Shown: one piece after another, positions 1 to 35,081 of the stretch
Layout of the letters: each line of letters begins with the position of its first letter
Numbering within the stretch: position 1 is the first letter of the stretch
IMG/VR virus record: IMGVR_UViG_3300044608_001174
Span: 1-35,081 of that record
Length of the DNA: 35,081 nucleotides
DNA from: a virus
Strand: one strand, 5' to 3'
The notes under the pieces: model-generated
Seen by the model: only the letters and a program-made list of their open reading frames with translations
Databases searched by the model: none
What the model was told of the DNA's origin: nothing
Made by a program: the position numbers and the translations under genes

Positions 1-8
1 GGGTCGGG
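1..8. repeat. Left copy of 8-bp terminal direct repeat
   Basis: The window begins with gggtcggg, and the same 8 bases end it at 35074-35081. A chance match of 8 bases at both exact ends is unlikely. A GC-rich short repeat beside the terminase small subunit gene fits a cohesive-end (cos) site, or a short overlap at the ends of a circular assembly. Which of these applies cannot be decided from sequence. Confidence 0.45.
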
Positions 9-51
9 TTCGGGGAGGCCGTGACTAAACTTGATTTGCTAGGTTTACAGA
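9..51 (+). promoter_or_regulatory. Leader of the packaging operon, possible cos-proximal region
   Basis: These 43 bases lie between the terminal repeat and the terminase small subunit start. The first part is G-rich and the second is AT-richer. I see no convincing -35/-10 pair and no Shine-Dalgarno sequence before the ATG. In cos phages the terminase binding sites lie near here, but no repeated binding motif is visible in so short a stretch. Confidence 0.25.
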
Positions 52-762
52 ATGAAAACACAAAGTGATGGCGTTTTAGGTAAGGTTGCCGCGCAGAACA
101 TCCGACTTTTGATCGAGCGGCAGAAGTCTGGCAAGCCGTTGACCCGTGCTCAGTTGCAACAAGTCGAGAACTACTTTTCCGGCAAGGAGGAGAAGCCGAG
201 AACATGGGCAAAGTCGCTGGCAGAGTTGGGTGGCATTTTTGGGGTCACACGCATGGCTTGCAAAAAGTGGATTGCAAGGGGAGCCCCACAAGCGAACGCA
301 TCCGGGTTCTATCCGATCGAAGACTGGAAAGAGTGGGTCGCCGCGCACGGAGCTGGTGGTTCTGAGGATGAAGAGGACCTCGACAAGAGCAGACTCACTG
401 CTCGGCAGGTTCACCTACGAAACCAACTTCTGGAACTGGCTTTGCAACGCGAAAGAGGAGAGATGATGCATCGCGACGAAGTTCGACAGCGACTCTTTCA
501 AACTTTCGAGACCTGCCGTCGTCTGCAACTCCGTATAGGGCCAACACTCGCTGGCCGACTTTCTGGAATGACGCCAACTCAAATCTCAAATGAAATCACA
601 ACCGCAATCCGAAGCACCTATGTCGAAATCCAAAGATGGGCAGACGAGCAAGCCGCAACCGAAGCTGGAGCAGATTCATCCAGCGGACCTGATACCGTAC
701 GCGAGGAACGCGAAGAAGCACGACCCAGAGCAAGTCGCAAAGATCGCGGGAAGCATTCGTGA
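52..762 (+). CDS. Terminase small subunit (Nu1-like)
   Basis: DNA-recognition subunit of the packaging motor, expected to bind the packaging site and recruit the large subunit. The 236-residue protein has a helix-turn-helix-like segment at about residues 56-85 (LAELGGIFGVTRMACKKW), followed by WKEWVAAHG, a pattern typical of Nu1-type small subunits. A helical, Arg/Glu-rich middle part (about 120-165) may oligomerise. The last ~57 residues are polar, low in complexity and overlap the next gene in another frame, so this tail is probably dispensable for folding. Position as first gene, one gene ahead of the lambda-type large subunit, supports the call. There is no Shine-Dalgarno sequence before the ATG. 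Confidence 0.75.
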   Translation: MKTQSDGVLGKVAAQNIRLLIERQKSGKPLTRAQLQQVENYFSGKEEKPRTWAKSLAELGGIFGVTRMACKKWIARGAPQANASGFYPIEDWKEWVAAHGAGGSEDEEDLDKSRLTARQVHLRNQLLELALQRERGEMMHRDEVRQRLFQTFETCRRLQLRIGPTLAGRLSGMTPTQISNEITTAIRSTYVEIQRWADEQAATEAGADSSSGPDTVREEREEARPRASRKDRGKHS

Positions 763-1831
763 GTTTGGGTTCAATAATCCAGTGCTGATTGACCAGAGCA
801 ACGGCATCATCGCCGGGCATGGACGGGTCATGGCAGCCATCAAGCTAGGTCTTGAGTCGGTGCCTGTCATCCGACTCTCGCACCTGACCGAGACTCAGCG
901 CAGGGCTTACATCTTGGCCGACAACAAACTCGCGGAACTCGGAGGTGGTTGGGATGAGGAGATGCTCAAGGTCGAACTGGAGGCAATCAAGGAAAGTGAC
1001 CTTGACCACCTGCTGACGGGGTTCTCGGACGAAGAGATGGATCAACTGCTCGCGGAGACAAACAAACTTAATGGAGACCCCGATGAGGTTCCAGAACCTC
1101 CAGCCGATCCAATCACGAAGCCGGGCGACTTGTGGATTCTCGGGGAACATCGGTTGCTTTGTGGAGACTCGACAAAGGCGGCTGATGTCGAGCGACTGAT
1201 GGCGGGGGCGAAGGCGGATCTCCTTCTGACAGACCCGCCGTACGGCGTTGACTACGAGGGAATCACAAACGACGACGCTGCCGGCCTCCCGAGACTATTG
1301 GCCGGTGCGTTCCAAAATGCCGACGCAATCATGCAGCATGGGGCGTGCTACTACGTTTGCCACCCAGACGTTCACGCGTATGAGTTTGTCGGAGCGATTC
1401 GCGGCGTTGGCTGGAAGCAAGCACGACCGCCGGTCGTGCTTTGGATCAAAGACAGATTCGTTCTTGGCAGGGGCGACTACCATTCGCAGTCCGAGCCAAT
1501 CCTTTACGGCTGGAAAGAGGGTGCAGCGCACCACGCGGTTGAAGACCGATCCCAAAGCAACCTGTGGGAGTTTCCTCGTCCTGCCGCTGCCGACGGTCAT
1601 CCAACAATGAAGCCGGTCGGATTGTTCGCCCGCGCCATGCAGAACAGCACAAACCAAAAGGCCAGTATCTACGAACCATTCTGCGGTTCCGGCACCACGC
1701 TCATCGCCGCCGAGCAACTGGGCCGCAAGTGCTACGGGATGGAGATCTCGCCGGCCTACTGCGACGTGATTGTGAAGCGGTGGGAGACACTGACAGGCAA
1801 AAAAGCCACCAGAGAATCGGATGTTCTTTGA
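590..1831 (+). CDS. ParB-like domain fused to DNA methyltransferase (beta-class N4/N6)
   Basis: Predicted SAM-dependent DNA methyltransferase acting on adenine-N6 or cytosine-N4. Residues ~26-115 are a ParB/Srx-like domain with the GIIAGHGRVMAA motif (72-83). Residues ~180-405 are the methylase: catalytic DPPY at 215-218, then HPTMKP near 337, then the SAM-binding FCGSGTT at 364-370. DPPY before FxGxG marks the beta class. This fusion is common in phages, often between the terminase genes as here. It could protect phage DNA from host restriction or mark packaging sites. ATG 590 or ATG 620 could be the start. The ParB domain begins near nt 665, so the overlap with the terminase small subunit (stop 762) is real either way. 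It overlaps the large subunit by 11 nt. Confidence 0.85.
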   Translation: MKSQPQSEAPMSKSKDGQTSKPQPKLEQIHPADLIPYARNAKKHDPEQVAKIAGSIREFGFNNPVLIDQSNGIIAGHGRVMAAIKLGLESVPVIRLSHLTETQRRAYILADNKLAELGGGWDEEMLKVELEAIKESDLDHLLTGFSDEEMDQLLAETNKLNGDPDEVPEPPADPITKPGDLWILGEHRLLCGDSTKAADVERLMAGAKADLLLTDPPYGVDYEGITNDDAAGLPRLLAGAFQNADAIMQHGACYYVCHPDVHAYEFVGAIRGVGWKQARPPVVLWIKDRFVLGRGDYHSQSEPILYGWKEGAAHHAVEDRSQSNLWEFPRPAAADGHPTMKPVGLFARAMQNSTNQKASIYEPFCGSGTTLIAAEQLGRKCYGMEISPAYCDVIVKRWETLTGKKATRESDVL

Positions 1832-3557
1832 GACGCTATCAGAGATCTTCACGGTCCGTGAGTATCGTCACCCATGGCAATGGGCCGAGGACAACGTGTG
1901 GGTGGATAAAACCTCTGCCTTTCCGGGCCGATACCGAGCGAGCACAGCACCATGGACAAAGGAGTTGATGGAGGTTTTTGCAGACAACGAGGTGCGCGAG
2001 GTCTCTGTCATGTGCTCCGCGCAGTCTGGAAAGACTCAGGCTCTCATGGTCCTGCTCGCATGGGCTATCGTCGAGGACCCCGGACCAGCGATGTGGGTTC
2101 TGGCCGCTCAGGACGAAGCCGAGGACTTCATGCAGACTCGTCTTCTCCCAACACTCATGGAGTGTCCAAGCATCCGTCGAATGATGCCGAGGGAGAGGTC
2201 AGGCAAGCGAAAGGGCACCATCGACTTCGCTTCGATGCCGCTCATGGTTCGCGGAGCTGGCTCACCGTCAAAACTTCAATCGGTTCCGATACGCTGGCTC
2301 ATTCTCGACGAGGTCCGCAACTACCCGACCGGAGCATTGGAGATGGTCAAAAAGCGGGTCCGAGCACAGTGGAACAGTAAGGTGGTGCAGATCTCCACTC
2401 CGCACTTCGAGAACGATGCGGTTCACCAATCCTTCCTCGACGGAGACCAGCGCAGATTTGAATGGCCATGCCAAGCGTGCGGGATGTTCTTCACTCCGCT
2501 CTGGGAACACGTTGAGTGGGAAGAGTCAGAGAGGACCAAGACACCGGAGGGGAAGTGGCTGTTCGAACCACTCGCTGAAACCATCAGACTCAAGTGTCCA
2601 TCGTGCGGTCACGGCCACACCGACGACCCAGTCACTCGTCGCTCACTCGTTGACGCTGGCCGATGGGAGAAGGGCAACCTCATCGCGCCGCGTCACAAGG
2701 TCTCGTTCACTTGGTCGTCCATCATTCCCCCATGGGTTCGATGGCGTGACATCGTCGAGGAGTTTCTTGTGGCCCGTCGTCAGATGACGTTCGGAAACCA
2801 AATCCCAATGCAGACTTGGAAGGCTGAGACCATGGGTGAGCCATGGGTCAGCGATCTCAAGGCCGAGCAGTTCGGGGATGACCTGCGAGGGAGCGACTAC
2901 AAACTCAAGGAGACCAGTGGAGGCCGTGTCTTCCTCTCAATCGACGTGCAATCCTACGGGCTCTGGTTCGTCGTCCGAGAGTGGCACCCCGGGGGAACCT
3001 CTCGCCTCGTGGACTTTGGGAGTGCAGTCAGCTTGTCGGCCATGGACGAGATCGTGACCAAGTACGGCATCGCATCGGGTGACGTCATCATTGACTCGGG
3101 ATTCGATACGCAGACGGTCTACACCGAAATCGCGAAGCGGGGAGGCAAATGGAAGGCGAGCAAGGGACACGACTCGGTCAACGGCTACATGGTCAACAAC
3201 GTGAGGAGACCGTTCATGTGGTCGAAGGCCGACGCAATGCTGGGCCAAGGGCAAAAGCGGACCATCAACCTGCTCGTCTTTTCTAACCCGATGCTCAAGG
3301 ATGCACTGGCTCACCTCATGTCAGGTAAAGGTCCAGCGTGGGAGTTCTCGCGTGAGGCCGGTGAAATCTACCTCGCGCAAGTGACCTCGGAGCGACGAGA
3401 GGAGAGGGTCGATGCGCACGGGCGGGTGAGCCATGTATGGAAGCAGATCCGGAAGGATAACCACCTTTTCGACTGCGAGGTGCTTCAGACGCTCGCTGCA
3501 CTCGCGACAAAGATTCTAGGCGGGACGGTTGATGAGACCGAGAAGAGTGATGGCTGA
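1821..3557 (+). CDS. Terminase large subunit (lambda gpA-like)
   Basis: ATPase-nuclease that cuts concatemeric DNA and drives it into the prohead. The 578-residue protein shows a Walker A variant CSAQSGKT at 65-72, Walker B WLILDE at 159-164, coupling motif ISTP at 191-194, two CxxC pairs (C217/C220 and C259/C262) that could bind zinc as in GpA proteins, and an RNase-H-like nuclease with Asp375 (FLSIDV), Asp425 (VIIDSG) and Asp551 (HLFDCE). Length is slightly below lambda gpA (641 aa). It overlaps the methyltransferase by 11 nt and the following gpW-like gene by 8 nt, so translation is probably coupled. The call is firm. Confidence 0.95.
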   Translation: MFFETLSEIFTVREYRHPWQWAEDNVWVDKTSAFPGRYRASTAPWTKELMEVFADNEVREVSVMCSAQSGKTQALMVLLAWAIVEDPGPAMWVLAAQDEAEDFMQTRLLPTLMECPSIRRMMPRERSGKRKGTIDFASMPLMVRGAGSPSKLQSVPIRWLILDEVRNYPTGALEMVKKRVRAQWNSKVVQISTPHFENDAVHQSFLDGDQRRFEWPCQACGMFFTPLWEHVEWEESERTKTPEGKWLFEPLAETIRLKCPSCGHGHTDDPVTRRSLVDAGRWEKGNLIAPRHKVSFTWSSIIPPWVRWRDIVEEFLVARRQMTFGNQIPMQTWKAETMGEPWVSDLKAEQFGDDLRGSDYKLKETSGGRVFLSIDVQSYGLWFVVREWHPGGTSRLVDFGSAVSLSAMDEIVTKYGIASGDVIIDSGFDTQTVYTEIAKRGGKWKASKGHDSVNGYMVNNVRRPFMWSKADAMLGQGQKRTINLLVFSNPMLKDALAHLMSGKGPAWEFSREAGEIYLAQVTSERREERVDAHGRVSHVWKQIRKDNHLFDCEVLQTLAALATKILGGTVDETEKSDG

Positions 3558-3789
3558 CGAGATTGACTATCAGGGGATTTTCCGAGCGATGACCGCTTCG
3601 GAACTGGCGGAGGCATACGCAAGGCTCAAGGCTGAGTTCGCGGACCCGTACACCTCAGTGTCGTCAGCAGGTACCTCGTCACAACGCGACCGCTTGCAGA
3701 TTGCAAAAGAGTTGGCCGCGTGCGCTCAAATCGTCACCGAACGCTCACGCTCGACGCCAAGAAACCGCGTGCGAGCATCCTTCCGATGA
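3550..3789 (+). CDS. gpW-like head-tail connector protein
   Basis: A 79-residue helical protein between terminase and portal, exactly where lambda places gpW (68 aa), which joins the portal to the tail. It shows the gpW-like outline: a leading helix (TASELAEAYARLKAEFA), a short loop rich in Ser/Thr, then a second helix (RLQIAKELAACAQIVTER). The ATG at 3550 is chosen over an upstream start because it gives the normal length and an 8-nt overlap with the terminase stop. The stop overlaps the portal start as ATGA at 3786-3789. The Arg-rich end (about the last 15 residues) is odd for gpW. The function rests on position and fold outline, with no diagnostic motif. Confidence 0.6.
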   Translation: MADEIDYQGIFRAMTASELAEAYARLKAEFADPYTSVSSAGTSSQRDRLQIAKELAACAQIVTERSRSTPRNRVRASFR

Positions 3790-5510
3790 AACTCATTCGC
3801 CGCATTCGCAATGCCGTTCGGGCTTTCCGCTGGGAAGGTGCTGAACCGACCGAGAGCCGAGCGCAAACACCCTCGAACTACTCAAACCACGCTGAGAGCG
3901 CATCGACAAACCGAGGCCGCGTTCAACTCATCTGGGAGGCTCGAGACCTTGAGAACAACCACCCGCTTGTCTCTGGCATCCTCCGCAAGCTGACGTTGTA
4001 CACCATCGGCTCTCTGCGGTACCAAGCGAGGACGAGCGACCCAGCGGTGAACTCCGCCTATGAATCCTACTTTGCCGACTGGTGTAAGCGTGCTGACTTC
4101 TCAGGCCGATTCGACTTCCTCAGCCTCATGCAGCTGGCGTTCGTGTCGTTCGTCCGCGACGGCGACTGTCTGCTCGTCAAAAGCCTCACCGAGGACGGGC
4201 CGCGCCTTCAACTCATCGAGGCCGACCGCATCGGCAACCCGTACCACTCGACCGTGGCCGACGACCTCATTGGAGGAATCCGCATCGACGCAAAGTCAGG
4301 CCGACCAGTAGCGTACCAGATCACGCGCCGCAGCATGGGCGCATCTTACGTTGACGAGCAGGAGGTTCCAGCCGAGCGATGTCTTCACTTGTTCGACCCG
4401 CAGCGTCATGACTCTTACCGTGGGGTGTCGGCCTTCGCCCCCGCCATCGCAACCTGTAAGGACATCGTCGAAATCCTCGCGGGAGAGAAGGACGCAGTGA
4501 AATGGGCGAGTCAGCAGACGGGGGTTGTCAGGACTCCATCGGGCGAGGGTCTGGGATGGGATGAGCAGACGACCACCGGAGAATCCATCGAGCGCATCAA
4601 GCCGGGCACTATCCACTACCTCAAGCCCGGTGAAGATGTCACTGGGTTCATGAGCAACCGTCCCAGCGTGACATTCACGGGATTCCTGCAATCACTTCAA
4701 CGCCATCTTGCTGACGCTCTCGGGCTTCCTTACGGATTCTTCATCGATTCAAGCAACCTCGGAGGGGTGACCGCCAGACTCGACTCGCAGCAAGCCGCTC
4801 GCGTATGCAGTCGGTACCAGATGATTCTGACCAATCGCATCCTCGATCCGATCATCGAGGCTGTCATCGCGTTCGGTATCTCCAACGGTGACATCCCGCA
4901 GTCGCCACAGTGGAGGGCTCACCGGTGGCAGTTTCCTCCGTGGCCATCCACCGACATCGGAAGGGAAACGACCGCAGAACTGGCAGAACTCCGCCACGGG
5001 GCGACTACGTTTGCTGAGTACTACGCGAGCAAGGGAGAAGACTGGGAAGAGGCATTCGTGCAAGCGGCAAACGAGGTCCGACGCAGGAAGGAGATTTTCG
5101 AGGCCGCAGGAGTTGAGGATCCTCTGGTGTTGGCTCAGGCTCAAAACGCGCCACCGGCGTTCAGTTCCGCCGAAGAATCGACTCAGTTTGCCGAGGATTC
5201 ATTCGAGCCTCCGCAGGCCGTGCGTGCGGCAGCTGCGCGAGCACTCCGCGAACGTGCGAAAAAACCCGCCTCTCAACGCGGGATGACTCCGGTCGGCATC
5301 GCTCGGGCTCGCGACTTGGCCAACGGGCGACCAGTCTCAGCCGACACCATTCGGAGGATGAAGGCCTATTTTGACCGGCACGAAGTGGACAAGCAGGGTT
5401 CGACGTGGGACGAGTATGGGAAGGGCCGTCAGGCTTGGGATGGATGGGGCGGAGACGCTGGCCAAGCATGGGCAAACCGAATCGTCGAGAGACTCAACAA
5501 GACCGCCTGA
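3786..5510 (+). CDS. Portal protein (lambda gpB-type) with extra C-terminal domain
   Basis: Forms the dodecameric ring at the capsid vertex through which DNA passes. The 574-residue protein has the lambda-portal N-terminal pattern, a basic start (MKLIRRIRNAVRAFRW) and the NNHPLVSGILRKLTLYTIGS segment, followed by the typical core with VSFVRDGDCLL and GLPYGFFIDSSNLGG. Residues ~471-574 look like a separate module: GMTPVGIARARDLANG, then TIRRMKAYFDRHE, then a Trp/Gly-rich end with WGGDAGQAWA. That module occurs in other phages on or near head maturation proteases. The start at 3786 overlaps the previous stop as ATGA. The longer reading frame from 3720 adds basic residues that do not look like portal sequence. 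Confidence 0.9.
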   Translation: MKLIRRIRNAVRAFRWEGAEPTESRAQTPSNYSNHAESASTNRGRVQLIWEARDLENNHPLVSGILRKLTLYTIGSLRYQARTSDPAVNSAYESYFADWCKRADFSGRFDFLSLMQLAFVSFVRDGDCLLVKSLTEDGPRLQLIEADRIGNPYHSTVADDLIGGIRIDAKSGRPVAYQITRRSMGASYVDEQEVPAERCLHLFDPQRHDSYRGVSAFAPAIATCKDIVEILAGEKDAVKWASQQTGVVRTPSGEGLGWDEQTTTGESIERIKPGTIHYLKPGEDVTGFMSNRPSVTFTGFLQSLQRHLADALGLPYGFFIDSSNLGGVTARLDSQQAARVCSRYQMILTNRILDPIIEAVIAFGISNGDIPQSPQWRAHRWQFPPWPSTDIGRETTAELAELRHGATTFAEYYASKGEDWEEAFVQAANEVRRRKEIFEAAGVEDPLVLAQAQNAPPAFSSAEESTQFAEDSFEPPQAVRAAAARALRERAKKPASQRGMTPVGIARARDLANGRPVSADTIRRMKAYFDRHEVDKQGSTWDEYGKGRQAWDGWGGDAGQAWANRIVERLNKTA

Positions 5511-5842
5511 TGCCGTACGCACTTGCCATGAGAGGGGGATCCGTGGTCAAGCTTGCACGAGGGCTGACGATCTCGCTCGACTTCGACAAGACATGGACTG
5601 CCGACCCGCAACTCTGGCGCGACTTCGTCGGGCTGGCTCACAAAGCAGGACACCGCGTTGTCATGATCACTCGGAGACCCGACACAGAAACGGATCGCGC
5701 AACCGTCGAGAAGGCAACCGCGAGCAGTGGAATCGACCGTCTAATCTTCGCGGGACAAATGCAAAAAGCCGACGCTGCACGCAAAGCAGGGGTGATCGTT
5801 GACGTGTGGGTGGACGATTATCCCGCAGGAATCCCCTCTTGA
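5510..5842 (+). CDS. HAD-superfamily hydrolase (small phosphatase-like)
   Basis: A 110-residue protein with all four haloacid dehalogenase signatures: LDFDKT (Asp24, Asp26) as motif I, MITRR (Thr54) as motif II, Lys86 as a motif III candidate, and VDD (102-103) as motif IV. Such proteins are usually Mg-dependent phosphatases acting through a phospho-aspartate. With no real cap domain, a large or polymeric substrate is possible, such as a protein or nucleic-acid end, but the substrate is unknown. It is placed inside the head operon. The ATG at 5510 overlaps the portal stop as TGATG. The longer frame upstream runs inside the portal gene and is not believable. Similar small HAD proteins are found in other phages, without a settled role. 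Confidence 0.7.
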   Translation: MPYALAMRGGSVVKLARGLTISLDFDKTWTADPQLWRDFVGLAHKAGHRVVMITRRPDTETDRATVEKATASSGIDRLIFAGQMQKADAARKAGVIVDVWVDDYPAGIPS

Positions 5843-5844
5843 TC

Positions 5845-6009
5845 ATGCCGTACGCAATCCGTAAAACGCCGACAGGATGGGCCAAGGTGAAAGTATTCCC
5901 GGGGCAAGAGTCGGTTGTGTCGCACCACAAGACTCGCGAGGATGCTATCGCCGCGATTCGCGCCTACTACGCTAACAAGCGGAAACTGGAAAAACGCATG
6001 AGCAAATGA
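5845..6009 (+). CDS. Small MPYA-type phage protein
   Basis: A 54-residue protein of unknown function. It matches a recurrent phage pattern: an MPY start, a short strand segment around GWAKVKVFPG, a His-Lys-Thr-Arg-Glu turn, then a helix DAIAAIRAYYANKRK. Proteins of this shape are frequently encoded next to head maturation proteases, as here. It begins 2 nt after the HAD gene and ends in an ATGA overlap with the protease. Its first 12 bases are identical to those of the HAD gene start (atgccgtacgca). The start at 5845 is preferred to one 39 nt upstream because it avoids overlap and gives the MPY N-terminus. Confidence 0.6.
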   Translation: MPYAIRKTPTGWAKVKVFPGQESVVSHHKTREDAIAAIRAYYANKRKLEKRMSK

Positions 6010-6923
6010 AGACGACATCATTCCAAGCACTTTCTCCCGCAAGCATCGATGCTGACACCATCTTCGGGGTCTCTGTGATTACCCTCGGAGTGGCCAAGGG
6101 GCACGGTCTCCTCATCGACGAAACGACCCTCTCGCAGGTCGTCAAATGTGGCAACGCAGCCAAGAGTGGAATCAAGGTGAAGGTCGGCCACGAATCAGGC
6201 GTGGAGGAGATTGTCGGTCGTCTCGTCAACTTCCGTGTCGAGGACGAGAAAGTGCTCGCGGATCTCCAACTGTTCCAGACCTCTCCACGCCGAGACTTCA
6301 TCCTCGAGTTGGCCACCAAAACACCCGAAGCATTCGGCCTTTCCATCTCGTTCGAGGGCAAGCCGCAGGACGTCAACGGGGCCGCTTACGCACGCTGCAC
6401 GCGCCTTCGTTCGGTCGATTTGGTTGACGAACCAGCAGCAAACCCTGACGGGCTTTTTGAAGCGGCAGTTGATGAAGCGCAGAATGTTGAGAATCCAATG
6501 AAGGAAGAACCCAAAACCGAAGCAATGGCCGAGGCGCCCGCGCCGACCGTCGAGGATCGTCTCGCCACGGTCGAAGCAGCAATCTCGGAGATGAAAGGGA
6601 TGCTACAAGCAATCCTCACCGAAGAAACAACCGAGGCACCCGAAGCCGAGATGGGCAAACCAATGCCGGAAGAAGCCGCGATGAGCGCAAAGGCCGAAGA
6701 GGTTGCCGGTGCTGCTTTTGAAGCCGTCGAGGAGAAGATTCTCGGTGCTGTCGAAACGAAGTTCGAGGCACTTGCTGCTCTCATCAAATCCTTTGGCACT
6801 CCTGTCGCTCCCGGTGTCGCTCCCGAAGCAAAGGCTGATGCGCCAACCGACTTTTCCGAACTCCGGAAAAACCCTGATGCGTACAGGAACCACCTGATCG
6901 CAAAGGGCATCCTCAAACCCTAA
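6006..6923 (+). CDS. Head maturation protease with scaffold-like C-terminal part
   Basis: Predicted serine protease that processes proheads. In the first ~155 residues, VKVGHES gives a candidate catalytic His and FGLSISF a candidate Ser, and the domain closes with RSVDLVDEPAANPDG, a signature of phage prohead proteases. Residues ~160-305 are rich in Glu, Ala, Pro and Met with helical stretches (VEDRLATVEAAISEMKGML), as in capsid scaffolds, and end with a basic-hydrophobic tail. The gene therefore probably encodes protease and scaffold in one chain. No separate scaffold gene is seen before the capsid gene. The start overlaps the preceding stop as ATGA. Confidence 0.75.
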   Translation: MKTTSFQALSPASIDADTIFGVSVITLGVAKGHGLLIDETTLSQVVKCGNAAKSGIKVKVGHESGVEEIVGRLVNFRVEDEKVLADLQLFQTSPRRDFILELATKTPEAFGLSISFEGKPQDVNGAAYARCTRLRSVDLVDEPAANPDGLFEAAVDEAQNVENPMKEEPKTEAMAEAPAPTVEDRLATVEAAISEMKGMLQAILTEETTEAPEAEMGKPMPEEAAMSAKAEEVAGAAFEAVEEKILGAVETKFEALAALIKSFGTPVAPGVAPEAKADAPTDFSELRKNPDAYRNHLIAKGILKP

Positions 6924-6937
6924 AACCAAAAAACCAC

Positions 6938-7306
6938 ATGGCACAAAACGACTCGGGGTTCAAAGCGTTCACGGTGGGAGCTTCTGCTCTCTCTGTTGGT
7001 CAGCGCGTTGCACTCTCCTCTGGGCTGGCTGTCGCAGCTGGCGCAACAAACGGCAGTTCTATCGGCGTCGCACTCGCTGACGCCGCTGCAAACGGCATCG
7101 TCACTGTTAAACTCAACACCGCAAGCGGCACGTTCGAAATGCGTGCAGCGGGAGCAATCACCGCTGGCGCAGCAGTTTATCCTGCGGCATCCGGCAACAT
7201 CGCTGGCACGGCATCGAGCAACGTCACCATCGGCATCGCCCTTGAAGCGGCGACCGCTGCAAACGACGTCATCGAAGTGCTTTTGGGGGTCAACGCAAAC
7301 TCTTAA
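6938..7306 (+). CDS. Capsid decoration (cement) protein, DUF2190-like
   Basis: A 122-residue, Ala/Gly/Val-rich protein directly before the major capsid gene. It shows the repeating pattern of DUF2190-type cement proteins: a beta-rich SVGQRVALSSG start, a GVALADAAANG turn, and a second ITAGAAVYPAASG element followed by GIALEAATA. Such proteins bind the outside of the mature shell and stabilise it. The leader is A/C-rich (ccaaaaaaccacatg) without a Shine-Dalgarno sequence. The role is inferred from position and composition. Confidence 0.65.
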   Translation: MAQNDSGFKAFTVGASALSVGQRVALSSGLAVAAGATNGSSIGVALADAAANGIVTVKLNTASGTFEMRAAGAITAGAAVYPAASGNIAGTASSNVTIGIALEAATAANDVIEVLLGVNANS

Positions 7307-7309
7307 TCG

Positions 7310-7315
7310 AAAGGA
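7310..7315 (+). promoter_or_regulatory. Shine-Dalgarno site of the major capsid gene
   Basis: The sequence aaagga lies 9 nt before the ATG at 7325. This is notable because most neighbouring genes have no such site. The best-expressed structural gene appears to be one of the few with a Shine-Dalgarno sequence. Confidence 0.5.
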
Positions 7316-7324
7316 CACTAGAAA

Positions 7325-8269
7325 ATGTACGCAAACGCAGGTGCAGTTCTTCGCGGTGACATCCAGCAGGCTGTCATTCAAGCCGGTGGGGCCGACAACG
7401 GTCTCATCGGTGGTCTCGTCATGCCTCCTCTCTCGGTGGCTACAAAGGCGGGGCAATACCTCAAAATCGACATCGCAACGGGTCATCTGATGCGGGTGGA
7501 CTCGGACGCGGCAAAGCGCAACGCTGACGGCTCTTACAGTCGCATCAGCCGTGCTTTCACGCAGGACACCTACCTCTGTGAAGATCGGGGTCTTGAGGAG
7601 CTCATTGACGACTCAAACCAAGCTGACCTCTCGCGGTTCCTCGACACCGAGGCCACCATCGCGAAGCTGTTGCTCCGCAACATCAAGCTGGCTCACGAGA
7701 CGCGAGTCGCTTCAGCGATTTTCAACACGTCGAACTTCAACAACACGACCGTGGGAACGGTGTGGAGCAACTCCGCAGCAGATCCGGTAACGGACTTGCA
7801 GGACGCTATCTCCCGCCTTCGCAAGAAAGGCGTGGACGCTAACACGTTGGTGGTCAACCTCGACGTGTACAACGCGCTGAGGAAGAACGCCAAGGTGCAG
7901 AGCTACATCTTCGGGTCCGTCGGGACCGGAGACCTCCGCAACGTGGACGCTGCACTGATCGCCGCCAACCTTGGCATCGACCGAGTGCTCGTGGCTTCCG
8001 CTGCATACGACTCCTCGAAGAAAGGCCAAGCCGCTTCTGGGTCGTTCATCTGGGGCTCAAACCGCGCATGGATCGGCAATGTTCAGTCTGGCGACTTCGT
8101 CGCTGGCGGAGCTGGCCGCACGTTGACGTGGACGGGAGACGCTTCCGACCTGTTCGTTGTTGAGACCTACCGTGACGAAGCACGTCGCTCGGGCGTGGTT
8201 CGCGTCCGTCAGCACACCTCCGAGAAGGTGGTTGATGCGACCGCTGGTGAGTTGCTCACGATCGCGTAA
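7325..8269 (+). CDS. Major capsid protein
   Basis: A 314-residue shell protein, probably of the HK97 fold. The call rests on its place after protease and decoration protein, its size, and recognisable segments: an N-terminal arm, LEELIDDSNQ with a following helix carrying TEATIAKLLLRNIKLAHE (spine helix), AISRLRKKGVDANTLVVN (a domain typical of capsid proteins), IFGSVGTGDLRNVDAALIAANLGIDRVLV split over two short elements, and a basic C-terminal VRQHTSEKVVDATAGEL. It has a Shine-Dalgarno sequence and is followed at once by a strong terminator, consistent with high separate expression. Confidence 0.88.
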   Translation: MYANAGAVLRGDIQQAVIQAGGADNGLIGGLVMPPLSVATKAGQYLKIDIATGHLMRVDSDAAKRNADGSYSRISRAFTQDTYLCEDRGLEELIDDSNQADLSRFLDTEATIAKLLLRNIKLAHETRVASAIFNTSNFNNTTVGTVWSNSAADPVTDLQDAISRLRKKGVDANTLVVNLDVYNALRKNAKVQSYIFGSVGTGDLRNVDAALIAANLGIDRVLVASAAYDSSKKGQAASGSFIWGSNRAWIGNVQSGDFVAGGAGRTLTWTGDASDLFVVETYRDEARRSGVVRVRQHTSEKVVDATAGELLTIA

Positions 8270-8282
8270 CGCATTGGATTCC

Positions 8283-8318
8283 AAAGGGGGAACGGGAGAA
8301 CCCCGTTCCCCTTTTTTG
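8283..8318 (+). terminator. Rho-independent terminator after the major capsid gene
   Basis: A perfect 10-bp stem (ggggaacggg at 8287-8296 with cccgttcccc at 8302-8311) and a 5-nt loop are followed by six T bases (8312-8317). The stem can extend through flanking A bases pairing with the T run. The next gene starts at 8321, so the terminator also occupies that gene's leader. It would lower transcription of the tail genes relative to the capsid gene. Confidence 0.9.
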
Positions 8319-8320
8319 TT

Positions 8321-8542
8321 ATGGTCCCACCTATCTCTCAAGTTCAACGCTACACTGGACTAGACACCCCGGGGGGTCTCGCAGTGCTGGCCAAGGTCTC
8401 GTTTCAGTCGGGCCCGAAAGCCGTCAACCCTCCTCCAATCACCGCCGCGCCGCTCGTCCCAAAGGGTGCAGGGATTTATGACGAGAACGGAATGCTCCCG
8501 ACCATCAAGGGCAAGGGCCTCGAGTTCATCGCCTACGCATGA
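8321..8542 (+). CDS. Small protein after the capsid gene, unknown
   Basis: A 73-residue Pro/Gly-rich protein (PKAVNPPPITAAPLVPKG) with no helix-rich part and no motif I recognise. It begins 3 nt after the T run of the terminator and ends in an ATGA overlap with the next gene, which supports it being translated. In other phages this slot often holds small neck or head-completion proteins, but nothing here proves that. Confidence 0.5.
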   Translation: MVPPISQVQRYTGLDTPGGLAVLAKVSFQSGPKAVNPPPITAAPLVPKGAGIYDENGMLPTIKGKGLEFIAYA

Positions 8543-8862
8543 AACTGGCTTTCTCCAACGCTTTGCTACGCACCTTCAACCATGCTGCATCAACCATGGG
8601 CGCATCGGTGTTGCTCAACGGTGAAACCGTGCAAGCGGTGGTGTCGGAGTCGGACTACATGACGCTGCCAGAGGAAGGCGGAATTAATGCTGGAGGAGAG
8701 TTGACTATTCGCATCTCGCGCACGGCATTTGATGAGTTCGGCAAGGGTGGGGACCCTCGCAGGAACCAGTTCACGATCGACGGGATGAAGTACCGAGTGA
8801 TGACGGTGAAAAACCTGCCTGAGAACCCCATTCTTCAGTTCGTCGTCCGACAAGACCAATGA
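8539..8862 (+). CDS. Head-tail joining protein candidate (gpFII-like slot)
   Basis: A 107-residue, mainly beta protein. The pattern of an N-terminal helix (LLRTFNHAA), a first barrel half (GASVLLNGETVQAVVSE), an internal loop and a final strand pair (FTIDGMKYRVMTVKNLPE) resembles small head-tail attachment proteins of the lambda gpFII type, where a TIDGxxYxV segment is frequent. ATGA overlaps at both ends place it in a coupled neck/tail-completion operon. Confidence 0.5.
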   Translation: MKLAFSNALLRTFNHAASTMGASVLLNGETVQAVVSESDYMTLPEEGGINAGGELTIRISRTAFDEFGKGGDPRRNQFTIDGMKYRVMTVKNLPENPILQFVVRQDQ

Positions 8863-9287
8863 GCACCAACTTCCAAGCCGATGTCCAAGCTGGAATCGTC
8901 GCCGCCATGAAGGCCGACGAGGATCTGGCGACATTGCAGGTGCTCACCTCGGACACTGACGAACTCAAAGAGACCGCATCCATCTTCATCTCGACCGAAA
9001 TCAGCCGCGAACTCGTCGCTGGCTCACGAGTCTTCATCCTCGACGGACAAGCCATCCTCCGCGTCAACAGGTCCGCATACACTGCGGAGGAAAGCGCACA
9101 GATCCGCCAGAATGTGCTCGCGGCACTTCTGAACCCCGTGGCCGATGGCGACTTCGACCAGTTCTCTTTTGAGTCAGCCAAGGTGCTCGGATTCGTACTC
9201 GGAGCGCAAAACACCACTTTCACCGACGAGGTCCAGCTGGACTCATTCGCTTTCAAGGTCTGGGCTTACCAACTCTCTCAACAATAA
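8859..9287 (+). CDS. Tail completion/terminator protein candidate
   Basis: A 142-residue protein with an N-terminal helix (FQADVQAGIVAAMKADEDL), mixed strands, and a Phe-rich end (FKVWAYQLSQ). Size, alpha/beta outline and position between the head-tail joiner and the putative tail tube match minor tail U-type or tail-completion proteins. There is no diagnostic motif. The start overlaps the previous stop as ATGA. Confidence 0.45.
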   Translation: MSTNFQADVQAGIVAAMKADEDLATLQVLTSDTDELKETASIFISTEISRELVAGSRVFILDGQAILRVNRSAYTAEESAQIRQNVLAALLNPVADGDFDQFSFESAKVLGFVLGAQNTTFTDEVQLDSFAFKVWAYQLSQQ

Positions 9288-9291
9288 CGAC

Positions 9292-9618
9292 ATGGCAACC
9301 ATCCACGACAACGGACAGGACTATGGCACACTGGGAACCGTGCAGACCCAAGCGGGGATGCTGGTGACGCAGTACAACGCCAAAAAATCGTCCGCCACTA
9401 AAGAAATCATCGGACCGGCTGGGGACGTTCAAAGTCTCGCGATGTACAACCTCAAGACGGAAATCACGATTGACGGCTACATCTCGGGGACGTTCACGGG
9501 AACAATCGGCAGTCAGGCCGGAACCAACACGTTCATCGATTCAATCAACCGAGCTTTCTCGGCTGAAGACGTGGCCAAGCTCACGGTCTCCAAGACGCTG
9601 TACGCTGGATTGACCTAA
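9292..9618 (+). CDS. Short tail protein A, paralog of the next gene
   Basis: A 108-residue beta-rich protein with KKSSATKEIIGPAGD, then YNLKTEITIDGYISG, then a C-terminal SAEDVAKLTVSKTLY. The next gene carries a matching layout (KTSSKKEIPDGNG, then YFAIKDEVNFETY, then SSEDLTKSNVTAVSY), so the two look like diverged tandem duplicates. The slot before the assembly chaperone is where tail tube proteins are found, but each protein is shorter than a typical tube monomer. ATG 9292 is used since the longer frame lies within the previous gene. The leader is acaataacgac with no Shine-Dalgarno sequence. Confidence 0.6.
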   Translation: MATIHDNGQDYGTLGTVQTQAGMLVTQYNAKKSSATKEIIGPAGDVQSLAMYNLKTEITIDGYISGTFTGTIGSQAGTNTFIDSINRAFSAEDVAKLTVSKTLYAGLT

Positions 9619-9637
9619 TCACCAACCACTTAAGACC

Positions 9638-9979
9638 ATGGCTGAAATCATCAAAGGTGAGGCAGTGACATTCGGAACGGGCGGTTCATCGGCTACGCTG
9701 TTGACCTCCGCAACCGTCAACAAAACCTCATCCAAAAAGGAAATCCCTGACGGGAACGGTGGCTTCGGTGCCGTCGTTTACTTCGCGATCAAAGACGAGG
9801 TGAACTTCGAGACATACGAAGCGACTTCTCCAAACGTTGGCGACACGGCAACCCTACCGAGTCTCATCTCAGCGTTTGTGACGGGAAGCGTGTTCGTCAC
9901 CTCGTCCGAGGTCATCGAATCTTCGGAGGATCTGACCAAGTCGAACGTCACAGCAGTCTCTTACGCCAGCATCACCTAA
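9638..9979 (+). CDS. Short tail protein B, paralog of the preceding gene
   Basis: A 113-residue beta-rich protein related to its neighbour over the central KxSSxxKEI...Y...K.E segment and at the C-terminal S(A/S)ED block. One may be the tube subunit and the other a cap or minor tube form, or they could act as a hetero-oligomer. This is inference. The leader is A/C-rich (aaccacttaagaccatg). A 78-nt gap follows that holds only a weak 5-bp hairpin and no supported gene. Confidence 0.6.
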   Translation: MAEIIKGEAVTFGTGGSSATLLTSATVNKTSSKKEIPDGNGGFGAVVYFAIKDEVNFETYEATSPNVGDTATLPSLISAFVTGSVFVTSSEVIESSEDLTKSNVTAVSYASIT

Positions 9980-10057
9980 CCCATCAACCCCGAGGAGTTT
10001 CCGGAAGCGGTGGGTCAAAACCGCGTCTCCTAAATCAAAACCGGCCTTCACCTTGCC

Positions 10058-10576
10058 ATGATCACCTCATTCTACACCACCGGAAATCAACGACTTGCTG
10101 TTGCACTTGCAACCATCGGGATTCCACCTCACTCAGAGAACCCCGTTACCGTCGAACGACGAGCACTCCCAAACGGAGAAACAGAAGTTCGCACCACGTT
10201 CCACTTCGCAATCGCTGGAACGTGGAAAGGCTTTGGCGGAGAACCTCAGATCGCCATCAAAGCGGACGTCATCGCGTCTGCTTACTTTGCGCTGACTCGC
10301 GGGAAAACTCCCGATGGACTCGACTTCCGAATCCTCGCGGAACTCCAAATCATCCATGCGTGTCTCGAGGTTCGTGACGAAATCAACCGGGTGCGAAAGG
10401 CAGCAAACCCAGAGCAGTCTTACATCGGGGTGGCCATCTGCGAAAACGCAACCACGCTGGCTTCATTCGTCAGTGCAACTCATGAGCTGACTCGTCAAAA
10501 GCTTCGCCGTGGAGTGCTTTACGCGCCGACCGAAACGCTTCAGGACGCCATCAAAACCTTCAAACACTTTGCCTAA
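10058..10576 (+). CDS. Tail protein of unknown function before the chaperone
   Basis: A 172-residue protein I do not recognise. Its first half is strand-rich (RRALPNGETEVRTTFHFAIAG) with a GETEVRTTFHF segment. Its second half is helical (FRILAELQIIHACLEVRDEINRV split around residues 90-112) and ends in a basic helix region. It lies between the putative tube genes and the tail assembly chaperone, so a tail assembly role is likely. The leader ends in ccttgccatg without a Shine-Dalgarno sequence. Confidence 0.5.
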   Translation: MITSFYTTGNQRLAVALATIGIPPHSENPVTVERRALPNGETEVRTTFHFAIAGTWKGFGGEPQIAIKADVIASAYFALTRGKTPDGLDFRILAELQIIHACLEVRDEINRVRKAANPEQSYIGVAICENATTLASFVSATHELTRQKLRRGVLYAPTETLQDAIKTFKHFA

Positions 10577-10584
10577 CCATAACC

Positions 10585-10968
10585 ATGCTCAACGACATCC
10601 AACACCTCATCATCGGCGCATCTGGCCCGTCCTCAACCATCGCCGGCATTCCATGCCGACCGCTCACGCTGCAGACCTACGCGCTGATGGAGTTGACTGG
10701 GAACGAACTCCTCACCGCACCGAGCACCCGCATGGCGGACGTTCTAGGGTTCATCTACCTGCACAGCGCACCACAGGAAAAGGTGGCCGAGGCAACCGCT
10801 GCTTACCTCGCCGGAGACAAGGCGCGAATGCTGAAGGAGGCTCTGAATCTGCCATCAATCCCGCTCGCGGACTTGGCCGACATCGCTCGCCAGATCCGCG
10901 AGATGATCGAGCAAGCGACGGGGTCGCAGGTCGTTGTCGAGGGTGCTGAGGTCGCAGTGGGAAACTAA
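10585..10968 (+). CDS. Tail assembly chaperone, G-like upstream product
   Basis: A 127-residue acidic, helical protein that should bind the tape measure protein during tail assembly. The position two genes before the tape measure gene, the small size and the frameshift signal at the end define it. The codons GGA AAC just before the TAA form the slippery heptamer GGGAAAC (10959-10965). A -1 slip would replace the stop and add 60 residues encoded at 10965-11147, giving a ~187-residue GT protein. Lambda gpG uses GGGAAAG in the same arrangement. Confidence 0.8.
   Translation: MLNDIQHLIIGASGPSSTIAGIPCRPLTLQTYALMELTGNELLTAPSTRMADVLGFIYLHSAPQEKVAEATAAYLAGDKARMLKEALNLPSIPLADLADIARQIREMIEQATGSQVVVEGAEVAVGN
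10959..10965 (+). other. Programmed -1 frameshift site (GGGAAAC)
   Basis: The heptamer G GGA AAC is in the correct zero-frame register (X XXY YYZ) one codon before the TAA at 10966-10968. After a -1 slip, reading continues CTA AGT CGG ... into the open frame that reaches 11147. That frame is open only from 10950, so the slip must happen in the last 19 nt, which is exactly where the heptamer lies. Confidence 0.85.
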
Positions 10969-10979
10969 GTCGGGCGGGG

Positions 10980-11147
10980 ATGATTGCTCGCTACATTCAC
11001 CACTTCGCGAGTGCGTACGGGTGGAGACCGAGCGAAATCCTCGCCCTTTCGATGCATGACGCAAACGCACTCTTTGCTGCCTCGCTCGAAGCGCAGGGAC
11101 ACCGAGTGCGTGCGGTGGTCGATGACTCGCACCTTTGTGAAGCATGA
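10980..11147 (+). CDS. Tail assembly chaperone T extension (-1 frameshift product)
   Basis: A short open frame in the -1 phase relative to the chaperone gene. From the ATG at 10980 it gives 55 residues: YIHHFASAYGWRPSEILALS then MHDANALFAASLEAQGHR. Residues such as YGW..SEI.AL are typical of T domains of gpGT proteins. The T part normally recruits tail tube subunits. With the frameshift, translation enters at 10965 instead, and no separate start is needed. The end overlaps the next ATG as ATGA (11144-11147), evidence that this frame is translated to its stop. Confidence 0.75.
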   Translation: MIARYIHHFASAYGWRPSEILALSMHDANALFAASLEAQGHRVRAVVDDSHLCEA

Positions 11148-11791
11148 AACTGACGCTCTCAATGGACCTGACGAACTTCAATCGAGTGCTGGGCGTCTAC
11201 GTCCAGACCTCGAAGAAGGAGGTCAAGAGCATCATCGGGAGAAAGTTTCGAGACGTTGTCATAAAGGCTGGGAAGTTCCACCAAGACACAAGGCCGGAGA
11301 CGCTCCAAGCCATCGAAAAACAGAAGCAGGACGGACGGGTGCGGATCTCAAAACGAGTGCTTCAGCGGGTCAGCGCACGTCGCTCAAAGCTCATGGCAGA
11401 ACTTCAGAAAGCGCAAGCGAGCGTGGGGCGCAAAGGCAAGCGGGGAGAGCGTGCAGTCTTCAAAGTGCTAAAGGCAACCGCACAACTTCAGCGAAGCGTG
11501 CAGCAAGACCGATGGGAGATGGAAATCAAGCAACGGCAGAATGCAGCTGGCCGAGCTGGAGCGTGGGGGTGGCTTGTGACAGGCACCAACTTCGACAACA
11601 TCGACCGCCGCCACCCTGCTGCCGTCGTGAAAAAGTTCGATGGTCTCCTCGAGACGTACCTCGAGATTCAAAACAAGAGACCCGGCATCGAGCCGTTCAC
11701 CGCTCGGGTTGGCTACGTGCAGAAGGCTCTCGGAACCGTGGCAGCTGACATGGCCGCGTACCTCAACCGCAAACTGGGAATCACTTTATGA
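11144..11791 (+). CDS. Minor tail protein, unknown
   Basis: A 215-residue, strongly basic helical protein (RKFRDVVIKAGKF, then ISKRVLQRVSARRSKLMAEL, then KGKRGERAVFKVLKA) with a C-terminal segment TARVGYVQKALGTVAADM. No family is recognised. It is squeezed between the chaperone and tape measure genes, with ATGA overlaps at both ends, so it probably works in tail assembly. The basic N-terminal half could bind the acidic chaperone or nucleic acid. This is a guess. Confidence 0.5.
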   Translation: MKLTLSMDLTNFNRVLGVYVQTSKKEVKSIIGRKFRDVVIKAGKFHQDTRPETLQAIEKQKQDGRVRISKRVLQRVSARRSKLMAELQKAQASVGRKGKRGERAVFKVLKATAQLQRSVQQDRWEMEIKQRQNAAGRAGAWGWLVTGTNFDNIDRRHPAAVVKKFDGLLETYLEIQNKRPGIEPFTARVGYVQKALGTVAADMAAYLNRKLGITL

Positions 11792-13992
11792 GCACCGCAA
11801 CCATTCGCATCGGGGCCGACACTACAAACTTCCGGCAGGGGCTGACGCAAGCTGTCGGCCAGATGCAATCCTTCGCAAAAACGGTCGCCGGTGTCGCCGG
11901 TGGACAGGCTCTTTTTGCTGGCTTGCAAGCCGGAATCGGGGCCGTTGGGAGTGCGTTTCGCTCACTCGGTGAGACCTTCAAAGAGAGCATCTCATCCGCT
12001 GGAGAGTTTGAAGCCGTCGTCGCTCAGTTCACCACGTTTTACAAGTCTGCTGAAACCGCGCAGGGGGCCGTCGCAGAGCTGGCAAAGTACGCTGCAACCA
12101 CATCATTCCAACTGGGGGAGGTGGCCAACGCAGGAGCCGGTCTCGCCGCTGCTGGAGTACCTGCCGAGCAACTGAAGGAGTCGATTCGGATCATCGGGGA
12201 CATCGCTGCCGCCACGAAGAAACCGATGGCTGAGATCCTTCAGCCATACGTCAAGACGCTCTCAGTCGGGAAGATGCAGACTGAGACTTTCCTTCAGTTC
12301 CTTGAGCGTGGAATCCCCATCGGGGAAGAGTTGAAAAAGGCTCTCAACCTAAGCGATGCGGGACTTCAGAAGGCACTCACCGAAGGCAAGATCTCGGCGC
12401 AGGACATGGTCAACGCACTCCAAGCGATGACGACCACAGGCCTTTTCTCTGGCGCAGCAACCACGCAGGGAAAGACGCTCAATGGCCTCCTATCGACGCT
12501 CGCTGACAACGTCGAGGAGGTGAAGCGGAACCTCGGCCTCGCCGCATCGGAAGGCCTCAAACCGCTCATCGAGTTCGCGCAAAATCTCACGGGCCGATTC
12601 GCGCCGATTGGAACCGCTCTCGGCAACATCTTCACTGCTGCAACTCAAAAGGCCCTGCTCTTTTCGGATCAGTTCACCGCAGGGTTCGGGCGTGCAGTTG
12701 ACACCGCAGTCAATGCCTTCCAGATCATCGAGGGGGCCATCAAGAACGGCACACTCTGGGACATCTTGACGGTCTCTGCTAAACTTGCATTTACGGAAGT
12801 GCAAGCATTCGGCATTCGGGCTTTGCAGGGGCTCACCGAGGTGTTTTCTGGAGCTGACCTCATCGGTTCTCTCGCTCCAGTAGCCGATTCATTCATCAAC
12901 CGAATCATCAACGCGGGACCGGCTATCGGTGCTGCTCTTGAGTCTCCGCTAGGAAAGGCGTTCATTCGCGCAGTCGATGAGTTCGTGTCCTACCTCAAGC
13001 AGCAAATCGGTTTTGCAGTGACGGGGCTCGCTGACATTGCATTGCCGAGTTTCATCTCTCCGACCCGCAACGAGACAACGGGTCGAGGAATGCGGATGGG
13101 TGGCCTCGGTCTGGAAGGGCCGATTGGGTTTGCATCCGGTGGTATCACTTCGGCGCAAGCTGGCGAGATGCTTGCTGCACAAGCGGCAGGATACCCAACC
13201 CCGCTCACCCCGGGGGAAGTGCGTGAGACCTTCGCAAACGGGCGCCGCATCACCTACAACACCAAGGAGTCGCTTTCCAACGGAGCAATCATCCCGCCGA
13301 GCAACTCGGACGCTTACGCTGAGGGAACACCGGGACAGGGACTCATCGCCGCATTCGAGCGGGGGTTTGCTCGCCAAACCTCCGCCACCGAGCGTCTCCA
13401 ATCCCAGAACGAAAAGCTCAAGACTGAGTTGGCCAAGCTGACCGAGGCAGCACTCAAAAACGCAACCGCAATCCGCGAGCAGTCGAGCAGTCTTAAAAAT
13501 CAAACTGAGTTGACCGCAAAGACCGCTCAGGCCGAGGAGAAGAAAAGCAAGGCGACCACTGCGACAGGAGACTTCTTCACATCGCTGGAAAAAATCGGTG
13601 GCGGACGACGCACGATGAACCTCGCCCCACGGGGGCCTGTGATCGGCATGGAAGGCAGGGAGCCGGGGTTGCGTGGGGGTGGAGACCTAGGTGGAGGATT
13701 CGCCGCGTCAGCCGCTTTTCTCGCCGCAAAGAAACGCGAGGAGATTGCAAAGGTTCCGGTGCAAGGACCTCCCGCTGCCGAGTTTTTCCAGATGCGGGCT
13801 CAGCAACTCCGAACGCCGAGAATGGACTTCGACGTGGCACCTGCTTTCCCGCTTCCGGGCGGGGGCATGATGGAGGCCAAGGATCCCGCCGTGCGTGTGC
13901 TGCAAGAGAACCAGAGCACGCTGGCATCCAAACTTGATGCAGTGGTGGCAGCAATCACCAAGCAGGGTTCTCTCAACGTCGCTGTCGTATGA
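11788..13992 (+). CDS. Tail tape measure protein
   Basis: The length-determining protein of the tail, 734 residues. The N-terminal part (GADTTNFRQGLTQAVGQMQ) and the following SAGEFEAVVAQFTTFY, KYAATTSFQLGEVANAGAGL and GVPAEQLKESIRIIGDIA segments match phage tape measure proteins of the TP901 type. Hydrophobic helices occur at about 28-55 and 325-370. Residues ~425-520 are Gly/Pro-rich, then comes a coiled coil at ~530-590 (ERLQSQNEKLKTELAKLTEA). The length implies a tail of the order of 100 nm by the usual residue rule. ATGA overlaps on both sides. Confidence 0.88.
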   Translation: MSTATIRIGADTTNFRQGLTQAVGQMQSFAKTVAGVAGGQALFAGLQAGIGAVGSAFRSLGETFKESISSAGEFEAVVAQFTTFYKSAETAQGAVAELAKYAATTSFQLGEVANAGAGLAAAGVPAEQLKESIRIIGDIAAATKKPMAEILQPYVKTLSVGKMQTETFLQFLERGIPIGEELKKALNLSDAGLQKALTEGKISAQDMVNALQAMTTTGLFSGAATTQGKTLNGLLSTLADNVEEVKRNLGLAASEGLKPLIEFAQNLTGRFAPIGTALGNIFTAATQKALLFSDQFTAGFGRAVDTAVNAFQIIEGAIKNGTLWDILTVSAKLAFTEVQAFGIRALQGLTEVFSGADLIGSLAPVADSFINRIINAGPAIGAALESPLGKAFIRAVDEFVSYLKQQIGFAVTGLADIALPSFISPTRNETTGRGMRMGGLGLEGPIGFASGGITSAQAGEMLAAQAAGYPTPLTPGEVRETFANGRRITYNTKESLSNGAIIPPSNSDAYAEGTPGQGLIAAFERGFARQTSATERLQSQNEKLKTELAKLTEAALKNATAIREQSSSLKNQTELTAKTAQAEEKKSKATTATGDFFTSLEKIGGGRRTMNLAPRGPVIGMEGREPGLRGGGDLGGGFAASAAFLAAKKREEIAKVPVQGPPAAEFFQMRAQQLRTPRMDFDVAPAFPLPGGGMMEAKDPAVRVLQENQSTLASKLDAVVAAITKQGSLNVAVV

Positions 13993-14636
13993 GTTTGAAC
14001 ACTGAGTTTCCAGTTTCCGCGCAGGTCGATGAGATGGGTGCTCTGGAAGTCACCTTTCGCACTCGGTACACGCGCACCGGACCCAACACCGAACCGTTTG
14101 AGTGGCCACTCACCAAGACGCTCGGCTCTTTCCAGCTGGCGTTTGTAGGGTCTCGCGAGAATGTCGAAATGCTCAGTGACAAACTCGGCACTTCCGAGGG
14201 GACGTATCGAGGGCTGGCCTTCTCCAAGAACTTCGTCACCGTCGAAGGTACCATCTCCAACGAACCAATCACCGCTCACCCGAACTTCAACGACTGGGCT
14301 GGAGACGCAGAAACACCCGACACCGAGAACGCGATCTGGGAAGATTACGACGGGGCGAAACGGTTCGTTCAGTTTCGCGACGACTTCGAGCTGGCTGGCA
14401 TCACCACCTACCTCGCGCCGCAGTGGACCTTTAACCTGACGTGGTTGGCAGCTAATGCAGACGCTGCAACCGTTCCCGGAAAGGTCTACACCCTGCCATC
14501 CATTCCCAACTTCTCCATGTTCGGTGGCCTTTCACTCTTAGGCACTTCGGTGGGGCAAGAGCAGAACGGGGCCTCTTGGAAAATCACCGCTCAACTTCTC
14601 GGCGCACCTTTCTGGTCGTCGGACATCTACACCTAA
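13989..14636 (+). CDS. Distal tail protein A (tandem paralog pair)
   Basis: A 215-residue beta-rich protein after the tape measure. It carries NEPITAHPNFNDWAGDAETP, then NAIWEDYDGAKRFVQF, a Trp-rich FNLTWLAANADA and a final SWKITAQLLGAPFW. The next gene repeats this order (EPITANPRFQDLAGTPETP, NALW, KRFVEF, WKITLLYRNA), so the genes are paralogs. They may form the distal tail ring or hub, since genes in this slot do so in siphoviruses. No recognised Dit or hub domain is seen. The start overlaps the tape measure stop as ATGA. Confidence 0.6.
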   Translation: MSLNTEFPVSAQVDEMGALEVTFRTRYTRTGPNTEPFEWPLTKTLGSFQLAFVGSRENVEMLSDKLGTSEGTYRGLAFSKNFVTVEGTISNEPITAHPNFNDWAGDAETPDTENAIWEDYDGAKRFVQFRDDFELAGITTYLAPQWTFNLTWLAANADAATVPGKVYTLPSIPNFSMFGGLSLLGTSVGQEQNGASWKITAQLLGAPFWSSDIYT

Positions 14637-14639
14637 AAA

Positions 14640-15344
14640 ATGCCTGTGATCTTTAAGGGCGAAGAGGCCGTCAAAACGTCGCACTCGTTTGAAGCTGACG
14701 AGTGGGGGAACGTCATTCAGACGTCGGTTCACATCTTCAAAAATAACAAAATCTCCAACATCCTCGCACCAACTGGTCTCCCTGACATGGCCTCAGACTC
14801 CCAGCGGAGCATCCTCTCAAGGTCCATGACGTTCGACGAGGGATCGCAAACCACGACGCTCGAGCAAAGGAGCATCTACGCTTACGCTTCGTCAGCAAAA
14901 AAGCGGTTGAGCATCGACGCCAACAGCGGCACCGAACCCATCACGGCCAACCCGCGATTCCAAGACCTCGCGGGGACACCAGAGACACCGAATGAAACGA
15001 ACGCACTCTGGGTCGCATCGAATGACACGGAGTCAACCAAGCGGTTCGTGGAGTTCAAAAAGCCGGGGCTGGTTGGCGTCTCCTCTTACATCGCTGGCAA
15101 TGGTTGCACGCTCAAAGTCACCTACTTTGACGTCTGGAGTGCGTTTGCCCAGACGGTCAACGACATCGGAAAAATCTCGTTCCCTCCGGTTCCGATTTGG
15201 GGGACGACTCTGTCTTGGCTTCTTGCTGGAGCGACCGCAGAACCATTCGGAGACCGCTGGAAAATCACGCTGCTCTATCGCAACGCTTCGGCAAACTACG
15301 GGCAGTATTCCGGCGAAGGTTGGTCAACGCTGATTTACTCGTGA
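14640..15344 (+). CDS. Distal tail protein B (tandem paralog pair)
   Basis: A 234-residue protein sharing the EPITA(H/N)P, ETP, NA.W, KRFV.F, and WKIT blocks with its upstream neighbour, with its own N-terminal half (FEADEWGNVIQTSVHIFKNN). It starts 3 nt after the previous stop and its stop is overlapped by a GTG start (GTGA). Likely another ring or hub element of the tail tip. Function inferred from position only. Confidence 0.6.
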   Translation: MPVIFKGEEAVKTSHSFEADEWGNVIQTSVHIFKNNKISNILAPTGLPDMASDSQRSILSRSMTFDEGSQTTTLEQRSIYAYASSAKKRLSIDANSGTEPITANPRFQDLAGTPETPNETNALWVASNDTESTKRFVEFKKPGLVGVSSYIAGNGCTLKVTYFDVWSAFAQTVNDIGKISFPPVPIWGTTLSWLLAGATAEPFGDRWKITLLYRNASANYGQYSGEGWSTLIYS

Positions 15345-16504
15345 TTCCGACCGTAACAACGCGGGGCCCCATCGGGCGCACACTCTCGGCTATCTGCCGC
15401 GAGTTGGTCAGGTTGCGAGTGCAGAAGACGAAGGACTTCACCTCGAACGAGACACCGAGAGGGACCATCCTCAACCTCGCGCCACCGAAGACCATCACCG
15501 AGGGACCAACTCAGGGTCCACGGTATCAACCATTCATCAGCGAAGGGTCAACTCGGTACTGGATCACCCCATGGCATTACGGGTTTGTGGGTCCCGTCAT
15601 CAGCGTCGGAGATCGTCAGTACCGTGGCTTTCAGTTGACCGGAGGAAACAAGGTCATCGTGGCCACAGTGAAGCTCAAAGCATACGCAACCCGCAACCCT
15701 GCGGAAGATTACGACCCCGAAAACATGGACCCAGTGACATACGGGGTGCTCAACTCGTTGATGCTGGTCGAGAGCCAAAGTTCATCGTTTCAAGGGGACC
15801 AGACAGCGTTCGGGCTCAATGTCGCTCAACGTGGCATTCCAATCGTCTCTCAAGATCCGTGGGTGGGTTTCTTCACTCAAAGTTGGTTCTTTCCGGTCAA
15901 GTTAACGACGCAGTGGAATGAGATGTCCACACGCATCTCAGCGGATGACGTCGTTGCAACCGGCACTCGTCAAATCCCGCTCGAGGAAGGTCAGGAGGAC
16001 AACCCGTGGATTCCGACCGGATTCTTCAAGGAGTACGAACACGACATCCTCGTTGGCTACCTTCACCAGACGGGCACAAGCGGTTCGACAAGCGGTTACG
16101 CGCTGGACCTCATCCGCGAGGATTACACGTCGTTTCCAGCGGTTCCCGAATCAACCGAAATCACAGGTGACAAGACAGGCATCAACGACCAAGCATTCCC
16201 TTACTGGCACGCCGAACTGAAACTGGTTCCCAATGCTGTCGTCCCCATCTGCGATCCGGCAGAGGGTGGACCTTACACAACGCCGTGGGAACCGTACGGA
16301 TTCACGCTCAGAAACCGCGACGAAAACGGCTATCCACCGGGGAGCGATTACCCCGGCAAGGACGAATCGAACCCACTGAGAAATCAGTACCCAAGGCAGC
16401 TCGCGTTCATGCTGCCATTCTCGCAAGGGGTCAACTACATCCCCAGCAGCCGAGGTCTAATGGACATCAACGACCAAAGAGAAGCACCACCGTCATGCCT
16501 GTGA
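15341..16504 (+). CDS. Tail tip protein, unknown, GTG start
   Basis: A 387-residue protein with many aromatic residues and no helix-rich region. I do not recognise a family. The GTG at 15341 is chosen because it overlaps the preceding stop as GTGA and because the resulting N-terminus (IPTVTTRGPIGRTLSAICRE) resembles the N-terminus of the following protein. The longer frame from 15197 lies within the previous gene. Segments such as YWITPWHYGFVG and DPWVGFFTQSWFFPVK suggest a large beta-structured tail tip component. It overlaps the next gene by 10 nt. Confidence 0.55.
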   Translation: MIPTVTTRGPIGRTLSAICRELVRLRVQKTKDFTSNETPRGTILNLAPPKTITEGPTQGPRYQPFISEGSTRYWITPWHYGFVGPVISVGDRQYRGFQLTGGNKVIVATVKLKAYATRNPAEDYDPENMDPVTYGVLNSLMLVESQSSSFQGDQTAFGLNVAQRGIPIVSQDPWVGFFTQSWFFPVKLTTQWNEMSTRISADDVVATGTRQIPLEEGQEDNPWIPTGFFKEYEHDILVGYLHQTGTSGSTSGYALDLIREDYTSFPAVPESTEITGDKTGINDQAFPYWHAELKLVPNAVVPICDPAEGGPYTTPWEPYGFTLRNRDENGYPPGSDYPGKDESNPLRNQYPRQLAFMLPFSQGVNYIPSSRGLMDINDQREAPPSCL

Positions 16505-17055
16505 TTCCTCGCCTAAAAACGGGTGGCCAACTCGGTGCCACCATCAACGCCATAATCGATTACCTGCCGAGGCTGGCCATTCAATCGACTCCTGACATCA
16601 CCGCGACCGTGACCCCGCGAGGGCAGCTGGTCTCGCTCAAGAATCGCCGCACGGTGCAGACCGCTGCACCATCAGCCACAACAAACTACCCTTTCAAGGT
16701 CACCGTTCGAGCAAGCAACCCGGGGCAGGAGAACCCGTCTTATAGGGTTTTCGTGCGGTGGGGAACGGTCAACGGACAGGGTGTGACAGATTACCCAGAG
16801 GAGGAGGTCGGACCTGCTGCCGACAATAAAAGGGTGGTGCTCAACGTCGCAGGAAACTTCTCCTCGACCACATCGAGCGGAATCGTCTCCTCATCCGTCA
16901 CCATTGAGGACCAAAGCGCATTCCTGTACGCTGACCCAGTGGCTGAGTCAGTCAGCTACAAAATCATTCTGGCCTTTATACAAGCCGACGAGGGCGGAGG
17001 GTTCACTGTCTCGCAGCAAACAGCGGGGCATCAAATCATCGGGCTTCACGGTTGA
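16495..17055 (+). CDS. Tail tip protein, unknown
   Basis: A 186-residue protein. The N-terminal segment IPRLKTGGQLGATINAIIDY aligns with that of the preceding protein. The rest is strand-rich, with VTVRASNPGQENPSYRVFVRWGTVNG and EDQSAFLYADPVAESVSYKI parts like a fibronectin- or Ig-like bead, though this is only an impression. The long frame upstream of 16495 overlaps the previous gene and is rejected. Confidence 0.5.
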   Translation: MPVIPRLKTGGQLGATINAIIDYLPRLAIQSTPDITATVTPRGQLVSLKNRRTVQTAAPSATTNYPFKVTVRASNPGQENPSYRVFVRWGTVNGQGVTDYPEEEVGPAADNKRVVLNVAGNFSSTTSSGIVSSSVTIEDQSAFLYADPVAESVSYKIILAFIQADEGGGFTVSQQTAGHQIIGLHG

Positions 17056-17073
17056 TGACGGCACCTTGAGTGA

Positions 17074-18108
17074 ATGCTCACGCTCACCGTCGCACTCGAT
17101 TCTGGTCTCGTCTACGTTGGCGGTTTACGCCGATCTGACGACCAAGAGGTGCTGCTCCGAAATGGCGACGTGATCCCGACCGCTATCGAGTTCCGAAACA
17201 CCATTTCGAGCACCTCGACCGTTGACATGGGATCATCAACGGGCCTGAGGTTAAGCGTCAAGCCGAAGGGGCTATTCGACGCCAACCCTCTTCTCTCCTT
17301 TTCCAGTTGGACCCGCACAGTGACGGGCTCAGCCGTTGACTATCGAGCGACGCTCAATACGGCATCAGGTGGCATCGACCGACTCCTCGGCATCGACCCT
17401 TACGACTCCGCCGAAGTGGTCGCGGTTCAAACGACCGCAACGACCGCTGACGGAGTTTATTTTGACCTCGCGGACTCGGTCGGGCCGGTGCGGGTTTGGA
17501 TGGGCACGGCATCCTCCACCGGACCGGAAGCACCTACCGATGGCCGTCTCCTCAAGGTGACCACTCTGGGGACGGAAAACGCCTCAGCAATGGCGACGAA
17601 GATCGCGACCGCTCTCGACGCTGACTTAGCCTTCGTGGCTTCCTCCTCTGCCGACATTGTGACCGTGGCCGCATCGACATTTGGCCAACGTCAGGCACCG
17701 CACTGCCGGTCTTCTGGCTACGGTGTTACCGTCTTAGTCGCTGGCGGGGATGAGACAGTCACCGATGTTCCGTCCGTAGTACTGCAAGCGGAGATTGCAT
17801 GGGCTTACTCTGGCAATCTCACGACGACCAGAGCACTTCGCTGGAAGGTTGAAAATACCAACAGACGAGCATCTCAACCCGTTTCACTGCCTTTTTTCGA
17901 CTCATCCAACATCGCCGCGTCAGTGGTGTTGTTTACCGCTCAATCGCTCACAGCACCCCAGCAAGCACAGGCTCGAGCCAACATTGGTGCAGGAGCCGCA
18001 ATTGCTGGCACAGGCGTTGACGGGAACATCGTCGGTGTCGTCGCTGGCGTGACAACTTACACAACGCTTTCCGCTTTAGGGGTTGGCGTTGATGGTGGCC
18101 AAGTTTAA
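17074..18108 (+). CDS. Tail tip or fibre-attachment protein
   Basis: A 344-residue Thr/Ser/Val-rich protein, strand-rich throughout. Near the C-terminus, FTAQSLTAPQQAQARANIGAG is the common phage fibre motif (TAAQQAQARANIGA), which occurs at the joint between a virion-bound part and a fibre. The middle contains VYFDLADSVGPVRVWM followed by alternating hydrophobic strands. The call of tail tip or proximal fibre follows from the motif and the location ahead of the fibre genes. The preceding gap of 18 nt has no Shine-Dalgarno sequence. Confidence 0.6.
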   Translation: MLTLTVALDSGLVYVGGLRRSDDQEVLLRNGDVIPTAIEFRNTISSTSTVDMGSSTGLRLSVKPKGLFDANPLLSFSSWTRTVTGSAVDYRATLNTASGGIDRLLGIDPYDSAEVVAVQTTATTADGVYFDLADSVGPVRVWMGTASSTGPEAPTDGRLLKVTTLGTENASAMATKIATALDADLAFVASSSADIVTVAASTFGQRQAPHCRSSGYGVTVLVAGGDETVTDVPSVVLQAEIAWAYSGNLTTTRALRWKVENTNRRASQPVSLPFFDSSNIAASVVLFTAQSLTAPQQAQARANIGAGAAIAGTGVDGNIVGVVAGVTTYTTLSALGVGVDGGQV

Positions 18109-18123
18109 CAAAATCAAGAGATT

Positions 18124-19260
18124 ATGCCGAACACGATCCAACTTAAACGCCGCACGACCTCAACGGGCGTGGCCGGCATCACGCTCGCAACTGGTGAGCT
18201 TCTCTTCCAAGAGTTTGACAACCAGTTGCTGATTAAAAAGTCGAACGGGGATGTCATTCCGCTCGGTGGCGAAGGCACTGCCACCTCCGAAGGGATGGTC
18301 ACGACAGCCAACCGGAACCAGACCATCGCGGGAACCAAGACGTTCAGTGGGACGGTCAACCACACCGGACCTCTTCAGATCGGTGGTACGGCAGTCACTG
18401 CTGATGCTGGTGAGTTGAACAAGCTCGACGGGGTCACGACGACGACGGCTGAGTTCAACAAGCTGGCAGGTGTTACGGATGGCACCGCGTCAGCAAGCAA
18501 GGTGCTGATCGTCGATAATGCGTCGAATCTCAACCTCGGTGCTGGGCTCATCTCGACAACCGGAGTGCCGACAAACGACGCCCATCTGGCCAACAAAAAG
18601 TACGTTGATGACGTCGCTCAGGGGTTGGACATCAAAGCCTCCGCGCACGTCGCAACGACCGAGGCACTGCCTTCGGTGGCGTACAACAACGGTTCGAGCG
18701 GGGTCGGTGCCACGCTGACCTCGAACAACAACGTCGCGTTGTCCATCGATGGCCACAACTTGGCCGTGGGTGAGTCGGTGCTGGTGAAGAACCAAGCGAG
18801 CGCACTGCAAAACGGTCTCTATCAGGTGACCGCAGTCGGTAGTTCCGAGTCTCCATTCATTCTTACGCGCCGCACGGATGCTGACAGTGGAACCGAGTTG
18901 AGTGCTGGTTCATTCGTCTTCATCGAGCAGGGGAGCACCAACGGTTCAACGGGTTGGGTGCTTTCAACATCGGGAGCAATCGTCATCGGGACAACCGCGC
19001 TGACGTTCACGCAGTTCTCTTCGGCTGGCATCGCTGACGCTGGGGATGGGTTGCAAAAGGTCGGGACCACCCTCTCTGTCAAAACGGCATCCTCGAGCCG
19101 CATCGCAGTGTCATCGAGCGGGGTTGATTTGGCCGCCTCAAGTGTCACCGCTGCATCAAATCAAGTGCTCTTTACCGTGGACACCTACGGGCGGGTGACG
19201 AGTGCCACAAACTCCATTCCCGCAACGGCTGGGATTTCCATCGACTGCGGAGACATCTAA
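18124..19260 (+). CDS. Tail fibre protein
   Basis: A 378-residue fibre-type protein. The N-terminus (MPNTIQLKRRTTSTGVAG) and ANRNQTIAGTKTFSGTV are standard phage fibre elements; QTIAGTKTF repeats mark fibres that use beta-helical or triple-stranded shafts. Later come NKKYVDDVAQGLDIKA and LVKNQASALQNGLYQVT followed by RRTDADSGTELSAG, the typical receptor-proximal module of many siphovirus fibres. Likely trimeric, part of host recognition. Confidence 0.75.
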   Translation: MPNTIQLKRRTTSTGVAGITLATGELLFQEFDNQLLIKKSNGDVIPLGGEGTATSEGMVTTANRNQTIAGTKTFSGTVNHTGPLQIGGTAVTADAGELNKLDGVTTTTAEFNKLAGVTDGTASASKVLIVDNASNLNLGAGLISTTGVPTNDAHLANKKYVDDVAQGLDIKASAHVATTEALPSVAYNNGSSGVGATLTSNNNVALSIDGHNLAVGESVLVKNQASALQNGLYQVTAVGSSESPFILTRRTDADSGTELSAGSFVFIEQGSTNGSTGWVLSTSGAIVIGTTALTFTQFSSAGIADAGDGLQKVGTTLSVKTASSSRIAVSSSGVDLAASSVTAASNQVLFTVDTYGRVTSATNSIPATAGISIDCGDI

Positions 19261-19269
19261 ACTTCGGGG

Positions 19270-20804
<1,535 letters not shown>

Positions 20805-20808
<4 letters not shown>

Positions 20809-21230
20809 CACGCGTCTCTAACAACTTACTCAAGGATGCAGGGACGACGGGGAAGGCTCTTCTCACTGCAACGACGGCTGCTGCTGCACGAACGACGCTC
20901 GGACTGGCAACGGTGGCGAGCACAGGCAACTACAACGACCTTATCAACAAGCCATCAGGTGGGGGTTCGTTCGCGGGAACGTATCATTCCGTTGAGTTTG
21001 TAGCAGATGGAACGAGCATCTCTTTCTACGGGCTTTTCCCTGATGGCATCGGTGATTTAACGCCGCCAACAAGCTCATCCGCTTACGTTGTGAGTGTCGG
21101 AGGAGTGCATCAATCTCCGAGCGCATACGCCATCTCGTACACGACCAATAACACGCCGGAAAAGGGGCTGATCACTTTTGGAGAGGTCATTCCGAGCGGA
21201 CTAAAAGTCTCTGTTCAAGTTACTTTCTAA
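20805..21230 (+). CDS. Small fibre-associated protein
   Basis: A 141-residue protein, possibly an accessory fibre. N-terminal residues 15-40 hold [21 protein letters not shown], the usual ARTTLGLA fibre motif followed by NDLINKP. The C-terminal half contains [16 protein letters not shown], matching the GGVFQ module present in both collagen-like neighbours. Its place between two collagen-like genes and the shared modules suggest a short adaptor or tip protein. The start overlaps the previous stop as ATGA. Confidence 0.6.
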
Positions 21231-21236
21231 CACTCT

Positions 21237-23636
21237 ATGCCACAACAACTGACGAAAATCGAAATCGACATGATCTCGCAAGCCGCGCAGACGGCTTTGC
21301 AAGGTCAAGCTGGTGCAACCGGTCCTGCTGGGCCTCAGGGCGAAACGGGGCCTCAAGGGGTCGCTGGGGGAGCCGGAGCAACGGGACCTGTCGGAGCAAC
21401 AGGACTGACAGGAGCAACTGGCCAGCAAGGCGTGCAGGGCAACGCTGGAGCAATCGGAGCAACGGGTCCGCAGGGAACGCAGGGAGCAACCGGCGAAGTC
21501 GGGCCAACTGGGGTTCAAGGTGTTCAAGGCCCGACGGGTTTGACAGGTGCGACAGGAGTGCAGGGTGCAACTGGCCAGCAAGGCGTGCAAGGTGACGTCG
21601 GAGCAACTGGACCAAGCGGGGCGCAGGGAAGCCAAGGGGCAACCGGATTGCAAGGGACACAGGGGGCAACGGGGGAAACTGGATCGCAAGGTGCCACTGG
21701 TGCGTCTGGGCAGTCTGACAAGTATGCGACCACATCGACGACCTCGCTTCTCACCGGCAACGGGAGCAAGACGCTGACGGTTGCAACGGGGCTTTCGTAC
21801 ACGGTCGCTCAACCCGTCGTCATCGCTGAGACGGGCGGGACGGCCCATATGCACGGGACGGTGACGAGTTACAACTCGGGGACGGGGGCGTTGGTTGTCG
21901 ATGTCTCGAACCACACGGGTTCTGGCACGTTCAACTCATGGTCCGTCAATCTCGAGGGTGCTGTGGGTGCTGTCGGGCCGACTGGGCCACAAGGCGCGAC
22001 AGGTTCGACTGGTGTTGCTGGTCCGACCGGAGCAAGTGGAGTCGCTGGCGCAGATGGAGCAACGGGGCCACAAGGGACTCAGGGTGCTACGGGGCCAAGC
22101 GGAGCGCAGGGCGCCACGGGCGAGACTGGGCCGACAGGCGCACAGGGGTTGACTGGTCCGACCGGATCGCAAGGGCCGACAGGGCCGAGCGGGTTGCAAG
22201 GTGTCCAAGGTGACATCGGGGCGACAGGATTGACGGGAGCAACTGGGTTGACTGGTTCGACCGGTGTTGCTGGTCCGACAGGAGCATCGGGAGCGCAGGG
22301 GATTCAAGGTGACCCCGGGCCGATTGGTGCAACTGGCGCGCAGGGTCCAACCGGATTGACTGGCGCGACGGGTGCCGGTGCGACGGGTGCGACGGGCGTA
22401 GCTGGTGATCGCTACACCACATCCTCGACCACTTCGCTTTCGCTCACGACCGGAGTCAAGACGCTCACGGTGGCAGCAAACCTCGCGTTGTCCGTCGGCC
22501 AGAACGTCGTGCTGGCTTACGACGTCGATCACCGCATGACGGGCATCGTCAACGCGTACACGGCCAACACGGGGGTCTTGGAGGTTGACGTGGTGAAAGT
22601 GCTCGAAGGCACCGGAACCTACGCATCATGGGCCATTTCGCTTGATGGTGCGGTTGGACAGGTCGGAGCAACCGGTGCTGTCGGACCAACTGGTGTTGTG
22701 CTCGGTGGAGGGATTCTCTCGCCGCGTTTCACGGGCAACGGAAGTGCGACTGAGTTCGGCCCGATTGAGGGCTGGGATGGTCCGCAGAACGACGAAGCGG
22801 GCTATCTCGTTTACGTTGGCGGTGTTTTCCAGCGTCCCGACGAAACCAATGGCGGGTTCACCATTACGGGGACGACACAAGCCAACTCGAAAATCGTCTT
22901 CCCGAGCGCACCAGCAAGCGGTGTTGTCATCGACGTGCTAGCGGTGCAGGTGACGGGGGCCAAGGGAGCAACGGGAGAAATGGGTGCAACGGGTCCTGCT
23001 GGGTCTGGAGGTGGTGCTGGCATCTCAGCATGGTCGAGTTCAACCACTTATGAGGCCGATGACTTCGTGTGGAAGAACAACAACATCTTCCGAGCGTTGT
23101 CACAGAACACGGCGAATGATCCGGAAGGGTCAGCGCAGCACTGGCGTCGCATGGTGCCAACTGGGAGCTGGGACACAAACATCGCTTACAAACAAGCCGA
23201 GTTGGCAGTTTACAACGGGCAGCTTTACATCGCTTTGGGCGACAACAATGGCTACCAACCCAACAACAACTACCAGTTCTGGGCATTGGTAGCTGGCGCG
23301 ACGGGTGCGACTGGTCCTTCCGGCATGGATGGCAATGTTGGCGCAACGGGGCCGCAGGGAGCGCAGGGAGCAACCGGTGAGATGGGGCCTTCTGGCGTTC
23401 CGGGCACGGATGCAAACATGATGGGCGCGACGGGCGCGACGGGACCAAGCGGAGAAGTTGGGCCGACGGGGGCGACGGGTGCTGGCGAAACCGGAGCAAC
23501 TGGCGAAACCGGAGCAACTGGACCAGAAGGCCCTACAGGCCCGAACTATGCAACAGGGGACGCTCCATCCAACACCTCGACGGTTGTCGGATGGCTTGAC
23601 GCTGGCAGTGGCAAGCGCATCCCTTATTACGAGTAG
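21237..23636 (+). CDS. Collagen-like tail fibre protein 2 with repeated beads and carbohydrate-binding-like modules
   Basis: A 799-residue modular fibre. An N-terminal helix (1-20) is followed by collagen-like triplets from ~22. Two globular beads of about 82 residues (161-242 and 391-472) are clearly related, each ending in a (N/S)L(E/D)GAVG element. A GGVFQ module (~518-571) follows. Two tandem Trp/Tyr modules (~598-640 and ~644-685) resemble CBM5/12 chitin-binding modules and could bind sugars. Further collagen repeats lead to a C-terminus ([12 protein letters not shown] then RIPYYE) similar to fibre protein 1. Probably a trimeric side fibre for receptor binding. Confidence 0.85.
21717..21962 (+). 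repeat. Fibre bead module, copy 1
   Basis: Codes for residues 161-242 of collagen-like fibre 2 (starts [12 protein letters not shown]). It is homologous to the module at 22407-22652 and sits exactly 230 residues before it. Both copies share TTS(T/S)TTSL, KTLTVA, and SW(A/S)(I/V)(S/N)L(E/D)GAVG. Confidence 0.75.
22407..22652 (+). repeat. Fibre bead module, copy 2
   Basis: Codes for residues 391-472 of the same protein (starts [12 protein letters not shown]). It matches copy 1 in order and spacing of hydrophobic strands, with many substitutions, so the duplication is old relative to the surrounding collagen repeats. Confidence 0.75.
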
Positions 23637-23644
23637 CCATTGAG

Positions 23645-23703
23645 ATGAGAAAACCCCTAGGCTGGAGAGGATGACAACTCTCCATTGCCTAGGGGTTCCT
23701 CAT
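23645..23703 (+). promoter_or_regulatory. Long hairpin enclosing the glycosyltransferase start codon
   Basis: Inner stem tggagag (23663-23669) pairs with ctctcca (23678-23684). After a two-base bulge, aacccctaggc (23652-23662) pairs with gcctaggggtt (23687-23697). An outer 5-bp stem (atgag with ctcat) closes it. That makes 23 pairs. The 8-nt loop holds the ATG at 23671, and the purine-rich GGAG is in the stem. There is no T tract, so it is not an intrinsic terminator. It could block ribosome entry until it is melted. Confidence 0.65.
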
Positions 23704-24816
23704 ACCGTCACGCACCCCGATTACTCAGCGTGCGCGTTCACTCAAAAAGTCTTGAAGTTCTTGGAGATGTTCAAGGACTCGAGCGAATACCGCACGATCC
23801 ATTACGGACACCCAGACTCCATCACTGCCGCTCACGAGCACGTCAATGTGACCTCTCGTGACATCCTGCAAGAGACTTACGGGGACTACGACTGGCGTAG
23901 AAACCAGTTCAAGCACTCGTCACAAGACCTTGCACATCGGGCCTTTAACCTCATCGCTGGCGAGGCAATCAAGCGGCGCAAGAAGAAAGGCGACATCGTG
24001 CTGGCCTTCTGGGGAGGCACGCAGGAAGCAACGCACATCGCCAACGCTGACAAGGACCTGATCATCGTCGAACCCGGCATCGGCAGTGGCCATGCGTTCG
24101 CTCCGTTCCGTTGTTACGAGTCTTATCCACTCCGCTCAGCGTTTGTCGGAACCGATGGTGTTTCCTACTGCAACCCAAAGTGGTATTGGCGGGTGGTGCC
24201 GAACTACTTCGACACGCGCAACTTCGACCCGACGCAGAAGCGAGAAGACTATGCGCTTTTCATCGGTCGTCTCGGAACCAACAAGGGCTTGGATCTCGCC
24301 ATCGATGCGTGCAAGCGAATGGGTGTTCGACTCAAGGTCGCTGGCCAAGGTGGGCCTGAGGGCATCGGTCTCAAGGAGTGGCCTGATCACGTCGAGTTCG
24401 TCGGCTACGCTGGCATCGAGGAGCGCAAAGAGTTGATGGCCAAGGCTCAGTTTGGATTCCTGCTTTCGACGTACTGGGAGCCGTTTGGCGGGACCGCTGT
24501 CGAAATGATGCTATCGGGATGCGTTCCGATCTGCTCTGACATGGGCGCGATGACGGAGTACATCGTTGACGGTGTGAACGGGTTCCGGTGCTCGACCATG
24601 GGTGACATCCTGCGAGCCATTCGGATCGGCTATCGTATCGATCGCTCAAAGATGGTCGCCTTCGCTCGCGCCAACTTCTCGCTCGATGCTGTCAGGCCAA
24701 AGTTCGAGCGTGCTTTTGCCGACTTCCGCGACGTGTTCAGCGGGGCGGGTTGGTATGAGGACCACAATAGGCCGTGGACGGTCGGCTATGGTCTGGACTA
24801 CTCGCCGCTCAGTTGA
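23671..24816 (+). CDS. Glycosyltransferase, GT4-type (GT-B fold)
   Basis: A 381-residue family-1-like glycosyltransferase predicted to transfer a sugar from a nucleotide-sugar. The N-terminus LHCLGVPHTVTHPDYSACAF is typical of phage and environmental GTs. The C-terminal half has the donor-site pattern: IGRLGTNKGLDLAIDA, VAGQGGPEG, and EPFGGTAVE, the E-x7-E motif of GT4 enzymes. Situated after two collagen-like fibre genes, it might glycosylate the fibres, or modify host surface sugars or DNA. The substrate is not knowable here. The start codon lies in a strong hairpin loop. Confidence 0.85.
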   Translation: MTTLHCLGVPHTVTHPDYSACAFTQKVLKFLEMFKDSSEYRTIHYGHPDSITAAHEHVNVTSRDILQETYGDYDWRRNQFKHSSQDLAHRAFNLIAGEAIKRRKKKGDIVLAFWGGTQEATHIANADKDLIIVEPGIGSGHAFAPFRCYESYPLRSAFVGTDGVSYCNPKWYWRVVPNYFDTRNFDPTQKREDYALFIGRLGTNKGLDLAIDACKRMGVRLKVAGQGGPEGIGLKEWPDHVEFVGYAGIEERKELMAKAQFGFLLSTYWEPFGGTAVEMMLSGCVPICSDMGAMTEYIVDGVNGFRCSTMGDILRAIRIGYRIDRSKMVAFARANFSLDAVRPKFERAFADFRDVFSGAGWYEDHNRPWTVGYGLDYSPLS

Positions 24817-24832
24817 TGGCGGACAGTAGGGT

Positions 24833-25318
24833 GTGGACTGGAAATCATTACTTCCGACAATCGGGCGGGTCATTGGTGGCCCGCTCGGAGGCATGGCTGT
24901 CGAGGCCGTTGGCAAAGCCATCGGAATCAGCGAACCAACCATTGCCAAGGTGCAGGATGCTCTCGATGGCAATACGCTCACAGACGCGCAAATCGTGGCT
25001 CTGCGCGAAGCGGATGCTCAACTCAAGGTGAGGATGCGGGAACTCGACATCGACCTTGAGAAACTGGCGACAGAGGACCGAGACAGTGCGAGACGGATGC
25101 AAGCAAAGACACAGTCTCGTGTTCCAGCTGTGCTCGCTCTCATCATCACGGTCGGATTCTTCGGTGTGCTCGCAGGTCTGCTCACCGGACATTTCGACCT
25201 TTGGGATAATGCAGGGATCACGATGCTCATCGGATCGCTCGCGACCTCGTGGGGCATGGTCGTCTCCTTTTACTACGGAAGTGCCGCAAACCTCGGGAGG
25301 CCACCAGAAAAGAAATGA
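24833..25318 (+). CDS. Holin-like membrane protein (3-TM holin family type)
   Basis: A 161-residue protein with two C-terminal transmembrane segments (~104-125 and ~135-155) after a soluble helical part (RELDIDLEKLATEDRDSARR). The ELDIDLE...DRDSAR...VPAVLA arrangement matches a family annotated as phage holin (3TM-type). The start is GTG at 24833; an in-frame TAG at 24827 excludes any upstream start. The DWKSLLPTIG N-terminus fits the family. It would form membrane lesions at lysis and opens the lysis cassette. Confidence 0.7.
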   Translation: MDWKSLLPTIGRVIGGPLGGMAVEAVGKAIGISEPTIAKVQDALDGNTLTDAQIVALREADAQLKVRMRELDIDLEKLATEDRDSARRMQAKTQSRVPAVLALIITVGFFGVLAGLLTGHFDLWDNAGITMLIGSLATSWGMVVSFYYGSAANLGRPPEKK

Positions 25319-25644
25319 ACCTCAAGGAGTACGGCATCGACATCGCATTCCTTTGCGCTGGACTTTTCGGGGCTGTCCTGACGACAGGAAAGAACGCCGC
25401 ACGCAACCTCGGGAGCACTATCTCCTCACTCGTGGCCGGTGCTGCCGCTGCGAACTATCTCACCCCCGTTGTGGTGCAGCTGGTCAAGGTCGAGGGGGAA
25501 CGCACGCAATACGCCATCGCTTTTCTGCTTGGGTTCGTCGGACTCCGGGCTGTTGAGTTTGCTTCGCGGAAGTTGATACCGCACGCCATTACGGAAGAAC
25601 ACCATGAGCCCGAATCTCCTCACCCTCGCAAACGGAACCGCTAA
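25315..25644 (+). CDS. Second holin-like membrane protein
   Basis: A 109-residue protein with three hydrophobic segments (about 8-27, 38-57, 70-85) and a basic C-terminus rich in Pro/His/Lys/Arg. The LKEYGIDIAFLCAGLFGAVL start and NYLTPVVVQL middle match a phage holin type. ATG 25315 overlaps the previous stop as ATGA and is preferred over 25249. It overlaps the next gene by 41 nt. Confidence 0.65.
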   Translation: MNLKEYGIDIAFLCAGLFGAVLTTGKNAARNLGSTISSLVAGAAAANYLTPVVVQLVKVEGERTQYAIAFLLGFVGLRAVEFASRKLIPHAITEEHHEPESPHPRKRNR

Positions 25645-25993
25645 CGCACTCATCGCGTTGGGTGGGATTGCGTTCGTTCTCTTCGTATTCGGTCGGCCGG
25701 AGTCCAAGATTTACGAGTCTCCAAAGATTGCGAAGCTGATGAAACTCGGGCTTTCGCTCGTGTCGGTCGGGGCAGTCCTGAACATCGTGACATTCTCAAC
25801 CCCGCCGATCTCGGAGATCGTGCTGAACTTCGGCCTCGGGCTCACCTTCGTCCTCGCTGCGGTCTGGCACTTTCAAACATTTGTACGCCACCACCAAACA
25901 ACGAAAACCGATGAACTTCGACCACTCAAACCCGCACGACCTGCTCGTCGTGCCAAGCGTCAATCTCGCGGCACTAATGCTCGGGTTGACTGA
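25604..25993 (+). CDS. Third lysis-cassette membrane protein
   Basis: A 129-residue protein with three predicted transmembrane helices (about 11-29, 46-65 and 70-88) and a strongly basic tail (RPARRAKRQSR). Family unknown. It overlaps both neighbours (41 nt upstream, 83 nt downstream), an arrangement typical of holin/antiholin or spanin pairs. A spanin is unlikely since there is no signal peptide or lipobox. Confidence 0.5.
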   Translation: MSPNLLTLANGTANALIALGGIAFVLFVFGRPESKIYESPKIAKLMKLGLSLVSVGAVLNIVTFSTPPISEIVLNFGLGLTFVLAAVWHFQTFVRHHQTTKTDELRPLKPARPARRAKRQSRGTNARVD

Positions 25994-26084
25994 GGTGCAC
26001 CAGCTGGTCAGCATCGGCGCAGCATTAGCAGCACTCGTCTACACGGTGCTCAAAATCGTCCAACTCTACCGAGACCTGAAATGA
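25911..26084 (+). CDS. Small single-TM lysis-cassette protein
   Basis: A 57-residue protein with one hydrophobic helix (LVSIGAALAALVYTVLKIVQLY) and a short basic C-terminus, after a soluble N-terminus. Shape and location suggest a pinholin- or antiholin-like protein. ATG 25911 is preferred over 25881, giving a methionine just before the conserved-looking NFDHSNPHDLL. It ends in an ATGA overlap with the endolysin. Confidence 0.5.
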   Translation: MNFDHSNPHDLLVVPSVNLAALMLGLTEVHQLVSIGAALAALVYTVLKIVQLYRDLK

Positions 26085-26686
26085 CCCTCTCAGACCAAGG
26101 CCGAAAACTGCTTCTCGATTACGAGGTCGGGGGCGGAGAACCCTATTATCGCAAGTTCCTCTCTCGTCCGACATGGCCGGGGGAATCGTCGGGTGTGACC
26201 ATCGGCATCGGCTGGGATGCTGGCTACAACACCGAGAGCCAACTGCTCGAAGCGTGGTCGATGCTGGCCGACTCAAGTCTGGAATTGCTCAAGGGAGCCA
26301 TCGGCATTCGAGGTGAGAGTGCTCGCCTCTGGCTCTCCTCTCGTCCTGCTGTTCGCGATTTAGAGATCCCGTGGGAGAAGGCTCTCGACGTGTTCGAGCG
26401 CATCACGGTGCCTAGGTTCTACCTGCAAACCATGCGGATTTACCCACAGGCGGAGACGTTGCCAGCAGCCGCACGCGATGCTCTTCTCTCGCTGGTCTTC
26501 AATCGGGGCACCTCGCTTGCAGGAGACCGCCGCGCCGAGATGCTGGGGATCCAAAACTGCCTTCGTGATGGTCGAACGCATGACGTTCCGGAACTGATCC
26601 GCTCGATGAAGCGACTCTGGCCCAACACAACGGGACTGCAAAAGCGCAGGGACGCGGAGGCAGCACTGTTTGAGAGTGCAGTCTAA
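26081..26686 (+). CDS. Endolysin, lysozyme-like muramidase
   Basis: A 201-residue protein predicted to cleave the glycan chain of peptidoglycan. The N-terminus DYEVGGGEPYY, then PTWPGESSGVTIGIGWDAGYN, matches phage muramidases of lysozyme-like fold, with Glu15 as candidate catalytic residue and Thr40/Asp46 near it. There is a C-terminal helical part with LLSLVFNRGTSLAGDRRAEM, the typical SLVFNRG motif of phage lysozymes. No signal peptide is visible, so release depends on the holins just upstream. Confidence 0.75.
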   Translation: MTLSDQGRKLLLDYEVGGGEPYYRKFLSRPTWPGESSGVTIGIGWDAGYNTESQLLEAWSMLADSSLELLKGAIGIRGESARLWLSSRPAVRDLEIPWEKALDVFERITVPRFYLQTMRIYPQAETLPAAARDALLSLVFNRGTSLAGDRRAEMLGIQNCLRDGRTHDVPELIRSMKRLWPNTTGLQKRRDAEAALFESAV

Positions 26687-26712
26687 CCTGTTGCGTGTTA
26701 AAGGGTGGCGCG

Positions 26713-27267
26713 ATGCAACCCGACTGGACACCCGAACACCTCGACACTCCCGCCGAACTGCTCGCTGAGCGGTTCGGCGTTTCCGTCTTCACAGCGACCG
26801 AAATCCTCCGCTGGCACGAGGCAGAGCAGTTGCTCCATGTCGAACAGACCGCGTCAGCCATGGGTGGCGCACATCTGCACCGCATCCTCGCGTGGATGCT
26901 CGGCCCCGGGGATGCCAAGGCAAAAGCGGTGGCTCTTTGCTTCGCTGCCGACCTACAGCCGCTCATCGGATGGACGACTCTGGCGGAGGCAGCTGACGAA
27001 CTCGGCATGACCTCAGCCAACCTTTCCAAGCTCCAAACGGAGATTCAAGCATGGTTGGAACTGCCTGAGAACCAGTGGAATAAGACGAAGTTCCGGTGTC
27101 GCCAGCAGGGGAAACCAATCACGAAGGAACTGCCGACGGTTGAAAGGGTTGCACAGTCTTTCCGCAGGTGGTTGCAACGTGTTGATGTTAAGGCATTAAC
27201 CACTGAGCAGAAGGCACTTGTGAAGCGGACTCTATCAGGGGTTGTTGAGTTCGCGGAAACCCTTTGA
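26713..27267 (+). CDS. Helix-turn-helix protein, possible regulator
   Basis: A 184-residue protein with a likely helix-turn-helix at about residues 88-112 (TTLAEAADELGMTSANLSKL), preceded by a helical region and followed by a basic C-terminal half (NKTKFRCRQQGKP, ERVAQSFRRWLQRV). It resembles a DNA-binding protein, perhaps a regulator of the early/late switch, given its place at the boundary between lysis and replication genes. ATG 26713 is preceded by aaaggg 6 nt upstream, so this start is favoured over the GTG at 26695. Confidence 0.5.
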   Translation: MQPDWTPEHLDTPAELLAERFGVSVFTATEILRWHEAEQLLHVEQTASAMGGAHLHRILAWMLGPGDAKAKAVALCFAADLQPLIGWTTLAEAADELGMTSANLSKLQTEIQAWLELPENQWNKTKFRCRQQGKPITKELPTVERVAQSFRRWLQRVDVKALTTEQKALVKRTLSGVVEFAETL

Positions 27268-27357
27268 GGATTAGGCACTTCGGAGCAGTTGACGGGATGC
27301 TTCGAGCGTGGGACGATTCATTCACGTTCATCCGGTTTTGCCGGTTGTCTGGGTTGT

Positions 27358-27389
27358 CCGATGCGGGGGAGTGAGGTCTCCCGCATCGG
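27358..27389 (+). other. Hairpin in the control region
   Basis: CCGATGCGGG (27358-27367) pairs with CCCGCATCGG (27380-27389). Two extra bases GG bulge out, then AG pairs with CT, leaving a 6-nt loop. There is no T run after it, so it is not a normal intrinsic terminator. It could be an operator-like palindrome or part of a transcript structure. Confidence 0.6.
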
Positions 27390-27398
27390 TAAACTCCT

Positions 27399-27415
27399 CA
27401 AACTCAACGAGTTTG
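27399..27415 (+). other. Short hairpin before the A-tract
   Basis: CAAACTC and GAGTTTG pair perfectly with a 3-nt loop. The A-rich run follows closely. A protein-binding palindrome is as likely as an RNA element. Confidence 0.5.
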
Positions 27416-27530
27416 CAGGGCATAAAAAAAAGATAAAAAAACTGTTGGACAGAAAACGAGAACTGTTGTTTACTGGGTGCAGTTGAGGGACGGAGCGCCC
27501 GAGACGAAACAACAAACCAGACATCACACC

Positions 27531-27788
27531 ATGCAAGACCGACTCAACATTAAGACGCGGACTCAAAAAACGCTGGATGCCGCAAAAGACGCCACCCCTG
27601 ATCAGGTCGCAATCGCCCTTCGTCGAATGAGCGAACAAACCCGCCGATTCGGCTCAACCTACTGCCCCGCGTGGCTTTTAGTGCGGTTGGGTGGACTAGG
27701 GGAGCATCAAACCGCTTTCGGGACGTTCCGGTTGTCCATGTTTGGACGGTCGCTTGCTAAGTTCAAGGTCTCTGCTCCAAAGCACTAA
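27531..27788 (+). CDS. Hypothetical early protein
   Basis: An 85-residue basic protein with a helical N-terminal half (TQKTLDAAKDATPDQVAIAL) and a hydrophobic-aromatic second part (YCPAWLLVRLGG). No family recognised. The ATG at 27531 is preceded by an A/C-rich leader (acatcacaccatg) that resembles those of other genes here. First gene after the control region. Confidence 0.45.
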   Translation: MQDRLNIKTRTQKTLDAAKDATPDQVAIALRRMSEQTRRFGSTYCPAWLLVRLGGLGEHQTAFGTFRLSMFGRSLAKFKVSAPKH

Positions 27789-27820
27789 CCAACCCCCAAC
27801 CCCCAACCTCACCTCACACC

Positions 27821-28006
27821 ATGACAACAACATCCAAAACCATCCAAGGCGCGATCCTGCTGGCTCTCGCAAACCTCGACTTCGTCTTCTTGGCCACCGT
27901 CCAGTTCGACGGATTCGCACTCGCATTCGGGCTGCTTGGCCTAGTCTCAACCGGAATCGGTTGGGCGTACATCCTCGATGCATCAAGAGAGGAGGCACGC
28001 AAGTGA
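27821..28006 (+). CDS. Small membrane protein (two TM)
   Basis: A 61-residue protein with two hydrophobic stretches (about 8-24 and 30-50) and a charged C-terminus (DASREEARK). Family unknown. The leader is strongly C-rich (cccccaacctcacctcacaccatg) and lacks Shine-Dalgarno bases. The stop overlaps the next GTG as GTGA. Confidence 0.5.
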   Translation: MTTTSKTIQGAILLALANLDFVFLATVQFDGFALAFGLLGLVSTGIGWAYILDASREEARK

Positions 28007-28293
28007 ACCACTCAATCATCCTGCACGAGAGCCGTGAATGGCACCTCGTCCCACCAGAGGACTACGCAACAATGATTCAAGCACGGGATGCTGCTCTCTG
28101 CATCGCCCAACGGCTCCTCGTCACCAAGCGCATCGAGACCCCGCACGGGGATCTCATCCTCGCGCCTAATGGCCGGTGCCGACGTTGCAACGGGGAGAAA
28201 CCCGCCAAACGTGGCCAACGCTACTGCTCGTCCTGCTCTCAAATCAGCAGAGTCGAATGCATGAGGGCTTACTGGCAAAGGAGGTCGAAATGA
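28003..28293 (+). CDS. Zinc-ribbon protein, GTG start
   Basis: A 96-residue protein with an N-terminal SIILHESREWHLVPPEDY segment and a Cys4 cluster near the end (CRRCNGEKPAKRGQRYCSSC). The GTG at 28003 is supported by gaggagg at 27989-27995 (7-nt spacing) and by a GTGA overlap with the previous stop. Role unknown; the cysteine cluster suggests nucleic-acid binding. Confidence 0.6.
   Translation: MNHSIILHESREWHLVPPEDYATMIQARDAALCIAQRLLVTKRIETPHGDLILAPNGRCRRCNGEKPAKRGQRYCSSCSQISRVECMRAYWQRRSK
28276..28284 (+). promoter_or_regulatory. Strong Shine-Dalgarno site before the resolvase
   Basis: aaaggaggt lies just ahead of the ATG at 28290 and is near-ideal. With the GAGGAGG before 28003 it shows that Shine-Dalgarno initiation does work in this phage even though many genes lack it. 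Confidence 0.7.
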
Positions 28294-28745
28294 TTGCCAT
28301 CGACCCCGGAGTGTCAGGTGGTTGGGCCTATGACATGGAGCAGGGTGCAATCGAATGCTGCCGGATGCCAGAGACCGATGGGGACATCCTGACGGGCCTT
28401 CGCAACCTTTGGGCAGTTGGCCACCGAGAGATTCGGATGGAGATTCCCGCGAAAGCGATCTTCGGTGCTGGTCACTCATCACTCGCGGTGCTCCATCGCA
28501 ACGTGGGGTTCATTCAAGGGGTGGCCATGGCTCTCGGGTTCTCGCTCCTTCTCATTCAACCAAAGGCATGGCAGAAAGTCATCGGGATCTCCAAGCGACC
28601 CGGGGAGGAGCAGAGAAAGTGGAAGAACCGACTCAAGGAGGAGGCCCAACGACGCTTTCCCAACCTCCACATCACTTTGAGCACAGCGGATGCGGTGCTC
28701 ATCCTCGCCGCTGGATTAGCGGCACAAAACAACAACAGACAGTAA
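28290..28745 (+). CDS. RuvC-like Holliday junction resolvase
   Basis: A 151-residue RNase-H-fold nuclease. IDPGVSGGW at the N-terminus supplies Asp5, RMEIP gives Glu51, and STADAVLIL supplies Asp134, the expected acidic residues of RuvC-type resolvases. Also present are the GFIQGVAMALGFSL helix and PKAWQKVIG, both typical of phage RuvC proteins. It would resolve branched replication and recombination intermediates ahead of packaging. The start at 28290 overlaps the previous stop as ATGA and has a strong ribosome-binding site. Confidence 0.85.
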   Translation: MIAIDPGVSGGWAYDMEQGAIECCRMPETDGDILTGLRNLWAVGHREIRMEIPAKAIFGAGHSSLAVLHRNVGFIQGVAMALGFSLLLIQPKAWQKVIGISKRPGEEQRKWKNRLKEEAQRRFPNLHITLSTADAVLILAAGLAAQNNNRQ

Positions 28746-28749
28746 AACC

Positions 28750-29484
28750 ATGAACAACGAAAACAAACCACTAGCCCTGTTTCAGGGAGTCTCGGACCCC
28801 GTCGGGGCAGCAATGCAACTAGGTGAGGCCTTCGCATCCTCGGGGATGTTCGGGTGCACCAAACCAGCGCAGGGGGCCATCCTCGCTCTCCAATGCCTGA
28901 CGTCGGGCCTGACACCGTTCGAAGTAACGCAAACGTACCACCTGCTCGACGGCAAGCTGTCGATGAAGGCCGACGCAATGCTCGGTCGCTACAAGGCAGC
29001 AGGTGGCAAGGTCATCTGGGGCACTCGAACTGCCGAACGAGTCAAGGCTCGGTGGGTCTACGGGGAAAACGATCTAGAAATGGAGGTTACGATGCAGGAG
29101 CTGGTGGCCAGCGGGGTTGCGCTCGGCAAGGGTGGCGAACTCAAAGAAAACTACAAAAGACACCCACGCCAGATGCTGACCGCTCGACTCATCTCAGAAG
29201 CCGTGCGGTTACTCGCACCGGAAGTCGTGAGCGGGATCTACACTCCCGAGGAAGTGAGCGACTTCGGACCGGTTGAGAGGGTCGAGAAACCCGCGCAGGT
29301 GCAGGTCGTCGAGCCAGAAGCGTTGCCACCTGCTGAGGATGCAGAGCAGGAGTTCCGTGACCTCCTCGGGGAGCACTACACTTCGGCACTGTCATTCTTC
29401 AAAACCGACTTGCTCACGCTCCTCGCGCCTAAAGTCCAAAAGGACATCCGGACCCGCACCGCTGACCTCATCGCCAAACTCTAA
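28750..29484 (+). CDS. RecT-family single-strand annealing protein
   Basis: A 244-residue homolog of RecT/Red-beta-type annealing proteins, which pair complementary single strands. Diagnostic pieces are YHLLDGKLSMKADAML, KRHPRQMLTARLISEAVRLL and the following SGIYTPEEV. The C-terminal ~75 residues are variable and probably contact other proteins. No partner exonuclease gene is recognised nearby. The leader is caguaaaaccatg-like (A/C rich) with no Shine-Dalgarno sequence. Confidence 0.88.
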   Translation: MNNENKPLALFQGVSDPVGAAMQLGEAFASSGMFGCTKPAQGAILALQCLTSGLTPFEVTQTYHLLDGKLSMKADAMLGRYKAAGGKVIWGTRTAERVKARWVYGENDLEMEVTMQELVASGVALGKGGELKENYKRHPRQMLTARLISEAVRLLAPEVVSGIYTPEEVSDFGPVERVEKPAQVQVVEPEALPPAEDAEQEFRDLLGEHYTSALSFFKTDLLTLLAPKVQKDIRTRTADLIAKL

Positions 29485-29490
29485 ACCACC

Positions 29491-29991
29491 ATGTTCAAAA
29501 TCGATCGCAACGCAGCACCGGAGAGCTCGTGGATCAAGACCCCGGGCATCTACTCGGGGACAATCAAGTTCCCTGCAGAAATCGAATGCACCCCGAAGGG
29601 CGAAACGAAGATCCGTCTCGAGTTCGTCACGGAGTCGGGGGCGAAGGCAACTGATGACATCATCAACGCCGAGTCACTCTGGTGGAAGCTGAACGTCTTA
29701 CTGGCCGCCGCTGATCCTGACGGGAGCAAAATCAACATCCCAAACGGGCAGAGTGCGGACTTCTCGAAGAACTCGAACTTCATCGAGTTCGTTCGGAAGT
29801 TCGACGGGCTCGCTGTTACCTTCGCCGTTTACCTTGAGACATACCTCAAAAAGGACGGATCTCAAGGGACGGCCACCAGACTTCGCCCGATGGATCCGCG
29901 AAAGGGGAAGAATCAACTCCCTGCAAAGGCATTGGAGCAAATCAAAAAGGCCGAGGAGGAAGCCGAAGGACCGGACGAGGTCCCGTTCTAA
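29491..29991 (+). CDS. SSB-like single-strand DNA-binding protein (DUF669-like)
   Basis: A 166-residue protein following RecT. It has an OB-like strand-rich body (SGTIKFPAEIECTPKGETKI) and a charged C-terminal tail ending in DEVPF, a match to the acidic PF-ending tip that bacterial SSB uses to recruit partner proteins. Size and context fit phage SSB analogs with RecT. Binding residues cannot be assigned. Confidence 0.65.
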   Translation: MFKIDRNAAPESSWIKTPGIYSGTIKFPAEIECTPKGETKIRLEFVTESGAKATDDIINAESLWWKLNVLLAAADPDGSKINIPNGQSADFSKNSNFIEFVRKFDGLAVTFAVYLETYLKKDGSQGTATRLRPMDPRKGKNQLPAKALEQIKKAEEEAEGPDEVPF

Positions 29992-29994
29992 GCC

Positions 29995-30252
29995 ATGCAA
30001 CCACAGCAACTTGATAACCTAATCAGGCAAGCCATGCAAACTGTCGAAGCAATCAAAACCGAGGTCAGAGCAGTGCTGCTCTCCTCAGAGTTTCGCGACC
30101 AACTCCGAGCGATCGTTCGGGACGAACTGACGGACGAACTCCGCGACCAAGGCAAGAACCCGGACGCACTCGCGTTCGAGCTTCGGTTCCTCCGCAGGGA
30201 GCTGGAGGCACTCACAAAGCAACTGGCCAACACTCAGGAGGACGCAGAATGA
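29995..30252 (+). CDS. Small coiled-coil protein
   Basis: An 85-residue, mostly helical, charged protein (AFELRFLRRELEALTKQL). It probably forms a coiled coil. The family is unknown. It starts 3 nt after the SSB-like gene and overlaps the next gene as ATGA. Confidence 0.5.
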   Translation: MQPQQLDNLIRQAMQTVEAIKTEVRAVLLSSEFRDQLRAIVRDELTDELRDQGKNPDALAFELRFLRRELEALTKQLANTQEDAE

Positions 30253-30569
30253 GCGAGGACATCAACAGGCAGATCTTCGACTTTTTGTGGCAGATCGACT
30301 ACTCGTTCGGGAGCGTCAACTGTCCTCAAGCCGAGCGTGACTGGAACTATCGGGCCATGCGTGCCGAGGTTGATGACAGCAAGCTGACAGGCGTTGTGCT
30401 CGCCATGGCAGGGAAAATCGAAGCGGTTCTCGGCAATCCCGCGATCACTGAACAGACCGAGAAGTGCATGAGGCTCTACCACCAAGCCAAGTTGGCCTAC
30501 GTCGAGAAGTCGGTGTTCAAGGCAGAGTTCGACAAACTGAAAACCGCACTCAAAACCCCAATCAAATGA
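30249..30569 (+). CDS. Hypothetical helical protein
   Basis: A 106-residue protein rich in helix, with FDFLWQIDYSF near the N-terminus and MRLYHQAKLAYVEKSVFKAE near the C-terminus. No family is recognised. ATGA overlaps on both sides mark it as one of a chain of small coupled genes. Confidence 0.5.
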   Translation: MSEDINRQIFDFLWQIDYSFGSVNCPQAERDWNYRAMRAEVDDSKLTGVVLAMAGKIEAVLGNPAITEQTEKCMRLYHQAKLAYVEKSVFKAEFDKLKTALKTPIK

Positions 30570-30664
30570 ACCACATCCATCGCATCGGGGCTGGCGTGCT
30601 CGCCGCTCTCCTGATTAGCGTGCTCGTCGGTCTCGTGGCGGTGGGCAACCGAACAGAGAAATGA
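30566..30664 (+). CDS. Tiny single-TM peptide (32 aa)
   Basis: Encodes 32 residues: a short basic start (MNHIHRIG), a hydrophobic helix (AGVLAALLISVLVGLVAVG) and a polar tail (NRTEK). ATGA overlaps exist at both ends (30566-30569 with the upstream stop, 30661-30664 with the downstream start). The arrangement supports translation despite the size. A membrane peptide of unknown purpose. Confidence 0.5.
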   Translation: MNHIHRIGAGVLAALLISVLVGLVAVGNRTEK

Positions 30665-30864
30665 AAAGCATCATCCACTGGGTCAATGCGGAAGAAGAAC
30701 TCCCACCTCGAGACAAGCCGATTCTTGCGCTCGTCACCGAAGGACACCGCGAGTTTGTAGCAACAACTCACCGACTCTCAAGGGGGTGGCAAGGCATCAA
30801 AGTGCCGGCCAAGGTCGTCCTCTGGGCGCACCTGCCGAAACCACCAACCATCATCCCAGAATGA
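30661..30864 (+). CDS. DUF551-type protein 1
   Basis: A 67-residue protein matching the DUF551 outline: a Trp-containing start (HWVNAEEELPPRDKPILALV), then a GWQ turn and W-x-H-L-P-x-P-P end. Such proteins are frequent among phage accessory genes; function unknown. A second member lies at 34258-34572. Confidence 0.6.
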   Translation: MKSIIHWVNAEEELPPRDKPILALVTEGHREFVATTHRLSRGWQGIKVPAKVVLWAHLPKPPTIIPE

Positions 30865-31031
30865 AAATGCGTGACCAAATCGACCTGCTCGAGAGGCAGG
30901 TCGAGGATCTTAAATCGGCCTTCGAGGACATCTGGGGGACCCTCTCGCTGTACCTCTCGGAGGAGCAGTTGGAGAGCGTCAAAAGCTATCACTCTGAGGA
31001 GTTTGCACTGCTCGAAGGGAGGGACGAATGA
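30861..31031 (+). CDS. Small coiled-coil protein
   Basis: A 56-residue acidic helical protein (LLERQVEDLKSAFEDIW). ATG 30861 overlaps the previous stop as ATGA and its own stop overlaps the next start. Function unknown. Confidence 0.45.
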   Translation: MKMRDQIDLLERQVEDLKSAFEDIWGTLSLYLSEEQLESVKSYHSEEFALLEGRDE

Positions 31032-31333
31032 ACGACGAACTGCTCAGAAATGGCGCACCGGTCGAACTCGTCGAGGCACTGCTGGCGGAACTGGCGAAGG
31101 CGAATCAGGACTACCTGACGACGAACCGTGACTTCCTCGAGTTGTCTAAGGCCTTTGCAAAACTGACGAAAACCGCGCAGGACCTGCAACAGCACAACGC
31201 TATGCTACAGGCAAAGCTTGAGGAGGCATACCAAGCCGCGAACCCGCTCACACTGGCGGAACGGGGGAAGCACAAGGCGCTGCAAACCATGTACGACGCC
31301 GCACTCGAAGAAATCAAACGATTGAAGAACTGA
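31028..31333 (+). CDS. Coiled-coil protein before the primase-helicase
   Basis: A 101-residue protein, nearly all helix with coiled-coil heptads (ELSKAFAKLTKTAQDLQQHN). It overlaps its predecessor as ATGA and lies 25 nt before the primase-helicase, so it might be a replication accessory factor. This is inference. Confidence 0.45.
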   Translation: MNDELLRNGAPVELVEALLAELAKANQDYLTTNRDFLELSKAFAKLTKTAQDLQQHNAMLQAKLEEAYQAANPLTLAERGKHKALQTMYDAALEEIKRLKN

Positions 31334-31358
31334 CCTCGGAGCAGGTCGAAAAACAACC

Positions 31359-33242
31359 ATGCTGACACCGTATGAACGCGCCGCAAGCTACGCGGCAAAA
31401 GTGCCCGGGGCCGTCTCTGGGCAGGGAGGCCACTCAGCCACCTATGATCTCGCAAGAGTGCTGGCTCACGACTTCGCACTAAGCGAGGCCGAGAGCCTGC
31501 AAATCCTCGAGCAATGGAACCAGAGGTGTTCACCACCGTGGTCTCGCAAGGAACTCGAGCACAAGGTCAGGCAGGCCGCGAGCAAGCCGCACAACAACCC
31601 GCGAGGGTCGAAGCTCGACACGCACCAGACCGTCAGCCCGACGGGAAGGTTCATTATCAACCGGAACGCGGCACCAGTGGATCTCTCAGGGGATGACTCG
31701 TCGGCATCGACGATCCGATTCCTCAAGGCCGCATTCATGCCCGGTGAGCTGGTCTGCATCTGCACTCAGGCACTCGAGAGTGAAGACGGGAAGCACCGAC
31801 CGGGGAGCCATGGAACCTTCAAGCCTCTTGAGTGGTTCATCGACCAAATCGAGCAGGGAGACAACCCGTTCACCTGCTCGTCAGCATCGGGGCGATGGAT
31901 CCGCATCAACCCCTACCGGAACGAGAGTTCGACGGGGGCGGATTCCAACGTGAGCGCATACCGTCACGTGCTCATCGAGTTCGACGACCTGCCAGAGGCT
32001 GACCAGTTGGCCACCCTCAAAGGATCCAACCTGCCGCTCACCGCTATCATCTCGAGCGGGGGCCGATCGTTCCACGGTTGGGTCCGCGTTGACGCACCCG
32101 ACAAGGCAACGTGGGAGGCCCGTCGTGACCTCGTTTATCAATACCTTGAGGACGCTGGACCTTGTCCCGCGAATAAGAACCCCGGCAGGTTCTCGCGTCT
32201 GCCGGGATGCAAGCGGGGCGACCAGTGGCAACGGCTGGTCTCACTCCGCGAGGGACCGGAAACGTGGGAAGAGTTCGAGCAGTGGTTCCGCCGCAGGGAC
32301 CTGCCGCAGGTCATGACGTGGGAGACCCTCAAGGATATTCCCATCATGCCGGATCCCACCTGCATCCTAGGGGAGCGGTGGCTCTGCAAGGGTGGTTCGC
32401 TGACCATCGTCTCATCATCGGGCGTCGGGAAATCCTCGTTCTGCTTGCAGTTCGCCACAGCAATGGCCACTGGCACTCCTTTCTTCGGTATCGCACACCC
32501 CGACGGGAAGCCGATGCGTGTCGGGATCATCCAAGCAGAGAATGACTGGGGGGACGTGCTCGAAGCTATGTTCGGATCGGTCCAGTGGCTCTTGTCAGCA
32601 GGTCGAGGGACAGCAGGGGCGGGGAAGCTCCTCAACGAAAATCTGAAACTCTTCCGCGAGAACACGAAGACCGGTGCCATCTTCCTCGGCATCCTCCGCC
32701 AACTCATTAAAGAGCACCGACTGGAGGTCGTCATCATCGACCCGCTGATGGCGTTCTTCGGGGGCGATGTGAACGACCAGAAAGGGATGAGCGTCTTCCT
32801 CCGAAACACCCTGCAACCGATTCTCGAGGAGACTGGGTGCGTCGTGGTGCTCATCCATCACACGGCCAAACCGAAAGCCGAGAAGGCCCAATCCTCGAGC
32901 GAGGTGGCGTACCTCGGAGCAGGGTCCAGCGAACTCACCAACTGGTCTCGCGAGGTCGCTGTTCTGCAACGAGAGCCCGACCGGAAAGACGGGAACAAGG
33001 CCGCATTCAGCCTGACCCTTTGCAAGCGTGCTGGCCGCTCGGGGATGGTGGATGAGGAGGGAAACCGCCAACCCAAGATCCGAATCGACCACTCAACGCA
33101 GGGCATCTGGTGGGTCTACGCACCCCCACTTCCTCCCGATTCCGAGCCGGAAAAGAAGGGGAAAAAGGACGGTGAATGGACAGCAAATCGGGACGTGAAG
33201 AGCCCGATACCTAAGCGATTCAGAAAGGAGCAGGGAGAATGA
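31359..33242 (+). CDS. Primase-helicase (PriCT-like, AEP-like primase, RecA-fold helicase)
   Basis: A 627-residue replication protein. Residues ~28-76 look like a PriCT-type domain (LARVLAHDFALSEAESLQIL then PPWSRKELEHKV). Residues ~175-300 look like an archaeo-eukaryotic-type primase core, with IEFDDLP (206-211) as the acidic motif and SSGGRSFHGWVRVD (232-245) as the following motif. Residues ~330-560 form a RecA-like ATPase: Walker A SGVGKSS (354-360), Walker B VVIIDP (457-462) and LIHHTAKPK (498-506), as in RepA/DnaB-like helicases. It would prime and unwind phage DNA. The A/C-rich leader has no Shine-Dalgarno sequence. A large hairpin follows within 60 nt. Confidence 0.85.
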   Translation: MLTPYERAASYAAKVPGAVSGQGGHSATYDLARVLAHDFALSEAESLQILEQWNQRCSPPWSRKELEHKVRQAASKPHNNPRGSKLDTHQTVSPTGRFIINRNAAPVDLSGDDSSASTIRFLKAAFMPGELVCICTQALESEDGKHRPGSHGTFKPLEWFIDQIEQGDNPFTCSSASGRWIRINPYRNESSTGADSNVSAYRHVLIEFDDLPEADQLATLKGSNLPLTAIISSGGRSFHGWVRVDAPDKATWEARRDLVYQYLEDAGPCPANKNPGRFSRLPGCKRGDQWQRLVSLREGPETWEEFEQWFRRRDLPQVMTWETLKDIPIMPDPTCILGERWLCKGGSLTIVSSSGVGKSSFCLQFATAMATGTPFFGIAHPDGKPMRVGIIQAENDWGDVLEAMFGSVQWLLSAGRGTAGAGKLLNENLKLFRENTKTGAIFLGILRQLIKEHRLEVVIIDPLMAFFGGDVNDQKGMSVFLRNTLQPILEETGCVVVLIHHTAKPKAEKAQSSSEVAYLGAGSSELTNWSREVAVLQREPDRKDGNKAAFSLTLCKRAGRSGMVDEEGNRQPKIRIDHSTQGIWWVYAPPLPPDSEPEKKGKKDGEWTANRDVKSPIPKRFRKEQGE

Positions 33243-33589
33243 ATAATCCGTTATTAAATAAAACCTATTCCCCCCGCCCCGTACCACCCCCCCATCGGGA
33301 ACCCCACCGGGGGCCCATAGCCACCCCCCTTCATAGGGGGGGGTGGCGTAGGGACCCCCGTGGGGATTCCCGTGGGGAGGGGTGGGGCGAGGGCAGAGAG
33401 AGGGGAGAGAAGACAAGAAAAACCCCATTCCGCTATCTCCACCCTCGGAACGGTCTAGGACGCCGATTTGAGGCCGTTCTGTTCGATTTTCGGCCATTCG
33501 GTGACGGAATCAAAACCGTAAAACGCAATGCAGGACGGAAACGACCAATCTCCCAGAGAGCAGCAACAACCAAACAACCCGTAAACTAA
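33239..33589 (+). CDS. Doubtful low-complexity reading frame over the hairpin
   Basis: An open frame of 116 residues begins with an ATGA overlap at the primase-helicase stop, but the product (RPVPPPHREPHRGP, Gly/Arg-rich) simply reflects the inverted C- and G-rich DNA. No domain is seen. I regard the region as mainly structural DNA and list the frame as unlikely. Only a short leader peptide before the repeat might be translated. Confidence 0.15.
   Translation: MNNPLLNKTYSPRPVPPPHREPHRGPIATPLHRGGWRRDPRGDSRGEGWGEGRERGEKTRKTPFRYLHPRNGLGRRFEAVLFDFRPFGDGIKTVKRNAGRKRPISQRAATTKQPVN
33271..33395. repeat. Giant imperfect inverted repeat (candidate origin or regulatory structure)
   Basis: Core stems from outside in: GGGAA 33297-33301 with TTCCC 33367-33371; CCCCAC 33302-33307 with GTGGGG 33360-33365; GGGGG 33309-33313 with CCCCC 33355-33359; CCC 33314-33316 with GGG 33351-33353; GCCACCCCCCT 33320-33330 with the A-G run-TGGC 33335-33347 (two extra G). 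Loop TCAT 33331-33334. About 30 pairs with single-base bulges. Further C-rich (33271-33293) and G-rich (33372-33393) flanks are partly complementary. No T run follows. Confidence 0.75.
33374..33393 (+). other. G-quadruplex motif
   Basis: Four G runs (GGGG, GGGG, GGGG, GGG) separated by A, T and CGA meet the classical G3+N1-7 rule. It lies on the right arm of the inverted repeat and is followed by a purine-rich run to about 33421. Confidence 0.75.
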
Positions 33590-33596
33590 AAATAAC

Positions 33597-34025
33597 ATGA
33601 TGATGACTATAACACCGGAAGAGGCCCGCCGACTCGTGGCCAAGTTCAAAGAGCGAGGGCTGATCATCGCGCCGGTCGAACAACCGACCATCGAGCCGAA
33701 GCGCAGGGTCTTCAACCGGCTCTCGACCATCGAATGCGACCAGTGCCATCAGCCCTTTGAGCAGACCTCACCAACGCAGAAGCGGTGCAAGGGTCAGTGC
33801 TCGGTCAAGGCGAGGAGCGCACGGACGAAGCAGTGGCTCACTGATCACGGGTTGAGAGGGTTTGACCTTGGCTCGACCAGCTGCACCAACTGCGGGACGA
33901 CGTTTGCCAAAAAGACCCGGGGGCACTGCTACTGCTCGGAGGAGTGCAGACTCCGCATGAGGTATCAGGCTGACCTCGAAGCCAAGAGGGAGAGAAAACT
34001 AACGAAGACAGGGAGGACGAAATGA
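33597..34025 (+). CDS. Double zinc-finger protein (paralog of 34569)
   Basis: A 142-residue protein with two Cys4 clusters: CDQCHQPFEQ...KRCKGQC (~46-67) and CTNCGTTFAKKTRGHCYCSEEC (~96-117). The N-terminal TPEEARRLVAKFKERGLI resembles DPAEIRAIVERMRSQGRI of the last gene, so the two are paralogs. Such short double treble-clef proteins often bind nucleic acid. Start codon uncertain among three consecutive ATG codons. Confidence 0.65.
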   Translation: MMMTITPEEARRLVAKFKERGLIIAPVEQPTIEPKRRVFNRLSTIECDQCHQPFEQTSPTQKRCKGQCSVKARSARTKQWLTDHGLRGFDLGSTSCTNCGTTFAKKTRGHCYCSEECRLRMRYQADLEAKRERKLTKTGRTK

Positions 34026-34261
34026 AAGACAACCAAACCGAAGCGGAAGTGAATCCCAGATGGATCCGCATTCGTGATGCTGTTCGAGTCTCTGGCATTT
34101 GTCGGAGTTCGATTTACGAGTTGATCAACTCCGGTGCTGTCAAAAGTTTCTCGCACAAAAAGGAAGGTCAAACTTTGGGACAGAGGCTCATCTCATACCA
34201 AAGCCTGATCGACTATCTCGATGCCGCTTATGAGGCTTTCAAAAAGGAGGTGCAGGAATGA
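34022..34261 (+). CDS. AlpA/excisionase-like helix-turn-helix protein
   Basis: A 79-residue protein with the pattern WIRIRDAVRVSGICRSSIYELINSG...KSFSHK..., typical of MerR/AlpA-type small DNA-binding proteins and excisionases. It is coupled on both sides by ATGA overlaps. It might be a transcription regulator rather than an excisionase, since no integrase was found. Confidence 0.7.
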   Translation: MKDNQTEAEVNPRWIRIRDAVRVSGICRSSIYELINSGAVKSFSHKKEGQTLGQRLISYQSLIDYLDAAYEAFKKEVQE

Positions 34262-34572
34262 GAGACGCACTAGACCCAGACCACTGGACCAATGGCGGTG
34301 AATGCGATCACCCGCACCCTGATGCGCTTGCGATGGAGGCACTGGACGCTGAGAACAAACAACTCCGCGCAGAGGTCGAGCGGCTGAAGGAAGCTCAACG
34401 CTGGATTTCGGTGAATGAGCGGTTGCCGGAAGCAAACACTGCCGTTTTAACGAGATGGAGAGGCGAGACTTTTAGCGTTGAGTGGAGGTTTCCAAGCGGT
34501 GAATGGACTACAGGGTCGTTCGTTACGCACTGGATGCCGCTGCCACAACCGCCGATGGAGGTGGAGAAATGA
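34258..34572 (+). CDS. DUF551-type protein 2
   Basis: A 104-residue protein with a helical N-terminus (EALDAENKQLRAEVERLKEA) and a C-terminal DUF551 block (RWISVNERLPEAN, then THWMPLPQPP). It is a paralog of the 30661 gene with an added coiled coil. Function unknown. Confidence 0.65.
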   Translation: MRDALDPDHWTNGGECDHPHPDALAMEALDAENKQLRAEVERLKEAQRWISVNERLPEANTAVLTRWRGETFSVEWRFPSGEWTTGSFVTHWMPLPQPPMEVEK

Positions 34573-35039
34573 TCGACCCTGCAGAAATACGGGCGATTGT
34601 CGAGAGGATGCGGTCGCAAGGCCGCATCACCTCAGCCGAGCCGGACAAGGCAACCGACAAGCAATCGTTGTCAGTTCAGACCGTCAAATGTGACCAGTGC
34701 GGGATGGAGTTCGTCCCGCTCAACAACCGCAACCGGAGATGCAGCCAAGTCTGCACGAAGCGAGGGGCTTTGATGATGCGTCGCCGAAGAGGGGGACATC
34801 AGCCGCTCGGAGAGGAGCGGACTTGCGAGCAGTGCGGGACGAGGTTCCGGCAGGGCTCAATCTTGCAAAGGCATTGCAAGCCGCTTTGCACTCGACGGGC
34901 GAGGGGCAGACGGGAGAGGCAGAGACTATTAGTTGAGTCTTTAGGTATAAAGAGCAACCGGAATGATGAATGCGTGAAACCGTCAAAACGTGTCCGAAAA
35001 CCGACGAAAAACGACGTTTCATGTCTCAAAAACGAGTAA
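34569..35039 (+). CDS. Double zinc-finger protein (paralog of 33597)
   Basis: A 156-residue protein with two Cys4 clusters (CDQCGMEFVPLNNRNRRCSQVC and CEQCGTRFRQGSILQRHCKPLC, near 41-62 and 84-106) and a highly basic tail (RRARGRRERQRL). The ATG at 34569 overlaps the previous stop as ATGA. Likely nucleic-acid binding. It ends 35 nt before the right terminal repeat. Confidence 0.65.
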   Translation: MIDPAEIRAIVERMRSQGRITSAEPDKATDKQSLSVQTVKCDQCGMEFVPLNNRNRRCSQVCTKRGALMMRRRRGGHQPLGEERTCEQCGTRFRQGSILQRHCKPLCTRRARGRRERQRLLVESLGIKSNRNDECVKPSKRVRKPTKNDVSCLKNE

Positions 35040-35073
35040 GGAATCTTTTTTTTGTCCGTTTTCTGACTCCGGA
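35040..35073 (+). other. Right end, T-run before the terminal repeat
   Basis: An 8-T run at 35046-35053 follows the last stop but has no convincing G/C-rich hairpin ahead of it, so an intrinsic terminator is not proven. A gactccggag stretch precedes the terminal repeat. Confidence 0.3.
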
Positions 35074-35081
35074 GGGTCGGG
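35074..35081. repeat. Right copy of 8-bp terminal direct repeat
   Basis: gggtcggg, identical to bases 1-8. See the left copy. Confidence 0.45.

Follow-up and report, generated by a model that had tools for sequence, protein, structure and literature searches.

The question raised by this locus is whether a long hairpin enclosing the start codon of a phage glycosyltransferase gene is functional and, if so, what it does. The stretch of DNA analysed (hereafter the window) is a virus record of 35,081 bases whose genes for terminase, portal, tape measure and tail fibre proteins identify it as a tailed phage. In a DNA similarity search, no similar DNA was found among known phages for positions 22500–25000, and no cultured member of the hairpin-bearing phage group was found in this analysis. 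The glycosyltransferase (GT) gene is located on the + strand (23671–24816, 381 aa; Pfam Glycos_transf_1, group 1; phrog_3408). It adjoins a collagen-repeat tail fibre gene (21237–23636, + strand), the stop codon of which lies 8 nt 5' of the hairpin. Relatives of the GT were not found in bacterial genomes.

The hairpin, as derived from RNA folding and covariation in relatives, extends from 23645 to 23703 on the + strand and consists of 23 bp in three stacks and an 8-nt loop. The outer stem (left arm ATGAG, 23645–23649; 5 bp with 23699–23703) is missing from the folds of the loci L008, L009 and L015. The middle stem (left arm AACCCCTAGGC, 23652–23662; 11 bp with 23687–23697) represents the conserved core, and homology to the relatives starts here. 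The inner stem (left arm TGGAGAG, 23663–23669; 7 bp with 23678–23684), which is shortened in the clade L018–L021, contains the Shine-Dalgarno-like motif GGAG (23664–23667), and the start codon ATG (23671–23673) lies in the loop GATGACAA (23670–23677). The right arms and a 2-nt bulge (23685–23686) occupy positions 23678–23703 and code for the GT residues LHCLGVPH. This fold has a free energy of -37.5 kcal/mol (z -7.1), which was reached by none of 200 dinucleotide shuffles, and the identical structure was the minimum-energy fold in contexts of 160, 350 and 550 nt. The earlier note on this DNA, which had described three stacked stems with the ATG in the loop and GGAG in the stem, was correct in this respect. 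No Rfam family matched the window above its gathering score.

The hairpin is real and not a product of chance. When 43 gene starts, called mechanically in the window, were compared, the GT start ranked first in structure (-38.6 in comparison to -23.3 for the runner-up and a mean of -12.4), and none of the other called gene starts in the loci of relatives was structured to the same degree. If the first 12 codons were recoded synonymously while the left flank was kept, none of 2000 variants folded as well as the native sequence; the same was true for 2000 shuffles of the left flank (the left arm) with the coding side fixed. The leucine codon CTA in the right arm makes up 4% of the Leu codons of the window; of the 12 distinct hairpins, 11 have retained it. 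The hairpin recurs in at least 20 further IMG/VR contigs, which stem from many samples, and an assembly artefact is thereby ruled out.

Beside the hairpin, other strong structures were detected in the window. A very GC-rich inverted repeat of 43 nt (33287–33380, 77% complementary) inside the ORF 33239–33589 has the lowest folding energy of any 66-nt segment of the window (-57 kcal/mol), and strong hairpins are clustered at 27326–27394, after the ORF 26695–27267.

An IMG/VR protein search yielded 48 loci with GT relatives, and a wider search yielded 80. The hairpin occurs in all GT relatives with 85–100% identity and a start present; together with the window, these amount to 22 records and 12 distinct sequences. 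In a maximum-likelihood tree of 43 GTs the carriers form one clade, corresponding to one gain; the support of this clade is moderate (83/80). A covariance model applied to 60 sources gave strong matches only at the GT starts of this clade. More distant GT relatives share a start resembling LHCLGVPH and lack the hairpin of this clade; therefore, the left arm was gained a single time and evolved to be complementary to a coding sequence that already existed. The order of events indicated by these comparisons is coding sequence first and left arm later, with a single origin. This agrees with the earlier note, in which the right arm was taken for a conserved N-terminus and the left arm for its evolved complement.

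Hairpins around the GT start codon were also observed in L041–L044 (GGCAGTGTAG..CTACATTGCC) and in L023, L025 and L085 (GGTATAGT..ACTATGCC); these are weaker and independent, and they covary little or not at all. In a near sister lineage (L031–L033, L048), a hairpin of 7 bp (ATGCGAC..GTTGCAT, -7.5 kcal/mol) holds the GT ATG in an 8-nt loop. It is weak, shows little or no covariation in L031–L033 and may be either an ancestral form or due to chance.

Compensatory changes in homologues, for which the earlier note had proposed to search, were present. In the alignment of the carriers, pairing was observed in 95% of the cells of the 18 core pairs, and this value drops to 32–50% when one arm is slid by 1–3 columns. 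Four pairs show changes on both sides among the 12 distinct sequences: A-U to G-C in L017; C-G to G-C in L018, L019 and L021; C-G to U-A in L019, where L018 and L021 have U-G; and, in the inner stem, G-C to A-U. In a phylogeny-aware simulation, in which each column received its own number of changes at random places on the GT nucleotide tree, the paired cells gave p 0.007, the double-change pairs p 0.04 and both together a joint p of about 0.001. Of the one-sided departures in the 11-bp core, three were G-U, one was of another kind and none was A-C; although these numbers are small, G-U without A-C favours selection acting on the + strand RNA over selection on the DNA.

The hairpin is furthermore linked to the GT. 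Upstream of the GT, the window and L018–L021 encode a collagen fibre whose end is of the PYY type; L004, L005, L016, L017 and L039 encode a collagen fibre without this end, and L008, L009 and L015 an unrelated, non-collagen protein (1022 aa in L009 and L015). The gap between the upstream stop codon and the GT ATG measures 34–45 nt across the carriers. Identity between carriers is at chance level upstream of about -20, the 19 bases 5' of the ATG are 84–100% identical within the main clade, and homology between carriers with different upstream genes starts exactly at the left arm. Because the hairpin was kept with the GT while the upstream genes were replaced, and because upstream identity is at chance level, its function belongs to the GT start. 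Judged from the alignments, the left arm is the boundary of the module.

This boundary also bears on the possibility that the structure is a non-functional inverted repeat, formed either by a quasipalindrome template switch that copied the coding start or as a recombination seam, and re-corrected by the same process. Template switching is able to copy changes between the arms, and the single origin as well as the position of the left arm exactly at the module boundary are consistent with such an event. Nevertheless, the middle stem stays 99% paired across the carriers despite a hotspot of gene replacement, the intermediates are G-U and not A-C (few cases), and the exact left-arm patterns found in IMG/VR are hairpins at GT starts only. 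A mere repeat is therefore highly improbable. Of the recombination seam suggested in the earlier note, the position at which homology begins was retained; a seam alone predicts no covarying arms.

In many relatives without the hairpin (L026, L072, L078, L080, L112, L113, L117), the end of a U-tract terminator lies close to the start codon of the GT; such a terminator would likewise limit GT expression. In L082, L084, L108 and L118 neither hairpin nor U-tract terminator is present at this position. It might be supposed from these terminators, and from a similar one directly before ATG 8321 in the window, that the hairpin acts as a terminator or attenuator, extends with its 3' arm into the GT and replaces the ordinary terminators of the relatives. 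However, the 10 nt that follow the stem contain only 1–4 T in each carrier, which means that a U-tract is absent; a terminator was not called on the + strand, and the hairpin tracks the GT rather than the upstream gene. An intrinsic terminator on the + strand was rejected for the first two of these reasons, and a terminating or attenuating role is altogether quite unlikely. A terminator-like call on the minus strand (23670–23654) was due to four T's that are missing from most relatives. The terminator before ATG 8321 (8283–8320; AAAGGGGGAACGGG / CCCGTTCCCCTTTT TTGTT) is of the classic U-tract type, abuts the start codon without space for a promoter and matches in its layout the terminators before the GT in related phages.

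A processing site for RNase III, or another double-strand nuclease, that splits the fibre and GT messages could be seen in a bulged stem of 18–23 bp in an intergenic position of a polycistronic late message. Cuts in the right arm would ruin the GT start, though, and the length of the stem differs among the carriers, which makes such a site very unlikely.

With regard to translation, the cost of opening the ribosome footprint (-15 to +12) was computed as about 33 kcal/mol at 37 °C. A response to temperature, as considered in the earlier note, did not hold: the cost decreases from 41 to 30 kcal/mol between 15 and 45 °C and amounts to 36–40 kcal/mol at 20–30 °C. An RNA thermometer was rejected, since 30 kcal/mol at 45 °C implies no melting at growth temperatures. 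A leader peptide (MRKPLGWRG*) overlapping the GT start in the window was also rejected, as it is absent from the other hairpin sequences tested. With a spacing of only 3 nt between GGAG and ATG, and with many genes of this phage starting without a Shine-Dalgarno sequence, GGAG may not be the signal in use for ribosome binding, and it is not certain which bases have to be exposed. Starts without a Shine-Dalgarno sequence (e.g. 6938, 10585, 28750, 29491, 33597) possess A-rich unstructured leaders, often with ACC or CC before the ATG, and clear AAGGAG-type sites were observed at the starts 33239 and 34258.

It is fairly likely that the hairpin is a cis-acting + strand RNA structure which hides the initiation region of the GT and keeps GT synthesis low on a polycistronic transcript. 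That GT output is held down in this way is probable from the structure, its conservation, its linkage to the GT and known systems taken together. With the ATG in the loop and the bases that the 30S subunit has to cover in the stems, the initiation region of the late transcript would be hidden. A delay of translation, one of the roles considered in the earlier note, would fit this reading. As soon as the right arm is transcribed, the hairpin would close and further initiation would stop. Each read-through transcript would be little translated, mainly by ribosomes that load before closure, and an enzyme needed in few copies would stay low on a message shared with abundant fibre proteins. With 8 nt between the stop codon of the upstream gene and the hairpin, a ribosome terminating there would reach only the hairpin's base. 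By analogy with MS2 and T4 genes, the closed hairpin should nearly stop initiation.

A stricter form of this limiter, in which only the ribosomes loading before closure translate the GT, so that output follows the number of transcripts and is largely independent of message lifetime, is conceivable but doubtful. With the same reserve, it may be that a hairpin made from the GT's own conserved first codons and, in sister lineages, a terminator before the start arrive at the same low output.

Against a limiter it can be held that a hairpin of this stability should silence translation almost completely, and that distant GT relatives manage without it. Full expression would require either that the 5' end of the transcript falls within the left arm (at about 23661 or later) or that some factor unfolds the hairpin. 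The first case corresponds to a timing switch of the T4 type, in which long transcripts contain the hairpin and are silent, and a short, translated message arises from a promoter, or by cleavage of the RNA, within the left arm. The computed cost of opening is in line with such a switch, since it decreases from about 33 kcal/mol for the full-length transcript to 12.5, 7.3 and 4.0 kcal/mol if the 5' end is placed at 23661, 23667 and 23670, respectively. Moreover, the invariant TAGGCT (23658–23663), which fits TANNNT, would put the start of transcription near the ATG, and the T4 genes e, soc, 49 and I-TevI behave in this manner (PMC3014915, PMC2988022). On the other hand, a sigma-70-like promoter was not found near the site, the sequences 5' of the left arm are unrelated among the carriers, which excludes a conserved -35 or other promoter part, and TAGGCT is a poor -10 which is also fixed by pairing. 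No release device, either a promoter in the left arm or an opening factor, was identified. Because no promoter was found, a constitutive limiter of the GT dose is favoured; the switch, though unlikely, is the main alternative.

Why a low dose might be advantageous is suggested by the neighbourhood of homologous genes. In cultured cyanophages, genes for a collagen protein and for a 2OG-Fe(II) oxygenase are clustered with the homologous GT, and for this reason the GT plausibly glycosylates collagen-like fibres. For an enzyme that modifies abundant fibres, few copies would suffice. In Synechococcus phage ACG-2014f (L158, 2983–4660), the GT homologue adjoins the 2OG-Fe(II) oxygenase and a collagen-repeat protein is encoded nearby, which suggests a possible set for hydroxylation and glycosylation of collagen-like fibres.

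If the limiter is confirmed, phages would possess a way to keep the dose of an enzyme low within an operon of structural genes. The locus represents a compact case with evolutionary support, in which selection appears to keep a gene start nearly untranslatable, and the clades with hairpin, with terminator and with bare starts provide a natural series for the same gene.

Among known systems, the MS2 coat hairpin is much less stable than the hairpin at the GT start. In MS2, the free energy of a start hairpin of 27 nt determines how much coat is expressed and, as at the GT, the start codon and a GGAG Shine-Dalgarno sequence lie within one local hairpin (PMC9894550). MS2 is an RNA phage and its 27-nt hairpin opens readily, whereas the GT hairpin of a DNA phage comprises 59 nt and costs about 33 kcal/mol for opening of the footprint. 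In T4, hairpins that mask the Shine-Dalgarno sequence and/or the AUG keep the genes e, soc, 49 and I-TevI silent; the GT start resembles these genes and mobE of Aeh1 in that the Shine-Dalgarno sequence and/or AUG is located in a helix on a long polycistronic transcript of a DNA phage (PMC3014915, PMC2988022). In the best-studied cases of the T4 type a late promoter yields hairpin-free transcripts, whereas none was found at the GT; in addition, the product of the gene concerned here is a glycosyltransferase whose conserved N-terminus is encoded by the right arm. With the intrinsic terminators before the GT starts of related phages the hairpin shares its strength and the same short intergenic space; those terminators end 5' of the ATG and have a U-tract, whereas the hairpin of the window encloses the ATG and has none. 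With an enclosed start codon and compensatory changes, it can be assigned to the start-codon-sequestering hairpins of the MS2 coat and T4 type, a lowered translation being expected by analogy. Control of translation by start hairpins is already known in phages, and the hairpin at the GT start of these uncultured phages is a new example.

What the first reader, a model, noticed from the sequence alone, without database searches (positions are those of the whole stretch)
33271..33421. Giant C/G inverted repeat with G-quadruplex and polypurine tract
About 30 pairs with single-base bulges, centred on TCAT, sit directly after the primase-helicase gene and before zinc-finger genes. A G4 motif and a purine-rich tract follow. 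No protein-like sequence is encoded. Such a structure could be a replication origin that extrudes a cruciform, a packaging pause site, or a long-lived RNA structure.
Basis: partly seen in the sequence, partly recalled or inferred. Interest (0 to 1): 0.7.

Follow-up and report, generated by a model that had tools for sequence, protein, structure and literature searches.

The report
Structure-conserved hairpin, probable phage replication origin
A very long DNA hairpin sits directly behind the DNA-copying enzyme gene of an uncultured phage, and related phages keep the hairpin while replacing most of its letters, so it is most likely the shape-defined starting point for copying the phage genome.

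Summary
The hairpin is real: about 48 bp by DNA folding (33276-33394), up to 59 bp by RNA folding (33265-33409). It is by far the strongest fold in the 35-kb genome, and no shuffle matches it. It lies directly after an archaeo-eukaryotic primase (AEP) + RepA-like helicase gene. Every same-clade relative with sequence past that gene (seven stem types, helicase identity down to ~69%) has a 46-78 bp hairpin at the same spot, with strongly diverged stems and compensatory base-pair changes. It follows the helicase gene, not the packaging (cos) end, whose distance varies from 0.2 to 1.7 kb.

Distant phages of Bacillota with the same enzyme (26-29% identity) also have their strongest local fold just after the gene in 13 of 14 cases. 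The enzyme's two domains resemble the RSF1010 pair RepB' (a primase that binds a DNA hairpin) and RepA. In plasmid pRN1 a stem-loop in this position is experimentally essential for replication (PMC4234260).

Best explanation: a structure-defined replication origin. The G4 motif is not conserved in all clades. Packaging and terminator roles are less likely; an RNA role is not excluded. I rate it a new variant of a known kind. No experiment exists for this phage.

The parts
31359..33242 (+). Replication protein: AEP (PrimPol-type) primase domain (about residues 110-300) fused to a RepA/T7-gp4-like (SF4, AAA_25) helicase domain (about 330-560)
   Evidence: PHROG DNA primase 4e-51; Pfam AAA_25 1e-24; PDB profile hits 6zp9 AEP 3e-4 and T7 gp4 1e-4; fold matches: S-2L PrimPol 6zp9, RSF1010 RepB' 3h25/3h20, RSF1010 RepA 1olo TMt 0.73
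33243..33272 (.). Short AT-rich segment between the helicase stop and the hairpin; possible unwinding element
   Evidence: 68% AT in 33250-33274; AT-rich in the other clades too, by reading. Role inferred
33276..33394 (.). Long hairpin/palindrome, pyrimidine-rich 5' arm and purine-rich 3' arm, 48 bp (DNA parameters); extends to 33265-33409 (59 bp) with RNA parameters
   Evidence: conserved in place and structure in relatives
33330..33337 (.). Apical loop TTCATAGG (4-8 nt unpaired depending on the parameters)
   Evidence: loop sequence differs between clades
33374..33393 (+). G-quadruplex motif inside the 3' arm (not conserved in clade D)
33270..33293 (-). Matching C-run (G4 motif on the minus strand) in the 5' arm
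33395..33421 (+). Purine-rich tract following the hairpin
   Evidence: read directly from sequence; purine-rich 3' flank seen in all clades
33422..33446 (.). Conserved sequence block 3' of the hairpin, CCCCATTCCGCTATCTCCACCCTC; candidate initiator-binding element
   Evidence: alignment of 12 regions; 11-13 nt identical matches, opposite orientation, 3' of the hairpin of the ~41% clade
33464..33502 (+). Two imperfect direct repeats (CGATTTGAGGCCGTTCTGT / CGATTTTCGGCCATTCGGT), 20-bp period; candidate iterons
   Evidence: 79% identity; the same pair in L006

Best explanation
The region 33243-33596, with the hairpin as its core, is the replication origin of this phage. The fused AEP primase-helicase made by the gene just upstream acts there. 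Inferred steps: an initiator (this protein or another) binds the conserved block and imperfect repeats 3' of the hairpin. The duplex is then opened, or the palindrome extrudes under negative supercoiling. The exposed single strands fold into the hairpin. The primase domain recognises the hairpin and its single-stranded flanks by shape rather than by stem sequence and lays down a primer, while the RepA-like helicase domain widens the bubble. Because a palindrome gives the same hairpin on both strands, one element could serve as the initiation site for both, like ssiA plus ssiB of RSF1010, giving bidirectional replication. Shown here by computation: position, structure, compensatory change, domain make-up, recurrence behind homologous enzymes. 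Not shown: binding, priming, and that replication starts here.
For: Giant hairpin in every same-clade relative with sequence past the helicase stop, seven stem types. Compensatory changes: 8 of 51 pairs in clades E/F/G and 8 of 60 in B/C change on both sides, 0/500 shuffles reach this in either case, and slid controls score far lower. Distance to the helicase is short and constant; distance to cos varies. The ~41% clade has its own covarying hairpin in the intergenic region beyond the helicase, with 13-19 nt of noncoding sequence shared 3' of it. 13 of 14 distant Bacillota-type phages have their top local fold right after the homologous gene. Domain folds match RSF1010 RepB', solved bound to its initiator hairpin, and RepA (PMC4434180). 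pRN1: stem-loop after the AEP-helicase gene, essential for replication, structure conserved and sequence not, also proposed for phage BIP-1 (PMC4234260).
Against: No replication data. The pRN1 protein has an SF3 helicase and winged helix, whereas this one has an SF4 RepA-like helicase; the pRN1 loop is large, here it is tiny. Only two imperfect repeats lie beside the hairpin in the window, and the shared motif is weak in clades D-G. No GTG start motif lies in the tails next to the stem (by reading). Strong folding is common in intergenic DNA, and several distant phages have small annotated ORFs over the region. In SCCmec, deleting the origin's inverted repeats did not affect initiator binding (PMC7581432).
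Confidence: 0.75

Rival explanations
1. RNA-level element: the hairpin acts in the transcript between the helicase and downstream genes, as an RNase III processing site, an mRNA end protector, or a Rho-type or structural terminator separating the early (replication) from the late (terminase) operon.
For: All window genes nearby are on the + strand, so the hairpin should be transcribed; in clades E-G it is the last element before cos and the terminase genes. Its 5' arm is among the most C-rich, G-poor 78-nt stretches of the genome, as a Rho site would be.
Against: No T-tract follows on the + strand; no terminator is called there. Mismatches in the arms are 16 A-C against 10 G-T, so no sense-RNA wobble bias, and the antisense RNA folds better in five of seven clades. 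In distant phages the structure lies mid-operon upstream of RusA, and in the ~41% clade it lies upstream of a minus-strand gene. A 46-78 bp stem is far beyond a terminator.
Confidence: 0.15
2. Packaging signal: a pause or recognition site for the terminase near the right cos end.
For: Gene order is helicase - hairpin - cos - small terminase; in clades D-G the hairpin is only about 0.2-0.3 kb from the right end.
Against: The distance to cos varies from 0.2 to 1.7 kb with inserted genes, while the distance to the helicase gene stays short. TerL relatives without this helicase lack such a hairpin in the flanks scanned. A separate conserved element (TAAGGAATCTTTTT) sits beside cos.
Confidence: 0.05
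3. Selfish or passive palindrome: a mobile palindromic repeat, or a hypermutable quasi-palindrome kept self-complementary by template switching, without function.
For: Rapid stem turnover with perfect re-pairing is what template-switch correction would produce; the C/G-run composition resembles bacterial palindromic repeats (own knowledge).
Against: Single copy in the genome; core found in only one other viral contig, a sister phage; no match in phages or plasmids. Kept at one place through seven stem types and recurring behind distant homologous enzymes. Host-genome repeats were not scanned for.
Confidence: 0.05

Closest known systems
Stem-loop origin of crenarchaeal plasmid pRN1 (and proposed for Bordetella phage BIP-1), Berkner et al. 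2014, PMC4234260
   Same: Large stem-loop directly downstream of a gene for an AEP primase-helicase; stem-loop structure conserved while its sequence is not; conserved sequence flanks it; noncoding.
   Different: pRN1/BIP-1 protein carries an SF3 helicase and winged helix, here an SF4 RepA-like helicase; pRN1 stem about 21 bp with a 58-nt loop at 75 C, here 46-78 bp with a 4-8 nt loop and C-rich/G-rich arms; function tested in pRN1, not here.
RSF1010 oriV with single-strand initiation sites ssiA/ssiB, primase RepB' and helicase RepA
   Same: AEP primase most like RepB' (fold match to the complex with its initiator hairpin, 3h25) and helicase like RepA (1olo); hairpin as priming signal; nearby repeats.
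   Different: RSF1010 uses three separate proteins, 40-nt ssi elements with a short hairpin, and iterons bound by RepC; here the two domains are fused, the hairpin is several times longer, a single palindrome would serve both strands, and no RepC homolog was identified.
Vertebrate mitochondrial light-strand origin OriL (own knowledge)
   Same: Origin hairpin with pyrimidine-rich and purine-rich arms, structure kept while sequence changes.
   Different: About 30 nt, T-rich loop, primed by mitochondrial RNA polymerase; no homology; analogy only.

Membership tests
pRN1-type stem-loop origin | AEP primase domain in the adjacent replication protein | tested here: met
   Fold match to 6zp9 and 3h25 (E 6e-6); profile hit 6zp9 3e-4
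pRN1-type stem-loop origin | SF3 helicase plus winged-helix DNA-binding domain | tested here: not met
   Helicase domain is SF4/RepA/T7 gp4-like; no winged helix recognised, C-terminus disordered in the model
pRN1-type stem-loop origin | Large stem-loop directly downstream of the replication gene | tested here: met
pRN1-type stem-loop origin | Structure conserved while stem sequence is not, flanked by conserved sequence | tested here: met
pRN1-type stem-loop origin | Large loop (58 nt at 75 C) | tested here: not met
   Loop 4-8 nt
pRN1-type stem-loop origin | Structure required for replication | not testable with these tools
   needs an experiment
RSF1010-type oriV/ssi | RepB'-like primase and RepA-like helicase | tested here: met
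   1olo TMt 0.73; 3h25/3h20; fused in one protein here
RSF1010-type oriV/ssi | Iterons bound by RepC | tested here: inconclusive
   Two imperfect repeats only; motif 3' of the hairpin partly shared with a distant clade; no RepC sought
RSF1010-type oriV/ssi | GTG in the 3' tail next to the hairpin | tested here: not met
   None within about 15 nt of the 48-bp stem's base on either strand (by reading)
Intrinsic transcription terminator | GC stem directly followed by a U-tract | tested here: not met
   Purine tract follows on +; no terminator called there
cos/pac packaging site | Fixed position relative to the cut genome end | tested here: not met
   0.2-1.7 kb from the cos end
Rfam RNA families | Match to any described structured RNA at gathering score | tested here: not met

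The most novel reading that the evidence does not exclude
A single sequence-free palindrome serves as the double (both-strand) initiation site for a fused RepB'/RepA-type enzyme, recognised by shape alone, and this kind of origin is general to phages with AEP + RepA-like primase-helicases, from those of Bacillota to those probably infecting Verrucomicrobiota.
Probability: 0.4. Interest if true: 0.75.

Novelty: new variant of a known kind. Interest (0 to 1): 0.6.

Why it matters
Most known phage and plasmid origins are defined by sequence (iterons, AT-rich DNA). Here stem sequence turns over almost freely while a 46-78 bp hairpin is held in place behind the replication gene, so the signal appears to be shape. 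It joins two earlier, separate observations (the pRN1 stem-loop and the RSF1010 ssi hairpins) through one enzyme architecture. It also gives a simple rule for finding the origin in many uncultured phages: look for the strongest fold directly after the AEP primase-helicase gene.

Tried and rejected
Dispersed palindromic repeat (REP/MITE-like): single copy in the genome, core in only one sister phage, no match in phages or plasmids; host genomes were not scanned for the repeat because the two genome scans went to the helicase. Covalently closed telomere site: rejected, the centre is not a perfect palindrome and the genome ends are cos-like elsewhere. Known RNA or tRNA: none. Protein-coding frame across the hairpin: length not conserved. 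G4 as the conserved feature: absent in clade D. GC skew: not informative, genes nearly all on one strand. Repeat search in the window and motif sampler: suggestive only, since the null does not correct for relatedness. First genome scan with the window clade alone found no relative; the mixed alignment found one distant homolog in a Verrucomicrobia subdivision 3 MAG (L119), so the host is only a guess. Literature searches for a streptococcal phage origin of this layout gave nothing usable in the open library.

Full report
Setting. The window is a virus record of 35,081 bases. Its two ends share the 8-nt sequence GGGTCGGG, as do the ends of a sister contig (G001); G011 has GGGTCGCG at both ends, and several other contigs start at the same place. 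Relatives' contigs that run across the junction join it. The record is therefore most likely a complete linear genome with cohesive (cos) ends. The order is: replication genes, hairpin, small zinc-finger/HTH genes, cos, small terminase, ParB-methyltransferase, large terminase.

The observation. The hairpin exists and is far beyond chance: z about -6.5 on either strand and in DNA or RNA parameters, no shuffle as stable, and the strongest fold in the genome by a wide margin. The stem is 48-59 bp, not 30. The G4 motif lies inside the 3' arm. The region encodes no conserved protein.

Conservation. Helicase relatives fall into a window clade (69-98% identity) and a distant clade (~41%). Every window-clade member with sequence past the helicase stop has a giant hairpin at the same spot: 160-nt windows of -89 to -120 kcal/mol in the members scored, against locus means of -41 to -51. 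Seven stem types were found; between them much of the stem sequence differs, but the arms remain complementary (46-78 bp). Where alignment is safe, pairs change on both sides: 8 of 51 (E/F/G) and 8 of 60 (B/C), 0 of 500 shuffles equal this, and slid controls collapse to 54-66% paired. Each set holds few distinct sequences, so the counts are small. Over seven clades the arms have 16 A-C and 10 G-T mismatches, giving no sign of selection on the sense RNA alone. Several contigs end in or at the hairpin, consistent with a hard-to-sequence hairpin.

What it is tied to. The hairpin starts within about 0-90 nt of the helicase stop in all clades. Its distance to the right end varies from about 0.2 kb (D-G) to 1.7 kb (window), with different genes inserted. 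In relatives found by large terminase, no giant hairpin appeared except in those carrying this helicase, although many of those loci are short on that side. So it is linked to the replication gene, not to packaging.

Flanks. An AT-rich segment precedes the hairpin, and a purine tract and a conserved block (CCCCATTCCGCTATCnnCACCCTC) follow. Two imperfect 20-bp repeats lie further on. In the ~41% clade a different, covarying hairpin (8 of 29 pairs with double changes) lies in the intergenic region beyond the helicase, upstream of a minus-strand gene. The sequence 3' of it shares exact 11-13 nt stretches, and an 18 of 19 nt stretch, with clades A-C in the opposite orientation; shuffles gave at most 10. 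This suggests common binding sites but is weak for clades D-G.

The enzyme. The upstream gene encodes an AEP primase fused to a RepA-like helicase. The N-terminal 330 residues match cyanophage S-2L PrimPol and the RSF1010 primase RepB', including the complex with its initiator hairpin (E about 6e-6). The helicase half matches DnaB, Twinkle, T7 gp4 and RSF1010 RepA, the last with TM-score 0.73 on the target. Sequence profiles agree.

Wider test. I took 14 annotated phages with distant homologs (26-29% identity; Streptococcus, Enterococcus, Faecalibacterium, Flavonifractor, Paenibacillus, Dulem virus 35) and one helicase-only homolog (Microbacterium phage CaptainRex). In 13 of the 14 the window with the largest excess of folding energy over shuffles, within 2.5-3 kb each way, lies just after the primase-helicase gene; in the 14th it ranks third. 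CaptainRex shows no such structure. Caveats: ten shuffles per window; in some phages the top window is a repeat array rather than one hairpin; small annotated ORFs overlap the region in Castelnaud, Dulem35 and Vegas; many of the phages are related.

Precedent. In pRN1, a ~100-nt stem-loop downstream of the AEP primase-helicase gene is required for replication, works when moved, tolerates loss of the sequence between gene and stem, and is conserved in structure but not in sequence; the authors saw a similar stem-loop in phage BIP-1 (PMC4234260). In RSF1010, RepB' binds the foot and 5' tail of the ssiA hairpin (PMC4434180). That mode of recognition would leave the rest of a stem free to change, as seen here.

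Conclusion. The most likely function is a replication origin recognised by shape (0.75). It works like the pRN1 stem-loop and like RSF1010 ssi sites, but it is not filed as a member of either: the SF3 helicase and large loop of pRN1 and the GTG start of ssi are not met. Initiation, binding and cruciform extrusion are inferred.

Noticed in passing
window 1-8 and 35074-35081: Terminal 8-nt direct repeat GGGTCGGG; the same position is the end of several independent contigs, suggesting cohesive ends with an overhang of about 8 nt.
   Followed up: partly
window 35038-35051: TAAGGAATCTTTTTTTT a few tens of nt left of the right end; the same motif stands near the right end or cos junction in other clades (L015-L023, G010), a candidate terminase or terminator element.
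   Followed up: no
window 27340-27480 and 27770-27850: Noncoding-looking stretch with an inverted repeat (27353-27394), A-tracts, and the most C-rich, G-poor 78-nt stretch of the genome; perhaps a control region of the early genes.
   Followed up: no
L104:5240-5344, L091, L060 and relatives: In the ~41% helicase clade, two short CTCCCTnnnAGGGAGT hairpins stand beside a long covarying hairpin with GGGGGCTCTAACGGCCCCC at its tip; similar G-first tips occur in streptococcal and faecalibacterial phages, opposite to the C-first window clade.
   Followed up: partly
L209 and L211 (Streptococcus phages Javan534, Javan31), just after the repA gene: Arrays of GGGACAAACCCGAG/AATGTCCCTG-type repeats next to a long hairpin: unannotated, iteron-like origin layout.
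   Followed up: partly
window 23671-24816: Glycosyltransferase gene (Pfam Glycos_transf_1) within the phage genome.
   Followed up: no
L118 (G010 right end): A second G/C-run palindrome just before the right end in one relative (clade C).
   Followed up: no
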